From positions 310,001 to 374,000 of the forward strand of contig NZ_CP054010.1 in the NCBI RefSeq assembly GCF_013267595.1: a stretch of 64,000 bases of DNA, read 5' to 3'. Shown here in pieces: positions 1 to 64,000 of the stretch; the first letter of the stretch is position 1; each line of letters starts with the position of its first letter. Source of the DNA: Prevotella melaninogenica (lineage in GTDB: Bacteria; Bacteroidota; Bacteroidia; Bacteroidales; Bacteroidaceae). The notes beneath the pieces were generated by a model. That model had not been told where the DNA came from. It did no database searches and saw only the letters and a program-made list of their open reading frames with translations. Position numbers and translations under genes: made by a program.

Positions 1-125
1 GCATCAATAATTCCTGCTGTCGTAAAGTCATAGGCAGTCATTTGAGTAATCTTCTCGCCCGCTGCCTTCATTTCCAATAATGTTTTTGCAGTAACTTTCT
101 TCTTATCTGTTGTTAAATATCCCAT
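1..125 (-). CDS. panB: 3-methyl-2-oxobutanoate hydroxymethyltransferase PanB, N-terminal part (runs off left edge)
   Basis: The reverse strand reads an ATG at 125 followed by about 41 codons that continue past the window edge. The residues KITQMTAYDFTTAGIIDA match the conserved PanB N-terminus (K-I-T-M-L-T-A-Y-D-Y-pattern). PanB adds a hydroxymethyl group from methylene-tetrahydrofolate to alpha-ketoisovalerate, the first committed step to pantothenate. The next enzymes, panC and panD, lie near 58.6-59.8 kb, so the pathway genes are not one operon here. A minus-strand -7 box lies about 90 bp upstream. Only the N-terminus is visible, so identity rests on this short match. Confidence 0.8.
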   Translation of the reverse strand, partial: MGYLTTDKKKVTAKTLLEMKAAGEKITQMTAYDFTTAGIID

Positions 126-215
126 AATCACTTTTATAATTCAATAGTCCAATCCTTTCCAATTTATGCTTTATAAGCAAATATGATTTTGAACCTTGAC
201 TTTTGTTTCGGGCTG

Positions 216-223
216 CAAAGTTA
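216..223 (-). promoter_or_regulatory. Bacteroidetes -7 box upstream of panB
   Basis: The reverse strand carries TAACTTTG, an exact match to the TAnnTTTG -7 consensus of Bacteroidetes. It faces panB and would give a leader of about 85-90 nt. No clear -33 TTTG was seen. Confidence 0.5.
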
Positions 224-230
224 CTCCTTT

Positions 231-863
231 TTAATGGTCTGACAAAGTAAAACCATCATAATTACTAATAACCTCCTTTGTGTAAGGTTCTATTTCAGCC
301 ACAGAATTAGTCGTAGCAAGACCTATTACACGTGCTCCTGACGCAATTCCCGAACGCAATCCATTAAAGCTATCTTCAAAGACAATGCATTCTTTAGGTG
401 ATACACCAAAACGAGCAGCAGCCTTAAAGTAACAATCAGGAGATGGTTTACTCTCTTCAAAGTCTTCAGAGGTTAGAATTTCGTCAAAGTATCCCTTAAA
501 TTCTGGATGCTTATTATAAACATTCAGCATCTTCTCAAGGTTAGAACTCGTAACAACAGCAGTCTTTATACCTTTACTTCTAACATCTTTTACAAAGTCC
601 TCGAAACCAGTAATATAATTAAAAGACATATTCTGTTCGTATTCATAGAGAAGTGTAGTAACTTCTTTCTGTTTATCTTCGTCTCCAGTAAAATACTTAT
701 CGTATATCTGAACAAGTGTCTGTCCTTTAATAATATGCTCAAAATTATCAATGTTAGGACGAAGTCTTTTATCCAAATTTCGCCAAAACAAGGTGTATAA
801 AGGCTCTGTATCGAACACAACTCCATCCAAATCAAACAAACAAGCTTTTACCATTTTCCTCAT
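231..863 (-). CDS. HAD-superfamily hydrolase, beta-phosphoglucomutase-like
   Basis: A 210-aa HAD hydrolase. Motif I is DLDGV, with nucleophile Asp11 and acid Asp13. Motif II is the VVTSSN stretch near residue 104, motif III is the Lys of SKPSPDCY, and motif IV is FEDSFNGL. The helical cap after motif I is the small type of the phosphoglucomutase/phosphatase subfamily. Likely activity is sugar-phosphate dephosphorylation or mutase chemistry in the cytoplasm; the substrate cannot be read from sequence. A second in-frame ATG lies 9 nt downstream at 854 and is equally possible. The gene is divergent from the lipoprotein at 924, with facing -7 boxes in the 60-bp gap. Confidence 0.85.
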   Translation of the reverse strand: MRKMVKACLFDLDGVVFDTEPLYTLFWRNLDKRLRPNIDNFEHIIKGQTLVQIYDKYFTGDEDKQKEVTTLLYEYEQNMSFNYITGFEDFVKDVRSKGIKTAVVTSSNLEKMLNVYNKHPEFKGYFDEILTSEDFEESKPSPDCYFKAAARFGVSPKECIVFEDSFNGLRSGIASGARVIGLATTNSVAEIEPYTKEVISNYDGFTLSDH

Positions 864-884
864 TTATTATTATATATTATAATG

Positions 885-913
885 CAAAGTTACAAAAACT
901 TTTCGTAACTTTG
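885..913. promoter_or_regulatory. Back-to-back divergent -7 boxes
   Basis: CAAAGTTA at 885-892 is a minus-strand TAACTTTG box for the HAD gene, and TAACTTTG at 906-913 is a plus-strand box for the gene at 924. Together they form a 9-bp inverted repeat with an 11-bp spacer. The two promoters must share footprint, so they probably compete for polymerase. Confidence 0.6.
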
Positions 914-923
914 TAGCCTATAT

Positions 924-1694
924 ATGACAAAGAAGTTATTTACAATATTTGCTTTTTCCACAATGCTAATATTCATTATGAGCAGTTGTGAACACAAGTC
1001 ATCAGCACCAAAGAAGTTGGATATCCCAACAGCTGTCGTTTCTATAGACACTGTAGCTCGTCTTTCAGATGCAATACAATGTCATGTACATGTAGATTTC
1101 ACTTACTTAAAAGAGAGTAAACATGCTGCTGTCAATGATTCTTTACTCAGAATGGGGCTTTTACAACCAGACTATTTCGCTATCAATAACGATAAACTCA
1201 CTCCTAAGACTGCTATTCCGTCCTTTGTACGGCAGTATATAAAGCAGTATATGGAAATAGCTCAGCTTATTCGCCAGAAAGAGAGAGATAAAAGTCAACT
1301 CATTGGGGAGCTAACTATCAAGACAGAATTAAGAGCTGCTGCGGACAAATATATTACTGCCTTATCACATATTGCCATTAACAATGGCAATGGTCAGCTT
1401 ACAAAGTATACGATTGTACGTAATTTTAATCCCCAAAACGGTAAACTTATCACACTTCAAGACCAATTTGGTAAGGATTATAAAGAAACGCTAACAAAGG
1501 AAATCATTGTGCGTTTAGCAGAGAAAGAGGACCTTGAGAAAGATGACATAGCAGGATTACAAGCAAAGGGTTATTTCATTGGTATAGCCCCCTACCCTGC
1601 AGATAACTTCATTCTTACAGATGATTCAACTGTATTTATCTATAGCCCAGGTGAGATTAGTCAGAAAGAAGTTAGAGTTGCTATCGACAACTAA
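924..1694 (+). CDS. Lipoprotein with DUF3298/RsiV-like domain
   Basis: A 256-aa predicted lipoprotein. The short basic N-terminus and hydrophobic stretch end in the lipobox IMSSC, with Cys22 as the lipidated residue. The rest resembles the DUF4163/DUF3298 architecture of RsiV-like periplasmic proteins: an N-terminal region with repeated Leu/Tyr pairs, and a C-terminal part with GKLITLQDQFG, the YFIGIAPYPADNF segment and FIYSPGEIS. In this family the motif ends in a Y-P-(Y/A)-E-like tail. It likely sits on the periplasmic face of a membrane. No function is known for Bacteroidales members. The mRNA leader appears only a few nucleotides long. Confidence 0.7.
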   Translation: MTKKLFTIFAFSTMLIFIMSSCEHKSSAPKKLDIPTAVVSIDTVARLSDAIQCHVHVDFTYLKESKHAAVNDSLLRMGLLQPDYFAINNDKLTPKTAIPSFVRQYIKQYMEIAQLIRQKERDKSQLIGELTIKTELRAAADKYITALSHIAINNGNGQLTKYTIVRNFNPQNGKLITLQDQFGKDYKETLTKEIIVRLAEKEDLEKDDIAGLQAKGYFIGIAPYPADNFILTDDSTVFIYSPGEISQKEVRVAIDN

Positions 1695-1709
1695 CATTCT
1701 CTATGGCTT

Positions 1710-1717
1710 TATTTTTG
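1710..1717 (+). promoter_or_regulatory. -7 box upstream of rsmG
   Basis: TATTTTTG matches TAnnTTTG and lies 28 bp before the rsmG ATG, in the 50-bp gap after the lipoprotein gene. It suggests that rsmG starts its own transcript. Confidence 0.45.
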
Positions 1718-1744
1718 TACCGCTAAACCTCATACAAAAAGATT

Positions 1745-2368
1745 ATGATTGAAATTATAAAGAAATACTTTCCTCAACTTACTCCAAAACAGGAAGAACA
1801 ATTTGCAGCGCTCGATGCACTATACCACGACTGGAATGCAAAAATTAATGTCATTTCACGTAAAGATATTGATAATCTTTATGAGCATCATATTCTTCAT
1901 TCATTAGCTATCGCAAAATATATAAACTTCCGTGAAGGTACAAACGTTCTTGACTTTGGTACTGGTGGAGGCTTTCCTGGTGTTCCTCTTGCAATCTTCT
2001 TTCCTGAAGCCAACTTTAAACTCATTGATGGTACAGGTAAGAAAATAAGAGTTGCACAGGAAATTGCTGATGCAATTGGCCTTGAGAATGTCCTCCCTTC
2101 TCACTTACGTGGAGAAGAAGAGAAAGGTAAGTTTGACTTCATTGTATCACGTGCAGTGATGCCACTACCTGATTTAATGAAGATTGTCAAGAAGAATATT
2201 GCATCAGACCAACATAATGTTTTACCAAATGGTGTTATTGTTTTAAAAGGTGGAAACCTTGATGAAGAACTGAAACCATACAAAAACATTGCTGAAAAAA
2301 CTGAACTTTCACAATGGTTTGATGAAGAATGGTTTAAGGAGAAATATCTTATTTACGTACCAGGATAA
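1745..2368 (+). CDS. rsmG: 16S rRNA (guanine527-N7)-methyltransferase RsmG (GidB)
   Basis: A 207-aa SAM-dependent methyltransferase. The motif I glycine loop is VLDFGTGGGFPG around residues 68-79, typical of GidB/RsmG, followed by FKLIDGTGKKIRVA (motif II and the basic region) and FDFIVSRAV (motif IV). Full length for the family. It methylates N7 of G527 in 16S rRNA; in other bacteria loss confers low-level streptomycin resistance. It leads a run of plus-strand housekeeping genes (rsmG, MBL hydrolase, ruvC). Confidence 0.95.
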   Translation: MIEIIKKYFPQLTPKQEEQFAALDALYHDWNAKINVISRKDIDNLYEHHILHSLAIAKYINFREGTNVLDFGTGGGFPGVPLAIFFPEANFKLIDGTGKKIRVAQEIADAIGLENVLPSHLRGEEEKGKFDFIVSRAVMPLPDLMKIVKKNIASDQHNVLPNGVIVLKGGNLDEELKPYKNIAEKTELSQWFDEEWFKEKYLIYVPG

Positions 2369-2436
2369 TCCTATCCCTTACGCTTTTATAATATTATTCT
2401 TCTTCATTATCAACCATTTATACTCAAATATCACTT

Positions 2437-3081
2437 ATGCTTAAAATCCAAACTTTTGAGGTTAATCCTCTTCAGGAGAACTGCTACGTTGTCAGTGACG
2501 AAACTAAGGAATGTATTATTATTGATTGTGGCGCACTTACCGAAAGCGAACAGAACTCTATCATTGATTATATAAAAGGGAACGGGCTAACACCTGTCCA
2601 CAATCTTGGTACCCATGGCCATCTTGATCATCACTTTGGTGATGCTGCTCTTCTTACTGCCTTTAACCTCCAGCCAGAGGTTTCTGAAGGCGATAGTGTA
2701 TTTATGAATAATCCAAAACAGGCAGCTGCACAGATGCTGGGAATGCAACTGAACTATGACTTGCCTGCTGGTGATTTAAAACTAACAGACAAGCAAATTA
2801 TATCATTCGGTTCACACACCTTTAAGGTTATCCATACTCCTGGACATTCTGGCGGTTCAGTATGTTTTTATTGTGCAGAAGAGAATGTCATCTTTACTGG
2901 TGATACCTTATTTAAAGGAAGTATTGGTAGAACAGATTTCCCTGGAGGTAGTATGTTTCAGATTATTAGTAGTCTTCGAGAACTTGCACAACTTCCCGAC
3001 ACTACTATTGTTTATCCTGGGCATGGACCACAGACATCTATCGGTTTCGAGCTATCTCATAACCCTTATATGGACCGATAA
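2437..3081 (+). CDS. MBL-fold metallo-hydrolase, glyoxalase II-like
   Basis: A 214-aa metallo-beta-lactamase-fold hydrolase. The metal-binding THGHLDHH motif is at residues 59-66. Further ligands are the His of HTPGHSGGS (about 134), the Asp of FTGDTLF (about 155) and the His of YPGHGPQT (about 196). The FKGSIGRTDFPGG segment is typical of YcbL-type glyoxalase II-like proteins. Likely a cytoplasmic thioester hydrolase with unknown physiological substrate. It lies 68 bp after rsmG and 25 bp before ruvC, so it is probably co-transcribed. Confidence 0.88.
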   Translation: MLKIQTFEVNPLQENCYVVSDETKECIIIDCGALTESEQNSIIDYIKGNGLTPVHNLGTHGHLDHHFGDAALLTAFNLQPEVSEGDSVFMNNPKQAAAQMLGMQLNYDLPAGDLKLTDKQIISFGSHTFKVIHTPGHSGGSVCFYCAEENVIFTGDTLFKGSIGRTDFPGGSMFQIISSLRELAQLPDTTIVYPGHGPQTSIGFELSHNPYMDR

Positions 3082-3106
3082 AACACAAGTAAAATAATTC
3101 CTCAAG

Positions 3107-3682
3107 ATGAAGACAAGAAGTTCACAACCCGAAAAGATACTACTTGGTATCGATCCTGGCACTAATGTGATGGGATATGGTGTGCTACGTGTCTGTGGAA
3201 ATAAAGCTGAACTTGTTGTCATGGGTGTCATTGACATGCGCAGGGAGAAAGATGTATATCTCCGATTGGGCAGGATATTTGAGCGAGTAACAGGTATTAT
3301 CGACGAATATTTACCCGATGAAGTAGCCGTCGAAGCTCCTTTCTTTGGAAAGAATGTACAATCAATGCTGAAACTTGGACGTGCACAAGGTGTTGTTATT
3401 GCTGCAGCTATTAACCACGATGTCCCTATTCAAGAATACGCACCATTGAAAATTAAAATGGCAATTACGGGAAATGGCTCTGCCTCTAAGGAACAGGTTG
3501 CTGGTATGTTACAAAAGCTATTACATCTACGTGACGATCAAATGCCTCATTTTATGGATGCTACGGATGCTGTTGCAGCAGCTTATTGTCATTTCTTACA
3601 GATGAGTCGGCCAGAAACGGATGCAAAACACTATGGGTCTTGGAAAGATTTTGCGCGCAAAAATGCGGACAGAATAAGATAA
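3107..3682 (+). CDS. ruvC: Holliday junction endonuclease RuvC
   Basis: A 191-aa RNase H-fold resolvase. The first catalytic acid is in [14 protein letters not shown] (Asp16), the second is the Glu of [11 protein letters not shown], and the last pair is in [13 protein letters not shown]. Length and motif order are typical. RuvC cleaves Holliday junctions on the RuvAB-bound complex at the end of recombination. ruvA and ruvB are not in this window. It follows the MBL hydrolase by 25 bp. Confidence 0.95.
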
Positions 3683-3802
3683 ACAAAAGACCTAACACGG
3701 CTGTATTTAGTTATGAATACAATTATGTACATTAAACCTATAAAACTTCAATAACGTCAAAGATAACAACTAAAACAACACAAGGATTTAAGTATCAAGC
3801 GT

Positions 3803-4318
3803 ATGAAAAATAGAATAATAGCTCTTTCATTCCTACTCGCATCTGTACTTACGGTGAATGCCCAGCAGGAGCGTGTATCGAAACAACTATATGCAAGTGC
3901 TTACAAGATAGCAACTGACAGTAAAGAAGATGTAAACGTGCGCAAAGCAGCTTCCTTTAAAGTCGACGCAATTACCTATCTTAATACTCGAACATTATCT
4001 GCTCTTGTTGATACAACAAAGCAACTTTCTACTAAGGATATAGCTCATCTCAACGCACAACTTGACTCTATGGCTTATTATATGCATGAGTATGTTAATC
4101 TCTTTACGAAAGAGTATGCACGTGTTGACAAGCAAAAGAGAAAAGAGCAAATTCTCAAGATATTCCGTGATGCAAGTATTAATCACCCACTCTACAATGA
4201 CCCTGATAAGAATCTTGTTTTGGTATACTTCAATAGTGAGGACTATCTTACTCAGTTCTCCCTCGATACCGACTGGATTAAAGCATTGGCAGAAGTAAAG
4301 AAGAAGTTGGCTGAGTAG
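3803..4318 (+). CDS. Secreted protein of unknown function
   Basis: A 171-aa protein with a clear Sec signal peptide, probably cleaved after VNA at about residue 20. The mature part is highly charged and predicted helical, with alternating Lys and Glu. No catalytic motif or named domain was recognised. It is followed after 30 bp by another unknown protein, and the pair may form an operon. A periplasmic location is likely. Confidence 0.7.
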   Translation: MKNRIIALSFLLASVLTVNAQQERVSKQLYASAYKIATDSKEDVNVRKAASFKVDAITYLNTRTLSALVDTTKQLSTKDIAHLNAQLDSMAYYMHEYVNLFTKEYARVDKQKRKEQILKIFRDASINHPLYNDPDKNLVLVYFNSEDYLTQFSLDTDWIKALAEVKKKLAE

Positions 4319-4348
4319 TATAAATTCAATATTTTAAGATACATAACA

Positions 4349-4894
4349 ATGCAAGACGAACAATTAAGATATTCATTTGAAGACAAATTCAAAGAGGATT
4401 TGACAACTTATCTACAAGGGAAACAACTTGTAGATAATATGTTGCCAGATATTACCGACATGGAAGATAAGTGGTTGGGTATTGCTGAAGCTTACTTACC
4501 TGATGGTATGCGAGAGTGTGCCAACTATCCTACCGTCTCCCTTGGTTGGATGATGTACATCGGTATGGCAATAGCTAAATATTGGGATGAAGACTGGGGG
4601 TTGTATAGTAAGGTAGAGAATCTCTACACTTATCTACGCGATCGTATTGATTATGACCACATGGATGACTATATTTGTGAGAAAGTTCTACTTCTTTCTA
4701 CTGAAGACCATAAGGATATTGCCGCTATTGTAGGAAAGTGTGCAGCACGAACCAATAGCCTACTCCGTCATCTTCCTATTGCACCAGGTAGTAGTGATGC
4801 CTTTCAAGCATATGTAGCAGCACTTCACCAAATGTATTATATGGGTGCAGCCATGCAGTTAAAACGTATGGGCTATCACATGACAAAAATATAG
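4349..4894 (+). CDS. Conserved-looking cytoplasmic protein of unknown function
   Basis: A 181-aa acidic protein without a signal peptide or membrane segment. It has an aromatic-rich core (GWMMYIGMAIAKYWDEDWG near residue 70) and a C-terminal helix with MYYMGAAMQLKRMGY, suggesting an all-helical fold. I do not recognise the family. It lies 30 bp after the secreted protein at 3803. Its stop codon is immediately followed by the left end of a MITE-like element. Confidence 0.65.
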   Translation: MQDEQLRYSFEDKFKEDLTTYLQGKQLVDNMLPDITDMEDKWLGIAEAYLPDGMRECANYPTVSLGWMMYIGMAIAKYWDEDWGLYSKVENLYTYLRDRIDYDHMDDYICEKVLLLSTEDHKDIAAIVGKCAARTNSLLRHLPIAPGSSDAFQAYVAALHQMYYMGAAMQLKRMGYHMTKI

Positions 4895-4895
4895 T

Positions 4896-5099
4896 TTTAA
4901 CCCAAATCGGTCATTAGAGCCTAAACATATTTTGTTTTAATATCGAGCAGATTGTTTGGCTTCGGAACGCAGACGTAACGGGCTACGTCAAGTTACAAAG
5001 AAGGACAAGATGCCGATAAGAAAATTAAAGATGTTAGGAAACAATACCACAGTAATAAGAATCATACATATTGTGCCCTAATGACCGATTTGGGTTAAA
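4896..5099. mobile_element. MITE-like element with 22-bp terminal inverted repeats, copy 1
   Basis: Bases 4896-4917 and 5078-5099 are perfect inverted repeats of each other (22 of 22; they begin TTTAACCCAAATCGG and end in the reverse complement). They enclose about 160 bp with no long reading frame, including a small hairpin, GACGTA-N6-TACGTC. A shorter, diverged relative lies at 34118-34215. The left end starts two bases after a stop codon. No target-site duplication is obvious. A non-autonomous transposon derivative is the simplest explanation; a very large transcribed hairpin is the alternative. Confidence 0.6.
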
Positions 5100-5235
5100 G
5101 CAAAACACACCTTCTTTATTATAATAGACAGTCCTATTTAATAACTCTATTCGGTCTAAGATTATAAAGATGAGCTTAAGATACATCATATTTATGACGA
5201 TGTCTTACCCTTTTCAACTTACCTTCAGACGCTTA

Positions 5236-5279
5236 GCACACATCGTGCGAATGCCCCGCACATGTTGTGCGGAGGCTTT
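5236..5279. repeat. Two 22-bp-spaced CAC-N5-GTG dyads (short array, family C-like)
   Basis: CACACATCGTG begins at 5237 and CACATGTTGTG at 5259, exactly 22 bp apart. The second extends to a 7-bp hairpin, CCGCACA-TGT-TGTGCGG. The geometry matches the three-unit array at 29285-29350. The surrounding 5100-5390 gap holds nothing else recognisable. Confidence 0.45.
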
Positions 5280-5394
5280 ATATCAATCTTTATAAGCATT
5301 TACCATCTTACTAATTATGAACAAAAAAGCAAGAACTTATTGTTTTAATATAATAGAAAGCATCTTTACAGCTTTTAAATGATTCCCAATGAAC

Positions 5395-5438
5395 ATAAGA
5401 AAACAGGGATACCCGATGAGGTATCCCTGTTTTCTTAT
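5395..5438. terminator. Bidirectional terminator after PBP1A
   Basis: A 19-bp perfect inverted repeat (5395-5413 and 5420-5438) with loop CGATGA, its GC core GGGATACC flanked by an A-run on one side and a T-run on the other. It works as a rho-independent terminator in either direction. It ends the minus-strand PBP1A transcript 35 bp past its stop. Confidence 0.85.
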
Positions 5439-5472
5439 ATATCTATCAACGTCTAAAGATAGATATTATCAC

Positions 5473-7776
5473 TTAGAAGTACTCTTCTTGTATACCATTA
5501 ACATTGATAGTGTCAGCCGTCTCACAAGGATTAAACTTAGCTGGAATAGCAAACTTAGTACCTTGATTATATCCTAACCGTTTGTCAGTATAAACACGCT
5601 GCATAAAGTAAGCCCATACTGGCAAGGCAGTTGTAGCACCCTGACCCATTGATGTATGGTCGAAGTGAATATCACGGTCTTCACCACCAACCCAGCAACC
5701 ACTGACAAGTTCTGGTGTAATACCCATAAACCAACCATCCGAGTTATTGTTCGTTGTACCTGTCTTTCCACCAATATCAGCTGTAAGATGGTAAGCATAA
5801 CGCAAACGACTACCTGTACCACCTTGAATAACGGCACGCAACATATCAATCATCTGATAAGAACTTACCTCTGAAATAACCTCTGTCATCAAGGGTTGGA
5901 ACTTAGCAATGACGTTACCATGGCTGTCTTCAATCTTTGTTACAAAGAGTGGAGCACAACGAATACCACCATTAGCAAACGTTGTATAGGCACTTGCCAT
6001 CTCACCAACAGAAGCCTCACAAGGTCCAAGACACAACACCGGACTTGTATTCTTATCAATATCAGGATTGTTCAATCCAAAGTCATGTAGAATGTTTACG
6101 AACTGAGACGGACCGAGGAGGTTAATCAAATACGCTGAAATCCAGTTGTTAGACTGTTGTAAAGCCCAGCGCAAAGGAACCTCTTGACCATAACGAGCAC
6201 GTGAACCATTGCGAGGTGTCCATCCACCATAAGTACGCTGTACGTTTGGAGCAAGTGTACAAGGGGTCATACCATTCTGCATTGCAAGTGCATAAAGGAA
6301 TGGTTTTATAGTTGAACCAACTTGACGACGACCACCCATAACAACATCATACTTGAAATGTTGATAATCAATACCACCAACATAAGCCTTAACAGCACCC
6401 GTATGTGGGTCCATACTAACAAAGGCTGAACGGAGGAATGACTTATAGTAACGTATTGAATCAATTGGCGTCATCACCGTATCAATATCACCATGGTATG
6501 TAAAGAGCGTCATCTCATGTGGTGTACGGAAACTACGTCTAATCTCATCAGGGGTAGCTCCCTGTTCTTTCAAACGTTGATAGCGTAGTGTCTGACGGCA
6601 AGAACGATTCAATATCTCTTTAATCGTACGACGTGATATGTTAGATGAGAACGGTGCATTCTTCTTATAACGCATAGCCTGATTGAACTGTGATTGCAAG
6701 TATCCACCTACATGCTTGCGCACAGACTCTTCAGCATACTGCTGCATACGTGTATCAATGGTCGTGTAGATACGTAAACCATCAGTATTCACATTATAAG
6801 GCTCACCATTACGCTTCGTATTCTTATTACACCAACCATAAAGTGGATCCTGCTCCCAGGCAATAGAATCAAGAACAAACTGACGATTCTGCCATGACTG
6901 ATAATTCTCACGCTCCGGTTTCTTTGCCATCATGTATTGACGAAGGAATGCTTGGAAATAGTCACCTGCGCCATTCACTGGCTTTGACTTCGTAAAATGA
7001 AGTCCTAAAGGACGCTGTGACAATTCTTTATATTCATCTTTCGTTACATAGCCAGACTTAACCATCTGCATCAAAACAACATTACGACGTTGCAAACAAC
7101 GTTCTGGATGACGAAGAGGATTGAACATTGATGGGTTCTTGCAAAGTCCTACTAACATAGCAGACTCAGTCACCGTCAACTTACGTGGTTCCTTATTGAA
7201 ATAGACATTAGCAGCTCGCTTGATACCAACAGCATTATGAAGGAAATCAAAATAATTGAAATACATAGCAAGTATCTCTTCCTTCGTGAAGTAACGTTCC
7301 AACTTCACTGCAATAATCCACTCAATAGGCTTCTGCAAAAGACGTTCTACTGTGCTGTGTGCCTTCTCAGAGAAAAGCTGTTTAGCAAGCTGCTGTGTGA
7401 TTGTAGAACCACCTCCTGCACTTGCCTGTCCCATCACACCTCGCTTCACAACAGCACGTCCAAGGGCTATAAAGTCAACACCTGAATGTTCATAGAAGCG
7501 TTCATCTTCTGTCGCAACAAGGGCATGAACAAGGTGTGGCGACAGTCCATTATAGTCGATTGCCACACGATTATTGTTATCCGCGTTCCAAGTACCGATA
7601 AGTTGTTGGTCTGAAGAATAGACTTGCGAAGCAAACTTATCTATAGGGTTAGACAATTCATCCATATCAGGCATGTACCCTACCCATCCGTTCCATACAG
7701 AGATGAAGAATACGAAGACCAAGCCCAAGATGGCAAGAAGTGACCCCCAGAGGAAATGTACAAAGTGTCTTCTCAT
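5473..7776 (-). CDS. mrcA: Bifunctional penicillin-binding protein 1A (GT51 glycosyltransferase and transpeptidase)
   Basis: A 767-aa class A PBP. One N-terminal membrane segment (about residues 6-30) precedes the GT51 domain, which has EDERFYEHSGVDF and GGGSTITQQLAKQL. The transpeptidase domain has the SxxK motif STIK in GSTIKPF, the SxN motif SNN in QQSNNWIS and the KTG motif in KTGTT. It polymerises and cross-links peptidoglycan outside the inner membrane. A longer frame starts at a TTG at 7797, but that codon lies inside the promoter -7 box, so the ATG at 7776 is preferred. The gene stands alone, ending at a strong terminator. Confidence 0.95.
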   Translation of the reverse strand: MRRHFVHFLWGSLLAILGLVFVFFISVWNGWVGYMPDMDELSNPIDKFASQVYSSDQQLIGTWNADNNNRVAIDYNGLSPHLVHALVATEDERFYEHSGVDFIALGRAVVKRGVMGQASAGGGSTITQQLAKQLFSEKAHSTVERLLQKPIEWIIAVKLERYFTKEEILAMYFNYFDFLHNAVGIKRAANVYFNKEPRKLTVTESAMLVGLCKNPSMFNPLRHPERCLQRRNVVLMQMVKSGYVTKDEYKELSQRPLGLHFTKSKPVNGAGDYFQAFLRQYMMAKKPERENYQSWQNRQFVLDSIAWEQDPLYGWCNKNTKRNGEPYNVNTDGLRIYTTIDTRMQQYAEESVRKHVGGYLQSQFNQAMRYKKNAPFSSNISRRTIKEILNRSCRQTLRYQRLKEQGATPDEIRRSFRTPHEMTLFTYHGDIDTVMTPIDSIRYYKSFLRSAFVSMDPHTGAVKAYVGGIDYQHFKYDVVMGGRRQVGSTIKPFLYALAMQNGMTPCTLAPNVQRTYGGWTPRNGSRARYGQEVPLRWALQQSNNWISAYLINLLGPSQFVNILHDFGLNNPDIDKNTSPVLCLGPCEASVGEMASAYTTFANGGIRCAPLFVTKIEDSHGNVIAKFQPLMTEVISEVSSYQMIDMLRAVIQGGTGSRLRYAYHLTADIGGKTGTTNNNSDGWFMGITPELVSGCWVGGEDRDIHFDHTSMGQGATTALPVWAYFMQRVYTDKRLGYNQGTKFAIPAKFNPCETADTINVNGIQEEYF

Positions 7777-7794
7777 AATTGTGAAAATATTATG

Positions 7795-7802
7795 CAAAGA
7801 TA
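7795..7802 (-). promoter_or_regulatory. -7 box for PBP1A
   Basis: Reverse-strand TATCTTTG matches TAnnTTTG. The expected transcription start is about 14 nt before the ATG at 7776, giving a very short leader. The box overlaps the upstream TTG codon, which argues against that codon as the start. Confidence 0.6.
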
Positions 7803-7939
7803 ATGTAAATCAATGGATAAGCAAAATAAATAGATATTTTTTTGTTATAGGTGGATATTTCCCTTTCTATAGTTCGTTGATTAGAAAATAATAATGTACC
7901 TTTACCAACAGAAAAGAACTAAAACATCACAAAACAAAT

Positions 7940-8887
7940 ATGGAAAAGCATAACTTTGTGAATATCCAAGGGTTAGATCGTGAGCAGCTACTCTATCTTA
8001 TTCAAATGGCTCAAGAGTTTGAGAAACATCCAAACCGAGAGTTACTTAAAGGTAAGGTTATCGCAACGCTCTTCTATGAGCCTTCTACACGTACCCGACT
8101 TAGTTTTGAAACAGCGGCTAACCGACTCGGCGCACGTGTTATTGGCTTTACCGATGCAAAGGTTTCAAGTGTCAGCAAGGGTGAAACACTAAAAGACACC
8201 ATCCTCATGGTCTCTAATTATGCCGATGCAATTGTTATGCGACATTACATAGAGGGTGCAGCACAATATGCTTCTGAAGTGGCTCCAGTGCCTATCATTA
8301 ATGCTGGCGACGGAGCACATCAACATCCTTCACAATGCTTGCTTGACCTTTATACGATTAATCAGACACAAGGAACATTAGAGAACTTAAACATCTATCT
8401 TGTTGGTGATCTTAAATACGGTAGAACAGTTCATTCTCTTCTTATGGCTATGCGCCATTTCAACCCAACGTTTCACTTTATCGCGCCAAAGGAACTTGCT
8501 ATGCCAGAGGAGTATAAGGTATATTGTCGTGAGCATAATATTCACTTTGAAGAGCATGAGGATTTCACGCCAGAAGTGATTGCTAATGCTGATATTATCT
8601 ATATGACACGTGTACAGAAAGAACGCTTCTCTGACTTAATGGAATATGAACGTGTAAAGAATGTTTATATTCTTCGTCGTGATATGCTCTCATTGGCTCG
8701 TCCAAACATGAAGATTCTTCATCCGCTGCCACGTGTGAACGAGATAGCATACGATGTTGATGATAGTCCACATGCTTACTACATAGAGCAAGCTCGCAAT
8801 GGTCTTTTTGCGCGTGAAGCTATTTTCTGTCATTGTCTTGGTATATCTATGGAGGAAGTAAAAAACGATAAGACAATCTTGGAATAA
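7940..8887 (+). CDS. pyrB: Aspartate carbamoyltransferase catalytic subunit PyrB
   Basis: A 315-aa ATCase catalytic chain. The carbamoyl-phosphate loop is STRTRLSFE near residue 53, the catalytic-site loop follows at [13 protein letters not shown], then [13 protein letters not shown] near 132, and [10 protein letters not shown] near the C-terminus. It condenses carbamoyl phosphate with aspartate in pyrimidine synthesis. In many bacteria pyrI follows directly. Here the matching regulatory chain lies about 1 kb downstream at 9896, behind two small lipoprotein genes. A weak -7-like TACCTTTA lies near 7894. Confidence 0.96.
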
Positions 8888-8909
8888 TAACTTTATCATT
8901 TTTACGAGT

Positions 8910-9329
8910 ATGAGTATATTAAAAAAGAGTACGTTTGCCGCTCTGCTACTGATGCTTTTGACCACCATATTCAGCTGCGAACTAAACTCTGAAGATGGTC
9001 GTTGGGATCCTATGAAGTGGACTTCGAACCGCCCAGGAGACCCGAGAAAGATTACTGCTACAGCAGAAGGTGGAACTTATCAATTAAAATGTACCAACTA
9101 TGGGGGACCATGGATTAGTAGCGTGACAGATGCTGACACTGTCATCTATGCCGGTAGTAAAGAGCAAGATTTTCGTCATATTAAATATGATTGGTACGAT
9201 GTATTAGCAAAAGAGAATACTTTTTATATTACTCTTCTCCCCAATACAACTGGCAAAGAACGCAAACTATCCATCGATGTGACAGCAGGTGATATCTTCG
9301 ATCATATAGAAGTGACACAAAACAAATAA
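8910..9329 (+). CDS. Small BACON-like lipoprotein, paralogue 1
   Basis: A 139-aa lipoprotein with lipobox IFSC (Cys23). The mature part is predicted beta-rich. It contains the EGGTYQLKC turn, the NTTGKERKLSI segment and a terminal HIEVTQNK, reminiscent of the BACON-type Ig-like fold that often ends in I-x-V-T-Q. It is clearly homologous to the next gene: the GDPRxIT, AEGGTY and PNTTGK blocks are shared. It lies 22 bp after pyrB, so it is probably on the pyr transcript. A role in pyrimidine synthesis is not expected; surface or periplasmic adhesion is a guess. Confidence 0.75.
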   Translation: MSILKKSTFAALLLMLLTTIFSCELNSEDGRWDPMKWTSNRPGDPRKITATAEGGTYQLKCTNYGGPWISSVTDADTVIYAGSKEQDFRHIKYDWYDVLAKENTFYITLLPNTTGKERKLSIDVTAGDIFDHIEVTQNK

Positions 9330-9366
9330 AATATACTCATAATATCTATATAACTATATCCATTTA

Positions 9367-9792
9367 ATGAACATGAATAAACTTAAGAATGTAACGTTTA
9401 TAGCGTTGTTGCTGGTTCTTTTAACCACCCTATTCAGTTGTAGCAAGAATACGATTGATGATATCCACAGAACAACCTTTAAGTGGACTACAGACTATAC
9501 TGGTGACCCAAGGAATATAACAGTTCCTGCTGAAGGAGGTACCTATAAGTTGGTATGCGCCAACTACCAAACTCTGCGATTTGCAAATAAGACTGTTGAT
9601 GATTCATCAGTAATATATGGAGAAGAGGTAATCAGTACTGGTATTATGGGAAGATGGTACACAGCAGAATTAACAGGTAATACACTCACGATTACCATCA
9701 AGCCTAACACCACAGGTAAAATACGTAAGCTAATCTTTGGGATAAGAGCAGATGATGCCGTAGATAGAGTGAAAATCACCCAAGAAAAATAG
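9367..9792 (+). CDS. Small BACON-like lipoprotein, paralogue 2
   Basis: A 141-aa lipoprotein with lipobox LFSC (Cys25) and the same block order as its neighbour: KWTTDYTGDPRNIT, AEGGTYKLVCANY, KPNTTGKIRKL and a final VKITQEK. The two proteins look like an old tandem duplication with diverged middle parts. It has two closely spaced ATG codons (9367 and 9373); the first is used here. pyrI starts about 100 bp downstream. Confidence 0.75.
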   Translation: MNMNKLKNVTFIALLLVLLTTLFSCSKNTIDDIHRTTFKWTTDYTGDPRNITVPAEGGTYKLVCANYQTLRFANKTVDDSSVIYGEEVISTGIMGRWYTAELTGNTLTITIKPNTTGKIRKLIFGIRADDAVDRVKITQEK

Positions 9793-9895
9793 AATGCATA
9801 CTCATAATGCCTATGAGTGAACAAAGAAAATAGCCTACAAATACCCTGTCAGGCATTCCTTCATACCAAGGAGACGGAGTGAGGCTCATATCATT

Positions 9896-10351
9896 ATGTC
9901 AAAGAAAGAACGTCTGGTAGCTGCTATTAAGAGCGGCACCGTTATAGATCATATTCCAGCAGAGAAGACTTTTCAGGTTGTGAACCTATTACAGCTCCAG
10001 AAGCTCTCCACACCTGTCACTATTGGTTTCAACTTCTCATCGAAGATGGTAGGCACAAAGGGAATCATCAAGGTGAGCGACAAGTTCTTTACTGATGATG
10101 AAATCTCCCGTTTGTCGGTCGTGGCACCGAACGTGGTGTTGAACATCATTAATGACTATGAAGTGGTAGAGAAGAAGAAGGTTGTGACACCGGACGAGCT
10201 TCGGAGCATTGTAAGATGCAATAATCCAAAGTGCATCACTAACAACGAACCTATGAACACCATTTTCCATGTTGTCGATAAGGAGCATGGTATTCTTAAA
10301 TGTCATTACTGCGATAAAGAACAGGAAATGGAGAAGGTTGAACTGGTATAG
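9896..10351 (+). CDS. pyrI: Aspartate carbamoyltransferase regulatory subunit PyrI
   Basis: A 151-aa ATCase regulatory chain. The N-terminal allosteric nucleotide-binding domain has [14 protein letters not shown]. The C-terminal zinc domain has a C-x4-C pair (CNNPKC, about 109-114) and a C-x2-C pair (CHYC, about 137-140), the usual four zinc ligands. It joins PyrB trimers into the allosteric holoenzyme. Separation from pyrB by two lipoprotein genes is the odd feature. Confidence 0.96.
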
Positions 10352-10355
10352 AATG

Positions 10356-10420
10356 CAAGTTGCTGGGTAAACAAGTTTATAAGTAGACAAGTTGGCGAAT
10401 TTACAAGTAGATTAGTTACT
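10356..10420. repeat. CAAGT tandem repeat, 16-bp period
   Basis: CAAGT occurs at 10356, 10372, 10388 and 10404, exactly 16 bp apart, with weaker half-period copies such as TAAGTAGA. The array begins five bases after the pyrI stop. It has degenerated from an 8-bp or 16-bp unit. Confidence 0.6.
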
Positions 10421-10532
10421 TGTCTTGAAGAATAAGTCGATATGTTAAGCAACTATCTATGAGTAAATTAATTGATATCATTAAAGCTAATTAGATTGAA
10501 GTATTTTATAAATTATAGACTTGTTTACTCAG
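10363..10532. repeat. 20-bp imperfect inverted repeat after pyrI
   Basis: Bases 10363-10382 (CTGGGTAAACAAGTTTATAA) match the reverse complement of 10513-10532 at 18 of 20 positions. The 130-bp interior has no reading frame. It could be a MITE remnant or a long RNA hairpin. Confidence 0.5.
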
Positions 10533-10876
10533 CCTTAAAACCTTTTTTTCTATTTATTTACGTGATGAGAAATCATTTTTTTAGTTCTTCCGTTAAATGT
10601 GTAGGCGCTTTTCGTATTGCTTTAACGTAAGAACCGAGGTTACTCATCAAACAAAAAGCATAGATCAAACAGTCATCTATCTATCCTACTATCACCCTTC
10701 GTCATTGAAGACTTCTCATTTTAAGACTTCGAAAATCTGCTGACAAGGGTTTGAAAAATCATTACATAATTTCAAAGAAAACATCTATAACTAACAGTAA
10801 AAACACATATAAGAAGCAAGTCTGCAACCAACAGGAAATCAATTAGTTATAAAGTAACACGAGAAAAGATGCTTAA

Positions 10877-10964
10877 TAAGACGTCAAAAGGGCGTTAGTA
10901 AGGGGCTTAAAGGGCACCTTTTGCAAGCCAATTGGGCGTCTTTTAGAAGCTAAAAGAGCATGTA
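10877..10964 (+). repeat. 4 x 22-bp intergenic array, family A, copy 1
   Basis: Four consecutive 22-bp units (10877-10898, 10899-10920, 10921-10942, 10943-10964). Each carries an AAAG-GGCGT-CTT-like core. The array is preceded by a GATGCTTAA block shared with the copy at 40796. It lies in the 1.06-kb gap between pyrI and the MATE gene. Apart from this array and the CAAGT repeat, the gap holds a G-rich stretch near 11071-11160 with a GTGCC-GAC-GGCAC hairpin and nothing that looks coding. Confidence 0.75.
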
Positions 10965-11336
10965 TTGGTTTTGAACTGCACAAAAATAGTTTACAAAAAC
11001 AAATGACATAGGAATAAATTGTGTTCTTCTGAAATATGGAATGACAAACTAAAAGTCTTATATAATAGGCACACGGAGTCACGGAGGGGACGGAGGTAAA
11101 CGCAATGTCACGCAGGTGCCGACGGCACAAGAGCGACGGAGATATAGCGTACAGATTCTTGATAACTACATTGCTTTGTTTTAATAATCTTTCGTCCTCT
11201 CCTTTTCTCCGTGTGACATTTCGTCAGAAACCTAACCTTAAGTGGCAAACTTTATCACTCCAAAATACTGAAGACCCTAAAAAATAGCAATAATAGGTTT
11301 TATAAACCTACAATTCATTATGCTACAAATAGGTTT

Positions 11337-11362
11337 TCTCATTTTTTTTTCGTACATTTGCA
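11337..11362 (+). promoter_or_regulatory. Promoter of the MATE gene
   Basis: A TCTCA block, nine T, then CGTACATTTGCA, containing the -7 box TACATTTG (11353-11360). The 26-bp block is identical at 25 positions to the promoter at 59889-59914. Confidence 0.65.
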
Positions 11363-11415
11363 AGCATAGTATAAGGAGGATTTCCATTCATTCGTAGACA
11401 AGTAATAGAATCTTG

Positions 11416-12789
11416 ATGGATAATAAGAATGCAACTTTAGAGTTAGGCACAAAACCTGTTGGTAAATTGTTGGTACAATATGCGTTCCCAGCAATTATTG
11501 CTATGATTGCAGCCTCACTCTATAACATAGTAGACCGAATATTCATTGGTCAGATTGTAGGACCAATGGCTATATCTGGTTTAGCTATTACTTTCCCTTT
11601 TATCAACCTTGGCGCAGCCTTTGGTGCAGCAGTAGGAATAGGAGCCTCTACGTCTATCAGTGTGAAATTAGGTCAGCGTGACTATGACACAGCTGAGAAT
11701 ATACTTGGTAATACTGTAACGCTTAATCTGATTATAGGAAGTGTATTTGGTATTATCTGCCTTATCTTTCTTGACCCAATCTTGCGATTCTTTGGTGCAA
11801 GTGATGCTACAATCCCCTATGCCCGCAGTTTTATGGAGGTTATTTTGGCGGGAAATGTCATCTCTCACATGTACTTTGGAATGAATGCAGTACTTCGTGC
11901 AGCATCAAAACCTCGACAGGCAATGATGGCTACGATTTTCACCGTCTTGATGAATATAGTCTTAGACTTTATCTTTATTAGGCTCTGGGGCTGGGGAATT
12001 CGTGGTGCAGCTTTCGCCACAGTCTTATCTCAAGCATTGGCATTATGCTGGCAGATGAAGCAGTTGACTAACAAAGATGAGATTTTACATTTAAAGCGTG
12101 GAATCTATCGACTTAAAAGACATTTGGTAGAAAACATCATCTCTATTGGTATTTCTCCATTCTTGATGAATGTTTGTGCTTGCATTGTAGTTATCTTTAT
12201 GAATAATCAACTTGTCAGATACGGTGGTGATATGGCTGTTGGAGCATTCGGCATAGCTTATAGTGTGGCTATGATATTTGTAATGTTTGTCATCGGATTA
12301 GACCAAGGTATGCAGCCTATAGCTGGATATAACTATGGTTCACAGCAGACTGATAGACTTATGCGTGTATTGAAACTTACTATCTTTGCAGCAACAGGGA
12401 TAATGGTTACAGGTTGGCTAATTGCTCATTTAGCTCCATATTACTGTGCACGTATGTTCACAAAGGACCCAGAATTAATTCGCCAAGCAATTAAGGCTAT
12501 TCAAATAAACATGATGATGTATCCTGTCGTGGGATTTCAGATGGTTGTAACAAACTTCTTTCAGTGTATTGGTAAAGTAAAGATAAGTATCTTCTTATCT
12601 CTTTCTCGCCAATTACTATTCTTAATACCATTACTTGTTATCCTACCACATTTCTTCAACTTAAATGGTGTATGGGCATCATTGCCTTCAAGTGACTTCT
12701 TGGCATCATTAGTTGCAGCTATCATTATGATGGCTTATATGCGTCGGTTGAAAAAACAAAGTGTGAACAATCAAAACTTAAATTCATAA
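11416..12789 (+). CDS. MATE-family multidrug/cation antiporter
   Basis: A 457-aa polytopic membrane protein of the MATE family, with about 12 hydrophobic segments in two homologous halves. The first half begins QYAFPAIIAMIAASLYNIVDRIFIGQ, cut here to note AFPAIIAMIA and NIVDRIFIG as typical MATE-type motifs. The second half has LDQGMQPIAGYNYG. It probably exports drugs or metabolites by ion antiport across the inner membrane. A TTG codon directly precedes the ATG at 11416; the ATG is preferred. The cytidylate-kinase-like gene follows after 15 bp. Confidence 0.9.
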   Translation: MDNKNATLELGTKPVGKLLVQYAFPAIIAMIAASLYNIVDRIFIGQIVGPMAISGLAITFPFINLGAAFGAAVGIGASTSISVKLGQRDYDTAENILGNTVTLNLIIGSVFGIICLIFLDPILRFFGASDATIPYARSFMEVILAGNVISHMYFGMNAVLRAASKPRQAMMATIFTVLMNIVLDFIFIRLWGWGIRGAAFATVLSQALALCWQMKQLTNKDEILHLKRGIYRLKRHLVENIISIGISPFLMNVCACIVVIFMNNQLVRYGGDMAVGAFGIAYSVAMIFVMFVIGLDQGMQPIAGYNYGSQQTDRLMRVLKLTIFAATGIMVTGWLIAHLAPYYCARMFTKDPELIRQAIKAIQINMMMYPVVGFQMVVTNFFQCIGKVKISIFLSLSRQLLFLIPLLVILPHFFNLNGVWASLPSSDFLASLVAAIIMMAYMRRLKKQSVNNQNLNS

Positions 12790-12804
12790 ATAAAGAATCT
12801 AAAT

Positions 12805-13425
12805 ATGGAAAAGGAACTAATCATAAACGTTGGTCGTCAGATTGGCAGTGGTGGTCATATTATCGCTAAGATGCTTGCTGAAGAATTCGATTGCCAATAC
12901 TATGACCGAGAGATCCTTAACATTGCAGCTAAGGAAAGTGGGTTTTCAGAGAAGTTCTTTGAGCAAAACGACGAGCAAAAAGGATTTATGAAAGGACACT
13001 TTCATATACACCTTCCTCTTTTAGGTGACAATGACTTTTATAAGAGTAATTTCTCACAGGAAAGTCTTTATCAGTTCCAAAGTGATGCCATTCGTGAAGT
13101 AGCGAAGCAGAACCCACGCTGTGTATTTGTTGGTAGAACAGCAGATTACGTATTACGTGATAATCCAAACACAATCAATATCTTTATAACAGCTTCAATG
13201 GACACTCGTATTACTAATGTATGTAAACGACGTGGATGTTCAAAAGAAGAAGCTCGTAAGTTTATTGAAAATGGAGAAAGCGAGCGTGCCAAATACTATA
13301 ACTATTACACAACAAAGGTTTGGGGGCATGCTGAAAGTTATGACCTTTGCATTGATGCCAGTATACTTGGCTTAGAAAAAACAAAGGATCTGATAGCTGA
13401 TTTTATCAAAAGGAAAGGTATTTAA
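12805..13425 (+). CDS. Cytidylate kinase-like family protein
   Basis: A 206-aa P-loop-type protein of the cytidylate-kinase-like family (PF13189). The N-terminus has INVGRQIGSGGHIIAKMLAEE, in which GRQIGSGG is the glycine-rich phosphate loop, followed by YYDREIL. The C-terminal half has FVGRTADYVL and a CKRRGCSKEEARKFI lid-like segment. The actual substrate is unknown; it differs from canonical Cmk. Its TAA stop overlaps the next ATG by one base (TAATG), indicating translational coupling. Confidence 0.85.
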   Translation: MEKELIINVGRQIGSGGHIIAKMLAEEFDCQYYDREILNIAAKESGFSEKFFEQNDEQKGFMKGHFHIHLPLLGDNDFYKSNFSQESLYQFQSDAIREVAKQNPRCVFVGRTADYVLRDNPNTINIFITASMDTRITNVCKRRGCSKEEARKFIENGESERAKYYNYYTTKVWGHAESYDLCIDASILGLEKTKDLIADFIKRKGI

Positions 13426-13922
13426 TGAAACGAATTGGTATAATCTCTGATACTCATGGCTACTGGGATGATAAATACGAATACTATCTTGGGGAATGTG
13501 ATGAGATTTGGCACGCAGGTGATATAGGTTCATTAGAAGTTGCGGATAAGTTTGAGGCAATGAAACCCATCTTTCGCGCTGTATGTGGGAATATAGATGA
13601 TTACACTATGCGCAACCGCTATCGGGATGTTCTGCGTTTTAAATGCGAGGATGTTGACGTGCTACTTAAACATATTGGAGGTTATCCTGGACGTTATGAC
13701 CGTTCAGTACAGAGTATGCTCTATGCTTCTCCACCTAACCTTTTTGTTGATGGACATTCACATATCCTCAAAATACAATTCGACAAAACACTAAACCTAC
13801 TTCATATCAATCCTGGTGCAGCTGGTCTTCGCGGATGGCATAAAGATAGAACTTTAGTGAGATTAACCATCGAAGGTGATAAATTTACTGATTGCGAGGT
13901 TATAACATTAGGAAATAAATAA
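13425..13922 (+). CDS. YfcE/MJ0936-type metallophosphoesterase
   Basis: A 165-aa calcineurin-like phosphodiesterase. The metal motifs are SDTHGYWD (residues 8-15), HAGDIGS, VCGNIDD and DGHSH, with HINPGAAG near the C-terminus. Family members hydrolyse phosphodiester model substrates; the natural substrate is uncertain. It overlaps the upstream kinase-like gene by one base. Confidence 0.9.
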   Translation: MKRIGIISDTHGYWDDKYEYYLGECDEIWHAGDIGSLEVADKFEAMKPIFRAVCGNIDDYTMRNRYRDVLRFKCEDVDVLLKHIGGYPGRYDRSVQSMLYASPPNLFVDGHSHILKIQFDKTLNLLHINPGAAGLRGWHKDRTLVRLTIEGDKFTDCEVITLGNK

Positions 13923-14018
13923 ACTAAACCCATCTGATTTGTAATAAACAACATTCGGAGTCGCTAACAATAAAACTATTAAAACTTACAATAAGAAAAC
14001 AAACAAAATAATAAAGAT

Positions 14019-15173
14019 ATGAAAACGTATTTAGTAACTGGTGCTGCCGGTTTTATCGGAGCAAACTACATTAAGTATTTACTTCATAAGAAGTATGTGA
14101 ATGAAGATATTAAGGTTATCGTCCTCGATGCACTTACTTATGCAGGTAACCTCGGTACTATCAAAGATGATATTGATAACGAGCGTTGCATCTTTGTAAA
14201 GGGTGACATTCGTGATCGTGAACTTGCCGACAAACTCTTTGCTGAATATGATATTGACTACCTCGTAAACTTTGCGGCTGAAAGTCATGTTGACCGTTCA
14301 ATTGAAGACCCACAGTTGTTCCTTTCCGTAAACATTCTCGGTACACAGAACCTTATGGATGCTGCACGTCGTGCATGGGTGACAGGTAAGGACGAACAGG
14401 GTTATCCAACATGGAAAGAAGGAAAGCGTTATCATCAGGTATCAACAGACGAGGTGTATGGTTCATTGGGAGCAGAAGGCTACTTTACAGAGGAGACTCC
14501 ACTCTGCCCACATAGCCCATATTCTGCCAGCAAGACAAGTGCTGACCATTTTGTAATGGCTTATCACGACACTTATCATATGCCTATCAGTATTACACGT
14601 TGTTCAAACAACTATGGTACTTACCACTTCCCAGAGAAATTGATTCCATTAATTATCAATAACATCCTCGAGGGAAAGAAACTCCCTGTATATGGTGAGG
14701 GGTTGAATGTACGCGACTGGTTGTATGTAGAGGATCATTGCAAAGCTATTGATATGGTTGTACGTGAAGGTCGTGTAGGTGAAGTTTACAATGTTGGTGG
14801 ACATAATGAAATGAAGAATATCGACATCGTTAAACTCACAATAAAGACTATCCATGACATGATGGCAGAGGATAAGAACCTCCGTACTATCCTCAAGAAG
14901 CAGGTCAAAGACGCAAATGGTGACATTGATATTAGCTGGATAAATGAAGAGTTAATCACACATGTCCCAGACCGTCTTGGTCATGATGCACGTTATGCCA
15001 TTGACCCAACAAAGATAAAGAATGAGTTAGGTTGGTATCCTGAAACAATGTTTGCTGACGGTATTGTAAAAACTATCCGTTGGAACTTAGAGCATCAAGA
15101 CTGGATTCAAGAGGTTACTTCTGGAGATTACCAAAAGTATTATGACATGATGTACACGAAAAAAAGAAGATAA
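14019..15173 (+). CDS. rfbB: dTDP-glucose 4,6-dehydratase
   Basis: A 384-aa extended SDR enzyme. The NAD-binding TGAAGFIGANY is at residues 7-17, the catalytic region is VSTDEVYGSLG, and the YxxxK pair is in YSASKTSADH. It converts dTDP-glucose to dTDP-4-keto-6-deoxyglucose. It is about 20 residues longer than the E. coli enzyme, with an extra segment around residues 285-310 (KKQVKDANGDIDISWINEE is within it). It leads a nucleotide-sugar cassette. The thymidylyltransferase rfbA is not here and would have to lie elsewhere. Confidence 0.95.
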   Translation: MKTYLVTGAAGFIGANYIKYLLHKKYVNEDIKVIVLDALTYAGNLGTIKDDIDNERCIFVKGDIRDRELADKLFAEYDIDYLVNFAAESHVDRSIEDPQLFLSVNILGTQNLMDAARRAWVTGKDEQGYPTWKEGKRYHQVSTDEVYGSLGAEGYFTEETPLCPHSPYSASKTSADHFVMAYHDTYHMPISITRCSNNYGTYHFPEKLIPLIINNILEGKKLPVYGEGLNVRDWLYVEDHCKAIDMVVREGRVGEVYNVGGHNEMKNIDIVKLTIKTIHDMMAEDKNLRTILKKQVKDANGDIDISWINEELITHVPDRLGHDARYAIDPTKIKNELGWYPETMFADGIVKTIRWNLEHQDWIQEVTSGDYQKYYDMMYTKKRR

Positions 15174-15196
15174 TAAATCTACTAAAATATAATCTC

Positions 15197-15244
15197 ACAC
15201 CCTCGTCTAACTCTTCATTATACGGCGAGGGTGTAAAACCTTCT
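15197..15244. other. Intercistronic hairpin between rfbB and purT
   Basis: ACACCCTCG at 15197-15205 pairs with CGAGGGTGT at 15236-15244 around a 30-base loop. There is no T-run after it, so full termination is doubtful. It may stabilise or partly separate the rfbB message from the downstream genes. Confidence 0.4.
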
Positions 15245-15275
15245 CACAAACAAAAGATAAACAACACATCTTCAA

Positions 15276-16457
15276 ATGAAAAAAATCTTGTTATTAGGCT
15301 CAGGCGAACTGGGCAAAGAGTTCGTTATAGCAGCTAAACGTGCTGGACAATATGTCATTGCTTGCGATAGTTATGAGAATGCACCAGCCATGCAGGTAGC
15401 TGATGAGTCTGAAGTAATAGATATGCTTGATGGTACAGCCCTTGATGCTATTGTAGATAAGCACAAACCGGACTTGATTATTCCTGAGATTGAAGCAATC
15501 AGAACTGAACGTTTGTTTGATTATGAAGAACGTGGAATACAAGTTGCTCCATCAGCACGTGCTGTAAACTTCACCATGAATCGTCGTGCCATACGCGACC
15601 TTGCAGCACGTGACTTGGGTTTAAGAACAGCCAAATATTTCTATGCAAAGACATATGATGAGTTCAAAGCTGCAGCTGACGAGATTGGTTTCCCATGTGT
15701 CGTTAAACCTTTAATGAGTTCAAGTGGACATGGTCAGAGTTATGTTCACAATGATGAAGAACTCGAAGAAGCGTTTAAGAATGCGATGGATGGCGCACGT
15801 GGCGATGTGAAGGAGGTGATTATTGAAGAGTTTATTGAGTTTGAGAGTGAGTTTACACTGCTTACAGTGACACAGAAGAATGGCCCTACCCTCTTCTGTC
15901 CACCTATTGGACACATACAGAAAGGTGGTGATTATCGTGAAAGCTGGCAACCATATGCCATCTCAAAAGAATCATTACGTCAGGCAGAACACATTGCTAA
16001 TGAAGTAACACGCGCACTAACTGGATATGGTATCTGGGGAGTCGAGTTCTTCTTAACAAAGAAGGGAGAAGTAATCTTCTCAGAATTATCACCTCGTCCA
16101 CATGATACAGGTATGGTCACATTGGCACATACAACCAACTTCAGCGAATTTGAACTTCATTTCCGTGCTGTAATGGGACTCCCAATCCCTGCTATTCACC
16201 TTGAACATGCAGGTTGTTCTGCTGTAATTCTTTCTCCTATTGAAACAGACAAACCTTTATCATACAACCTATTAGATGCTTGCAATGAAGATAAAACACG
16301 CCTACGTATATTCGGTAAACCAATTGCTCACGTGGGTCGTCGTATGGGTGTAGCACTCTGTTATGGAGAAGTAGGAACAGATATGGATGCACTTCGTGAT
16401 AAGACTAAGCGTGTTGCAGCAACCGTATTGGGTACAGATCCCTATATGAAGAAATAA
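15276..16457 (+). CDS. purT: Formate-dependent phosphoribosylglycinamide formyltransferase PurT
   Basis: A 393-aa ATP-grasp enzyme. The N-terminus [17 protein letters not shown] is the nucleotide-binding preATP-grasp fold. [15 protein letters not shown] is the ATP-grasp phosphate loop. [16 protein letters not shown] carries the metal and active-site residues typical of PurT. It makes formyl-GAR from GAR, formate and ATP. Its position inside a dTDP-sugar cassette is unusual for a purine gene and probably reflects co-transcription only. Confidence 0.95.
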
Positions 16458-16484
16458 AGACTGAATAGTCTAAAGGCTGTAAGA

Positions 16485-16910
16485 ATGAAAGAAACAGAAG
16501 CTTCAATAGGAAAGATTATCTCCTTACAAAAGATGGTTGACCCACGTGGTAACCTCTCTATTGCTGAGGGAATGAAGGATATTCCTTTCAACATTTCTCG
16601 TGTTTATTGGACATACGATGTACCTTCAGGTGCTTGCCGTGGTGGTCATGCCCATAAACATTGCCGAGAATTCATCATTGCTGTTAGCGGTTCCTTCACG
16701 GTTACCCTCGATAATGGACGTGATAAGCAATCTTTTCTCTTGAATCATCCTTATCAAGGACTCTTAGTTGAGACTGATACATGGCGTACACTCGATGATT
16801 TTTCATCAGGAGCCGTATGCCTTGTTTTGGCAGAAGATTCTTTTGAAGAGAATGATTATATCCGTGAATACACAGAGTTTCTTAACTATAAGTGTTCTAA
16901 GAAAGGATAA
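16485..16910 (+). CDS. FdtA/QdtA-like dTDP-4-keto-6-deoxyglucose 3,4-ketoisomerase (WxcM-like cupin)
   Basis: A 141-aa small cupin. The motif RGGHAHKHCREF carries the His residues of the FdtA/QdtA active site, and GSFTVTLDNG with LLVETDTWRTL follow the same family order. These enzymes move the keto group from C4 to C3 of dTDP-4-keto-6-deoxyglucose, giving the substrate for 3-amination. Which epimer is made cannot be read from sequence. It follows purT by 27 bp and precedes the transferase at 16990 and the aminotransferase at 17996. Confidence 0.85.
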   Translation: MKETEASIGKIISLQKMVDPRGNLSIAEGMKDIPFNISRVYWTYDVPSGACRGGHAHKHCREFIIAVSGSFTVTLDNGRDKQSFLLNHPYQGLLVETDTWRTLDDFSSGAVCLVLAEDSFEENDYIREYTEFLNYKCSKKG

Positions 16911-16941
16911 AAGTAAAACCATAGATTAGATATAAAAGGAT

Positions 16942-16971
16942 AAAAGAAGACCCTTCAGACTATCTTCTTTT
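16942..16971 (+). terminator. Terminator-like hairpin inside the sugar cassette
   Basis: AAAAGAAGA at 16942-16950 pairs with TCTTCTTTT at 16963-16971 around a 12-base loop. The stem is AT-rich and weak. It may attenuate transcription into the downstream transferase gene. Confidence 0.4.
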
Positions 16972-16989
16972 ATGCAATCCTAAAATATA

Positions 16990-17949
16990 ATGTTTGAAGT
17001 AAAGCAATACACGCAAGAACAAGCACAAGCGTGGAACGGGTTTATTGAGGATTCACGACAAGGAACATTCCTCTTCAATCGTTCTTATATGGATTATCAT
17101 GCCGATAGATTTCAGGATACTTCGCTGATGATTTATCGAAAAGGACAGCTCTATGCACTCTTACCTGCTAATCGTTTAGGCGACACACTTTACTCTCATC
17201 AAGGATTAACTTACGGTGGACTTATAACAAAAAAACAGGCTACTACAGCAGAGATTTGCGAAGTATTCATAAAGATTAATGAATATCTTAACCATTCTGG
17301 AGTACAAAGAGTTATCTATAAACCTACGCCATGGATATACCATTGTTATCCTGCCGAGGAAGATCTCTATGCACTTACATTTATTTGTCATGCACAACTA
17401 ACGGCTCGTGACATATCAAGTACTATTCCTTTCGATTCACGTATAAAGTTCAATGAGAGTCGTCGAAGTGGAGTTAGGAAGGCCAAACGTGCTAGTGTGA
17501 CAGTTCGAGAGAGTCAAGACCTTGCAACTTTTTGGGATATTCTCGATAAGAACCTCACCAATAAGTATGCAACTCACCCTGTACACTCCCTTGAAGAGTT
17601 AACTTTACTCCACAGTCGGTTCCCTAACTCGATTAGACTATTCATGGCATACAACAACAAAGGGATAGCTATTGGGGGTACTATCATCTATGAAATGCCA
17701 CGAGTCGTTCATTCTCAGTATATCTCAGCATCTCCAGAAGGGAAAAGGCTTGGAGCTATCGATCTTCTCTTTGACTATATTCTTAATAATGTATATGCCA
17801 ATCATAAGGGCTTCTTTGACTTTGGTAAAAGCACAGAAGAGGAAGGAAAGATTCTAAACACAACGCTTATTTTCCAAAAAGAAGGCTTTGGAGGACGAGG
17901 TGTATGCTATGACTGTTATGAGTGGGAAACAGATACTATCATAGAGTAA
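16990..17949 (+). CDS. FemAB/GNAT-like acyltransferase
   Basis: A 319-aa protein with the FemAB-type double-GNAT layout: an N-terminal region with FIEDSRQGTFLFNRSYMDYH, a central RRSGVRKAKRASVTV segment, and a C-terminal GNAT core with IAIGGTIIYEM, SASPEGKRLGAIDLLFDYIL and FDFGKSTEEEG. FemAB relatives use acyl-CoA or aminoacyl-tRNA donors. Given its place between the 3,4-ketoisomerase and the aminotransferase, it could acylate the 3-amino-sugar. That is inference, because the known FdtC/QdtC enzymes have a left-handed beta-helix instead. Confidence 0.7.
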   Translation: MFEVKQYTQEQAQAWNGFIEDSRQGTFLFNRSYMDYHADRFQDTSLMIYRKGQLYALLPANRLGDTLYSHQGLTYGGLITKKQATTAEICEVFIKINEYLNHSGVQRVIYKPTPWIYHCYPAEEDLYALTFICHAQLTARDISSTIPFDSRIKFNESRRSGVRKAKRASVTVRESQDLATFWDILDKNLTNKYATHPVHSLEELTLLHSRFPNSIRLFMAYNNKGIAIGGTIIYEMPRVVHSQYISASPEGKRLGAIDLLFDYILNNVYANHKGFFDFGKSTEEEGKILNTTLIFQKEGFGGRGVCYDCYEWETDTIIE

Positions 17950-17995
17950 TATAAAGATCCCGACCATACTCAACCTACTTCATTAAAGAATAAAC

Positions 17996-19093
17996 ATGAT
18001 AAACTATCTCTCACTTCAAAAAATAACAGCATTACATGAATCAGAGATTACTACAGCTGTTAATCAGGTACTACGTTCTGGCTGGTATCTGCAGGGGGAG
18101 CATATAGCTTTATTTGAAAAGAATTATGCACAATACATTGGTACAAAGTACTGTGTAACATGTGGTAATGGGCTTGATACACTCTGTCTTATCTTCCGTG
18201 CCTATATAGAGTTAGGACTTCTCAAAGAAGGTGATGAGGTTATAGTTCCTGCCAATACATATATAGCAACTATCCTTTCTATCACCGAAAACCACCTTAC
18301 CCCTATCCTTGTAGAACCAGATATCAACACTTTAGAGATTGATGAGAAACAGATTGAACAAGCTATCACCTCTCGTACACGTGCCATTATGCTTGTACAC
18401 CTTTATGGAAGATGTGCCTATATGCCTTTCATTGGCGACATTTGTAAACACTATAACCTCTTACTGCTTGAAGATAATGCGCAAGCGCACGGCTGTCACT
18501 TTGGTAACAAACGTACAGGAAGCCTTGGAAATGCAGCCGCACATAGTTTTTATCCAGGCAAGAATCTTGGTGCCTTAGGTGATGCTGGAGCTGTGACAAC
18601 CGATAATGAACAGTTGGTACAGACTATTCGTAGCCTTGCCAACTATGGTTCTACACGCAAATATGAGTTTTCCTTCAAGGGAAAGAATAGCCGTATGGAT
18701 GAAATTCAAGCTGCCGTTCTCAATGTAAAACTCCCCTATCTTGATAAAGAAAACCAACGTAGAAAGCAGATTGCTAAAGCATACTTAGAGGGCATTAACA
18801 ACCCACAAATAAGATTGATAAAGGATAATGACAGAGATAATGTTTATCACATATTCCCTATTCTCTGTCCATCTCGTAATCGTTTGCAACAATATCTCAA
18901 AGATAATGGTATTGAAACGATGATACACTACCCCATTCCACCACATCAGCAAGAGGCTTATAAGGAATGGAATGAGCAACATTATCCTATCACAGAGTTC
19001 ATCCATCAACAAGAACTCTCCCTCCCTTGCAATCCAACAATGACTGATGAAGAAGTTTATCAGATCATTGATAGCATCAATATGTATCAATAA
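17996..19093 (+). CDS. DegT/DnrJ/EryC1 sugar aminotransferase (FdtB/QdtB-like)
   Basis: A 365-aa PLP-dependent aminotransferase. The PLP lysine lies in [18 protein letters not shown], and the preceding [11 protein letters not shown] contributes the Asp that pairs with the cofactor ring nitrogen. The opening NYLSLQKI and GSGWYLQGE-type segment fit FdtB/QdtB enzymes that aminate C3 of dTDP-3-keto-6-deoxyhexose. Together with rfbB and the ketoisomerase it defines a dTDP-3-amino-3,6-dideoxyhexose pathway, probably for surface glycan. Confidence 0.9.
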
Positions 19094-19109
19094 AACTAAA
19101 CCATAACGT

Positions 19110-20582
19110 ATGAGAAAAATAACCTATATCACATCAACATTCGTTGCGCTAATGGCATTACAGGCGCAACCAATCAATGCTGACAATATTAATAAGGTAC
19201 CAGCAAACCAACTCACCTGCCCTGCAGATGCAGTGACTTTCATCTCGAAACGCCCTAAAGAAACAGAAAGACTTTTCCGCTCAGAAGCTGTTGAGAAGGA
19301 AATACAGAATATTATAAAGAAGTTAACCAATAAACGTTTGGCATGGATGTTTGAGAATTGCTTCCCAAACACACTCGATACTACTGTTCACTATGGTGAG
19401 GAAGCTGATGGAACACCTGATACTTACGTTTATACTGGTGACATTCCTGCTATGTGGCTTCGCGATTCAGGCGCACAAGTGTGGCCATACGTACAATTAG
19501 CAGGAAAGGATAAGAAACTGAAGAAGATGTTAGCTGGTGTTATTAATCGCCAGTTTAAATGTATCAACATCGATCCATATGCTAATGCATTCAATCATAA
19601 GCCAGACCCAAATGGCCGTTGGATGACCGATGAAACGGATATGAAACCGGAGCTACACGAACGTAAGTTTGAGATTGACTCACTCTGTTACCCTATCCGC
19701 CTTGCATATGAATATTGGAAAGTAACAGGCGACACAAGTGTTTTTGGTCCAGAATGGGTTAAGGCAGTAGAGAACATTCTAAAGACTTTCCATGAGCAGC
19801 AGAAGAAAGACGGCAGAGGAACCTATAAGTTCTTACGTGTTACCGACCGTGCACTTGACACAATGAACAATGCAGGTTGGGGTGCACCTGTTAAGCCTGT
19901 AGGACTGATTGCTTCTGCCTTTCGCCCTTCAGACGATGCGACGACTCTACAATTTCTTGTTCCATCAAACTTCATGGCAGTATCTTCTCTTCGCAAAGCA
20001 GCAGAGATTTTAACCAAGGTAAATAAGAATACAGTTCTTGCTACTCAATGTACCGACCTTGCTAATGAGGTAAATGATGCTTTACAGAAGTATGCTGTAT
20101 ACGAACATCCTAAATATGGTAAGATATATGCTTATGAAGTAGATGGCTTTGGCAGCTACTTCTTAATGGATGATGCCAACGTACCAAGTCTGTTAGCTAT
20201 GCCATATCTTGGTGATGTAAGCGTAGACGACCCAATCTATCAGAACACTCGCCGTTATGTATGGAGTGAGGATAATCCTTATTTCCATCGTGGTAAGGCT
20301 GGCGAGGGTATTGGTGGTCCACATATTGGTAACGATATGATATGGCCAATGTCTATCATGATGCGGGCTTTCACATCAAAAGATGATAAGGAAATTCGAC
20401 AGTGCATTGAAATATTAATGAATACTGATGCCGGAACAGGCTTTATCCACGAGAGTTTTTATAAGGATGATGCTAACAAATTTACACGTGAGTGGTTTGC
20501 ATGGCAAAATACTTTATTTGGTGAACTCATCGTTAAGTTAGTAAACGATGGCAAACTTGGTTTGCTCAATAGTATAAAATAG
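19110..20582 (+). CDS. GH125 exo-alpha-1,6-mannosidase
   Basis: A 490-aa secreted glycosidase of family GH125 (formerly DUF1237). A signal peptide is cleaved near residue 24. Diagnostic blocks are TYVYTGDIPAMWLRDSGAQ, INIDPYANAFN, DETDMKPELHERKFEIDSL and IGNDMIWPMSIMMRA. Characterised members remove alpha-1,6-mannose from N-glycan-like substrates. It starts 16 bp after the aminotransferase gene and may be carried on the same transcript. Its role is likely host or yeast mannan breakdown in the periplasm. Confidence 0.9.
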   Translation: MRKITYITSTFVALMALQAQPINADNINKVPANQLTCPADAVTFISKRPKETERLFRSEAVEKEIQNIIKKLTNKRLAWMFENCFPNTLDTTVHYGEEADGTPDTYVYTGDIPAMWLRDSGAQVWPYVQLAGKDKKLKKMLAGVINRQFKCINIDPYANAFNHKPDPNGRWMTDETDMKPELHERKFEIDSLCYPIRLAYEYWKVTGDTSVFGPEWVKAVENILKTFHEQQKKDGRGTYKFLRVTDRALDTMNNAGWGAPVKPVGLIASAFRPSDDATTLQFLVPSNFMAVSSLRKAAEILTKVNKNTVLATQCTDLANEVNDALQKYAVYEHPKYGKIYAYEVDGFGSYFLMDDANVPSLLAMPYLGDVSVDDPIYQNTRRYVWSEDNPYFHRGKAGEGIGGPHIGNDMIWPMSIMMRAFTSKDDKEIRQCIEILMNTDAGTGFIHESFYKDDANKFTREWFAWQNTLFGELIVKLVNDGKLGLLNSIK

Positions 20583-20686
20583 ACCAGTAAAGGCACAATT
20601 GTAGAGACATTTCAAAAGTTAGGAGATTAAATCTTAATATTTACCTTATTTAACATTGTATATTTGGAAATATAACAAGATTTAGA

Positions 20687-20694
20687 TATTTTTG
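20687..20694 (+). promoter_or_regulatory. Promoter of candidate small RNA
   Basis: The -7 box TATTTTTG (20687-20694) is preceded by TTTG at 20663-20666, giving a 20-bp gap. This matches the full Bacteroidetes -33/-7 pattern. No coding frame follows. Confidence 0.6.
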
Positions 20695-20698
20695 CAAC

Positions 20699-20797
20699 GT
20701 ATTTTTCATGGTATTAGATTATTAAGGTTAGAAGATTAGTTGTCGTGAGACAAGTAATCTTTCAGTCCCAGACCAACAGTTTGGGACTTTTTATTTT
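20699..20797 (+). ncRNA. Candidate small RNA with its own terminator
   Basis: Downstream of a -33/-7 promoter, about 98 nt run to a rho-independent terminator. The first half is unstructured (TTTTTCATGGTATTAGATT). AAGATTAGTTGTC (20732-20744) pairs with GACAAGTAATCTT (20749-20761), one mismatch, around a GTGA loop. The terminator stem is AGTCCCA (20764-20770) with TGGGACT (20782-20788), then a T-rich tail. No start codon with a usable frame is present. It could also be an untranslated leader whose message ends early. The identity is unknown. Confidence 0.6.
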
Positions 20798-20964
20798 TAA
20801 TATACTATGACTTTATTGTCTTAACAAATCGAAATAACAAAGTCTTGAAAAACCTCATTAAGTATAGAAGATGATGCTTCTGTTAGCTTCTAAAAGCGAA
20901 GCATCATTTAGGAGTTGTAACAAAAATCATACTTCATAGATAAAACAAGATTTTATAGTACGAT

Positions 20965-21001
20965 AAAAGAGCCAGTTTTCTATTAGAGAACTGGCTCTTT
21001 T
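20965..21001. terminator. Bidirectional terminator before the yihY 3' end
   Basis: AAAAGAGCCAGTT (20965-20977) and AACTGGCTCTTTT (20989-21001) are perfect complements around an 11-base loop, with A- and T-runs on either side. It would stop both rightward and leftward transcripts. Between it and the small RNA lies another stem, ATGATGCTTC with GAAGCATCAT (about 20872-20911), of unknown use. Confidence 0.8.
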
Positions 21002-21111
21002 ATTATGTTATCATATTCGTTTGGAAGAGAATATCAGATGGTTTAGTGTTACAATATTATCCTTCTTAAAAAACAATCAACGAAGTATACCACTAAATCT
21101 AAAATAATCCT

Positions 21112-22458
21112 TTAATTCTCTGAATAACTTATTAGTTCTTTAATATTGATTGATTTCAACTCATTAAGATAAATCTCGCGTATACTTCCCACCCTATCAT
21201 ATATGTCATGGTTCCATGCTTTTTTAGGAGAGAAACCTAAAAGCGCAAAATCAGATGCTGGAGTAGATTCTAAACGAGCAATCATTTCACCTACAGTTAT
21301 GTTATTTGTATCGTGCGTAGGCGTATAAGTTACTTCATCAGAAGTAGGTGAAAAGTTCTCCGAGATGAGATTAACCTCTTTTAATCTATAGAGAATATCC
21401 GTCATCACACGAATAGGAATATGCGTTTCAGACTTTATTTGTAATGCAGTCTGAGGCTTTTGGTCATTTGCAAAACGTTGACAGATATGGCTCAATACAG
21501 TCGCACACAGTATTAAAAGGTCATTATGACATATATCTTCTGTATCTATCAGACACTCATAGTACTCTAAATTTTGATTAAAATAACAGAGTTCTGCACA
21601 GAATAGACAGATATACCACGATGCAAGTATCCACAACATAAACAGTGGAAGTGCTGCAAACGAACCATAAATGGCATTATAACTTGTAAGGAAAATCTGT
21701 CCATGTATATAAACCGCTTGTAAGCAAAGCATAGCGATACTGGCTATCATCGCAGGAGCAACTGTCTTCGTAATCTTAACCTTCGCATTGGGCATGAAAA
21801 CATAAAGCACAATGAACATAAGCGTAAGGATAGCCCATGGCACGAGAAAACGAAGTGAAAAGCTCGCAATGGTACCGAGAAAGCGTAAACCATTTAGGTT
21901 CTCAACAAAGCTATAGAAATAGATGCTAAGTCCTGAAAGAATGATAATGCTAATAGGTACGAGAAACATTAAAGCCGTATAGTCTATGACTATCCTACTG
22001 AGAGGGCGACTATCTTTAACCTGCCATATATTATCAAAAGTAGTCTCTACCGTTCTGATCAGAGAGAAAACACTATAAAACATTATCATCAGTCCTATTC
22101 CAATAAAGAGTCCAGTCTTAGCATGAACAAGGTAAGACTGCGTAAGCTTTAACAGCCAAGTAGCCGCTTCGGGTTGTGCAGACAACATCTCACGAAACTG
22201 TTTTTCGAGAAACTGCCCAAAACCAAAGCCATTTGCAATAGCAAAAATCATAGATGCTATAGGCACGATTGCCATTATCGTAGAAAACGAAAGTTGTGCC
22301 GTGGAAGCAGCATGATCGCGCACAAAAAAGAATTTGACAGTCAGATAAAACTTCTGAAACTGTCTGATTAGCATATTTCTACGCTTTGAACTATGCTCAG
22401 TTTTCATGAACATACCAACAGTTAAGAAGTACTTAATGCTTTCTATATCTATCTTCAT
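21112..22458 (-). CDS. YihY/BrkB-family inner-membrane protein
   Basis: A 448-aa YihY (formerly misnamed RNase BN) family member. A cytoplasmic N-terminus carries the RDHAASTAQLSFSTIMAIVP block typical of the family, then about six transmembrane segments, with FDNIWQVKDSRP in the first loop and YGSFAALPLFMLWI in the last. The extra C-terminal domain of about 140 residues resembles a winged helix and includes TALQIKSETHIPIRV. Family function is not settled. It is transcribed alone, ending at the terminator near 20980. Confidence 0.85.
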   Translation of the reverse strand: MKIDIESIKYFLTVGMFMKTEHSSKRRNMLIRQFQKFYLTVKFFFVRDHAASTAQLSFSTIMAIVPIASMIFAIANGFGFGQFLEKQFREMLSAQPEAATWLLKLTQSYLVHAKTGLFIGIGLMIMFYSVFSLIRTVETTFDNIWQVKDSRPLSRIVIDYTALMFLVPISIIILSGLSIYFYSFVENLNGLRFLGTIASFSLRFLVPWAILTLMFIVLYVFMPNAKVKITKTVAPAMIASIAMLCLQAVYIHGQIFLTSYNAIYGSFAALPLFMLWILASWYICLFCAELCYFNQNLEYYECLIDTEDICHNDLLILCATVLSHICQRFANDQKPQTALQIKSETHIPIRVMTDILYRLKEVNLISENFSPTSDEVTYTPTHDTNNITVGEMIARLESTPASDFALLGFSPKKAWNHDIYDRVGSIREIYLNELKSINIKELISYSEN

Positions 22459-22665
22459 TATGGTTTCTTATTTCAGAAAAGAGTAGGAGTTATTATGCAA
22501 ACTTAATAAAAAAAAGCGAAATTAGCAACAATTACACCTATTTATAATAATAACACTAACGAGATTCATCCAAAACAATAAGTCTACTTTTAGTTACTTC
22601 TTCTCATCATCTTGTAAAGTTAATAATCCTCGTCTTGTAATAAAAATTCATATCCTTAATTTTAA

Positions 22666-22753
22666 ACAAGGCTTAATAGCGTTCGAATTAAGGCTTAATT
22701 GGCATCCAAAAGACGCCCTTTTACGATGCTGTTAACGCCCTTTTGAAGGCTAA
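22666..22753 (-). repeat. 4 x 22-bp intergenic array, family A, copy 2
   Basis: Read on the minus strand, units are 22732-22753, 22710-22731, 22688-22709 and 22666-22687. The first two keep the AAAAGGGCGT core; the last two are degenerate and share TTAAGCCTT. It lies in the 530-bp gap between the MBOAT operon terminator and the yihY start. The rest of the gap is AT-rich with no recognisable gene. Confidence 0.75.
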
Positions 22754-22924
22754 TTAAGCACCTATTACCAAGCACTTTTATAATTAACTGATAGTCTGTT
22801 AGTTGCAAAGCTCCATATTAAGACTTTTATTTTGCTTATTTAAAGCATATCTACCCAGCTTTTTGTAAGTATTTTTTCGCAAGGCAAAGACAGCTATCAA
22901 CGTAGATTATAAGAAGCAAATAAA

Positions 22925-22971
22925 ACAGCGCATACAGTTAATCTAACATTTAGTTTAACCCTATGCGCTGT
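22925..22971 (-). terminator. Terminator of the MBOAT operon
   Basis: ACAGCGCATA (22925-22934) pairs with TATGCGCTGT (22962-22971), and an inner GTTAA/TTTAAC pairing shortens the loop. The reverse strand continues into a short T-run. It lies 20 bp past the MBOAT stop. Confidence 0.7.
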
Positions 22972-22990
22972 CTTTTATATCAAGAGCCAA

Positions 22991-24538
22991 TTAGAACTGG
23001 AAGTAAATAAATGGCTGTATATCAGAACTCTTTACCTGCATAATAATAAAGATAACAATCGTAATTGCAATTGCAGAGAGTAAGACACCACCCTTCTCTA
23101 AGATACGAACACAACGGTTTTGCCATGAGTCTGGAATCCAATGTGTCAGAAGCGCAAATATCATCAGTAAGAATACATACTTATACCCCATAAAGACGTC
23201 AGGAAGTACGGAAGGATTGAACTTCGTAAACATTTGCTTTACCATAACCCACACTGCATCAAAGTCCTTGCAACGGAAGAACAACCATGTGAAACAGAGA
23301 ACGTGGAAAGTAATAAATACTGAAATAAACCGACGAAGACCAGATGGATGATAACGACGATCGTGCTTCAAAACAGTCTGAGACCAGAACTTATGTACAC
23401 AAACCAATGCACCATGCAAGACACCCCAAACAATGAAGTTCAACGAAGCTCCGTGCCAAAGACCGCAAGCTGTCATAGCCACCATCTGATTGAAATACAT
23501 ACGAAGTGTTCCCTTCTTGTTTCCACCAAGTGAGATATAGACATAATCACGAATCCAAGTTGAAAGCGAAATATGCCAACGACGCCAGAAATCAGTCATG
23601 GAATCGGCTGTAAGCGGTGCATTGAAGTTCATTGGAATCTTAAATCCAAGCAGCAATGCAATACCAATTGCCATATCAGAATAGCCAGAGAAGTCGCAGT
23701 AAATCTGAATACAGTAGCCATAAAGACCAAGAAGAACCTCGCCACCAGAGAAGAGCGTTGGGTTGTCAAAGATACGATCTACAAAGTTTTGTGAGATATA
23801 ATCAGAGATAACCGCTTTCTTAAAAAGACCAATGATAATAAAGAATACTCCCTGAGCAAACATCTCACGGCTGATATGTAATGGTTTGCGAATCTGTGGT
23901 CCGAAGTCTGTTGCACGCGTAATCGGACCAGCAAGAAGTGTTGGGAAGAAGCTGACATAGAACGCATAGTCAAGTAATGACTCCATTGGCTCAGCCTTCT
24001 TTCTGTATATGTCTACAACGTATGAAATTGTCTTAAAGGTGTAGAAACTAATTCCTACTGGTAAGAAAATATCCCAAGGTTGGAAGTTTCCACCAATCAT
24101 CTGTGTAACCATTCCAGCAAAGAAGTTGGTATACTTAAAGTAAGCCAACAATCCAAGGTCTATCAACAGTGTCAAAGCCAACCACAACTTAGGATGCTTT
24201 CCCTTAGCAACACGTCTTGCAATATAGAAGTCGCTGACAGTTACGATAAGTAACAATAGGAAATAGAAGCTACTACTCTTATAAAAGAAATAATAAGAGA
24301 AGAGCGTCACAAAGAGAAGTCTTGCATCAACCTTGTTTCGCAGACAGTAATAACCTATCATAAAGACAAGGAAGATAAAAAGGAATGCACCTGATGAGAA
24401 AAGGAGCGGTTCGCGTGGATTATAGAGTAGGATATCAGCTACCTTTGTAAAATCAAGGCCTGAGACATATGACTCTATATTCTGTAGGAAGATTTTTAAT
24501 ATAGCCATGAATTGGCTAAACAAATTACTTAAATCCAT
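22991..24538 (-). CDS. MBOAT-family membrane O-acyltransferase (AlgI/PatA-like)
   Basis: A 515-aa polytopic MBOAT protein with about 10-12 membrane segments. The catalytic His lies in CGLWHGASLNFIVWG. Other family blocks are PVGISFYTFKTISYVVD, YCIQIYCDFSGYSDMAIG and FWRRWHISLSTWIRDYVY. AlgI-type proteins pass acyl groups across the inner membrane for polysaccharide O-acetylation. The SGNH protein encoded just upstream (28 bp) is the expected partner that transfers the group to the glycan. Confidence 0.92.
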   Translation of the reverse strand: MDLSNLFSQFMAILKIFLQNIESYVSGLDFTKVADILLYNPREPLLFSSGAFLFIFLVFMIGYYCLRNKVDARLLFVTLFSYYFFYKSSSFYFLLLLIVTVSDFYIARRVAKGKHPKLWLALTLLIDLGLLAYFKYTNFFAGMVTQMIGGNFQPWDIFLPVGISFYTFKTISYVVDIYRKKAEPMESLLDYAFYVSFFPTLLAGPITRATDFGPQIRKPLHISREMFAQGVFFIIIGLFKKAVISDYISQNFVDRIFDNPTLFSGGEVLLGLYGYCIQIYCDFSGYSDMAIGIALLLGFKIPMNFNAPLTADSMTDFWRRWHISLSTWIRDYVYISLGGNKKGTLRMYFNQMVAMTACGLWHGASLNFIVWGVLHGALVCVHKFWSQTVLKHDRRYHPSGLRRFISVFITFHVLCFTWLFFRCKDFDAVWVMVKQMFTKFNPSVLPDVFMGYKYVFLLMIFALLTHWIPDSWQNRCVRILEKGGVLLSAIAITIVIFIIMQVKSSDIQPFIYFQF

Positions 24539-24565
24539 CTGTTTCTATGTTGTACTAATAAATAC

Positions 24566-25969
24566 TTACTCTTCAGCCAGTTTCTCACGTCTTGTATAAT
24601 TCTTTTGTCCTGCTACAATAGACTTGAAAATACGCTGACTGACATATTTACCACCTTTATAATTAATGTGTACATAATCCTTTGTACCCATACTCTGTTC
24701 GTCTACGATGCGCATCATCGTACTTGGACCACCCATAGCACGGAAAAGATTATAGAAGCCGACATGGCTATCGGCAGCAAGTTGTTCTTGATAGCCCACC
24801 AACATCTCAACCCCCTTCATTGTACCATCAGGTGAAGTCTTTGAGCCACGGTCAGGACTACTAACAATAAGAATGCTCGTTTCAGGGAAACACTTGTGGA
24901 AGAGGTCTACAACAAGCTTCATGTCAGCCATATACTTCTTCAATCGCTCAGGCGTTGTCTCTGCATCTACAGCATTGACACCAAACTGAAATACAATAAG
25001 ATCATACGGACGAACAAGAGCAAATTCCTTCAACATCTGTTCTGGAAGTTTTGCTAATGATGTTCCAGAAGAGCCACGCATACTGAAGTTGTCAACAACA
25101 ATTCCTTCGCGTCCCTCTTGTGATGTACCAAAGAGAACAGTATTAGAACCATTCACCTTTATTGTTGCATGAGAAGTAACACCATCCATCTTTACTGCTT
25201 GTACTGCTGCCGACGGATTGACACGCTGCGTACTTGTCTTACCACCATCTATCTCAAAGGTTACGTTTGCACCACCCTTTGAACGAAGGTAGAGCCATGT
25301 GCTTGCCCATTTCTCAGTTCGACTGTAGTCATGAGACAATGAAAAAGGAGCATAAGACATAGTAGCTTGTCCATTCATTGTATAGTAACGCTCCGCAATA
25401 CCAGCTTGATTAACATCATAACTTGCAGGTTTCTTAACCATATGTTCAGTAAGTCCCGTGAATTTATTATCCACTGTATGCTTGTATTGGTCAAGATCAT
25501 TACCAGCATCTATCCAACCTACGCCATAACCACCATACTGCTTCTGGAGGTCTTCACGTAAATCAGCTAATAAGATGTCTCCTTCTATATATGAATCACC
25601 AAAATAGGCAATACGAACAGGACGACCAACTGCCTGCTTCTGAGCCAACAAATTAAGTTGACTATAAAAATGATCAAGTCCACCAGGTTTACCTGCAGAA
25701 TAATCAACGATACGCTCTGTACCCTTAGGCCATTCTTCCTTAAAATCTATAACCTTTCCATCTTTATCGTAAGCAACAATAGCTGAAGGTTTCTTTGGGG
25801 AAGGTATGACGTCTTCAAGTACTTTTTTCTTTTGTGCAAGATCACTCAGAATGTCTATCTCTCGAAGCTTCGTATCTCCTATCTTGAAGGTAGGAAAAAA
25901 ATGAAGCAGAAAAAGAAACAATGCTACTAATAATGTTAGCAGCAATGTCTTATATGCATTATCTTTCAT
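24566..25969 (-). CDS. Periplasmic SGNH/GDSL hydrolase, O-acetyltransferase partner
   Basis: A 467-aa SGNH-fold protein with an N-terminal membrane anchor (about residues 8-25). Block I is AYFGDSYIEGD with the catalytic Ser, block III is VFQFGVNAVD with the Gly/Asn pair, and the Asp-His pair is in DYVHINYKGG. A middle beta-rich domain separates blocks I and III, and may bind carbohydrate. With MBOAT it forms an AlgI/AlgJ-like acylation pair acting in the periplasm. A TetR gene lies 70 bp upstream in the same direction. Confidence 0.85.
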   Translation of the reverse strand: MKDNAYKTLLLTLLVALFLFLLHFFPTFKIGDTKLREIDILSDLAQKKKVLEDVIPSPKKPSAIVAYDKDGKVIDFKEEWPKGTERIVDYSAGKPGGLDHFYSQLNLLAQKQAVGRPVRIAYFGDSYIEGDILLADLREDLQKQYGGYGVGWIDAGNDLDQYKHTVDNKFTGLTEHMVKKPASYDVNQAGIAERYYTMNGQATMSYAPFSLSHDYSRTEKWASTWLYLRSKGGANVTFEIDGGKTSTQRVNPSAAVQAVKMDGVTSHATIKVNGSNTVLFGTSQEGREGIVVDNFSMRGSSGTSLAKLPEQMLKEFALVRPYDLIVFQFGVNAVDAETTPERLKKYMADMKLVVDLFHKCFPETSILIVSSPDRGSKTSPDGTMKGVEMLVGYQEQLAADSHVGFYNLFRAMGGPSTMMRIVDEQSMGTKDYVHINYKGGKYVSQRIFKSIVAGQKNYTRREKLAEE

Positions 25970-26039
25970 TTACTAATTATCGTTTACCTAAATGCATCAC
26001 TTTTGAAATGCAAAAAATATAGTATGTTGATTATTCACT

Positions 26040-26675
26040 TTATGACAAGGGAAGAGAATTTAGTTCTTCATCCAACAACTTAACACCTTTCATTGTGCAA
26101 TAAGCGCGTATAAAGAATAATATACTAACATGTGCCAGTTCCTTTATATCGTACTTCTTATAAAGATATTGATTCATAATAGCATTCTGTAAAGCAACTG
26201 TCATTGTACGTACAATATTATAATTTAAATTAGGAAGGAACAAACCTTCATCTATACCACGCTGTATAAAAGCATGGGCATCAGATTCTCTTTCATCATG
26301 CAACCTATGAACATAAGCCAATAACTCTGGATATTTATGTATTTCTTCAAAGAAGAGAGGGTTAATCTGACTAAACTCTTCTAAGCGGAAACGGCTGATT
26401 TCTATAATTATATTTATTACGTTCGATCCAGTTCTGCCTATCTCGTCCATCCGTCGTTTCTCTCTTTGCTTATCACGTCGCACGACTTCTAACAGCAATT
26501 CTTCCTTATTGCTGTATATTTCATAGAGTGTACGCTTTGATATTTTAAGTTCATTGGCAATATCATCCATCTTAACACTCCTTATTCCATGTTTATGGAA
26601 AAGGTTTATGGCAGTAATGAGAATCTTCTCTTTAAGTTCTTGCCGATAAGTGGTTTCTGTAGCTGTATTATACAT
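26040..26675 (-). CDS. TetR/AcrR-family transcriptional regulator
   Basis: A 211-aa TetR-type regulator. The HTH is at residues 34-58 (MDDIANELKISKRTLYEIYS), and the C-terminal ligand domain is all-helical. It precedes the SGNH and MBOAT genes in the same orientation and is divergent from maeB, so either could be its target. No clear palindromic operator was seen in the 120-bp intergenic region. The ligand is unknown. Confidence 0.9.
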   Translation of the reverse strand: MYNTATETTYRQELKEKILITAINLFHKHGIRSVKMDDIANELKISKRTLYEIYSNKEELLLEVVRRDKQREKRRMDEIGRTGSNVINIIIEISRFRLEEFSQINPLFFEEIHKYPELLAYVHRLHDERESDAHAFIQRGIDEGLFLPNLNYNIVRTMTVALQNAIMNQYLYKKYDIKELAHVSILFFIRAYCTMKGVKLLDEELNSLPLS

Positions 26676-26693
26676 TAAACTTTATTTTTGCGA

Positions 26694-26701
26694 CAAAATT
26701 A
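26694..26701 (-). promoter_or_regulatory. -7 box for the TetR gene
   Basis: Reverse-strand TAATTTTG matches TAnnTTTG and lies 19 bp before the TetR start. Confidence 0.5.
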
Positions 26702-26744
26702 CAAAAAACTTTCATAATGGCATCTGTTTTAGAGTGGATTTTAC

Positions 26745-26752
26745 TAACTTTG
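26745..26752 (+). promoter_or_regulatory. -7 box for maeB
   Basis: TAACTTTG lies 46 bp before the maeB ATG. It is divergent from the TetR promoter and separated from it by 43 bp, so a repressor bound between them could control both. Confidence 0.55.
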
Positions 26753-26798
26753 TAAGTCAAATATACATTTTTGTAATATTAAAAGTAAAAGATTAACT

Positions 26799-29090
26799 AT
26801 GGTCAAGGTAACAAAAGAAGCCGCTTTGGAATATCATAACAACGGCCGTCCTGGCAAAATTGAAGTAACGCCAACAAAACCTTATAGTACACAGACAGAC
26901 CTTAGTCTGGCATATTCGCCTGGCGTGGCATACCCATGCTTAGAAATTCAGCAAAATCCAGACGACGTATATAAATACACCGACAAAGGAAATTTGGTCG
27001 CTGTAATCAGTAATGGTACAGCTGTTTTAGGATTGGGTAACATCGGTGCTATGAGTGGTAAGCCTGTAATGGAAGGTAAGGGCTTACTGTTTAAGATATA
27101 TGGTGGTATTGATGTTTTCGACATAGAAGTAGACGAACAGGACCCTGATAAGTTTTGTGAAGCTGTAGAAAAGATTGCTCCAACCTTTGGTGGTATCAAT
27201 CTTGAGGATATCAAGGCACCTGAATGCTTTGCTATTGAGGAGCGTCTAAAGAAGACACTTGACATTCCTGTTATGCATGATGACCAGCACGGAACTGCTA
27301 TCATCTCTGCTGCTGGTTTGAAGAATGCACTGGAGGTAGCTGGCAAGAACATTGCTGATGTGAAGTTAGTTGTTAATGGTGCAGGTGCTGCAGCTATTTC
27401 ATGTACTAAGCTTTATATGGCTTTAGGTCTAAAGAAAGAGAATATTGTAATGCTCGATTCAAAGGGTGTTATCACTTCTGATTTAAAGAACCTTACACCA
27501 CAGAAGGCTCTCTTCGCTACTGACCGTCGAGATGTTCACACTTTGGAGGAAGCTATTAAGGGGGCTGACGTATTTGTTGGTTTATCAAAGGGTAATATTC
27601 TTACACAGGATATGATTCGTTCAATGAATGAGAATCCTATCGTCTTTGCTTTGGCTAATCCTGTTCCTGAGATATCATACGATGATGCTATTGCAGCACG
27701 TCCAGACGTAATCATGTCAACTGGCCGTTCAGACTATCCTAACCAGATTAATAATGTGATTGGTTTCCCATACATTTTCCGTGGTGCATTGGATGTTCAT
27801 GCTAAGGCTATCAATGAGGAAATGAAGATGGCTGCTGTCCATGCGATTGCTGATTTAGCAAAACAGACAGTACCAGACGTTGTTAATCAGGTTTATCATG
27901 TAAATGATCTTACATTCGGTCCTAAATACTTTATCCCAAAACCAGTTGACCCACGACTGATTACGGAAGTTAGTGCAGCTGTTGCTAAGGCTGCTATGGA
28001 CAGTGGTGTAGCACGCACTCCTATCAAGGATTTCAAGGCTTACAAGCAGCACCTGCTTCAGATGTTAGGTCAGGAAACAAAGTTGACACATACGCTCCAT
28101 GCCACTGCTGCACAACATCCACAACGTATTGTATTTGCTGAAGGTGGTCACCAGACTATGATGAAAGCTGCTGTACAGGCTAAGCAAGAGGGAATCTGTG
28201 TTCCTATCTTATTAGGAAACCCTGACCGTCTAAATCGTGTTGCCAACCGTTTGAAGCTTGATATCTCAGACATTGAGATTGTTGATATGCGTGCGGATAA
28301 GGAGCAGGGACGTCGTGCTACTTATGCAAAACACTTAGCAGAGAAGCGTGCACGTGAGGGTTATACTTTCGAGGAAGCATATGATAAGATGTATGAGCGT
28401 AACTATTTCGGTATGTCAATGGTTGAAAATGGTGATGCTGATGCGTTTATCACAGGTCTATATACCAAATATAGCAATACGATTAAGGTAGCAAAGGATA
28501 TTATTGGTATTCGTCCAGAGTACAAACACTTTGGTACTATGCATATTCTGAATACAAAGAAGGGTGTATTCTACATAGCAGACACACTTATTAATCGTCA
28601 TCCTGATGCTGAAGTGTTGGCTGACATTGCAAAGTTAGCTGCTAACTCTGTTAGCTTCTTCAATGATAAAGCTGCTATTGCAATGCTCTCCTACTCTAAC
28701 TTTGGTTCTGATAAGGAAGGTTCTCCATTAAAGGTACATACTGCTGTTGAAAAGTTGCAAAAGGAGTATCCTGATATGGCGATTGACGGTGAGATGCAGG
28801 TTAACTTTGCATTAAATAAAGAACTACGTGATGAGAAGTTCCCATTCACTCGCTTGAAAGGATTAGATGTTAACACGCTCATCTTCCCTGACTTATCTTC
28901 TGCCAACAGTGGTTATAAACTTTTGCAGGCATTGAGTCCTGAAGCAGAGGTTATTGGTCCTATTCAGATGGGGCTTAATAAGCCAATTCACTTCACTGAT
29001 TTCGAGTGCTCTGTACGTGACATCGTGAACATCACAGCCGTTGCGGCTATTGATGCTTATGTGGAGAAAGTGAAAAAGAACGCATTATAA
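26799..29090 (+). CDS. maeB: NADP-dependent malic enzyme MaeB (malic and phosphotransacetylase-like domains)
   Basis: A 763-aa two-domain protein. The N-terminal malic domain (about 1-390) has SLAYSPGVAYPC, TAVLGLGNIGA, MHDDQHGTAII for metal binding and VVNGAGAAAIS for NADP. The C-terminal part (about 430-755) is the phosphotransacetylase-like domain with RIVFAEGG and the NSVSFFNDKAAIAML block, as in E. coli MaeB, where it is regulatory. It decarboxylates malate to pyruvate, giving NADPH. It is transcribed alone from its own promoter. Confidence 0.96.
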   Translation: MVKVTKEAALEYHNNGRPGKIEVTPTKPYSTQTDLSLAYSPGVAYPCLEIQQNPDDVYKYTDKGNLVAVISNGTAVLGLGNIGAMSGKPVMEGKGLLFKIYGGIDVFDIEVDEQDPDKFCEAVEKIAPTFGGINLEDIKAPECFAIEERLKKTLDIPVMHDDQHGTAIISAAGLKNALEVAGKNIADVKLVVNGAGAAAISCTKLYMALGLKKENIVMLDSKGVITSDLKNLTPQKALFATDRRDVHTLEEAIKGADVFVGLSKGNILTQDMIRSMNENPIVFALANPVPEISYDDAIAARPDVIMSTGRSDYPNQINNVIGFPYIFRGALDVHAKAINEEMKMAAVHAIADLAKQTVPDVVNQVYHVNDLTFGPKYFIPKPVDPRLITEVSAAVAKAAMDSGVARTPIKDFKAYKQHLLQMLGQETKLTHTLHATAAQHPQRIVFAEGGHQTMMKAAVQAKQEGICVPILLGNPDRLNRVANRLKLDISDIEIVDMRADKEQGRRATYAKHLAEKRAREGYTFEEAYDKMYERNYFGMSMVENGDADAFITGLYTKYSNTIKVAKDIIGIRPEYKHFGTMHILNTKKGVFYIADTLINRHPDAEVLADIAKLAANSVSFFNDKAAIAMLSYSNFGSDKEGSPLKVHTAVEKLQKEYPDMAIDGEMQVNFALNKELRDEKFPFTRLKGLDVNTLIFPDLSSANSGYKLLQALSPEAEVIGPIQMGLNKPIHFTDFECSVRDIVNITAVAAIDAYVEKVKKNAL

Positions 29091-29284
29091 GTAATAGTAC
29101 TGTTCAGTAAAAGTTAAATAGCATATGCTTTCATGAGGAATTTCTTTTAAATGGATAATATTGTATTATCATTGAAAGAGTAGATCAACTCATCAAGTAA
29201 ACTTTGCTTGCTTATGGTAGTGTAGCTTTTTCCTAATATAAAGTTGATTCAACTTTGTTAGCAAGTTGAAATGTATTTAGTACT

Positions 29285-29350
29285 TCGCACCATTGGTGTT
29301 TACCAACAACACAATACGTGTTGAGAGTCAACACGTATTGTGCCGAACAT
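29285..29350. repeat. Three 22-bp-spaced CAC-N5-GTG dyads (family C array)
   Basis: CACcattgGTG at 29288, CACaatacGTG at 29310 (wait-free 22-bp step) and CACgtattGTG at 29332. The second and third together form a perfect 15-bp hairpin, CACAATACGTGTTGA (29310-29324) with its complement (29328-29342) and loop GAG. The array sits in the 475-bp convergent gap between maeB and the M49 peptidase. The rest of the gap holds the terminator near 29470 and no gene. Confidence 0.65.
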
Positions 29351-29447
29351 AAATACATCAACTAAAAGTAAAATAAGAGGTTCATTATGATATATAGTAG
29401 AGCACTAATTTCATGTGGACAATATTTACAGAACAGTATATTTAAAT

Positions 29448-29487
29448 AATAAAATCAGGATACCACTTGGCATCCTGCTTTTATTTT
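29448..29487. terminator. Terminator in the maeB/dpp3 gap
   Basis: CAGGAT-A-CCA pairs with TGG-C-ATCCTG (29456-29477, one A-C mismatch), flanked by an A-run and a T-run. It can serve the minus-strand peptidase gene ending at 29565, and may also stop maeB. Confidence 0.65.
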
Positions 29488-29564
29488 CTAACTTGTTTAC
29501 CTTTATCGGGAATAGCTTTATATTATTGCATTCATATAGTAGAATATAGACACACTCTATTCCA

Positions 29565-31556
29565 TTAAAGAGTTTGATAATATCGAGAGTAACGTAGCAT
29601 CTGTTCTGTGTATGACTCTGAATAATCAACAACAACATCTATCATCTCACCAAGTTCATTATAAACTGGTTTAAGAATAGGATTGATGAATCCTTTATAA
29701 GGTGCAATATTCAAAGCCTCATACCTACGAAGAACTTCTGCATGAAGTACTGGGTCAAGATTAATAGCATACTTCTCTACTAACATTCGTGCAGCTTCAA
29801 AGTCACCTTCACTCTTTATACGCTGTATCTCAGCGAGTTGATAAGCAAAAATATTGCGTAAAGCATCATAATCGTTAATACGAACATATGTTTTAGATTC
29901 ACTTGTGATTTTATCCGCACAAGTAATAAGTTCTACAACATTATTCTCTTTGCCTAACTCCATTGCCCATTGTGCAATAAGTGCACGATTCTGCATATGT
30001 GACTCTTCTATCTGCTTTCCAGGTTTTATGCGAACCTGCTGTGTGAGTAGACCATTCATCATATAGCTGTAATACTGTGCCTTGTATGCCTCTTTACTGT
30101 CTAAAAGTCCAAGTTCTAAAAAATTCTGATCAGCTATATAATATAATCCAAAGAGGTCAGCACGTGCTTCTTCAATTGTATTACCATAATTCTTCAGCGC
30201 ATCAGGGTCTGTCCCAGGCAATAATCGTCCACTACCATGACCTAAACACTCATGAAGATCTGTATGAAGATTATCTGTTTTATCCGCATATAAATCCAAC
30301 AACTTACAAGTATCAGCATCAATAACAAACTCCTCACGGAATCCGTTACCCTTAGCAGCCATATCGTATGCATGAGTAAGATTGGAAATCGTTACACTCT
30401 TTGAGCCATGTTCTGCACGAATCCAGTCTGCATTTGGTAAATTAATTCCAATAGCAGAAGCAGGATATTCGTCTCCTCCTAACATTGCTGCACATATAAC
30501 ATTGGCTGTGACACCTTTCACAATAGCCTTGCGAAACTGAGGATCAACAGGCGAATGGTCTTCAAACCATTGTGCGTTGGCTGATATAGCCTGCGTACGA
30601 TGAGTTGCTTCAAGGTCTTTATATTCGACTATGCCTTCCCAAGAACCTTTCAATCCCATTGGGTCACCATAAACTTCTATAAAACCATTAATAAAGTCTA
30701 TTCTACCTTCTTGCTCACGTAACCACTCAATAGAGTAGATATCAAAATCATGAAGGTCACCTGTCTCATAATAGCGAATCAACAGATTTATAACATGAAG
30801 CTGTTGGGCGTTTTCAACAAAGTCCTTTGCACGATTCAGCCAATATACAATCTTTTCGATTGCTGCACCATATTTGCCATCAATCTTCCATACATCCTCA
30901 CGGATAGAATCGCCTTCTTTTACAAGAGTAGAATTTAATCCATAGGATGGAGCTTCATTTGTTGGACCATCTTTCTTTAACTTAGTATAGAATTCTTCAA
31001 CTTCATGCTGATAAACGCCGTCATAATAATTGCAAGCAGAAGAGCGAACAATATCTTTACCATCTGACTTATCAACTCGCTTTGGAAGAATCGTTGGATC
31101 AAAGATTACTGGACACAATTCGTTAAGTAAAGAAGTAACACTCTCTCCATCATTAAGTGGAAGTAACTTAGAATCAATTGCTAAAACTTCATTGCGAAAA
31201 AAATCTTCCGAAAATAAAGGTGAAAATTTGTCGCAAGCATAATGATGATAAATACCACTGGCAAACCAAACGTGCTTCAGATATTCTTCTAAAGCACGAA
31301 AATTATGTTCTAACCTATCACCATTGAAGTTCAAATAGACAGCCTCTAAAGTTTTTCTAATACGGAGGTTGTATTTGCCAAATTGGTCAAACGTTATATC
31401 ACGTCCAAATAGTGTTGCTTCTGACAAGCAATAAATTAACTGTTTTTGCCGAATTGTCAGTGATTCGAAATCCGGAAGCCGATATCGTAACATTTGTATA
31501 TCGGCAAACCGTTCATCCTGAAAGTTAAAAGCTTCTTCTCCTATCGATTCTATCAT
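29565..31556 (-). CDS. Dipeptidyl peptidase III (M49 family)
   Basis: A 663-aa zinc metallopeptidase. The M49 signature is HECLGHGSGRLLP, with the HExxGH metal motif. The third ligand and its neighbours are in TIEEARADLFGLYY. Bacteroidales members have this length and no signal peptide, so it is probably cytoplasmic. It removes dipeptides from peptide N-termini, which suits an amino-acid-fermenting anaerobe. The AraC-type gene lies 11 bp upstream, so both are probably on one transcript. Confidence 0.92.
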   Translation of the reverse strand: MIESIGEEAFNFQDERFADIQMLRYRLPDFESLTIRQKQLIYCLSEATLFGRDITFDQFGKYNLRIRKTLEAVYLNFNGDRLEHNFRALEEYLKHVWFASGIYHHYACDKFSPLFSEDFFRNEVLAIDSKLLPLNDGESVTSLLNELCPVIFDPTILPKRVDKSDGKDIVRSSACNYYDGVYQHEVEEFYTKLKKDGPTNEAPSYGLNSTLVKEGDSIREDVWKIDGKYGAAIEKIVYWLNRAKDFVENAQQLHVINLLIRYYETGDLHDFDIYSIEWLREQEGRIDFINGFIEVYGDPMGLKGSWEGIVEYKDLEATHRTQAISANAQWFEDHSPVDPQFRKAIVKGVTANVICAAMLGGDEYPASAIGINLPNADWIRAEHGSKSVTISNLTHAYDMAAKGNGFREEFVIDADTCKLLDLYADKTDNLHTDLHECLGHGSGRLLPGTDPDALKNYGNTIEEARADLFGLYYIADQNFLELGLLDSKEAYKAQYYSYMMNGLLTQQVRIKPGKQIEESHMQNRALIAQWAMELGKENNVVELITCADKITSESKTYVRINDYDALRNIFAYQLAEIQRIKSEGDFEAARMLVEKYAINLDPVLHAEVLRRYEALNIAPYKGFINPILKPVYNELGEMIDVVVDYSESYTEQMLRYSRYYQTL

Positions 31557-31567
31557 TTTGTTTTAAT

Positions 31568-32026
31568 TCATTTCTTAAGTGGTTTTTTCAAACACACTTC
31601 TTCTGAAGAGGGTTGTGCCAAATGGCGCATTCTGTAGTCACGAGGTGTGACACCATTTAATTTGTAGAAAGAAGCATAGAAAGACTGCCTATTAGAGAAG
31701 CCCACCATATCACTGATATCTTCCATATTCAGTTCTTGATAACGCTTGTCAACCAAAAGAGCCATTGCTTCCTCTATTCGGAATTTGTTAACAAATGACG
31801 TGTAGTTCATGTGGAATCGCACATTAACTACAGCCGAGATGTAGCGCGTATTAGTTCCTAAGTCCTCAGCAAGTTGCTTGGCAGAATAATTCTTGTCTTT
31901 GTAACGTTGCTGAATAAGAATGATATTAAGAATCTTATCCTTTAACTCATCCATTAATTGCGGACTGACCAAACTACGGTAGGCGGCTACCTTCTCTTTT
32001 TTTTCTGTTAAATTGTACTTAGCCAT
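31568..32026 (-). CDS. AraC-family DNA-binding protein, HTH domain only
   Basis: A 152-aa protein consisting mainly of an AraC-type double HTH. The first HTH is SAKQLAEDLGTNTRYISAVVN and the second is EDISDMVGFSNRQSFYASFY, with the following GVTPRDYR signature. There is no sensor domain beyond about 40 N-terminal residues. It is translationally close to the dipeptidase gene (11-bp gap) and divergent from hcp across 378 bp, so hcp is a possible second target. Confidence 0.88.
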   Translation of the reverse strand: MAKYNLTEKKEKVAAYRSLVSPQLMDELKDKILNIILIQQRYKDKNYSAKQLAEDLGTNTRYISAVVNVRFHMNYTSFVNKFRIEEAMALLVDKRYQELNMEDISDMVGFSNRQSFYASFYKLNGVTPRDYRMRHLAQPSSEEVCLKKPLKK

Positions 32027-32317
32027 AATCCGTGTATTTTTAGTTACCTATTCTGTTATTACACTGCAAATATAACATATTTAATTAAGAATGTCAAGTT
32101 TATGGCAAGTTTTTTAATATCTATTAGTTATTAAATTTCGCAAATATTTTATTACATTCCAATATATACATGTAGAAAATATTTACAAACATCATCTTAA
32201 CATCTTTTTATACAAAGCGTTTCCGATTTTTATCTTTTACGCTCTTCTTTACATCAAAGTGATATTATAGATAAAAAACATTGCATAGTTAGATTTATTA
32301 TTTTTTAACCCTTAGCC

Positions 32318-32331
32318 GTCACATATGTTAC
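32318..32331. promoter_or_regulatory. Candidate activator palindrome upstream of hcp
   Basis: GTCACATATGTTAC is a 14-bp palindrome at all but one symmetric pair. Its centre is about 43-44 bp upstream of the transcription start expected from the -7 box, the usual place for a CRP/FNR-family activator. In other bacteria hcp is controlled by the CRP/FNR-type regulator HcpR. Which protein binds here is inference. Confidence 0.5.
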
Positions 32332-32335
32332 CTTA

Positions 32336-32361
32336 TTGGCTTTTTTTTATCTATAATTTTG
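32336..32361 (+). promoter_or_regulatory. Promoter of hcp
   Basis: TTGG at 32336 and the -7 box TAATTTTG at 32354-32361, spaced as in Bacteroidetes promoters. The leader would be about 37 nt. The rest of the 378-bp gap (32027-32404) is AT-rich with no gene. Confidence 0.6.
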
Positions 32362-32404
32362 CAGCCATAATAACATTATAGAAATAATATATAAAACAAA
32401 AAAC

Positions 32405-34057
32405 ATGGCAGAGAACAAAATGTTCTGTTTCCAATGTCAGGAAACAGCAAAGGGTACAGGATGTACCATTCAAGGTGTTTGCGGTAAAAAAGCTGAGACA
32501 AGCCGTTGGCAAGATTTGTTACTTGGTGTTGTAAGAGGTGTAGCTACGATTTCAGACTCACTTCGCAATGCAGGTGTTAAAACAAACCAGGAGGTTGGTG
32601 ATTATATTGTAGATGCACTTTTTGCAACTATCACCAATGCAAACTTTGATGATCAGGCTATATTAAATAAGGTGGACAACGGTGTACGTATCAAACGTGA
32701 GTTGCTCGCACTTGCAAAAGAGAACAATGTAATATTGCCTAACTACCAGGAAGTAAACTGGGGTGGTGAGAAAGCAGACTATGAAGCTGAGGGGGATCGT
32801 GAGGGCGTTCTCCGTACAGAGAATGAAGACCTCCGTTCATTGAAGGAGTTGACAGTACTCGGTTTGAAGGGTATAGCAGCTTACTATGAGCACGCATCAC
32901 GTCTCAATGAGCGTAATGAAGAGATTATTGCATTCATGGAAAAGGCACTTGCTACCATTTCTAACCCAGCAGCAGACATGGACACATTGTTGGCAACTGT
33001 TATGGAAACAGGTAAGTTCGGTGTTGATGCAATGGCATTACTTGACAAGGCTAACACTCAGGCATATGGTAATCCGGAACTTACAAAGGTAAATATTGGT
33101 ACAGGTAGCCGCCCAGGTATTCTTATCTCTGGTCATGACTTGAAGGATATCGAACAGCTTTTGGAGCAAACAGAGGGAACAGGCGTAGATGTTTACACCC
33201 ACGGAGAGATGCTCCCAGCTCACTATTACCCACAGTTGAAGAAGTACAAGCACCTCGTTGGAAACTATGGTAATGCATGGTGGAAGCAGAAGGAAGAGTT
33301 TGAAACATTCAATGGTCCTATCGTCTTCACAACCAACTGTATTGTTCCTCCTTCACCAAAGGCAAGCTATAAGGACCGCGTATTCACAACAAACGCAACA
33401 GGTTTCCCAGGCTGGAAGCATATCCTTGCCGATGAGAACGGTCACAAGGACTTCTCTGAGGTAATCGAAATTGCTAAGACTTGTAAGGCTCCAACAGCTA
33501 TCGAACAGGGTGAGATCATCGGTGGATTTGCTCATGCACAGGTATTTGCTTTGGCTGATCAGGTTGTTGAGGCTGTTAAGAGTGGTGCTATCCGCAAGTT
33601 TGTCGTAATGAGTGGATGTGATGGCCGTATGAAGAGCCGTGACTACTATACAGAGTTTGCTGCTCAGTTGCCAAAGGATACAGTAATCTTAACCAGTGGT
33701 TGTGCTAAGTTCAAATATAACAAGTTGAACCTTGGCGATATCAATGGTATCCCACGTGTATTGGATGCAGGACAGTGTAATGACTCTTATTCATGGGCAG
33801 TTGTTGCCTTGAAGCTGAAAGAGATTTTTGGTGCAAACGACATCAATGATCTTCCAATCGAGTTCAATATTGCATGGTATGAGCAAAAAGCCGTTATCGT
33901 TTTGCTTGCCCTACTCTACCTTGGCATTAAGAATATTCATATTGGTCCTACATTGCCAGCCTTCGTTTCTCCAAACGTTCTGAAAGTATTGGTTGAGAAC
34001 TTCGGTCTTGGTGGTATCACATCTGTTGAAGAAGACCTCAAGAACATGGTAGGATAA
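32405..34057 (+). CDS. hcp: Hybrid-cluster protein / hydroxylamine reductase, class I
   Basis: A 550-aa hybrid cluster protein. The N-terminal cysteines are C-x2-C-x8-C-x5-C ([13 protein letters not shown] onward), the class I spacing of strict anaerobes. The hybrid-cluster ligands follow in [28 protein letters not shown] and [12 protein letters not shown], with [11 protein letters not shown] near the end. It reduces NO and hydroxylamine, protecting against nitrosative stress. It is transcribed alone and ends at a clear terminator. Confidence 0.96.
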
Positions 34058-34081
34058 ACCAAATAACCACTTATTAAAACC

Positions 34082-34112
34082 AAAAGTCCATTCTTTTTAG
34101 AGTGGACTTTTT
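34082..34112 (+). terminator. Terminator of hcp
   Basis: AAAAGTCCATTCT pairs with AGAGTGGACTTTT (one T-G wobble) around TTTT, followed by a T-run. It lies 25 bp past the hcp stop. Confidence 0.85.
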
Positions 34113-34117
34113 TATTT

Positions 34118-34215
34118 AACCAAAATCAATCATTAGAGCCTAAACAGATTATATTATGGAATAATAATACAGTAAGAGTATGAGTATTGCGGTCTAATGA
34201 CTACATTTGAGTTGG
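34118..34215. mobile_element. MITE-like element, short diverged copy 2
   Basis: The left end (AACCAAAATC, then TCATTAGAGCCTAAACA) and the right end (GGTCTAATGAC, then TTTGAGTTGG) follow the terminal repeats of the element at 4896-5099, with several substitutions. About 110 bp of the interior are missing relative to copy 1, but the AATACNACAGTAA block is kept. It starts just after the hcp terminator. Confidence 0.5.
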
Positions 34216-34359
34216 AGTTTGAATGCGTATTGTTATAAGGTGTATCAAGGTTGGTAAGCATAAAAATATAGTGATTTAACAAACACATTAGAATGAAATA
34301 GCAGATTTGATTCTAACCAAAAGTTTTTTGTAAACATTTTTTAAACCACAACTTATTTA

Positions 34360-34447
34360 TAGATGCTCTTTTGGCATTGAAAAGACGCCCTTTTGGCTTG
34401 CAAAAGGTGCTCTTTTGAAGTCTTATTAACGCCCTTTTAGAAGCCAA
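34360..34447 (-). repeat. 4 x 22-bp intergenic array, family A, copy 3 (best preserved)
   Basis: Read on the minus strand, units are 34426-34447, 34404-34425, 34382-34403 and 34360-34381. All keep CAAAAG or TAAAAG and three keep the GRGCRTCTT-like part. T4 and A4 tracts alternate every 11 bp across the middle of the array. It lies in the 700-bp gap between hcp and gmd; the remaining sequence up to the gmd promoter is AT-rich without a gene. Confidence 0.8.
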
Positions 34448-34713
34448 CTAAGCAGCTTTTCAAATGCAATCATGTAAGGCTCTCAAAATAAAAGAGTTAC
34501 AACACTAAGTAAAATGTTCCTTTTATGACTTGTATCAACGTAAAATACCAACGAAAATGTAAATAAAATTCAGCACAAAAACATTATAATTTGCAAATAA
34601 TCATTTCAATAATGACCTAACAAAGATTAGGATTGAATATCTACTTGAAAATAAATTAAATATAAATATGAAGTTTATTATCCTTAAATGGATAAATTAT
34701 TAATATTAATTTG

Positions 34714-34721
34714 TATCTTTG
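34714..34721 (+). promoter_or_regulatory. -7 box for gmd
   Basis: TATCTTTG matches TAnnTTTG and lies 39 bp before the gmd ATG. Confidence 0.5.
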
Positions 34722-34760
34722 TGCTATCATTAAGAAAATTATAAACTCAAAAGAAATACA

Positions 34761-35852
34761 ATGCAGAAAAAAGCACTTATTACGGGTATTACAGGCCAGG
34801 ATGGTTCCTATTTGGCAGAGTTATTACTCGAAAAAGGTTATGATGTACATGGTACTATTCGTCGTTCATCAGTAGATTTCCGCGAGCGTATTGCTCATTT
34901 GGAAGGTCGTCCACACTTCCACTTGCATTATGCAGACCTTGGTGACTCTATGAGTATCCTTGGTGTAATCAGTAAAGTGCGTCCTGATGAGATTTATAAC
35001 CTTGCAGCACAGAGTCACGTACAGGTAAGTTTCGATTCTCCTGAATTTACTGCTGACGTTGATGCTGTTGGTGTATTACGTATCTTAGAATCAGTTCGCC
35101 AGTTGGGTATGACAGAAACTTGTCGTATCTATCAGGCTTCTACTTCTGAGTTGTATGGTAAGGTTGAGGAAGTTCCACAAAATGAAAACACCCCATTCCA
35201 TCCTTACAGCCCATACGCTGTAGCTAAGCAGTATGGCTTCTGGATTACAAAGGAGTATCGTGAGGCTTACAACATGTATTGTTGCTCTGGTATCCTCTTC
35301 AACCACGAGAGTGAGCGTCGTGGTGAGACTTTCGTTACACGTAAGATTACACTTGCTGCTGCACGTATCAAGCAGGGCAAGCAGGAAAAACTCTATTTGG
35401 GTAATCTTGGTTCTCTTCGTGACTGGGGCTATGCTAAGGATTACGTTGAGTGCATGTGGTTGATACTCCAGCAGGAGAAGCCAGAGGACTTCGTTATTGC
35501 TACTGGTGTACAGCATAGCGTACGTGATTTCTGCTATTATGCATTTAAGCGTGTTGGTATTGAACTCGAATTCCAAGGTGAGGACATGGACGAGAAGGGT
35601 ATTGATAAGGCTACAGGAAAGGTACTTATTGAGGTTAGTCCTGATTTCTATCGTCCTACTGACGTTATCAATCTCTGGGGAGACCCAACAAAGGCAAAGG
35701 CGAAACTCGGTTGGAATCCTAACAGTACAAGTTTTGAAGAGCTTGTCAACATTATGGTAGACAGCGACATGGCTAAGGTTGCTTCTGAGGGTGCTGCTGA
35801 GAAGGTTAGAACAAACCTTGAAGAGTATTTGGAGAAGGGTATCGTTAAGTAA
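34761..35852 (+). CDS. gmd: GDP-mannose 4,6-dehydratase
   Basis: A 363-aa extended SDR enzyme. NADP binding is in [18 protein letters not shown], the catalytic Thr region is [11 protein letters not shown], and the YxxxK pair is in [29 protein letters not shown] is characteristic of Gmd. It makes GDP-4-keto-6-deoxymannose. The next gene, fcl, completes GDP-L-fucose synthesis. It is 128 bp upstream of fcl, probably on the same transcript. Confidence 0.97.
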
Positions 35853-35980
35853 GAACGCTTCATCCTTCCCTCCCCTCTTATGAGAGGGATAATTACCGCT
35901 TATGCTGATAGTTGGCGATTCCAAATAATCGCTTGCTATCAGCTATTATTACTTTTTATCGTCTATTCAACAAACACGCA

Positions 35981-37183
35981 ATGAACAAAAATAGTAAAAT
36001 ATACATTGCTGGACACAATGGATTAGTTGGCTCAGCAATATGGAATAACTTTCTTCAACGAGGATATACAAATCTCGTTGGACGAAGCCATAAAGAATTA
36101 GATCTGACAGACCAGCAGGCTGTGAAGCGTTTCTTTGATGAAGAGAAACCTGATGCCGTTGTCCTTGCTGCTGCTTTCGTTGGAGGTATTATGGCAAACT
36201 ATCTCTATCGTGCAGACTTCATCATGCAGAATATGAAGATGCAATGCAATGTTATTGAGCAGAGCTACCTTCATAAGGTAGAGAAACTTCTCTTCCTTGG
36301 AAGTACGTGTATCTATCCAAAGAATGCACCACAGCCAATGCGCGAGGATTGTTTGCTGACTTCTCCACTGGAGTATAGCAACGAGGAGTATGCTATTGCA
36401 AAGATAGCAGGTCTTAAGATGTGTGAAAGCTATAATCTTCAGTATGGTACTAATTACATAGCTGTCATGCCAACAAACCTCTATGGCCCTAATGATAACT
36501 TCCATTTGGAGAACTCTCATGTGATGCCAGCTATGATGCGCAAGATTTATCTTGCGAAACTTATTCACGAAAACAACTGGGCTGCTATACGTAATGATAT
36601 GGATAAGCGTCCTATCAATCCAACTGATAAACTGAGTGCAGAGATTGGTGAAGGTAATGTTGATGGCAAGAATACAGAGGAGCGCATCCTGAAAGCACTC
36701 GCTTTCTATGGTATTGAGAATAATAAGGTGACCCTATGGGGTGACGGAAGTCCATTACGCGAATTCCTTTGGAGTGAGGATATGGCTGATGCCAGCGTTC
36801 ACGTCTTATTAAATGTAGACTTCAAAGATATCATTGGCATTGAGAAATATTCAAGTGTATTCTACGGTGCAAAGATTGATGGAGCTGTTGACCGCAACAA
36901 CTCTGAGGGCCGTGGTGGTGCTATCCCATCTTTAGGAGAGATTCGTAACTGTCATATCAATGTTGGGACTGGTAAGGAACTTACTATCAAAGAACTTGCT
37001 GAACTTGTCAAGAAGACCATTCACTTTGAAGGAGACATCATCTGGGATGCCGAGAAACCAAATGGTACACCACGTAAACTCATTGATGTTGAGAAGTTGC
37101 ACAGCCTTGGTTGGACGCACAAAGTAGAAATTGAAGATGGTGTTGAGAAACTCTACGAGTGGTATCAAGAAAGCTTAAAGTAA
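35981..37183 (+). CDS. fcl: GDP-L-fucose synthase (3,5-epimerase/4-reductase)
   Basis: A 400-aa SDR enzyme. The cofactor loop is YIAGHNGLVGSAIW near the N-terminus, the catalytic region is FLGSTCIYPKNAPQPM, and the YxxxK pair is in YAIAKIAGLKMCE. It converts the Gmd product to GDP-L-fucose. An upstream TTG at 35912 extends the frame, but the ATG at 35981 places the Rossmann loop at the usual distance, so it is preferred. A 60-residue insertion (about 205-230 and 285-315) is typical of Bacteroidales orthologues. Confidence 0.95.
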   Translation: MNKNSKIYIAGHNGLVGSAIWNNFLQRGYTNLVGRSHKELDLTDQQAVKRFFDEEKPDAVVLAAAFVGGIMANYLYRADFIMQNMKMQCNVIEQSYLHKVEKLLFLGSTCIYPKNAPQPMREDCLLTSPLEYSNEEYAIAKIAGLKMCESYNLQYGTNYIAVMPTNLYGPNDNFHLENSHVMPAMMRKIYLAKLIHENNWAAIRNDMDKRPINPTDKLSAEIGEGNVDGKNTEERILKALAFYGIENNKVTLWGDGSPLREFLWSEDMADASVHVLLNVDFKDIIGIEKYSSVFYGAKIDGAVDRNNSEGRGGAIPSLGEIRNCHINVGTGKELTIKELAELVKKTIHFEGDIIWDAEKPNGTPRKLIDVEKLHSLGWTHKVEIEDGVEKLYEWYQESLK

Positions 37184-37290
37184 TTTTTATCATTGATTAG
37201 GCATATTGAGCATATCAGCCCAATAAGCCTAATTTGACTAATAAGTCCCCCCAATCGCAAACAGCGAACATTCATTCAAATCTTTACTAT

Positions 37291-39405
37291 ATGAAGAAAC
37301 AAGTATTACTAACCGCAGCATTATTGTCTGCAACAAGCATGATGGCACAGAAGCTAACGTATCCACAAGCTCCTAAGGACGGAACTGTAGACACCTATTT
37401 TGGTGTTCAAGTTGCCGATCCTTATCGTCCATTAGAGAATGACAGTTCCAAAGCTACCGCTGAATGGGTAGCTGCTGAGAACAAGGTTACACAAGAGTAT
37501 CTTTCTCGTATTCCATTCCGAGCGAAACTTTTCAATCGTATGAAGGAGTTGGCGAACTATGAGAAGGTATCGGCTCCTTCCTATATCAAATCTATAGGTA
37601 AGTGGCTTTTCTACAAAAATGATGGTCTTCAGAACCAAAGTGTACTCTACATCATGGACCGTCTTGGGGACGAGAAGAATGCACGTGTATTCCTTAACCC
37701 TAACCAATTGTCATTAGACGGAACCGTTGCACTGAAGGGTATCTACTTCTCACACAACGGTAAGTATGCAACCTACTCTATCTCTCGCAGCGGAAGCGAC
37801 TGGCAAGAGTTCTATGTTATGGATGTCAAGACCGGAAAACTTCTTGATGACCATATTACTTGGGCAAAGTTTTCTGGCGCATCATGGCAAGGTGACGGAT
37901 TCTATTACAGTGCTTACGATGCTCCACAAAAGGGACATGAGTTTAGTAATGTGAATTCTATCCAGAAAATCTACTATCACAAGATTGGTACTCCACAGTC
38001 TGAGGATGTTCTCTTCTATCAGAATCCAGCGAATCCTATGCGCTTCTATGCTGTAAGTGTCAATGAAGAAGAAACCATGATGTTTCTATATGAGAGCGGT
38101 GCAGGCTCAGGCAACATTGTCTACGTACGTGATCTCCGTCAGCCTAATAGCCAATTCATTCAGATGACATCAAATCTTGATTTGCAATATAGTTTAGTTG
38201 AAACTATTGGTGACAAGATGTACTTCCTTACAAACGATGGCGCACCAAAGAACCGACTTATGGTTACCGACCTTAAGCACCCTGGTTTCCATGAGTGGAA
38301 AACACTTGTACCAGAGTCTAAGGACATGCTTGAAGGTGTTACCTTTGCTGATGGTAAGATGATTCTGAACTATATGAAAGATGCTTCCAGCCATGCTTAC
38401 GTTTATTCTATGGATGGAAAGCAACTCTCTGAGATAAAACTTCCTACATTGGGCAGCGCAAGTTTCTATGGAGAAAAGGACCGGAAGGAAGTATTCTACT
38501 CCTTCTCATCTTTCACCGTACCAACCACCATCTATCAGTACGACCTCGCAACAACTAACAGTAAGGTGTATGCTGCACCAAAGGTTAAGTTCAAGGAATC
38601 TGATTATGTCTGCGAACAGGTGTTCTATCCAAGTAAGGACGGAACAAAGATACCTCTCTTTATCACCTATAAGAAAGGTTTGAAGCGCAATGGCAAGAAC
38701 CCAGTATTCCTCTATGCTTACGGTGGTTTCAACATAGCTTTAACCCCTTACTTCTCTTCTGTACGTATTCCTTTCATCGAAAATGGTGGAATCTATGCTC
38801 AAGCATCCCTACGAGGTGGCAGTGAGTATGGTGAGGACTGGCACGTAGCTGGTACGAAGATGCAGAAACAGAATGTTTTTGATGACTTCATTGCAGCTGG
38901 TGAGTGGCTTATCGAAAACAAGTATACAAGTAAAGACTACCTCGCTATTGTTGGCGGTTCAAATGGTGGTTTGCTTATAGGAGCTTGCATGACACAGCGT
39001 CCTGACCTCTTTAAAGTATGTATTCCACAAGTAGGAGTAATGGATATGTTGCGCTATCATAAGTTTACTATTGGTTGGAACTGGGCTCCAGACTATGGAA
39101 CAAGCGAAGATTCAAAGGAGATGTTTGAGTATCTTCACGCTTATTCTCCACTCCACAATCTCCGTCCTGGCACAAAGTATCCAGCAACTTTGGTAACAAC
39201 AGCCGACCATGACGACCGTGTTGTACCTGCGCACTCATTTAAGTTTGCAGCTACCCTGCAGGCTGACAATGCTGCCAACACACCAACACTCATTCGTATT
39301 GATACCAAGGCAGGGCACGGAAGTGGTAAGCCTTTGTCTAAGCAGTTGGAAGAGCAGGCTGACATCTACGGCTTTATCCTTTATAATATGGGATTGAAAT
39401 ATTAA
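37291..39405 (+). CDS. Prolyl oligopeptidase-family serine peptidase (S9A)
   Basis: A 704-aa secreted peptidase. From the ATG at 37291 the signal peptide reads MKKQVLLTAALLSATSMMAQ and is cleaved after MMA; an upstream ATG at 37234 would bury it. The N-terminal beta-propeller is followed by the alpha/beta hydrolase domain. The catalytic Ser is in GGSNGGLL, the Asp in DHDDRVVP and the His in AGHGSGK. It cleaves short peptides after proline in the periplasm. It follows fcl by about 110 bp. Confidence 0.95.
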   Translation: MKKQVLLTAALLSATSMMAQKLTYPQAPKDGTVDTYFGVQVADPYRPLENDSSKATAEWVAAENKVTQEYLSRIPFRAKLFNRMKELANYEKVSAPSYIKSIGKWLFYKNDGLQNQSVLYIMDRLGDEKNARVFLNPNQLSLDGTVALKGIYFSHNGKYATYSISRSGSDWQEFYVMDVKTGKLLDDHITWAKFSGASWQGDGFYYSAYDAPQKGHEFSNVNSIQKIYYHKIGTPQSEDVLFYQNPANPMRFYAVSVNEEETMMFLYESGAGSGNIVYVRDLRQPNSQFIQMTSNLDLQYSLVETIGDKMYFLTNDGAPKNRLMVTDLKHPGFHEWKTLVPESKDMLEGVTFADGKMILNYMKDASSHAYVYSMDGKQLSEIKLPTLGSASFYGEKDRKEVFYSFSSFTVPTTIYQYDLATTNSKVYAAPKVKFKESDYVCEQVFYPSKDGTKIPLFITYKKGLKRNGKNPVFLYAYGGFNIALTPYFSSVRIPFIENGGIYAQASLRGGSEYGEDWHVAGTKMQKQNVFDDFIAAGEWLIENKYTSKDYLAIVGGSNGGLLIGACMTQRPDLFKVCIPQVGVMDMLRYHKFTIGWNWAPDYGTSEDSKEMFEYLHAYSPLHNLRPGTKYPATLVTTADHDDRVVPAHSFKFAATLQADNAANTPTLIRIDTKAGHGSGKPLSKQLEEQADIYGFILYNMGLKY

Positions 39406-39552
39406 GAGTTCGGAGGAGTTATGTTCATATATCTTTGCTTGAAAAGTAACTTCTTGCAATAGCATAACTCCTCAAACTCCAAAACATATTTCATGAATAA
39501 CAGTATTGTCTTAATTCAATTAAAATACTTAACCTCTTAAGTTTCCAATCAA

Positions 39553-40317
39553 ATGCAGATTCTATTAGCATCCGCAAAAATAATGAAAAGTACCACAAAG
39601 GTACAAACCCCAGATACACACCTGCCTCGTTTCCATAAGGAAGCGAGACAGATGGCATTAGAGCTGGGAGAACTCTCCGTTGAAAATCTTGCGAAAGAAC
39701 TAAAGTGTAATGATAAAATAGCATTGGAGAACAAGCTTCGCTATCAAGACTTCTTCAACGAGGATGCTTATCTCGCGGCACTTCTTGCCTATTACGGTCA
39801 GGCTTATAAGTATTTGAAAGCAGAGGAATACAGCCTGAATGACTTTCTTTATGCAGACAAACACCTCTGGATAACAAGTTTCCTTTACGGACTATTACGA
39901 CCGTTAGACCTCATACATCCCTACCGTCTGGAAGGTAAGACAAAACTTCCGTCAGCAGAAGGAAAGAATATATTTGATTACTGGAGACCACTTCTTACCG
40001 ATATGCTCATTAAAACCTTGAAAGCTGATGACGGAATTCTTGTATATCTTGCCGCAGAAGAGTTCAAACATCTCTTTGATTGGAAGCGGCTGAAGAAAGA
40101 AGCACGTGTCATACATCCCTTCTTTATGGTGGATCAGGGCAGCCGGCTGAAAGCTATCAATGTCTATGCCAAGAGCTGCCGCGGTGCGATGACAAGTTAT
40201 ATAATACGCAACCAGCTGACATCATACGATGATTTGCTTGACTTTGAACTTGATGGTTTCACCTATCAACCCGATTATGGAGATGAGGAACATCCACACT
40301 TTATATTAAGGACATAA
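39553..40317 (+). CDS. yaaA: YaaA-family peroxide stress protein
   Basis: A 254-aa YaaA (DUF328) protein. Conserved blocks are MQILLASAKIM at the start, LWITSFLYGLLRPLDLIHPYRLEGKTKL in the middle (RPLDxIxPYRLEM-type) and INVYAKSCRGAMTSYII. In E. coli YaaA limits intracellular iron and protects DNA under peroxide stress. A small acidic protein gene follows after 43 bp. Confidence 0.93.
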   Translation: MQILLASAKIMKSTTKVQTPDTHLPRFHKEARQMALELGELSVENLAKELKCNDKIALENKLRYQDFFNEDAYLAALLAYYGQAYKYLKAEEYSLNDFLYADKHLWITSFLYGLLRPLDLIHPYRLEGKTKLPSAEGKNIFDYWRPLLTDMLIKTLKADDGILVYLAAEEFKHLFDWKRLKKEARVIHPFFMVDQGSRLKAINVYAKSCRGAMTSYIIRNQLTSYDDLLDFELDGFTYQPDYGDEEHPHFILRT

Positions 40318-40360
40318 GCAAACATTTCGTCGTCAAACAACCAAACCAAATAGTACAAAA

Positions 40361-40558
40361 ATGTCAATCGAAGAATACCGGCAGCAAATACTCAGTATTT
40401 TGCTTGCAAAAACCAACGCCAAGGGGACGGCTCGTTTTGATGAATCGTCTGCCAAGGAACTTCTTGACCAGTTATCAGATGAAGAACTGGAAGAAGGAAT
40501 CCTATTCAACACACCTGAAGATGTAGCTGAAATCCTATCAGAAGTAGGAACACTCTAA
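40361..40558 (+). CDS. Small acidic protein of unknown function
   Basis: A 65-aa protein with a basic N-terminal helix and a strongly acidic C-terminal half (QLSDEELEEG, TPEDVAEILSE). No domain recognised. Start and frame are supported by its position 43 bp after yaaA and by ordinary codon use. It is the last gene before a 420-bp convergent gap. Confidence 0.6.
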   Translation: MSIEEYRQQILSILLAKTNAKGTARFDESSAKELLDQLSDEELEEGILFNTPEDVAEILSEVGTL

Positions 40559-40795
40559 GTGCTCATTTATAAGTAATAGAGGAAACCATAGGCGACATAC
40601 GTAGTTTATTAGAGGTTTCTCACGGCTTATTATAAGCATATTCCATCTTAAACCCAAACATCTTCAGTAATGAAATATATTTACACAACTTACGGATATT
40701 TCTGTTTAAAAACAAGAAATAGAAGCATTTTTCAAGACTCTAATAACTCGTTAGTTATCAAGACATTATAAAGTAGTACGAGAAAAGGTGCTTAA

Positions 40796-40883
40796 TTAGC
40801 TTTCAAAAGGGCGTTAGTTAGGCTCTTAAAGAGCATCTTTAACAAGTCTATTAAGGCTTAATTAGAATGCTATTCATGGTTAT
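40796..40883 (+). repeat. 4 x 22-bp intergenic array, family A, copy 4
   Basis: Units are 40796-40817, 40818-40839, 40840-40861 and 40862-40883. Units 1 and 2 keep the AAAAGGGCGTTAG and AAAGAGCATCTT forms; units 3 and 4 share TATTAAGGCTTAA-like sequence with copy 2. It shares an upstream AGTACGAGAAAAGGTGCTTAA block with copy 1. It lies in the convergent gap between the small acidic gene and the FadL-type gene. Confidence 0.75.
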
Positions 40884-40920
40884 TAAAAATGCTAATGAGG
40901 ATTTATTTTGACAAAACAAC

Positions 40921-40957
40921 AAAAAAGGTAAAAGAGAATAAACCCTTTTACCTTTTT
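40921..40957. terminator. Terminator of the FadL-type operon
   Basis: AAAAAAGGTAAAAG pairs with CTTTTACCTTTTT around an 11-base loop, with A- and T-runs on both sides. It lies 20 bp beyond the FadL-type stop on the minus strand. Confidence 0.8.
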
Positions 40958-40977
40958 ATTATTTACTAAATTTCTAC

Positions 40978-42585
40978 TTAGAAACGATAACCCAATGTAA
41001 GGAGTAACTGACTTCTGTTATTCTTAACATCAGTGTTTGAAGCAATGTTAGACTCCGTTATAGTTGCAGTACTTGAAGTGTAAGTAACATCTCTTACATT
41101 AGAGAATGGAGCAAAAGAACCATTCTGTGCACTGTACTGATAAGCCAAATCAATATTGAACTTCTTGACCTGATAACCAACACCTAATGTGAAGCGATTA
41201 ATTTCTCCCCAGTTTGTGTAGTCTGTTGTTGAAGCATACGATGTACCTAAAGAAGCAAGACCTGGATCCTTCTGTGCATCATTTACATACATTGCACTTA
41301 CATAATTGTAACCCGCACGCAAAGCAACATTACTTACAGGCTTATACTCAACACCCAACTTCAAAGTGCTTACACCCTTCAGAACCTCCTTAGTGTGTGC
41401 ATTCATATTCTTGTCAGGGATTGATGACTCGTAGTACTGACCATAGTAATAATCATAATAGCCACCATTGTTAACTCTGCTATTAATATTAGCATAGTTT
41501 TCATATTCATATGTAGCACCCAAGGCAAGGTAGTTGCCAACAGTGTGACCAAGAGAGAAGCCAAACTTCCAAGGTGTCCACATCTTGAAATCATATGAGT
41601 TAACATCTTTTTCCGGATTTGATGTGCCTGACGCATAAACAAGACGAGTAACATTTGAAGTCGTCAAGTCATACCATGTTGGAGACTTCACGTATGCACC
41701 AATTCTAAATGGAGACTCAGCTACTGGACGAACAATTACACCAGCAGTGATATCAAAACCTGAACCCGTTACCTTTCTCTCATCACGAACAAGTACACCA
41801 CCAGCATTGTTAAAGTTCTCACGATACTCACTGTATCCCCTATAATTAACATCCTTCATACCGAATGTCAAACCGAGATAAACCCTGTCATTGAGGTTTC
41901 CACTCACAGCAAAGTCGTAGTTACCAATATAGCCAGTATGCGCACGGTCTAAAGTATAACCAGTAGCTTGCTGATAGCTATAAGGTCCAGTACCAGAGAA
42001 CAATGAATTCCAATAAAGTTTATCAATCTGACTCCAAGTATATGCAACATTTGTTGATGTAGCATTTACATAGCCGATATTCTGACCTTCTTTATTCTTA
42101 CCAACATAGAATCCTCCCTTATTCTCATCACCGAGTATGCCTTTAATATATGACTGCTTATTCTGTGAACTTCCATTCAAAGAGCCTGCAGCATTAAGGA
42201 TATAATCAAAGTTCTTGCTCTTATGATAGTTGAAACCAAAGTTAAGGAATGACTTCTGACCAGTACGAGTAGTATAGACACCACCAATCTGGTCGAAACT
42301 CAGATTAGTCTTCTTACCATTAGAGAACTCCTTACCATCTGATTGCATAAGAAGACCAGCACTGAGACTAACATTGCTGTGACGGAACAAACCGATACCA
42401 GCTGGGTTAGAACCGATAGTAGAAATATCAGCACCCAAGGCTTCCATGGCTCCACCCATACCAACATAGCGTGCAGTACCATTCAAGTCCTCTCCTGCTA
42501 ACTTAGCATTCTCGTATGTCTCCTGTGCATTTGCAGACAAAGCAGCAAACAACGAAACAGCAAAGAAAATATATTTACTCTTCAT
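40978..42585 (-). CDS. OmpP1/FadL/TodX-family outer-membrane transporter
   Basis: A 535-aa outer-membrane beta-barrel protein. The signal peptide ends at ANAQ (about residue 20). The FadL-like N-terminus has GTARYVGMGGAMEALGADISTIGSNPAGIG, of which GGAMEALGAD and SNPAGIGLF are the diagnostic parts. The C-terminus ends in LLLTLGYRF, a terminal Phe that fits a BAM signal. It likely takes up hydrophobic compounds. It is encoded 42 bp after the YG-rich secreted protein, in one operon. Confidence 0.88.
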   Translation of the reverse strand: MKSKYIFFAVSLFAALSANAQETYENAKLAGEDLNGTARYVGMGGAMEALGADISTIGSNPAGIGLFRHSNVSLSAGLLMQSDGKEFSNGKKTNLSFDQIGGVYTTRTGQKSFLNFGFNYHKSKNFDYILNAAGSLNGSSQNKQSYIKGILGDENKGGFYVGKNKEGQNIGYVNATSTNVAYTWSQIDKLYWNSLFSGTGPYSYQQATGYTLDRAHTGYIGNYDFAVSGNLNDRVYLGLTFGMKDVNYRGYSEYRENFNNAGGVLVRDERKVTGSGFDITAGVIVRPVAESPFRIGAYVKSPTWYDLTTSNVTRLVYASGTSNPEKDVNSYDFKMWTPWKFGFSLGHTVGNYLALGATYEYENYANINSRVNNGGYYDYYYGQYYESSIPDKNMNAHTKEVLKGVSTLKLGVEYKPVSNVALRAGYNYVSAMYVNDAQKDPGLASLGTSYASTTDYTNWGEINRFTLGVGYQVKKFNIDLAYQYSAQNGSFAPFSNVRDVTYTSSTATITESNIASNTDVKNNRSQLLLTLGYRF

Positions 42586-42627
42586 TTCTGATATTCTTTA
42601 TTAATTAAACATTCATTATCCCAAATA

Positions 42628-43674
42628 CTATCTATGACTACCGAAGGCACTGCGTGAGCCACCAGAACTGCTGCCTCCACCGCCAGAATATGAGCCACCG
42701 AAGTTACCACCACCTCTTGCACCACCAAATGAGCTTGGTGAAGGCTGTGAGAATGTAGAGCGCTCTGGCTGAGAATAAGAGCGTGTCTGATTCTCAAAAC
42801 CATTCTGACGTGCGCCAGCGAAACGGTCATAGTAACTTCTCATATCATTACTCTGAGATGCATTGTTACCATACTGGTTTACATTGCCACGACGATTTGA
42901 GAAAGAAGATCGTCCGTTGTCATAGGAACCACTTCTTGCTTGAGAACCAAAGTCTCTTGGAGAGTTACCCCAGTGATTAGCTGTACCCGTATGACCATTG
43001 TAAGCATAGTAGCCACCTCTTCTATAACCATAGTAAGGATAGCCACCATAATAGCCATAATATCTGCTCCATGGGTTGTACCAACCATAGTCAGCATAAC
43101 CATAATAGTATGGATAACCGCCGTAGTAGCCATAATATGGATAACCACCATAATAGCTATAATAAGGATAGCCACCATAATAACCATATGACCATGGATC
43201 ATCCCATCTGTCATACCAGCCACCATAATAAGGTGAACGCCATCCCCATCCTACATAGAACGAAGAGCGACCAGCAAACCATGGGTCATAATAGCCACCC
43301 CAAAATCCATCAAAACGACTCATTCTTCGGCTATAAGCAAAGTCATCGTTATCGCTTTCGTACTGACGAGTGAAACCTCCATAGATAGTATCTAACACTA
43401 CAGAGTCGCCATGCAACGTAGAGATACGCGACATAAAGATATCGTTTCCAAGAGAGTCAACTCCTATTTTCTTATAATTATACTTGCCACGACGATTGTA
43501 TTCGTCATTAGACTTACCAATACCGCTATAATAAACAGGGCGGTCCTCCTCCACTTTACTCTGTTGATAAGCAGACTGATCCGCCTTTGACGGGGTAAAA
43601 TAAAGGTCATCTTGCGCCATTGATAGCAATGGCATAGCTCCAAATAAAACCGAAAGTAATACTGAACGTTTCAT
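42628..43674 (-). CDS. Secreted YG-rich repeat protein of unknown function
   Basis: A 348-aa secreted protein. The signal peptide ends at SMA (about residue 20). Residues 130-230 are dominated by Tyr, Gly and Trp, with tandem nonapeptides YYGGYPYY(S/G), i.e. a 27-bp DNA repeat around 43090-43200. The C-terminal third is rich in Ser, Arg and Gly and ends in GGGGSSSGGSRSAFG. No domain recognised; the composition suggests a disordered, aromatic, possibly adhesive or glycan-binding surface protein. The frame is real: it has a promoter, a signal peptide and an operon partner. Confidence 0.75.
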   Translation of the reverse strand: MKRSVLLSVLFGAMPLLSMAQDDLYFTPSKADQSAYQQSKVEEDRPVYYSGIGKSNDEYNRRGKYNYKKIGVDSLGNDIFMSRISTLHGDSVVLDTIYGGFTRQYESDNDDFAYSRRMSRFDGFWGGYYDPWFAGRSSFYVGWGWRSPYYGGWYDRWDDPWSYGYYGGYPYYSYYGGYPYYGYYGGYPYYYGYADYGWYNPWSRYYGYYGGYPYYGYRRGGYYAYNGHTGTANHWGNSPRDFGSQARSGSYDNGRSSFSNRRGNVNQYGNNASQSNDMRSYYDRFAGARQNGFENQTRSYSQPERSTFSQPSPSSFGGARGGGNFGGSYSGGGGSSSGGSRSAFGSHR

Positions 43675-43740
43675 ATACCTTTTTTTTAATTTACACTTGT
43701 TTTAACACCAAGATAATGTTTGTACACAATCTTTATAGTG

Positions 43741-43748
43741 CAAAAATA
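43741..43748 (-). promoter_or_regulatory. -7 box of the YG-rich/FadL operon
   Basis: Reverse-strand TATTTTTG matches TAnnTTTG. It lies 67 bp before the start at 43674. Confidence 0.5.
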
Positions 43749-43813
43749 AGATAACTTTCTTTGCAAATATACGGATTTTCCCTAATCCATGGTAGGTTTT
43801 TCCCTATTTTTTA

Positions 43814-43821
43814 TAATTTTG
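43814..43821 (+). promoter_or_regulatory. -7 box for prmA
   Basis: TAATTTTG matches TAnnTTTG, 22 bp before the prmA ATG. Confidence 0.55.
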
Positions 43822-43842
43822 CAGTAGAAATTTAACACCAAG

Positions 43843-44712
43843 ATGAAATATATACAAGTAAAGTTTACGGCAAAACCTGATTCTCAGGATGTAAGAGACA
43901 TCATTGCAGCTCTTGCAGCTGAAGTTGGATTTGATTCCTTCACAGACGAACCAGACGGACTCGTTGGCTACTGCCAAGAAGATCTTTTCAATGAAGAAAC
44001 ACTCACTGAGACCATGCAGAACTTGCCAATTCAAGACGTAAAAGTTTCTTTCGAAGCTGCTCAAGCTGAAGATAAGAACTGGAATGAGGAATGGGAGAAA
44101 GCTGGTTTCGACCCAATAATAATTGATAATCGCTGTGCTATCGTTTGCAAAAACATGGAAGAAGAAGCTGTTGCAATCTACCCTCAGCTTGAGACAATCC
44201 CAATGAAGATTGTCATTGATGCAAAACAAGCATTTGGAACAGGTACACATGAGACAACACAGATGATTGTTTCATTACTACTAAACCAAGACCTCAAAGA
44301 AAAGAGAGTTCTTGATTGTGGTTGTGGTACAGGTATTTTAGGCATTGTTGCAGCAAAGTGCGGTGCAAAAGAAGTTGTAAGCTATGACATTGATGAGTGG
44401 AGTGTACGCAATGCTGAGCATAATGCCGAACTAAATGGTGTAGAATTAGATGTGCTTGAAGGCGACAGACGAGTCTTGTCACACGTGAGTGGTGTCTTTG
44501 ATGTTATCTTAGCAAATATCAACCGTAACATTATCCTTGAAGATATAGACGAGTTTGTCAGCGTTATGACAACAGAATCAAAGATTATTCTGAGTGGATT
44601 TTATGAGCAAGACGCAGAGGCTATCCTTCAAAAAGCTAATGAACTCGGTCTGAAAGAGAGTCAACGTTTGTTGAATCACGACTGGTGTTGCCTACTACTT
44701 GAGCGTCAGTAA
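43843..44712 (+). CDS. prmA: Ribosomal protein L11 methyltransferase PrmA
   Basis: A 289-aa SAM-dependent methyltransferase. The substrate-side block is AFGTGTHETTQM (about residue 128). The SAM motif is VLDCGCGTGILGIVAAKCGA, followed by SYDIDEWSV and the NPPY-type position occupied by LANINRNI, as in PrmA. It trimethylates L11 on the large subunit. Its last 77 bases overlap the 3' end of the GH25 gene on the other strand. Confidence 0.95.
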   Translation: MKYIQVKFTAKPDSQDVRDIIAALAAEVGFDSFTDEPDGLVGYCQEDLFNEETLTETMQNLPIQDVKVSFEAAQAEDKNWNEEWEKAGFDPIIIDNRCAIVCKNMEEEAVAIYPQLETIPMKIVIDAKQAFGTGTHETTQMIVSLLLNQDLKEKRVLDCGCGTGILGIVAAKCGAKEVVSYDIDEWSVRNAEHNAELNGVELDVLEGDRRVLSHVSGVFDVILANINRNIILEDIDEFVSVMTTESKIILSGFYEQDAEAILQKANELGLKESQRLLNHDWCCLLLERQ

Positions 44713-45514
44713 CATCATCTTGAATAAGTAGTTGCTGTAAGTCATAGAAGCTACCATTGTAGATGTCTAAGTCTACATACCCCTTAATACCTGGCAGCCT
44801 TCCGGCATCGGTATGCTGCCAGAATTTCCAAGCACCTTGGTACTCCATCTGATTAACATAATAGTGAGCTATCCAATAAGGATAATCATCAAAGCGAGAA
44901 TCAGAAAGGTATTGATCTTTAAACTTATAATAGGTATAGATGATAGGCTTCACATGATACCTATCTTCTACTATATGTAGCCATGTCAGAATATTCTGCT
45001 GGAACTCTTCTGTACTGATATTCTTTGGTTTATGTTCCACATCAAGTACAGGTGGTAAATCTCCCGGCTGCAAATGAACCATAGCAAGGAAGAAATAAGC
45101 CTGACGACGTGCCGACGAGTTATTGCTCCAGAAATGATAAACACCACGTATAAAGCCTGACTCCTTTGCATTATAAAAGTTCTCACGGAACTTCACATCA
45201 ACATGACTATCACCCTCTGTAGACTTTATAATAACAAAACATATGGGCGAACGGTCTATCATCGCATTTCTAAGTCGGTTCCAATTAATCGTACCCTGAT
45301 AACGACTTACATCAATACCATAAATCGTATAGCCCTCTGGATAATCAGGGTCACCATAAATAGCGCGCCATCTAAAGCCTGTAGGTGATACAAAGAAATA
45401 ATAGAACAAGAAACTATATCCAGCAGCAAGACACAATCCCCCTGCCCATCTCATCCAACTTGGCATCTGAATCCAAGTTTTTAGTATTGAATGAAGCACT
45501 TTGGAGATAAACAT
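44636..45514 (-). CDS. GH25-family lysozyme, membrane anchored
   Basis: A 292-aa protein. One hydrophobic segment (about residues 24-43) anchors the GH25 domain in the periplasm. The GH25 entry motif is YGIDVSRYQGTINW, the catalytic DxE is in PPVLDVEHK, and PIIYTYYKF and WQHTDAGRLPG complete the barrel. It hydrolyses peptidoglycan between MurNAc and GlcNAc. The last 25 codons run antisense to the end of prmA, which is unusual, and no terminator separates the two genes. Confidence 0.88.
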   Translation of the reverse strand: MFISKVLHSILKTWIQMPSWMRWAGGLCLAAGYSFLFYYFFVSPTGFRWRAIYGDPDYPEGYTIYGIDVSRYQGTINWNRLRNAMIDRSPICFVIIKSTEGDSHVDVKFRENFYNAKESGFIRGVYHFWSNNSSARRQAYFFLAMVHLQPGDLPPVLDVEHKPKNISTEEFQQNILTWLHIVEDRYHVKPIIYTYYKFKDQYLSDSRFDDYPYWIAHYYVNQMEYQGAWKFWQHTDAGRLPGIKGYVDLDIYNGSFYDLQQLLIQDDVTDAQVVGNTSRDSTNVDSLSDRVH

Positions 45515-45580
45515 TTTCTTACTTTTGGATAATTTTATATTCTACTTTACATCTATATATATATTGAACTTTCAAGTTTT

Positions 45581-45668
45581 TTTCATGAAGAAAAGAATTT
45601 CTTTTCATGAAGAAAAAGATTTATTTACGTGAAAATAAATAATTATTTTCATGAAAATAAATTAGCAC
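45581..45668. repeat. 4 x 22-bp intergenic array, family B
   Basis: CATGAA or CGTGAA occurs at 45584, 45606, 45628 and 45650, exactly 22 bp apart. Units are 45581-45602, 45603-45624, 45625-45646 and 45647-45668. The core is TTTTC-ATGAA-GAAAA. The sequence is unrelated to family A, but unit length and copy number are the same. T4/A4 tracts start at 45580, 45591, 45602 and 45613, 11 bp apart. It sits in the 420-bp gap between the GH25 start and the pfp terminator; the rest of the gap holds no gene. Confidence 0.75.
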
Positions 45669-45880
45669 ACTACTTAAATATGAGTTCAAACATGTTGTTT
45701 CATTAGATCAATAGACAACAAAAATGAAAGCGATTAAGCACTACTTACAGCTGTATTCATGTGCTTTTATTCTCGTATGGATACTATAATAATAGATTGA
45801 ATATCAAAGGGATAATTTAAAATATTTACCAACTACTCAAAGCATAAAGGTCAGAAGAAAATAAGAAATTGTATAAAACA

Positions 45881-45922
45881 AAAGAAGAAACAGAGGATAG
45901 ATTTATCCCCCATTTCTTCTTT
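45881..45922 (-). terminator. Terminator of pfp
   Basis: AAAGAAGAAA (45881-45890) pairs with TTTCTTCTTT (45913-45922), with an inner GGATA/TATCC stem. It lies 13 bp past the pfp stop on the minus strand. Confidence 0.75.
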
Positions 45923-45934
45923 ATGAATATACTA

Positions 45935-47578
45935 TTACTTAGCCTGCTCTAATCCGAGAGTCTTAGTAGTCTGATCACATACTGAAGAAGGGCCCCAGTA
46001 CTGGATAGGACCTGGATAAACATAGCATGTTTCCTTAGCCCACTTCTCACGCTGAGCAGCAAAAGTCTTGAATGGAGCACCATCAAGTTCAACAAGTGCC
46101 TTACGAATAACAGGCTTCATCTCACCATTACGTCTCTCCATGTTCATCATCATAGTGATTGGCACACCTCCTGCCTTCCACTGATCAGCAGGAGCAGTAG
46201 TGTTCTTAACGATAGCCATATAACCTGTCTTACCGTTAGCTATCAACTGAGCTGCTGATGAACCAAGTGCATAGCAGTAGTCTGCATCAAAGTTAGAAGG
46301 AGCTGCACAACGACCCTCGTAACCAAAGAAGTGGTGCAAAGGAGAGAACTTTCCAGCATACTTACCTTCCTTCTTCCACTGATCAAGCTTAGCTGCAACC
46401 ATCTCAGAGATGAGTTTCTCTGTCTCGATGAGAGATACCTGTACGTTTCCGTGTGGGTCACGGTCGAGAGAAAGCTGACGAGCAACACCCTCTGGAAGTG
46501 TCTCAAATGTAGCCTTATTCTCTGCAGAGAGGTGTTCAAGGATATACTTACGCTGTGCATCCTTGTCAAGGTTCAAATAATCAGCACCATGAGCAGCGAG
46601 CAAATCATTCAACTCCTGAATCAAACGACCGATAGCAGGAATAAACTCGATAAGACCTTCTGGAATCAAAACAACACCGAAGTTGTTACCCTGCTCTGCA
46701 CGGTAAGCAACAACACCTGCGATATACTCAACGATATCATTCAAAGTCTGATCCTTAGATTCAATTTCCTCAGATACCAAGCAGATGTTTGGCTGAGTCT
46801 GCAAAGCACACTCAAGAGCGATGTGAGATGCAGAACGACCCATCAACTTGATGAAGTGCCAGTACTTACGAGCAGAGTTACAGTCACGCTCGATGTTACC
46901 GATAAGCTCAGAGTAAGTCTTAGTAGCTGTATCGAAACCGAAAGAAGTCTCAATCTGATCGTTCTTCAAGTCGCCATCGATAGTCTTAGGGCAACCAATA
47001 ACCTGTACACCATACTGCTTAGCTGCATAGTATTCAGCCAACACACAAGCATTAGTGTTAGAGTCGTCACCACCAATGATTACAACAGCCTTGATATCCA
47101 ACTTACGAAGAACCTCAAGACCCTTCTCAAACTGTTCTTCCTTCTCAAGCTTTGTTCTACCTGAACCAATCATATCGAAGCCACCAGTGTTGCGGTAAGC
47201 CTGAAGATTCTCAGCAGTAATCTCAATATAGTTGTGATCAACAAGACCACCAGGCCCCATAAGGAAACCATAAAGACGGTTCTCTGGGTTCAACTTCTTA
47301 ACCTCATCGAAGAGACCAGAGATAACGTTGTGACCACCAGGAGCCTGACCACCTGAAAGGATGATACCAACGTTAATCTTAGCATTGTTAACCGAATCAG
47401 CTGGAACAAACTCTACGAGAGGCATTCCGTACGTGTTAGGGAATAACTTCTTGATATCCTCTTGATTGTCAACACTCTGTGTAGGAGCACCTTCCTGCAC
47501 CTTTACTGCACCCTGAAGAGCCTTAGGCAACTTTGGCTGATAGCCTGCTCTTTCCTTCTGCAATGCGCTAATTTCCAT
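45935..47578 (-). CDS. pfp: Diphosphate-fructose-6-phosphate 1-phosphotransferase (PPi-PFK)
   Basis: A 547-aa long-type PPi-dependent phosphofructokinase. The N-terminal glycine loop is [25 protein letters not shown] carries the GGDD residues that select pyrophosphate over [14 protein letters not shown] holds the catalytic Asp, and [17 protein letters not shown] binds the sugar phosphate. It runs the fructose-6-phosphate/fructose-1,6-bisphosphate step reversibly, sparing ATP. It is a single-gene unit with its own -7 box at 47635-47642 and terminator. Confidence 0.96.
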
Positions 47579-47634
47579 GTGTTTAATTTAAATGATTTGA
47601 ATATAATGATTTATTTAATGTCTTTACTACTCTG

Positions 47635-47642
47635 CAAATTTA
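47635..47642 (-). promoter_or_regulatory. -7 box for pfp
   Basis: Reverse-strand TAAATTTG matches TAnnTTTG, about 57 bp before the pfp start. Confidence 0.45.
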
Positions 47643-47715
47643 CCTTTTTTATCCGATAATAGAAAGGAAAAGACGCTAAATTAAAATTTTAACTCTATTT
47701 TTATGTAAGAAAGTC

Positions 47716-47744
47716 TTGCTTTTCTATTTTTTTATTTATCTTTG
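47716..47744 (+). promoter_or_regulatory. Promoter of the 47780-51200 operon
   Basis: TTG at 47716-47718 and the -7 box TATCTTTG at 47737-47744 fit the Bacteroidetes spacing. The leader to the first ATG is about 30 nt. Confidence 0.55.
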
Positions 47745-47779
47745 AACGAAAATATAAAATATAGCTATTTAGGATTAAT

Positions 47780-48052
47780 ATGAGCAACAAAAGAGATTTG
47801 AAACGCACCATCAATTACATTTGTGGTGATTTGTTTACAGAGGGCATCGCAGCATCTCTCTATGGTGAGAATCGTGATAATGACAATACTGAGGCTATCC
47901 TCACTTCTATTTTGGTAATGCACAGCAATTACATCAGACGCGTATCTCACGTTCAGCCGGGTATGCCTGCCAAAGTATATTTCAAAGACTTGAAAGACAA
48001 GTTTAGTAAAGAAGTCAATGAGATTGTTGATCAACTCAATAACCTTGCATAA
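47780..48052 (+). CDS. Small conserved-looking protein of unknown function
   Basis: A 90-aa cytoplasmic protein, predicted helical, with LKRTINYICGDLFTEG near the start and a C-terminal FSKEVNEIVDQLNNL amphipathic helix. I do not recognise the family. Its TAA overlaps the ATG of the acyltransferase by one base (TAATG), so the two are translationally coupled. Confidence 0.75.
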   Translation: MSNKRDLKRTINYICGDLFTEGIAASLYGENRDNDNTEAILTSILVMHSNYIRRVSHVQPGMPAKVYFKDLKDKFSKEVNEIVDQLNNLA

Positions 48053-48612
48053 TGTTACAGGGTATATCAAAGTGGCTTCTTTATAGTTTTATGGGGTGGA
48101 AGAAGGATGTTAGGTTTACATTACCTGACAAAGCTATTATTTGTCTTGCACCTCACACAAGTAATTATGATTTCCTAATTGGTCAGCTTTACGCAAGCGC
48201 TGAGCGACTGAAGAGCAACTTCCTTATGAAGAAGGAATGGTTCTTCTGGCCGCTTGGTCCTATCTTTCGCAAACTCGGAGGAATCCCTGTATGGCGTGAT
48301 AAGAAGACAAGTATGACCGACCGGTTAGCCGACTATGCTATAAAGGCTGACAAGTTCCAACTTTGTATTACTCCCGAAGGAACCAGAAGTCTAAACCCTG
48401 AATGGAAGAAAGGCTTTTATTATATTGCACTAACAGCACAACTGCCTATCTACCTCTACGGATTAGATTATGAAAGGAAGCTAATAGAGTGTTCAAAGGT
48501 TATAAAACCATCGGGCGATTTGGAACAGGACATGAAGGAAATCAAATTGTATTTCAAAGACTTTAAGGGTAAACATCCAGAATTGTTTACGATAGGAGAA
48601 TTAAACGGATAA
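48052..48612 (+). CDS. 1-acyl-glycerol-3-phosphate acyltransferase-like protein (PlsC family)
   Basis: A 186-aa LPLAT-family protein. The HxxxxD motif is HTSNYD (about residue 36), and the acceptor motif is ITPEGTRSLNP (about 103). It is shorter than typical PlsC and resembles the small Bacteroidales lysophospholipid acyltransferases that act on phospholipid or lipid A precursors at the inner membrane. It overlaps both neighbours by one base. Confidence 0.88.
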   Translation: MLQGISKWLLYSFMGWKKDVRFTLPDKAIICLAPHTSNYDFLIGQLYASAERLKSNFLMKKEWFFWPLGPIFRKLGGIPVWRDKKTSMTDRLADYAIKADKFQLCITPEGTRSLNPEWKKGFYYIALTAQLPIYLYGLDYERKLIECSKVIKPSGDLEQDMKEIKLYFKDFKGKHPELFTIGELNG

Positions 48613-51200
48613 TGAAGATAAAATTGCTGTGTACAGCCCTTCTTGCAATGTCGTTTACAAATATCTTTGCACAAGCGGGTAAATCAACATGGGGGAAAAC
48701 TGATTATAAAGATGCACCATGGGTAAAGAATGTTTCTCGCCCTAATGAAATCACAGAGGGATTACAGAATAGACATCTTTCTGTATGGTCATCGCATGGA
48801 AGATATTACGATGCGAAGAAAGGTGGATGGAGATGGCAAAGACCAATTCTATTCGGTACTACCGAGGACCTATACACACAAACAATAGTTCTTCCTTATC
48901 TCATTCCTATGCTTGAGAACGCAGGAGCAATTGTCTTTACACCTCGTGAAAGAGACTGGCAGAAGAATGAAATTATAGTAGATAACGATAGTCGCACCAA
49001 CTACAAGGAAGAGAGTATGAAGAAGAAGTGGGCGACCACTTCGGATAAAGGCTTCGCACAACATTATGGAAGCTATAATGATGGTGAGAATCCATTTACA
49101 GCTGGTACGGCTCGACAAGTAAAGGCAAGAAAGCGCAACAGTAAGATTAGCTCTGTTGTCTACCAACCCACTTTCCCTGAAACAGGACGCTATGCCGTAT
49201 ATGTAAGCTATCAGACACAGAAGAAGAGTGTGGAAGCGGCAGAGTATATTGTTTTTCATAAAGGACAAGAAACACATTTCCGAGTAAACCAACGTATGGG
49301 TGGTGGCACTTGGGTTTATCTTGGCACTTTTGAGTTTGACAAGGGAAACAGTATCAATAACTCTGTTGTACTGACTAATCATAGCTCGCATAGAGGTATT
49401 GTAACTACTGACGCAGTACGCTTTGGTGGTGGTATGGGTAACATTGTTCGTGGTGGAACAGTGAGTGGTTTACCTCGTTTCCTTGAAGGTGCAAGATACT
49501 CAGCACAATGGGCTGGTGCACCTTGGAATGTAGTCAGCAAGAGTAATGGCTCTAATGACTATAACGACGACATCAACTGCCGTTCCTTGATGACGAATTG
49601 GCTCGCTGGAGGTTCTTGTTATCTGCCTGAAAAGAAAGATGGTAAGAAAGTACCTATCGAACTTACGTTGGCTATACATAGCGATGCCGGAGTTAAAACT
49701 GATGATAGTTACGTAGGTACCTTGGGAATCTGTACTACGCAAGATGGTAATAAAACATTGGGAGATGGACTTTCACGTAAGGTTTCAAAGACCTTTGCAG
49801 AACAGTTGGTAGCCAATGTAAAGAAGGATTTGGACAATGCTTTCCACATCAATTGGACAACTCGTTCAGTGTGGGATCGCAACTATAGCGAAACGCGATT
49901 GCCTGAAGTTCCCTCTGCTATCCTTGAAACGCTCTCTCATCAGAACTTCCCCGACATTAAATTAGGTCAAGATCCTAACTTCAAATTCACCTTTGCACGT
50001 TCCGTATATAAGACTGTCTTGAAATATGAAGCTAACATGCACGGTAAGACTTATACTGTTCAACCACTTGCACCAAATAACTTCAAGATAGAATATGTAT
50101 CAGCAAACAAGGTGAGATTGCAATGGAGACCAACTACGGATGCCAGTGAACCTACTGCAACCCCTACTTCCTATAACGTGTATGTTGCGATGGGAACAAG
50201 AGGTTTTGACAATGGTATGAACGTTCGCAATCCTTATTTTGACATAGAATTGCTACCTGGTGTAGTCTACAACTTTAAGGTAACGGCTTGTAACCGTGGT
50301 GGTGAGAGTTTCCCAACAGAAGTTCTTTCAGCTTTACGCAATGAAGGTGCAATTCAGACAATTCTCATTGTCAATGCTTTCAGTCGCCTTTCTTCTCCTG
50401 CTGTTGTTAATACAAGCACAGAACAGGGCTTCGACCTTGAAGCAGATCCAGGTCTTAGCTATGGTCCTGTGGCTGGATGGGCAGGAAGACAAGCCAACTT
50501 CAACAAGGCAATGATGGGCAAAGAAGGTCCAAGTGCCTTAGGTTATGGTGGCGAAGAACTCGTAGGTAAGGTTATTGCAGGAAATGATTTCAACTATGTC
50601 AAAGACCACGCAGAGGCATTACGCCATGCAGGAAAATACAATATCGTCAGCTGTAACAGTAAGGCTGTAGAGTATGGCGAGGTGAATCTTTCCAAGTATG
50701 CAATGGTTGACTTACTCCTTGGCAATGAGAAAGATGATGGGCATAGCTTGTATTATTACAAGACTTTTAAGCCTGCACTTCGTCAACAGTTGACAAAGTA
50801 CCTGAATAATCGTGGCAAACTCTTTGTCAGTGGTTCTTATCTTGCATCCGATATGCAGGGTGTTGATGAGCAAGATTGGTTGAAAAACAACCTCAAGATT
50901 ACATTTGATGGGGCAAACTATGACAATTATAACTCTGTAGTAAGTGGTATGGGAATGTCATTCGATGTTTACCGCACTATCAACGAGCAACATTACGGTG
51001 CTTATACACCAGACTATATTCTTCCTGTTGACAATGCTTTCAGTACCTTAACTTATGCAGATGGCAAAACAGCAGCTGTGGCATATAAAGGAACTGACAA
51101 CAGTGTTTTCTCACTATCCTTCCCATTCGAGTGCATCAAGGATGCTCCTACGCGTAACAGTATCATGAAGGGTATTGTCAACTTCTTAATGAAGAAATAA
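48612..51200 (+). CDS. Large secreted protein with amidase-like and golvesin-like domains ("xanthan lyase" type)
   Basis: An 862-aa secreted protein; the signal peptide ends at IFAQ (about 20). The N-terminal part has YLIPMLENAGAIVFTPRERD and LTLAIHSDAG with a later ETLSHQNFPD, which resembles an N-acetylmuramoyl-L-alanine amidase (Amidase_3) fold. It is interrupted at about 175-265 by a beta-rich golvesin-C-like domain (FPETGRYAVYVSYQ). A FN3-like domain follows near 490-580, then a C-terminal alpha/beta domain. Database names often call such proteins xanthan lyase; cell-wall amidase activity seems likelier from the motifs. It overlaps the acyltransferase by one base. Confidence 0.7.
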   Translation: MKIKLLCTALLAMSFTNIFAQAGKSTWGKTDYKDAPWVKNVSRPNEITEGLQNRHLSVWSSHGRYYDAKKGGWRWQRPILFGTTEDLYTQTIVLPYLIPMLENAGAIVFTPRERDWQKNEIIVDNDSRTNYKEESMKKKWATTSDKGFAQHYGSYNDGENPFTAGTARQVKARKRNSKISSVVYQPTFPETGRYAVYVSYQTQKKSVEAAEYIVFHKGQETHFRVNQRMGGGTWVYLGTFEFDKGNSINNSVVLTNHSSHRGIVTTDAVRFGGGMGNIVRGGTVSGLPRFLEGARYSAQWAGAPWNVVSKSNGSNDYNDDINCRSLMTNWLAGGSCYLPEKKDGKKVPIELTLAIHSDAGVKTDDSYVGTLGICTTQDGNKTLGDGLSRKVSKTFAEQLVANVKKDLDNAFHINWTTRSVWDRNYSETRLPEVPSAILETLSHQNFPDIKLGQDPNFKFTFARSVYKTVLKYEANMHGKTYTVQPLAPNNFKIEYVSANKVRLQWRPTTDASEPTATPTSYNVYVAMGTRGFDNGMNVRNPYFDIELLPGVVYNFKVTACNRGGESFPTEVLSALRNEGAIQTILIVNAFSRLSSPAVVNTSTEQGFDLEADPGLSYGPVAGWAGRQANFNKAMMGKEGPSALGYGGEELVGKVIAGNDFNYVKDHAEALRHAGKYNIVSCNSKAVEYGEVNLSKYAMVDLLLGNEKDDGHSLYYYKTFKPALRQQLTKYLNNRGKLFVSGSYLASDMQGVDEQDWLKNNLKITFDGANYDNYNSVVSGMGMSFDVYRTINEQHYGAYTPDYILPVDNAFSTLTYADGKTAAVAYKGTDNSVFSLSFPFECIKDAPTRNSIMKGIVNFLMKK

Positions 51201-51238
51201 AAACAAAGAAATTGGAATAATCTAAAAGCGTAAAGACT

Positions 51239-51568
51239 ATGTATAAAATTCAAGCAAACGCTTCGGGAACACGAAGCATTGAGATTACAGACAGCCATCT
51301 TGAGACAATAAAGAAATATTCACTTCTCTCTGGACTGGTTGATTCCAATGGTATTATTGACGAGGATATCCTCGACAAACTGAGATTCAATGTTCGTGGA
51401 CTTCTCGAGTCTGAACCTGGTAAAGATAAAGACTTGTTAGACTTATGTCTTGATGTTATTTATAATCAAAACATGAAAGCTATCGGACTTAAAAATCTTG
51501 TAACACTCTTCAAGGAGTGGATCTTAACACACCAAGATGCTGAAGAAGAGAACAGTGAAGTTCTTTAA
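51239..51568 (+). CDS. Protein of unknown function
   Basis: A 109-aa cytoplasmic protein, acidic, predicted helical except for a short N-terminal beta part. No motif recognised. It lies 38 bp after the large secreted protein and 85 bp before ygiQ, probably in the same transcript. Confidence 0.65.
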   Translation: MYKIQANASGTRSIEITDSHLETIKKYSLLSGLVDSNGIIDEDILDKLRFNVRGLLESEPGKDKDLLDLCLDVIYNQNMKAIGLKNLVTLFKEWILTHQDAEEENSEVL

Positions 51569-51653
51569 TCATAAAGAAGGAATAATAGTAAAGTTCAATT
51601 TCTTGAAAACAAGTAACATACTTAAAAAGAAATTCATTTAAAAACAAAAACAT

Positions 51654-53783
51654 TTGAGTTCACAAAAAGAAAATAGAAGACCTGCAAAGCAGCATAAAAA
51701 GACAACACCTACACAGCGACAAGATAGAGAGGCTGCTGTTAAGAATGAAGCAAAAACCACAAGACCTTCAAGATTTCAGTTGACAGACTTCCTCCCTACC
51801 ACAAAGAAGGAAGTAGAACTCCGTGGGTGGGATCAGTTAGACATTATCCTCTTTTCGGGTGATGCCTATATAGACCATCCTGCTTTTGGTGCTGCTGTCA
51901 TTGGTAGAACACTTGAGGCAGCTGGCTATAAGGTGGCTATCGTTCCACAACCTGACTGGCATGGCGACTTCCGAGACTTCAAAAAATTAGGCCGTCCACG
52001 TCTCTACTTTGGTATCTCACCCGGCGCAATGGACTCGATGGTGAACAAATACACTGCCAATCGTCGTCTACGCTCAGACGATGCTTATTCACCTGATGGT
52101 AGACCCAACCTGCGTCCAGAATATCCAAGCATTGTTTACTCTAATATCCTCAGACAGCTCTATCCCGATGTTCCTATCGTCTTAGGCGGCATCGAGGCTT
52201 CATTACGTCGTCTTACTCATTACGACTATTGGAAAGATTGTGTTCGTAAGTCCATTCTCTGTGATGCACGTGCCGACATGATTATCTATGGTATGGGTGA
52301 AAAACAGGTGGTAAGCATAGCACAAGAGTTGGAAAATGGTGCTAACATTAAAGACTTGAAGCATATTCCACAGACCGTATATCTTTGTAAAGAATCAGAG
52401 ATTCCTGACGGAATAAAAGAGAGTGATATTGTACTTCATTCCCACGAGTCTTGCTTACACAACAAAAAATATCAAGCAGAAAACTTCAAACATATAGAAG
52501 AAGAGTCAAACAAGAAGCACGCACAACGTATTCTGCAGGCTGTTGACAACGTTTATGCCGTTGTTAATCCACCCTATCCTACCATGACAACAGAGGAGGT
52601 AGATGCAGCCTACGACCTACCATATACACGCGAACCACATCCGAAGTATCGCGGTAAGACTATCCCTGCCTATGAGATGATTAAGCACAGTGTGAACATT
52701 CATCGCGGATGCTTTGGTGGCTGTTCATTCTGTACCATTTCTGCACATCAGGGTAAGTTTATTAGCTGTCGCTCGAAAGAGAGTATCTTAAAGGAAGTAA
52801 AGCAGGTTATACAGATGCCCGACTTCAAAGGTTATCTCTCCGACCTCGGTGGTCCATCAGCTAATATGTATGGTATGGCAGGTAAGAACCAGAAGGCGTG
52901 TGAGCATTGCAAACGACCGAGTTGTGTGAATCCAGAGATATGTCCTAACCTTGAAACCGACCACACCAAACTGCTTGAAATCTATCATGCAGTCGATGAA
53001 CTACCAGGAATCAAGAAGAGTTTTATCGGTTCTGGTGTACGTTATGACCTACTTCTGCACAAGAGTAAGGACGAGAAGAGTAATGAAGCTGCCAGACAAT
53101 ATACTCGTGAGTTGATAACACGACATGTGAGTGGACGATTGAAGGTTGCACCAGAGCATACTTCAGACCGCGTTCTAAATCTGATGCGTAAACCTTCGTT
53201 CCAACAATTCTATGCATTCAAGAAGATTTTTGACCGCATCAACCGTGAGGAGAATATGCGACAGCAGATTATTCCTTACTTCATATCTTCTCATCCTGGC
53301 TGCCAGGAAGAGGATATGGCAGAGTTGGCGGTACTGACAAAAAACCTTGACTTCCACTTGGAACAAGTGCAGGACTTCACCCCTACCCCAATGACAGTTT
53401 CTACAGAGGCATGGTACACGGGGTATGATCCTTACACACTCGAACCAATCTTCTCAGCAAAGACACCAAAGGAGAAACTTGCACAGCGTCAATTCTTCTT
53501 CTGGTATAAGCCTGAAGCACGACGAGATATTGAGCGAGAGCTTCACCGCATTGGACGTAGTGACTTGATTGCTAAGCTCTATGACAATGTTCCGAAGCGA
53601 CACCCTCGTGCGGTTTATGATCCTAAGGCAATTGGAAGTACTCCCGACATTCCAAACAAAAAACGGAAGGGAAGAGAGGAAAAACCAACAGAGAATCGTA
53701 GAAAATCTGCTAAGCAAAATGGTAAACAGCCAAAAAGTTTCAACCCAAACTTTTCTGGTAACCATCGTCGCAGACAAAAATAA
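51654..53783 (+). CDS. YgiQ-family radical SAM protein
   Basis: A 709-aa YgiQ family protein. The radical SAM cluster motif is CFGGCSFC near residue 353. Upstream are the YgiQ N-terminal blocks GDAYIDHPAFG and VLGGIEASLRRLTHYDYW; downstream are GGPSANMYGM, the CKRPSC-x-N-P-E-I-C cysteine group and VAPEHTSDRVL. The C-terminus is basic and disordered. The conserved region begins near residue 40, and the only usable in-frame start before it is TTG at 51654, since a stop lies 15 bp upstream. Function is unknown. Confidence 0.9.
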   Translation: MSSQKENRRPAKQHKKTTPTQRQDREAAVKNEAKTTRPSRFQLTDFLPTTKKEVELRGWDQLDIILFSGDAYIDHPAFGAAVIGRTLEAAGYKVAIVPQPDWHGDFRDFKKLGRPRLYFGISPGAMDSMVNKYTANRRLRSDDAYSPDGRPNLRPEYPSIVYSNILRQLYPDVPIVLGGIEASLRRLTHYDYWKDCVRKSILCDARADMIIYGMGEKQVVSIAQELENGANIKDLKHIPQTVYLCKESEIPDGIKESDIVLHSHESCLHNKKYQAENFKHIEEESNKKHAQRILQAVDNVYAVVNPPYPTMTTEEVDAAYDLPYTREPHPKYRGKTIPAYEMIKHSVNIHRGCFGGCSFCTISAHQGKFISCRSKESILKEVKQVIQMPDFKGYLSDLGGPSANMYGMAGKNQKACEHCKRPSCVNPEICPNLETDHTKLLEIYHAVDELPGIKKSFIGSGVRYDLLLHKSKDEKSNEAARQYTRELITRHVSGRLKVAPEHTSDRVLNLMRKPSFQQFYAFKKIFDRINREENMRQQIIPYFISSHPGCQEEDMAELAVLTKNLDFHLEQVQDFTPTPMTVSTEAWYTGYDPYTLEPIFSAKTPKEKLAQRQFFFWYKPEARRDIERELHRIGRSDLIAKLYDNVPKRHPRAVYDPKAIGSTPDIPNKKRKGREEKPTENRRKSAKQNGKQPKSFNPNFSGNHRRRQK

Positions 53784-53790
53784 GACATCT

Positions 53791-53832
53791 AAAAAAAGAG
53801 TTATGACCCATTAATCATAGCTCCTTTTTTTT
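53791..53832 (+). terminator. Terminator of ygiQ
   Basis: AAAAAAAGAGTTATGA pairs with TCATAGCTCCTTTTTTTT (wobbles included) around an 8-base loop, then a T-run. Confidence 0.75.
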
Positions 53833-54068
53833 AGTTTTCATTGATAGCAGAGCTGAGACTTCACTGTCAAATAGTTTTTATAACATACCAAAGATGTTGA
53901 TTGAAGAAATACAGAAAGGACTATGAAAACTAAATCTACATTGTTATGAAATAATATGACAAAATAAAAGATAACCGGTTCAGAATCATTCCCGAAGGTA
54001 AGTTCTCAACAAATTCATAACCAACTAATATCCAAAGAAATAGAAACAACGACAAAGAAGAGGCTTAG

Positions 54069-54156
54069 CTTGATTCAAGAAGGGCGTTAGTTAGCCCCAT
54101 GAAGGGCGTCTTCAATAAGCAAGACTGGCCTTGTTTAGAAATCAAAAGAGCATGTC
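54069..54156 (+). repeat. 4 x 22-bp intergenic array, family A, copy 5
   Basis: Units are 54069-54090, 54091-54112, 54113-54134 and 54135-54156. Units 1, 2 and 4 keep GAAGGGCGTTAG, GAAGGGCGTCTT and AAAAGAGCATGT; unit 3 is diverged. It lies in the 1-kb gap between ygiQ and the Panacea pair. Confidence 0.75.
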
Positions 54157-54299
54157 TTATATTCTTGATTAGATTTTTTATTACAAAACAACGGAATAAG
54201 TGATGAGTAAAGAGCCGACAAGCAACTCCTTTTATCATCTATGCTACGATAAAGGATGAGCATAAATGATATACTTTAGGTATATATAGAAAATTTATA

Positions 54300-54660
54300 A
54301 CTAACAGTTTGCCAGTATGATGAGAGTTCCTTTTCGAACATCTGACTACAAAAGACTTTCAAGGTAGCAGTCATTGACTATTGCACTGCACGAATAAGTC
54401 TTTCCCTATAGGCAACCCGTGCTTTGGTTACTATGACCTCTGCTGACTTCTCACGACAAGCTTGACTTCGTTATGGTATAGCAAAGACATCATCTTCACC
54501 TGCGCCCGTGAGACCTCCTCAGATTCCCCCCTTCCTTTGCCTATGTAATTCCCGCTATCATGCTTACTCGTGATTTGAACCCGTTAGATAATGCTCATGC
54601 CGAGCGTACCAAAGAAAGAACATGCGTTCTCATCTGTCCTTACTTTAAGCATACTGGTAA
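54300..54660. other. Unexplained higher-GC block, possible decayed mobile element
   Basis: This stretch is visibly less AT-rich than the rest of the 1-kb gap. It has short open pieces on both strands (plus: MTSADFSRQA and a stop; minus: a 29-residue frame containing KSAEVIVTKARVAYRER) but no complete gene. No terminal repeats seen. It may be the remains of a transposon or intron, or a structured RNA. I cannot name a family. Confidence 0.35.
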
Positions 54661-54761
54661 AGGCAAAAATAATAAATTACTATTAAGAATGATTTGTTAT
54701 GCTTGTAATATAATTTAGTTAGTTTAACAAAATAGTGGTAGCATGAATACAAAATAATACG

Positions 54762-54769
54762 TATTTTTG
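54762..54769 (+). promoter_or_regulatory. -7 box for the Panacea pair
   Basis: TATTTTTG matches TAnnTTTG and lies 22 bp before the ATG at 54792. Confidence 0.55.
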
Positions 54770-54791
54770 CAATAAATAAAAGAAAGATAGT

Positions 54792-55328
54792 ATGTGCGAT
54801 ATTAAGGACGTAGCCAGATATATTGGCTTATCACTAATTAATAAAGGCTTATCAGTTAGTCCATTGAAGCTCCAAAAAATACTTTATTATGTTCAATCAT
54901 GGAATATGGTAATCTTTGGTCGGAACAAAACATTGTTTGCTCAAGCTCCACAAGCTTGGGTTAATGGTCCTGTATATCCAGAGATTTATTATGAATACAA
55001 AGATAAGGTACCGAATATGTGTGATTATTTAGATGAAACTAATTTTGGTACTGATAGTGCTCATATCGATAAAACTCTTCAAGAACTGGCAGAGAAATTA
55101 TCATTCTCAAAAGACCAAATAGAGTTATTAGATTCAATATTCATGTTATATGGCTCGAAATCGCAGAATGATCTTATATTTTTAACTCATTCTGAAAAGC
55201 CATGGGTAGAAGCTCGTGGTAGTCTTAACCCTTTTCAACGTTCTGGAGAGAGTATTAGTCTAGATACAATGTATAGTTTTTATAAAGATAGATACGATAG
55301 AAATCGGAAGCACCATGAAGCTCAATGA
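54792..55328 (+). CDS. Panacea-domain (DUF4065, SocA/GepA-like) protein, probable antitoxin
   Basis: A 178-aa protein made almost entirely of a Panacea/DUF4065 domain: VARYIGLSLINKG, SPLKLQKILYYVQSW, the FAQAPQAWVNGPVYPEIYYEYK block and a C-terminal KPWVEARG. Panacea proteins serve as antitoxins next to many different toxins, and as SocA in Caulobacter. It overlaps the next gene by 14 bp, as expected for a co-expressed pair. Local base use is more AT-rich than the flanking genes, in line with acquired DNA. Confidence 0.85.
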   Translation: MCDIKDVARYIGLSLINKGLSVSPLKLQKILYYVQSWNMVIFGRNKTLFAQAPQAWVNGPVYPEIYYEYKDKVPNMCDYLDETNFGTDSAHIDKTLQELAEKLSFSKDQIELLDSIFMLYGSKSQNDLIFLTHSEKPWVEARGSLNPFQRSGESISLDTMYSFYKDRYDRNRKHHEAQ

Positions 55329-55815
55329 ATGTGATATTGATATACAACGTGAAGAATTAGAAACAATCAACAAACCTGATTCTTTTAAGAATAAGATTCA
55401 TACAGATGATGTTTTGATATCAAAGAATTTACCAATAGTCATTAAGTATGATTATATTGATTTGGGCAAAACTGATTATCATTTTCATCAAGATTTTACT
55501 TTGAGAGATACGCAAGCCTATTTCTCTAAGATGAAAGAGATATCATCTAACACCATAAACAATCTAGAGAAAATAGCAAAGGAACATCACTTCTATCCTT
55601 CACCATTCACAGGGAAGGTAAGAGAGAATATCCTAAAAATTATGCCTAATGTAGATGAGAGCATTATTATCTATCACTTTGGACTATATGAATGTGACAG
55701 CAGAGAAGCAAGAAGAGAAACTGGAGAAAGGTCTCCTAGAATCTATTTTGTGTTAGGCAATTATGGCTTTATCTATATCTTATTTTTTGATCCTTTCCAT
55801 GAATTGAATCCTTAA
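55315..55815 (+). CDS. Probable toxin partner of the Panacea protein, family unknown
   Basis: A 166-aa protein encoded with a 14-bp overlap behind the Panacea gene. The C-terminal half has IYHFGLYECDSREARRETG and IYFVLGNYGFIYILFFDPFHELNP; the beta-strand then DPFHE ending is reminiscent of small nuclease or RelE-like folds, but I cannot place it. The toxin role is inferred from position only. It lacks a signal peptide. Confidence 0.6.
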   Translation: MKLNECDIDIQREELETINKPDSFKNKIHTDDVLISKNLPIVIKYDYIDLGKTDYHFHQDFTLRDTQAYFSKMKEISSNTINNLEKIAKEHHFYPSPFTGKVRENILKIMPNVDESIIIYHFGLYECDSREARRETGERSPRIYFVLGNYGFIYILFFDPFHELNP

Positions 55816-55920
55816 ATAAATACCAGCGAGTCTGTCTAAAATTAAATCAATACATGACAAGATTATTTCTTACCTTATGTCGATAATAAAAAAGAGCTAT
55901 ACAATACCTTAACAATATTT

Positions 55921-55952
55921 AAAGAGGTGAAGATAACTATCTCCACCTTTTT
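55921..55952 (+). terminator. Terminator after the Panacea pair
   Basis: GGTG-A-AGATA pairs with TATCT-C-CACC (one mismatch), followed by TTTTTT. It sits just upstream of the mmdA promoter, insulating the two units. Confidence 0.65.
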
Positions 55953-55955
55953 TAG

Positions 55956-55963
55956 TAATTTTG
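55956..55963 (+). promoter_or_regulatory. -7 box for the mmdA operon
   Basis: TAATTTTG matches TAnnTTTG. The leader to mmdA would be about 110 nt; I see no recognisable riboswitch in it. Confidence 0.5.
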
Positions 55964-56078
55964 CATTTGATTCTGTAATAAGAGCCTTTTTGCTCCTACA
56001 AAGTAGATGGGCAGGAAGAAACAGATGATTAAAAGATAATTTATTAAGAAGCTATAAATAAGAAAATAAATTCAAATT

Positions 56079-57644
56079 ATGAGTAAGCAAACAGAAAAGA
56101 TCAAGGCACTCGTGGAGAAGCGCGAGTTAGCACGCTTAGGTGGTGGCCAGAAGGCCATCGACAAGCAGCATGAGCGCGGAAAGTATACTGCACGTGAGCG
56201 TATTGAAATGCTGGTTGACAAAGGCAGCTTCGAGGAATACGATATGTTCAAACTCCATCGTTGTCATAACTTCGGTATGGAGAAGAAGCAGTACCTCGGT
56301 GATGGTGTTGTTGCTGGTTCAGCAACTATCGACGGTCGTCTCGTCTACCTCTATGCACAGGACTTCACCGTAAACGGTGGTTCGCTTTCTGAAACAATGG
56401 CTCAGAAGATATGCAAGGTAATGGATATGGCTATGACCAATGGCGCACCAGTCATCTGTATGAACGACTCTGGTGGCGCACGTATCCAGGAGGGTATCTC
56501 TGCTTTGGCAGGTTACGGCGAAATCTTCGAGCGTAATATCCTCGCTTCTGGTGTTATCCCACAGATCTCAAGCATCCTTGGTCCATGTGCCGGTGGTGCA
56601 GTTTACTCTCCAGCATTGACAGACTTCATCATCATGAAGGAGCAGACAAGTTACATGTTCCTGACTGGTCCTAAGGTTGTAAAGACCGTAACTGGTGAAG
56701 ATATCGACGCAGAGCACCTTGGTGGTGCAAGCGTTCACGCTTCAAAGAGTGGTGTAACAAGCTTCACAGCTAAGACTGAGGAAGAGGCAATGGACCTTAT
56801 CAAGAAGCTCCTTTCTTACATTCCTTCAAACAACCGCGAGGAAGCACCACGTGTAGAGTGTACCGACCCTATCGACCGTAAGGAAGACCTCTTGAACGAG
56901 ATTATCCCAGACGATCCAAACCAAGCATACGATATGTACAAGGTAATTCAGGCTGTAACAGACAACGGAGAGTTCTTTGAGGTTCAGCCAAAGTTTGCTA
57001 AGAACATCATCACTGGTTTCGCTCGTTTCAATGGTCAGAGTGTTGGTATCGTAGCTAACCAGCCATCAGCCTACGCAGGAGTATTAGACACTAACGCAAG
57101 CCGTAAGGGTGCGCGCTTCGTTCGTTTCTGCGATGCTTTCAATATTCCAATCGTTTCACTTGTTGACGTACCAGGTTTCCTCCCAGGTACTGGTCAGGAG
57201 TATAACGCTGTAATTCTTCACGGTGCACAGTTGCTCTATGCTTACGGTGAGGCTACAGTTCCAAAGATTACTATCACATTGCGTAAGAGCTATGGTGGTT
57301 CACACATCGTTATGGGTTGTAAGCAGCTCCGTTCTGATCTCAACTTTGCATGGCCAAGCGCAGAGATTGCCGTTATGGGTGCATCTGGTGCTGTTGCCGT
57401 TCTCTGTGGTAGAGAAGCTAAGGAAGTTAAAGAGCAGGGTGGCGACGTTAAGCAGTTCCTCGCTGAAAAGGAAGAGGAGTACTCAGAGAAGTTTGCTAAT
57501 CCATATCAGGCTGCTCAGTTCGGCTACATCGATGATGTTATCGAACCACGCAACACTCGTTTCCGCATCTGCCGTGGCTTGGCTCAGTTGGCTCATAAGA
57601 AGCAAGACTTACCAGCTAAGAAGCATGGCTGTATGCCAATGTAA
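56079..57644 (+). CDS. mmdA: Methylmalonyl/propionyl-CoA carboxyltransferase subunit (MmdA)
   Basis: A 521-aa carboxyltransferase. The N-terminal half has GGGQKAIDKQHERGKYTARERI and NDSGGARIQEGISALAGYG; the C-terminal half has FVRFCDAFNIPIVSLVDVPGFLPGTGQE and RKSYGGSHIVMGCKQL. These crotonase-type blocks bind acyl-CoA and biotin. In Bacteroidales it works in the succinate-propionate branch as a methylmalonyl-CoA decarboxylase. A 49-aa gene and the biotin carrier follow at once. Codon use is more GC-biased than neighbours, in keeping with high expression. Confidence 0.95.
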   Translation: MSKQTEKIKALVEKRELARLGGGQKAIDKQHERGKYTARERIEMLVDKGSFEEYDMFKLHRCHNFGMEKKQYLGDGVVAGSATIDGRLVYLYAQDFTVNGGSLSETMAQKICKVMDMAMTNGAPVICMNDSGGARIQEGISALAGYGEIFERNILASGVIPQISSILGPCAGGAVYSPALTDFIIMKEQTSYMFLTGPKVVKTVTGEDIDAEHLGGASVHASKSGVTSFTAKTEEEAMDLIKKLLSYIPSNNREEAPRVECTDPIDRKEDLLNEIIPDDPNQAYDMYKVIQAVTDNGEFFEVQPKFAKNIITGFARFNGQSVGIVANQPSAYAGVLDTNASRKGARFVRFCDAFNIPIVSLVDVPGFLPGTGQEYNAVILHGAQLLYAYGEATVPKITITLRKSYGGSHIVMGCKQLRSDLNFAWPSAEIAVMGASGAVAVLCGREAKEVKEQGGDVKQFLAEKEEEYSEKFANPYQAAQFGYIDDVIEPRNTRFRICRGLAQLAHKKQDLPAKKHGCMPM

Positions 57645-57661
57645 TAAGGAGGCACGCAACT

Positions 57662-57811
57662 ATGGATAAAAACGTATATGCAGCTATTGCAATGGCACTC
57701 TATGAGTTTGCCGGAAACAATGTTCACGATAACGAACCAGGTATTATCACTATTCTGCCAAAGCAGACAATGTGGGATGCTAAGTTCGAGATAATGACAA
57801 AGAAACCATAA
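57662..57811 (+). CDS. 49-aa microprotein between mmdA and the biotin carrier (OadG-tail-like)
   Basis: An ATG at 57662 opens 49 codons ending at TAA 57809-57811. AIAMALYEFAGNNVHDNEPG and the final TKKP resemble the C-terminal tail of Bacteroidales OadG/MmdD-type subunits, minus their membrane helix. It is preceded by AAGGAGG (57647-57653), a rare strong Shine-Dalgarno sequence here, and spaced 17 bp after mmdA and 9 bp before the biotin carrier. It is probably an assembly or linker subunit of the carboxyltransferase. Confidence 0.75.
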   Translation: MDKNVYAAIAMALYEFAGNNVHDNEPGIITILPKQTMWDAKFEIMTKKP

Positions 57812-57820
57812 TAGACAACA

Positions 57821-58249
57821 ATGAAAGAATTCAAATATACTATCGACGGCAAGGAATATAAAGTCGAGATTGGTGAGATTAATGCCGAGAATGTTGCAGA
57901 AGTATCTGTCAACGGTGAGCAGTATGCAGTACAGATGGAACAGCCTGCTGAACCAGAAAAGAAGAAGGTTGAGCTTGGTAAGCCAGCTGCTGCTGAGGCA
58001 AGTGAAGAGGCTACTCCTGCTGTTGCTATCAACAGTTCTGCAGCTGTTAAGGCTCCAATTCCAGGAACCATCACATCTGTTGAGGTGACTGTTGGTCAGG
58101 AGGTAAAGGCTGGCGATACTGTTGTTGTCCTCGAGGCTATGAAGATGCAGAACAACATCGAAGCTGAGAAGGATGGCAAGGTAACTGCTATTGCTGTAAA
58201 GGTCGGTCAGGCTGTGCTTGAGGACGACCCATTGGTTGTTATTGAATAA
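57821..58249 (+). CDS. Biotin carrier subunit of the carboxyltransferase (MmdC-like)
   Basis: A 142-aa biotinyl-carrier protein. The N-terminal 45 residues form a beta-rich adaptor, followed by an Ala/Pro/Glu linker and a C-terminal biotinyl domain with the EAMKMQNNI motif, in which the Lys is biotinylated. It carries carboxyl groups between active sites. The gene ends the operon; a Na+-pumping beta subunit (OadB/MmdB) would normally be expected nearby and is absent. Confidence 0.93.
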   Translation: MKEFKYTIDGKEYKVEIGEINAENVAEVSVNGEQYAVQMEQPAEPEKKKVELGKPAAAEASEEATPAVAINSSAAVKAPIPGTITSVEVTVGQEVKAGDTVVVLEAMKMQNNIEAEKDGKVTAIAVKVGQAVLEDDPLVVIE

Positions 58250-58368
58250 TTCTGCTATCAGTTGACATTCGTCACTGATGCTATTATCATTTTCTTAAGA
58301 GGGTGTGTCATTACGGCATATCCTCGCTTTTTTGATAATAGTACATCAAAATATAGGAAATAAAAAAA

Positions 58369-58482
58369 CACATAATCACATTTCTTTCTCCAAGCAGGAA
58401 AGAGGAATATCTATTATAAAGTTACACCTTATTAATAAATAACTTCCTTACCTTACTTTGAAAGAAGAAATGTGATTGTGTG
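58369..58482. repeat. Long imperfect inverted repeat between the mmd operon and panD
   Basis: CACATAATCACATTTCTT (58369-58386) and its near-complement at 58465-58482 (AAGAAATGTGATTGTGTG) match at 17 of 18 positions. They enclose about 78 bp without a gene. A further small hairpin, AGGACG-CTA-CGTCCT, lies at about 58495. It could be a MITE or a folded RNA. Confidence 0.5.
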
Positions 58483-58523
58483 CTTATAACAGTAAGGACG
58501 CTACGTCCTACACTTACAAAGTC

Positions 58524-58553
58524 AAAGGGTTTATCCTCTAACTGATACCCTTT
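58524..58553 (-). terminator. Terminator of panC-panD
   Basis: AAAGGG and TATC pair with GATA and CCCTTT, with a two-base bulge and an 8-base loop. It lies just past the panD stop on the minus strand; the T-run on that strand is weak. Confidence 0.45.
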
Positions 58554-58562
58554 TCTATCTGT

Positions 58563-58907
58563 TTATAACTTGTTGCCTTCCTTTGGAAAAACAATTGAGG
58601 GCTTGAAGTTTTTTGCCTCTTCAAAATCCATCAATGCATAAGAGATGATAATTACCTCATCTCCTACTACCACCTTGCGAGCTGCTGCACCATTCAAACA
58701 GATACAGCCTGAGCCTCTTTCTCCCTTAATAATATAAGTTTCAAAGCGTTCACCATTGTTGTTATTCACAATTTGAACCTTCTCACCTGCTATCATATTA
58801 GCAGCATCCAACAAGTCTTCATCAATGGTAATACTACCCATATAATGAAGATTTGCCTCTGTGACAGTAGCACAGTGCAACTTACTTTTTAATACTTCTA
58901 TCTGCAT
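58563..58907 (-). CDS. panD: Aspartate 1-decarboxylase PanD
   Basis: A 114-aa pyruvoyl-dependent decarboxylase proenzyme. The self-cleavage Gly-Ser pair is in HYMGSITID (residues 24-25), which makes the pyruvoyl group. It converts aspartate to beta-alanine for pantothenate. It lies 9 bp after panC, in one operon. Confidence 0.95.
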
Positions 58908-58916
58908 CTTTTCTTA

Positions 58917-59768
58917 TTATCCTCTGTATTTTATGTGGTCAATAAGTCGAATAGGCGTATGACCACAATAAACTGTAATACAACCTACAACATACGCTTC
59001 CCATGTATTTATTTCAAGAAGCGTGTTGCCATCTACAATCTCAAAATATTCTACCTCAAGTCCGTCTACTGCATTGATATCGGCAATGACTTTCTCACGT
59101 GTTTCTGCTACAGTATGGGTCTTAGAAAACACTACACTTTGACTTAACGCCTCGTAGATCTTCGGTGCTATAGCACGCTCGTCAGCTGTCAATAGCATAT
59201 TGCGTGAACTCATAGCTAAACCATCCGCATCACGTATAATTGGACACTCCACTATCGTTATTTCATCCTTCATGCCAATGAAATCAACAAGACGTTTGAT
59301 AACAGCTATCTGCTGCCAATCTTTCTCACCGAAATAGGCTTTATCTGGATGAACAATATAGAATAATCTGCTGACAACTTGGCAAACACCATTGAAATGA
59401 CCAGGGCGTTTTGCACCCTCCATCACTGTAGATTGTGGTGGAAAATCGTATTGACGATTATCTGGTTTAGGGTATACTTCTTCAACAGATGGGGCAAAAA
59501 CATAGTCTGCTCCACAAGCTTCAATAAGCTTACAATCAGCCTCTAATGTGCGAGGATAACGTTCTAAATCTCCCTTATCATTAAACTGGGTAGGATTAAG
59601 AAAAACAGAAACGACTGTTATATCATTCTCCTTGACGCTTTGTTTCACAAGTGACGCATGACCATCATGCAACGCACCCATCGTAGGAACTAATCCAATA
59701 GTTTTGTTTTCCTTGCGACAAGAGAAAAGTTCGTTCTGAAGTTCAACAATCTTTTGGATAACTTTCAT
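58917..59768 (-). CDS. panC: Pantothenate synthetase PanC
   Basis: A 283-aa adenylate-forming ligase. The HIGH-like nucleotide motif is [16 protein letters not shown], followed by [10 protein letters not shown], the pantoate-binding [20 protein letters not shown] and the KMSKS-like SSRNMLL. It joins pantoate to beta-alanine. It is the first gene of panCD; a -7-like TTACTTTG lies about 20 bp upstream on the minus strand. Confidence 0.95.
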
Positions 59769-59888
59769 CAGTCTCTAAAATTAAAATCGTTGCAAAGTAA
59801 CAACAAAATAATTAAATAGACGAGATTTTAATTAAATAATCTCAACATGCCCTACTTTTTATTTGTTTTCAGGCGAAAGCAGGAGTTG

Positions 59889-59914
59889 TCTCATTTTTTT
59901 TTCGTACCTTTGCA
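59889..59914 (+). promoter_or_regulatory. Promoter of the glycogen synthase gene
   Basis: TTG at 59886 and the -7 box TACCTTTG at 59905-59912, inside a 26-bp block (TCTCA, nine T, CGTACCTTTGCA) that differs at one base from the MATE promoter at 11337. The leader is about 80 nt. Confidence 0.65.
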
Positions 59915-59997
59915 GAAAATAAGCTGCGCCCAGAAAAGACTAACATTCTATGCGTTTGCTTGCAATAGTTGCAGAAACAAAAATTCTAACATAAAGA

Positions 59998-60807
59998 ATG
60001 GGAAAAAAAGTATTATTTGTTAATCAAGAAATCATGCCATATGTGCCTGAGACAGAGATGTCTTTCTATGGCTCAGAAATGCCACACATCATGCAAGAAG
60101 CTGGATTTGAGATCCGTACATTCATGCCAAGATGGGGAAATATAAACGAACGTAGAGGGCAGTTACACGAGGTTATTCGCCTTTCAGGTATGAACTTGAT
60201 TATAGACGATACAGACCATCCATTGATTATCAAGGTGGCAAGTATTCCGCAGACACGTATACAGGTTTATTTCATTGATAATGAAGATTACTTCCAGAAA
60301 CGTCCTGCAATGACAAAGGACGAATTGGGTAACGACTATCCTGACAACGGCGAGCGTGCTATCTTCTTTGCAAGAGGCGTATTGGAGACAGTAAAGAAGC
60401 TAAGATGGGCTCCTGATGTGATTCATTGCCAGGGTTGGATGTCTTCTGTTATCCCATTCTATGTAAAGACTGCCTACAAAGATGAGCCACAGTTTGCCAA
60501 TTCAAAGGTTGTGACTTCACTCTTTGCAGAACAGCCACAAGACAGCTTAGGTACTAACTTTAAGCATTGTCTTGAGTTCCGTGAGGCGAAGGCTAAGTAT
60601 TTGAAGAACTATGGTGACGACTTCGATTTCATGGAGTTAGGTAAACTGGCTATCGACTATTCTGATGGTGTCATTGGTACCAGTGACAAAGCTCACGCTG
60701 ATCTTATCAACTATGCTAAGACTCACGATAAGCAGCTTTTGGAACATGCAATCGATGATGCTGAACTAAAGGAGAAGTATTCAGAATTTTATAATAAATT
60801 GTTCTGA
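59998..60807 (+). CDS. Short glycogen/starch synthase (GT5 N-terminal domain type)
   Basis: A 269-aa Bacteroidales-type short protein containing only the GT5 N-terminal Rossmann domain: VLFVNQEIMPYVPETEMS, then IMPRWGNINERRG-like and DVIHCQGWMSSVIP blocks. Full glycogen synthases are about 450-480 aa, with the C-terminal domain closing the active site. Bacteroidales genomes usually have this short form near a DUF4270 lipoprotein, so truncation is normal here rather than damage. Whether it has catalytic activity alone is not clear. Confidence 0.85.
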   Translation: MGKKVLFVNQEIMPYVPETEMSFYGSEMPHIMQEAGFEIRTFMPRWGNINERRGQLHEVIRLSGMNLIIDDTDHPLIIKVASIPQTRIQVYFIDNEDYFQKRPAMTKDELGNDYPDNGERAIFFARGVLETVKKLRWAPDVIHCQGWMSSVIPFYVKTAYKDEPQFANSKVVTSLFAEQPQDSLGTNFKHCLEFREAKAKYLKNYGDDFDFMELGKLAIDYSDGVIGTSDKAHADLINYAKTHDKQLLEHAIDDAELKEKYSEFYNKLF

Positions 60808-60840
60808 TACACTTAGATTCATACAATTAAGACATTCTAA

Positions 60841-62286
60841 ATGAGAAGGAAATTCATTGCAGCCTGTATGCTTGTAGCTTGTATCGGAATGGTATCATGT
60901 GATGATACTACAGATACCCTTGGAGGCTCACTTATCGACAATGGCGACAAACTTTCTATAAAGGCAGACACCTTCAGCGTAGCTTCTGAAACAATGGTTT
61001 CTGGCAGTGTTATAGCACGTTCATCAACTGGATATTTGGGCAGAATGGTTGACCCTGAAACAAATACAACTGTTACGGGTAATCTTATGTCACAGTTCCA
61101 TGTGCTTAGTAGTTATGAGTTGCCAGCAAAGGATTCTATCATGAGTCGTGATGCAAATAATGAGATTATTGCTGATTCATGCGATATAAGACTGTACTAT
61201 AGCACTTATTATGGCGACTCACTTAGTCAGATGAAGCTAACAGCATACGAGCTTTCTAAGCCTGTTGAGGAAGGGAAAACATATTATTCAAACTTCGATC
61301 CAGAAGCACAAGGCTATATCCGACCTGCTGCACTGGGTGGAATTGCAGAGATACGTTCATTCACACTTACAGATTATACAGAGGCTGACAGTATCAGAAA
61401 TAAGAAAAACTATAGACGTAACATCATTGTCCGCCTAAACAAACAGTACAAGGATAAGAGCGGTGTTACATATAACAACTACGGAACTTACCTGCTTCGC
61501 AAGTATCAGCAGAACCCTGCTGCATTCCGTAATCCTTATCGTTTCTTGCATGAAATCTGTCCAGGATTCTACTTCAAGGTTGATGGTGGCTCTGGTTCAA
61601 TGGCACATATACAGGTTGCACAGCTGAATATTTACTTCAAGAATAAACAAAAGGGTAAAGTATCAGAGATATCAACCAACTTTGTAAGTACTGAAGAGGT
61701 CCTTCAGTTGACAAACTTCTCTAACGACAACACAAAGTTACAGCAGTTAGCAAGTGAGTCTGGTCATACTTATCTTAAGACTCCATCAGGCTTGTTTACA
61801 AAGTTGACGCTCCCTGTATCTGACATTATGGCAGGACATACAAACGATTCTATCAACTCGGCTAAGGTTGTACTCTACCGAGAAAACAATAGTACAACAT
61901 CCGATTATCAGTTTGGAATACCACAGAATGTCGTTATGGTAGCTGCAGATAGTCTACAGTCGTTCTTTGCGAACAACCGTCTACCTGACAACAAGACTTC
62001 GTTCTTGGCAAGTTACAACAAGACAACGAATAGCTATGTGTTCAACAATATCTCGGGAATTATCAACCTCTTCTCACGCAACACATCGATGCCTGCATGG
62101 GGTAAAGTTGTAATTGTACCAGTTGAATTGCAGACTGTAACACAAGGTTCTGGTAGTACTCAGAAAACAATTATTACTAAGGTTTCCCACGATATGGGTC
62201 TCTCAAGCACAAAGTTATTGGGAAACACATCGACTGGAAAGAATATTCAGATTTCGATAATATACGGTAAGTTCAATGGCAGATAA
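60841..62286 (+). CDS. DUF4270 lipoprotein
   Basis: A 481-aa lipoprotein with lipobox MVSC (Cys20). DUF4270 covers most of its length: the N-terminal DTLGGSLIDNGDKLSIKADTF, the central CDIRLYYSTYYGDSL and a beta-rich C-terminus ending in NIQISIIYGKF. It is a Bacteroidetes-specific outer-membrane or surface protein of unknown function. It lies 33 bp after the glycogen synthase, and its last 11 bases overlap a small gene in another frame. Confidence 0.88.
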   Translation: MRRKFIAACMLVACIGMVSCDDTTDTLGGSLIDNGDKLSIKADTFSVASETMVSGSVIARSSTGYLGRMVDPETNTTVTGNLMSQFHVLSSYELPAKDSIMSRDANNEIIADSCDIRLYYSTYYGDSLSQMKLTAYELSKPVEEGKTYYSNFDPEAQGYIRPAALGGIAEIRSFTLTDYTEADSIRNKKNYRRNIIVRLNKQYKDKSGVTYNNYGTYLLRKYQQNPAAFRNPYRFLHEICPGFYFKVDGGSGSMAHIQVAQLNIYFKNKQKGKVSEISTNFVSTEEVLQLTNFSNDNTKLQQLASESGHTYLKTPSGLFTKLTLPVSDIMAGHTNDSINSAKVVLYRENNSTTSDYQFGIPQNVVMVAADSLQSFFANNRLPDNKTSFLASYNKTTNSYVFNNISGIINLFSRNTSMPAWGKVVIVPVELQTVTQGSGSTQKTIITKVSHDMGLSSTKLLGNTSTGKNIQISIIYGKFNGR

Positions 62287-62407
62287 CTTCTTGGAACGTC
62301 ATCGTGAGGAATATGAGCAGCGCAAGGCGGCTTGGCTTCGCAAGAAAAAGCACTTGGGTCGACAACCCAAAGCAAAACTTCAGAAGCCTGACGACGAGGC
62401 ACTGTAA
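62276..62407 (+). CDS. 43-aa basic microprotein overlapping the DUF4270 gene
   Basis: ATG at 62276 opens 43 codons to TAA at 62405-62407: MADNFLERHREEYEQRKAAW, then a basic part ending KPDDEAL. It overlaps the DUF4270 stop by 11 bp (+1 frame), suggesting coupled translation, and ends just before a terminator. It looks like a single charged helix. Similar MADNxLE starts are familiar from short Bacteroidales proteins of unknown function. It could be missed by gene callers because of its length. Confidence 0.7.
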   Translation: MADNFLERHREEYEQRKAAWLRKKKHLGRQPKAKLQKPDDEAL

Positions 62408-62422
62408 TAGAATATAAAATGT

Positions 62423-62467
62423 AGAATCGGACTTACAACACCCATGTATGTCCGATTCTTTGTTTTT
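62423..62467 (+). terminator. Terminator after the DUF4270/microprotein unit
   Basis: AGAATCGGAC (62423-62432) pairs perfectly with GTCCGATTCT (62450-62459) around a 17-base loop, followed by a T-rich tail. Confidence 0.8.
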
Positions 62468-62548
62468 GGCACACCTTTTGTTTATACAATCCTACTAATA
62501 CAGGACATATTGTCCACAGATACAAGTAAAGAAAAGAAAGGTTAGGAT

Positions 62549-64000
62549 ATGATGAATCAATTCTCCCCAAAGGTTTCTGAAATACTTTCATTCAGCAGAG
62601 AGGAAGCAGAACGACTGACAAGTGCGTCGGTTGCTCCTGAGCATATCATGCTCGCCATTCTGAGAGAGAAGTCAGGACCAGTATGGGAACTATTCAACCA
62701 ATGGAAGGTTGATATAGACAATATAAAGAAAGAAATAGAAAGAAGACTTCAGGAGGAAACAATTGACCCAACTTCTTATGTCCCTGATATGCTTTTAAAC
62801 GAGCAGGCAAATAACATATTGAAATTAGCTGTACTTGAGGCACGTATACAACATGCACAGACAGTGGATATCCTTCATCTCTTCCTTGCAATATTGCATG
62901 ATTCTTCTAATAATGGTGCTAAGAAGGTAATGGAAGAGAATGGATTCAATTATAACAACGCAATATCGATGTTACAACAACGCGCAAACCAACCAAAGAA
63001 TGGTATAGGAATGGCTGACGAAGAAGAAATGGATGATGATATGATGTCATCTTCATCATCTGAAGGCAGCAATAATGCCAAGACAACACAGGCTCCACGT
63101 ACAAAATCAAAGACACCAGTACTCGATAGTTTCGGTACTGATCTTACTCAAGCTGCTACCGAGGGAAAACTCGACCCAGTTGTAGGCAGAGAGAAAGAGA
63201 TTATGCGTGTCAGTGAGATTCTTGGTAGAAGAAAGAAGAATAATCCTATTCTCATTGGTGAACCAGGTGTTGGTAAGAGTGCTATTGTTGAGGGTTTAGC
63301 ACAACTTATTGTGAAGCATCTCACCTCTCCAATTCTCTTTAACAAACGTGTCATCACACTTGACTTGACAGCTGTCGTGGCTGGAACAAAGTATCGTGGT
63401 CAATTTGAGGAGCGTATCCGTGCATTGATTAAGGAAATCGAACAGAATCCAGACATTATCGTCTTTATTGACGAGATTCACACACTCATCGGAGCAGGTT
63501 CTTCACCAGGTTCAATGGATGCTGCTAATATCCTCAAACCAGCCTTGGCAAGAGGTACTATACAGTGTATTGGTGCAACAACACTTGACGAATATCGCAA
63601 GTCTATCGAGAAAGACGGTGCCTTAGAACGTCGTTTCCAAAAGGTACAGGTTGAACCAACAACAGTTGAAGAGACATTACAGATTCTTGAAAATATTAAA
63701 GATCGCTACGAAGCACATCATCATGTAAGTTATACAGAGGATGCGCTAAAGGCTTGTGTGAAGTATGCAGACAGATATATTACTGATAGATTCTTCCCTG
63801 ATAAGGCGATAGACATTATTGACGAAGCAGGTTCACGTATCCACCTGCAACATGTAAAGGTGCCACAGGCGATTCTTGATATTCAGAAAGACATTGAAAT
63901 AGCGCAAGAGAAAAAGCAAGCTGCTGTAAAGAATCAGAACTTTGAGTTGGCTGCAAGTTTCCGTGATAAGCAGACTGAATTAGAAAAGACACTCAAAGAG
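62549..64000 (+). CDS. clpC: ATP-dependent Clp protease ATP-binding subunit ClpC (partial, runs off right edge)
   Basis: The frame is open from ATG 62549 (a second ATG follows at 62552) through 484 codons to the window edge. The Clp N-domain begins [20 protein letters not shown] with the HIMLAIL block. A Ser/Asp-rich linker near 160-190 precedes the first AAA+ domain, with [12 protein letters not shown]-like entry, Walker [10 protein letters not shown] (about residue 237), Walker B VFIDEIH (about 306) and GATTLDEY. The C-terminal coiled coil of ClpC begins at the edge. It unfolds substrates for ClpP and is usually a stress-response gene. Confidence 0.92.

Follow-up and report, generated by a model that had tools for sequence, protein, structure and literature searches.

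An intergenic 22-bp array dispersed over the genome of Prevotella melaninogenica (G000) gives good support to selection acting on length and phase, as opposed to recent duplication. The array may be a set of phased binding sites for a candidate DNA-binding protein, a reading of the sequence to which about an even chance is given. The window analysed was a 64,000-bp stretch corresponding to positions 310,001 to 374,000 of contig C1 of G000 (3.35 Mb in total, with one contig of 1.40 Mb and one of 1.95 Mb). P. denticola and P. veroralis came out as the closest named relatives of G000, and these, the genome size and the presence of two replicons point to the P. melaninogenica group.

The sequence-only reading had described five copies in the window, starting at 10877, 22666, 34360, 40796 and 54069, each of exactly four 22-bp units. 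All five were found to split into four such units without gaps. A covariance model of the array gave exactly five own-strand matches in the window, scoring 88 to 113 bits; weaker reverse-strand matches were also obtained because the array is nearly palindromic. The 22-bp period stands but the unit count does not. The array is comprised of five 15-bp dyad sites and four 7-bp linkers, 103 bp in total, and the four units are the centre-to-centre steps between sites. The sites are of the type AAAAG-NNNNN-CTTTT, with AAAAG-RYGCC-CTTTT as the cleanest form. The fifth site is inverted in most copies. An upstream block, GAGAAAA(A/G)GTGCTTAA, had been noted beside two copies. It is present, but it is not separate from the array as it contains the fifth site; it includes AAAAGRTGCTTAA, the reverse complement of TTAAGCAYCTTTT.

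Alignment of the copies placed the array inside a larger conserved element, approximately 262 bp long. Read in the same direction as the 34360 copy, the element has a left end of the type TTTTGTAAA-N-AWTTTTCA, and approximately 30 bp separate this end from the array. An imperfect inverted repeat, TATAACTAATTGATTTCCTGTTGGTTACAAA, lies approximately 10 bp beyond the array and the right end carries another motif, TTTTGTAAATATTTTC in type. Some copies lie within a 586-bp MITE, described below. The features in the window are as follows.

34358..34460, plus strand: 103-bp five-site array (the copy first noted at 34360-34447), 112.9 bits; offsets derived from the model agree
34323..34588, plus strand: conserved element of approximately 262 bp around the 34358 array, without MITE arms; right end approximate
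22664..22766, plus strand: 103-bp array, without MITE arms, 93.5 bits
22631..22880, plus strand: conserved element around the 22664 array
10864..10966, minus strand: 103-bp array within a MITE remnant, 111.4 bits
10741..11002, minus strand: conserved element around the 10864 array; inner end approximate
10583..10740, minus strand: right arm of the 586-bp MITE, left arm absent (right-arm score 112 bits, left none), with paired terminal inverted repeat (TIR) copies at 10583-10597 and 10621-10635
40783..40885, minus strand: 103-bp array, without MITE arms, 89.7 bits
40661..40919, minus strand: conserved element around the 40783 array; inner end approximate
54056..54158, minus strand: 103-bp array, without MITE arms, 88.1 bits
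53932..54191, minus strand: conserved element around the 54056 array; inner end approximate

A 31-bp pattern of sites 4 and 5 had 187 matches genome-wide at up to three mismatches, while the reversed-pattern control had none. The copies of the element (approximately 190) are dispersed over both contigs of G000. The five window copies had been described as intergenic, in either orientation and next to unrelated genes, and this was borne out: none of 112 copies overlapped a called gene. The 102 copies classified by gene context were 33 convergent, 51 tandem and 18 divergent, based on approximate gene calls with some genes missed. Within tandem pairs the array showed no preferred orientation relative to the genes (31 compared to 20). 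A role as operator of a neighbouring gene was rejected; by the same approximate gene calls most copies are over 150 bp away from a start codon, and every orientation occurs. Among 200 genomes from the genus, 8 contained the sequence pattern and the richest held 187, 193, 176 and 78 copies. With the covariance model matches were found in 31 of 198 genomes. The element was abundant in seven of these, with at least 19 matches each (G000, G132, G146, G124, G253, G272 and G283). No match to the element was found in the plasmid records searched.

The array was exactly 103 bp in 125 of 126 aligned G000 copies. By comparison the adjacent 103-bp segment was off its modal length in 23 of the 126, and 40 copies deviated in the 31-bp left segment. 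To avoid choosing copies by pattern, 400 kb of the sister genome G132, taken without selection, were scanned with a gap-permitting profile. Arrays were 103 bp in 33 of 33 cases, with the adjacent segment off its modal length in 8 of 33. A single-site scan of the same 400 kb, in which the number of sites was not assumed, gave 33 runs at 22-bp spacing, a single pair at 21 bp and another single pair at 23 bp. Above threshold, 24 runs had five sites, seven had four, two had three and none exceeded five. In the distant genome G283 the same array length was found in 18 of 18 copies. The constant unit number proposed earlier thus holds, as five sites, in the genomes examined that have many copies. 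It fails in two copies from few-copy genomes (L233 and L236, one per genome), each short by exactly one 22-bp unit.

Sequence divergence was compared over 19 copies common to G000 and G132. Coding flanks differed by approximately 3.4%, intergenic arms by 8.5 to 11.5% and the array by 5.7 to 6.0% with no gap column. Within these orthologous arrays the sites differed by 4.6% (66/1,425) and the linkers by 9.4% (50/532) (p = 1.4e-4). As sites diverge less than linkers, and linkers diverge at the local intergenic rate, linker sequence drifts although the linkers keep their length, and the sites are under constraint. In G283 the information content was 1.6 to 2.0 bits in the site arms and 0.9 to 1.5 bits in the linkers. 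The earlier proposal of selection on length and phase is upheld both by this contrast between constrained sites and free linkers and by the constancy of array length beside variable neighbouring DNA. The linker rate carries a caveat. The element segment to the right of the array (offsets 98-222) diverged by approximately 16% between G000 and G132 orthologues compared to approximately 10% in flanking intergenic DNA. This fast divergence suggests exchange between non-allelic copies, which could inflate linker divergence and overstate the contrast between sites and linkers. Divergent copies occupying one and the same place also point to exchange between copies.

It is highly improbable that such exchange, together with quasi-palindrome correction, accounts for the array by homogenizing the copies and so keeping dyads and length alike with no function involved. 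The signs of exchange, the rearrangements seen at copies and several G283 copies in which site 4 is a mirror image of site 5 are consistent with this explanation. Exchange would homogenize the linkers too, however, and it would not keep the linkers at one length as their sequence changes.

Phased binding sites should keep one spacing and conserve their dyads, with the linkers free to change. Conserved sites, constant spacing and free linker sequence were all found, and the array is read as sites of this kind. The five sites would be the targets of a sequence-specific, probably dimeric, DNA-binding protein contacting the AAAAG-NNNNN-CTTTT-type dyad. Steps of 22 bp, about two helical turns, would place bound dimers nearly on one face of the DNA and cooperative binding would be possible. 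The arrays would be displayed in some 190 copies of the non-coding intergenic element, which may have spread to some Prevotella species but not others, partly carried inside the 586-bp MITE. Protein binding, cooperativity and a chromosome-wide role in DNA architecture or global regulation, as opposed to control of single neighbours, are inferred. Several points run against phased binding: exchange between copies could exaggerate the site-linker contrast, 22 bp slightly exceeds two turns of B-DNA, and strand-biased folding and pairing-keeping substitutions in G000 hint at RNA.

On the RNA reading the array would be transcribed as a long imperfect hairpin acting in mRNA stability, as an RNase III site (NEMIS- or BOX-like) or as a small RNA. 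An RNA gene was first favoured from the strand-asymmetric folding. In G000 the strand opposite the 34360 orientation folded better in 121 of 126 copies (mean -33.6 compared to -25.1 kcal/mol), with a fold z of about -3.6. Substitutions keeping G.U pairs on this strand numbered 20 compared to 7. Two pairs in the array were strongly compensated, and pairs changed on both sides numbered 9 compared to 5.2. Against this, the strand asymmetry was absent in G283. Shuffling linkers between copies shifted the fold energy by only approximately 0.1 to 0.25 kcal/mol in G000 and in the wrong direction in G283. Co-evolving base pairing was therefore not supported, as linker shuffling left the folding no weaker. 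The percentage paired, 87.4, was at the shuffled level (87.0). The arrays had no Rfam match at gathering score, and the lack of a preferred orientation relative to genes also speaks against a transcribed unit. The symmetry in G283, the near-null linker swap and covariation little above shuffles indicate that folding is mostly a by-product of the repeated dyad. With its place in the analysis lowered on these grounds, an RNA function is considered quite unlikely.

The possibility that a transposon covers the copies, raised in the sequence-only reading as a challenge to its own claim, applies to part of the family. One or both arms of the 586-bp MITE were found in 67 of 127 copies examined and 60 had no detectable arms. 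In the window only the 10877 copy has an arm, the right one. The MITE is short and non-coding with ends GGTTCTTCCGTTAAA...TTTAACGGAAGAACC. Its TIR is GGTTCTTCCGTTAAATGC, and the right end holds a further pair of inverted TIR copies at a distance of 38 bp from each other. A/T-rich target duplications of 8 bp flanked 7 of 18 full copies (six exact, one with one mismatch), compared to a mean of 0.44 and a maximum of 4 in shuffles. Armless copies prevail in G283, which shows that the element exists independently of the MITE. We infer that the MITE captured the array element.

ISL3 genes were rejected as the parent of the MITE as they have other ends, and an IS4-like parent was rejected as the TIRs mismatch. 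A near-identical insertion sequence in ten copies (L192:1740-3260 and nine other places) encodes a 405-amino-acid DDE_Tnp_1 transposase. Its TIR, CAATAGTCCGTTAAAT, has only TCCGTTAAAT in common with that of the MITE, and the target duplication is 8 bp long, TAACTATA. No cognate insertion sequence with the MITE TIR was found among the ISL3 genes and this ten-copy element, so the label MITE is a purely structural one.

The sites could instead be the subterminal transposase or recombinase sites of the mobile element itself, comparable to those of Tn7 ends. Only correctly spaced arrays could then spread, with no gain to the host. The high copy number is in keeping with this, as is the presence of the array in a complete MITE that has TIRs and is flanked by target duplications of 8 bp. 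So are the similar motifs at both ends of armless copies, although within one armless copy the similarity between the two ends was weak (29 of 500 shuffles were equally similar with a crude motif finder). Target duplications at armless ends were not above chance, and the ISL3 genes and the ten-copy element supplied no cognate transposase. All testable copies with intact flanks were common to G000 and G132, with no insertion differences among them, so recent activity was not seen. Copies fixed at a position common to both genomes still have constrained sites, where dead insertions should drift. Sites serving only their own mobility are thus judged unlikely.

Array copies also occupy rearrangement points, for example the 54069 copy. 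This element forms the edge of a stretch (53831-55903) that differs in the sister genomes G132 and G146, where approximately 0.5 kb is found in place of approximately 2 kb with ORFs at 54792-55328 and 55315-55815. A borderline Rfam match to group-II-D1D4-1 (54398-54467, minus strand; 35.3 bits, gathering score 35) lies within the same variable stretch. At L047 an insertion of approximately 350 bp in G000, absent in G132, lies immediately to the right of the array element (1476-1824, oriented query). In G124 an array at a corresponding place points the other way, which raised the possibility of site-specific inversion. This was rejected; the copies involved are of the MITE type, and separate insertion events are the best reading.

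REP/BIME, ERIC, NEMIS and BOX are high-copy intergenic palindromic repeats able to fold. The unit number of boxB is not fixed, whereas the number of sites in the array is. A REP/RAYT system was rejected, with PF01797 (Y1/RAYT transposase) absent from G000. TnsB sites at Tn7 ends and plasmid iterons present a few protein sites, fixed in number, at approximately 22-bp spacing. The array would work in the same manner without membership being implied; its sites are dyads in approximately 190 places, and no Tn7 genes or replication gene were shown beside array copies. BrickBuilt of Porphyromonas gingivalis is an intergenic MITE with a 23-nt internal array of 1 to 22.8 units, present in 19 copies (PMC4596501). 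The intergenic location, the link to a MITE and the similar period of the internal array recall the present element. The array family falls outside BrickBuilt, which has GAGACCTTTGCA-like TIRs and variable units compared to the TIR GGTTCTTCCGTTAAA, a 22-bp step, five fixed sites and approximately 187 copies here.

The earlier statement of knowing no named element with such a layout needs qualification. By its published description, the closest named element appears to be PINSR of P. intermedia. PINSR is 188 bp long and of unknown function, with 177 to 184 intergenic, non-coding copies per genome on both chromosomes (PMC4755523). It is described there as lacking terminal inverted repeats, with most positions common to strains, as involved in rearrangements and as belonging to one Prevotella clade (PMC4755523). 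The element here is similarly intergenic and non-coding (187 matches; 0/112 gene overlap), and the part from its left end through the inverted repeat measures approximately 185 bp, close to the length of PINSR. Armless copies lack the MITE TIR, and about half of the copies carry MITE arms. No 22-bp array is reported in the PINSR paper (PMC4755523). By PCR, PINSR was reportedly not found outside the P. intermedia clade and P. denticola and P. veroralis were negative (PMC4755523). PINSR is said to be limited to the P. intermedia/nigrescens clade. The present element is abundant in seven genomes including G283. The idea that G283 is an indole-positive relative of P. intermedia gained no support, as no strong tryptophanase match was obtained there. 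The array element is possibly a relative of PINSR.

A second family of dispersed 22-bp arrays (family B), unrelated to the first, has four units around the dyad TTTTCATGAAAA, with a window copy at 45577-45661. There is little conservation outside the array. At least 40 copies exist. Four units were found in 11 of the 12 copies read (L259-L270) and five in L269. Among 40 distinct places listed, 35 are on contig C2 and 27 of those lie within 1.19-1.93 Mb.

In its widest form the phased-binding reading would be a chromosome-wide Prevotella system not described so far. A protein would bind the approximately 190 five-site, 22-bp-phased arrays on both replicons, perhaps with a paralogue on family B. 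Its role would be genome organization or regulation, and the arrays would owe their dispersal to mobile elements. This wide form is tentative and rather unlikely. High-copy intergenic repeats are usually written off as mobile debris. The fixed number and spacing of sites across species, with drifting linkers, shows that this repeat carries measurable constraint. If the element is PINSR, a repeat so far unexplained would gain a concrete anatomy and a testable mechanism. The ligand of the array can be sought with a 103-bp bait.
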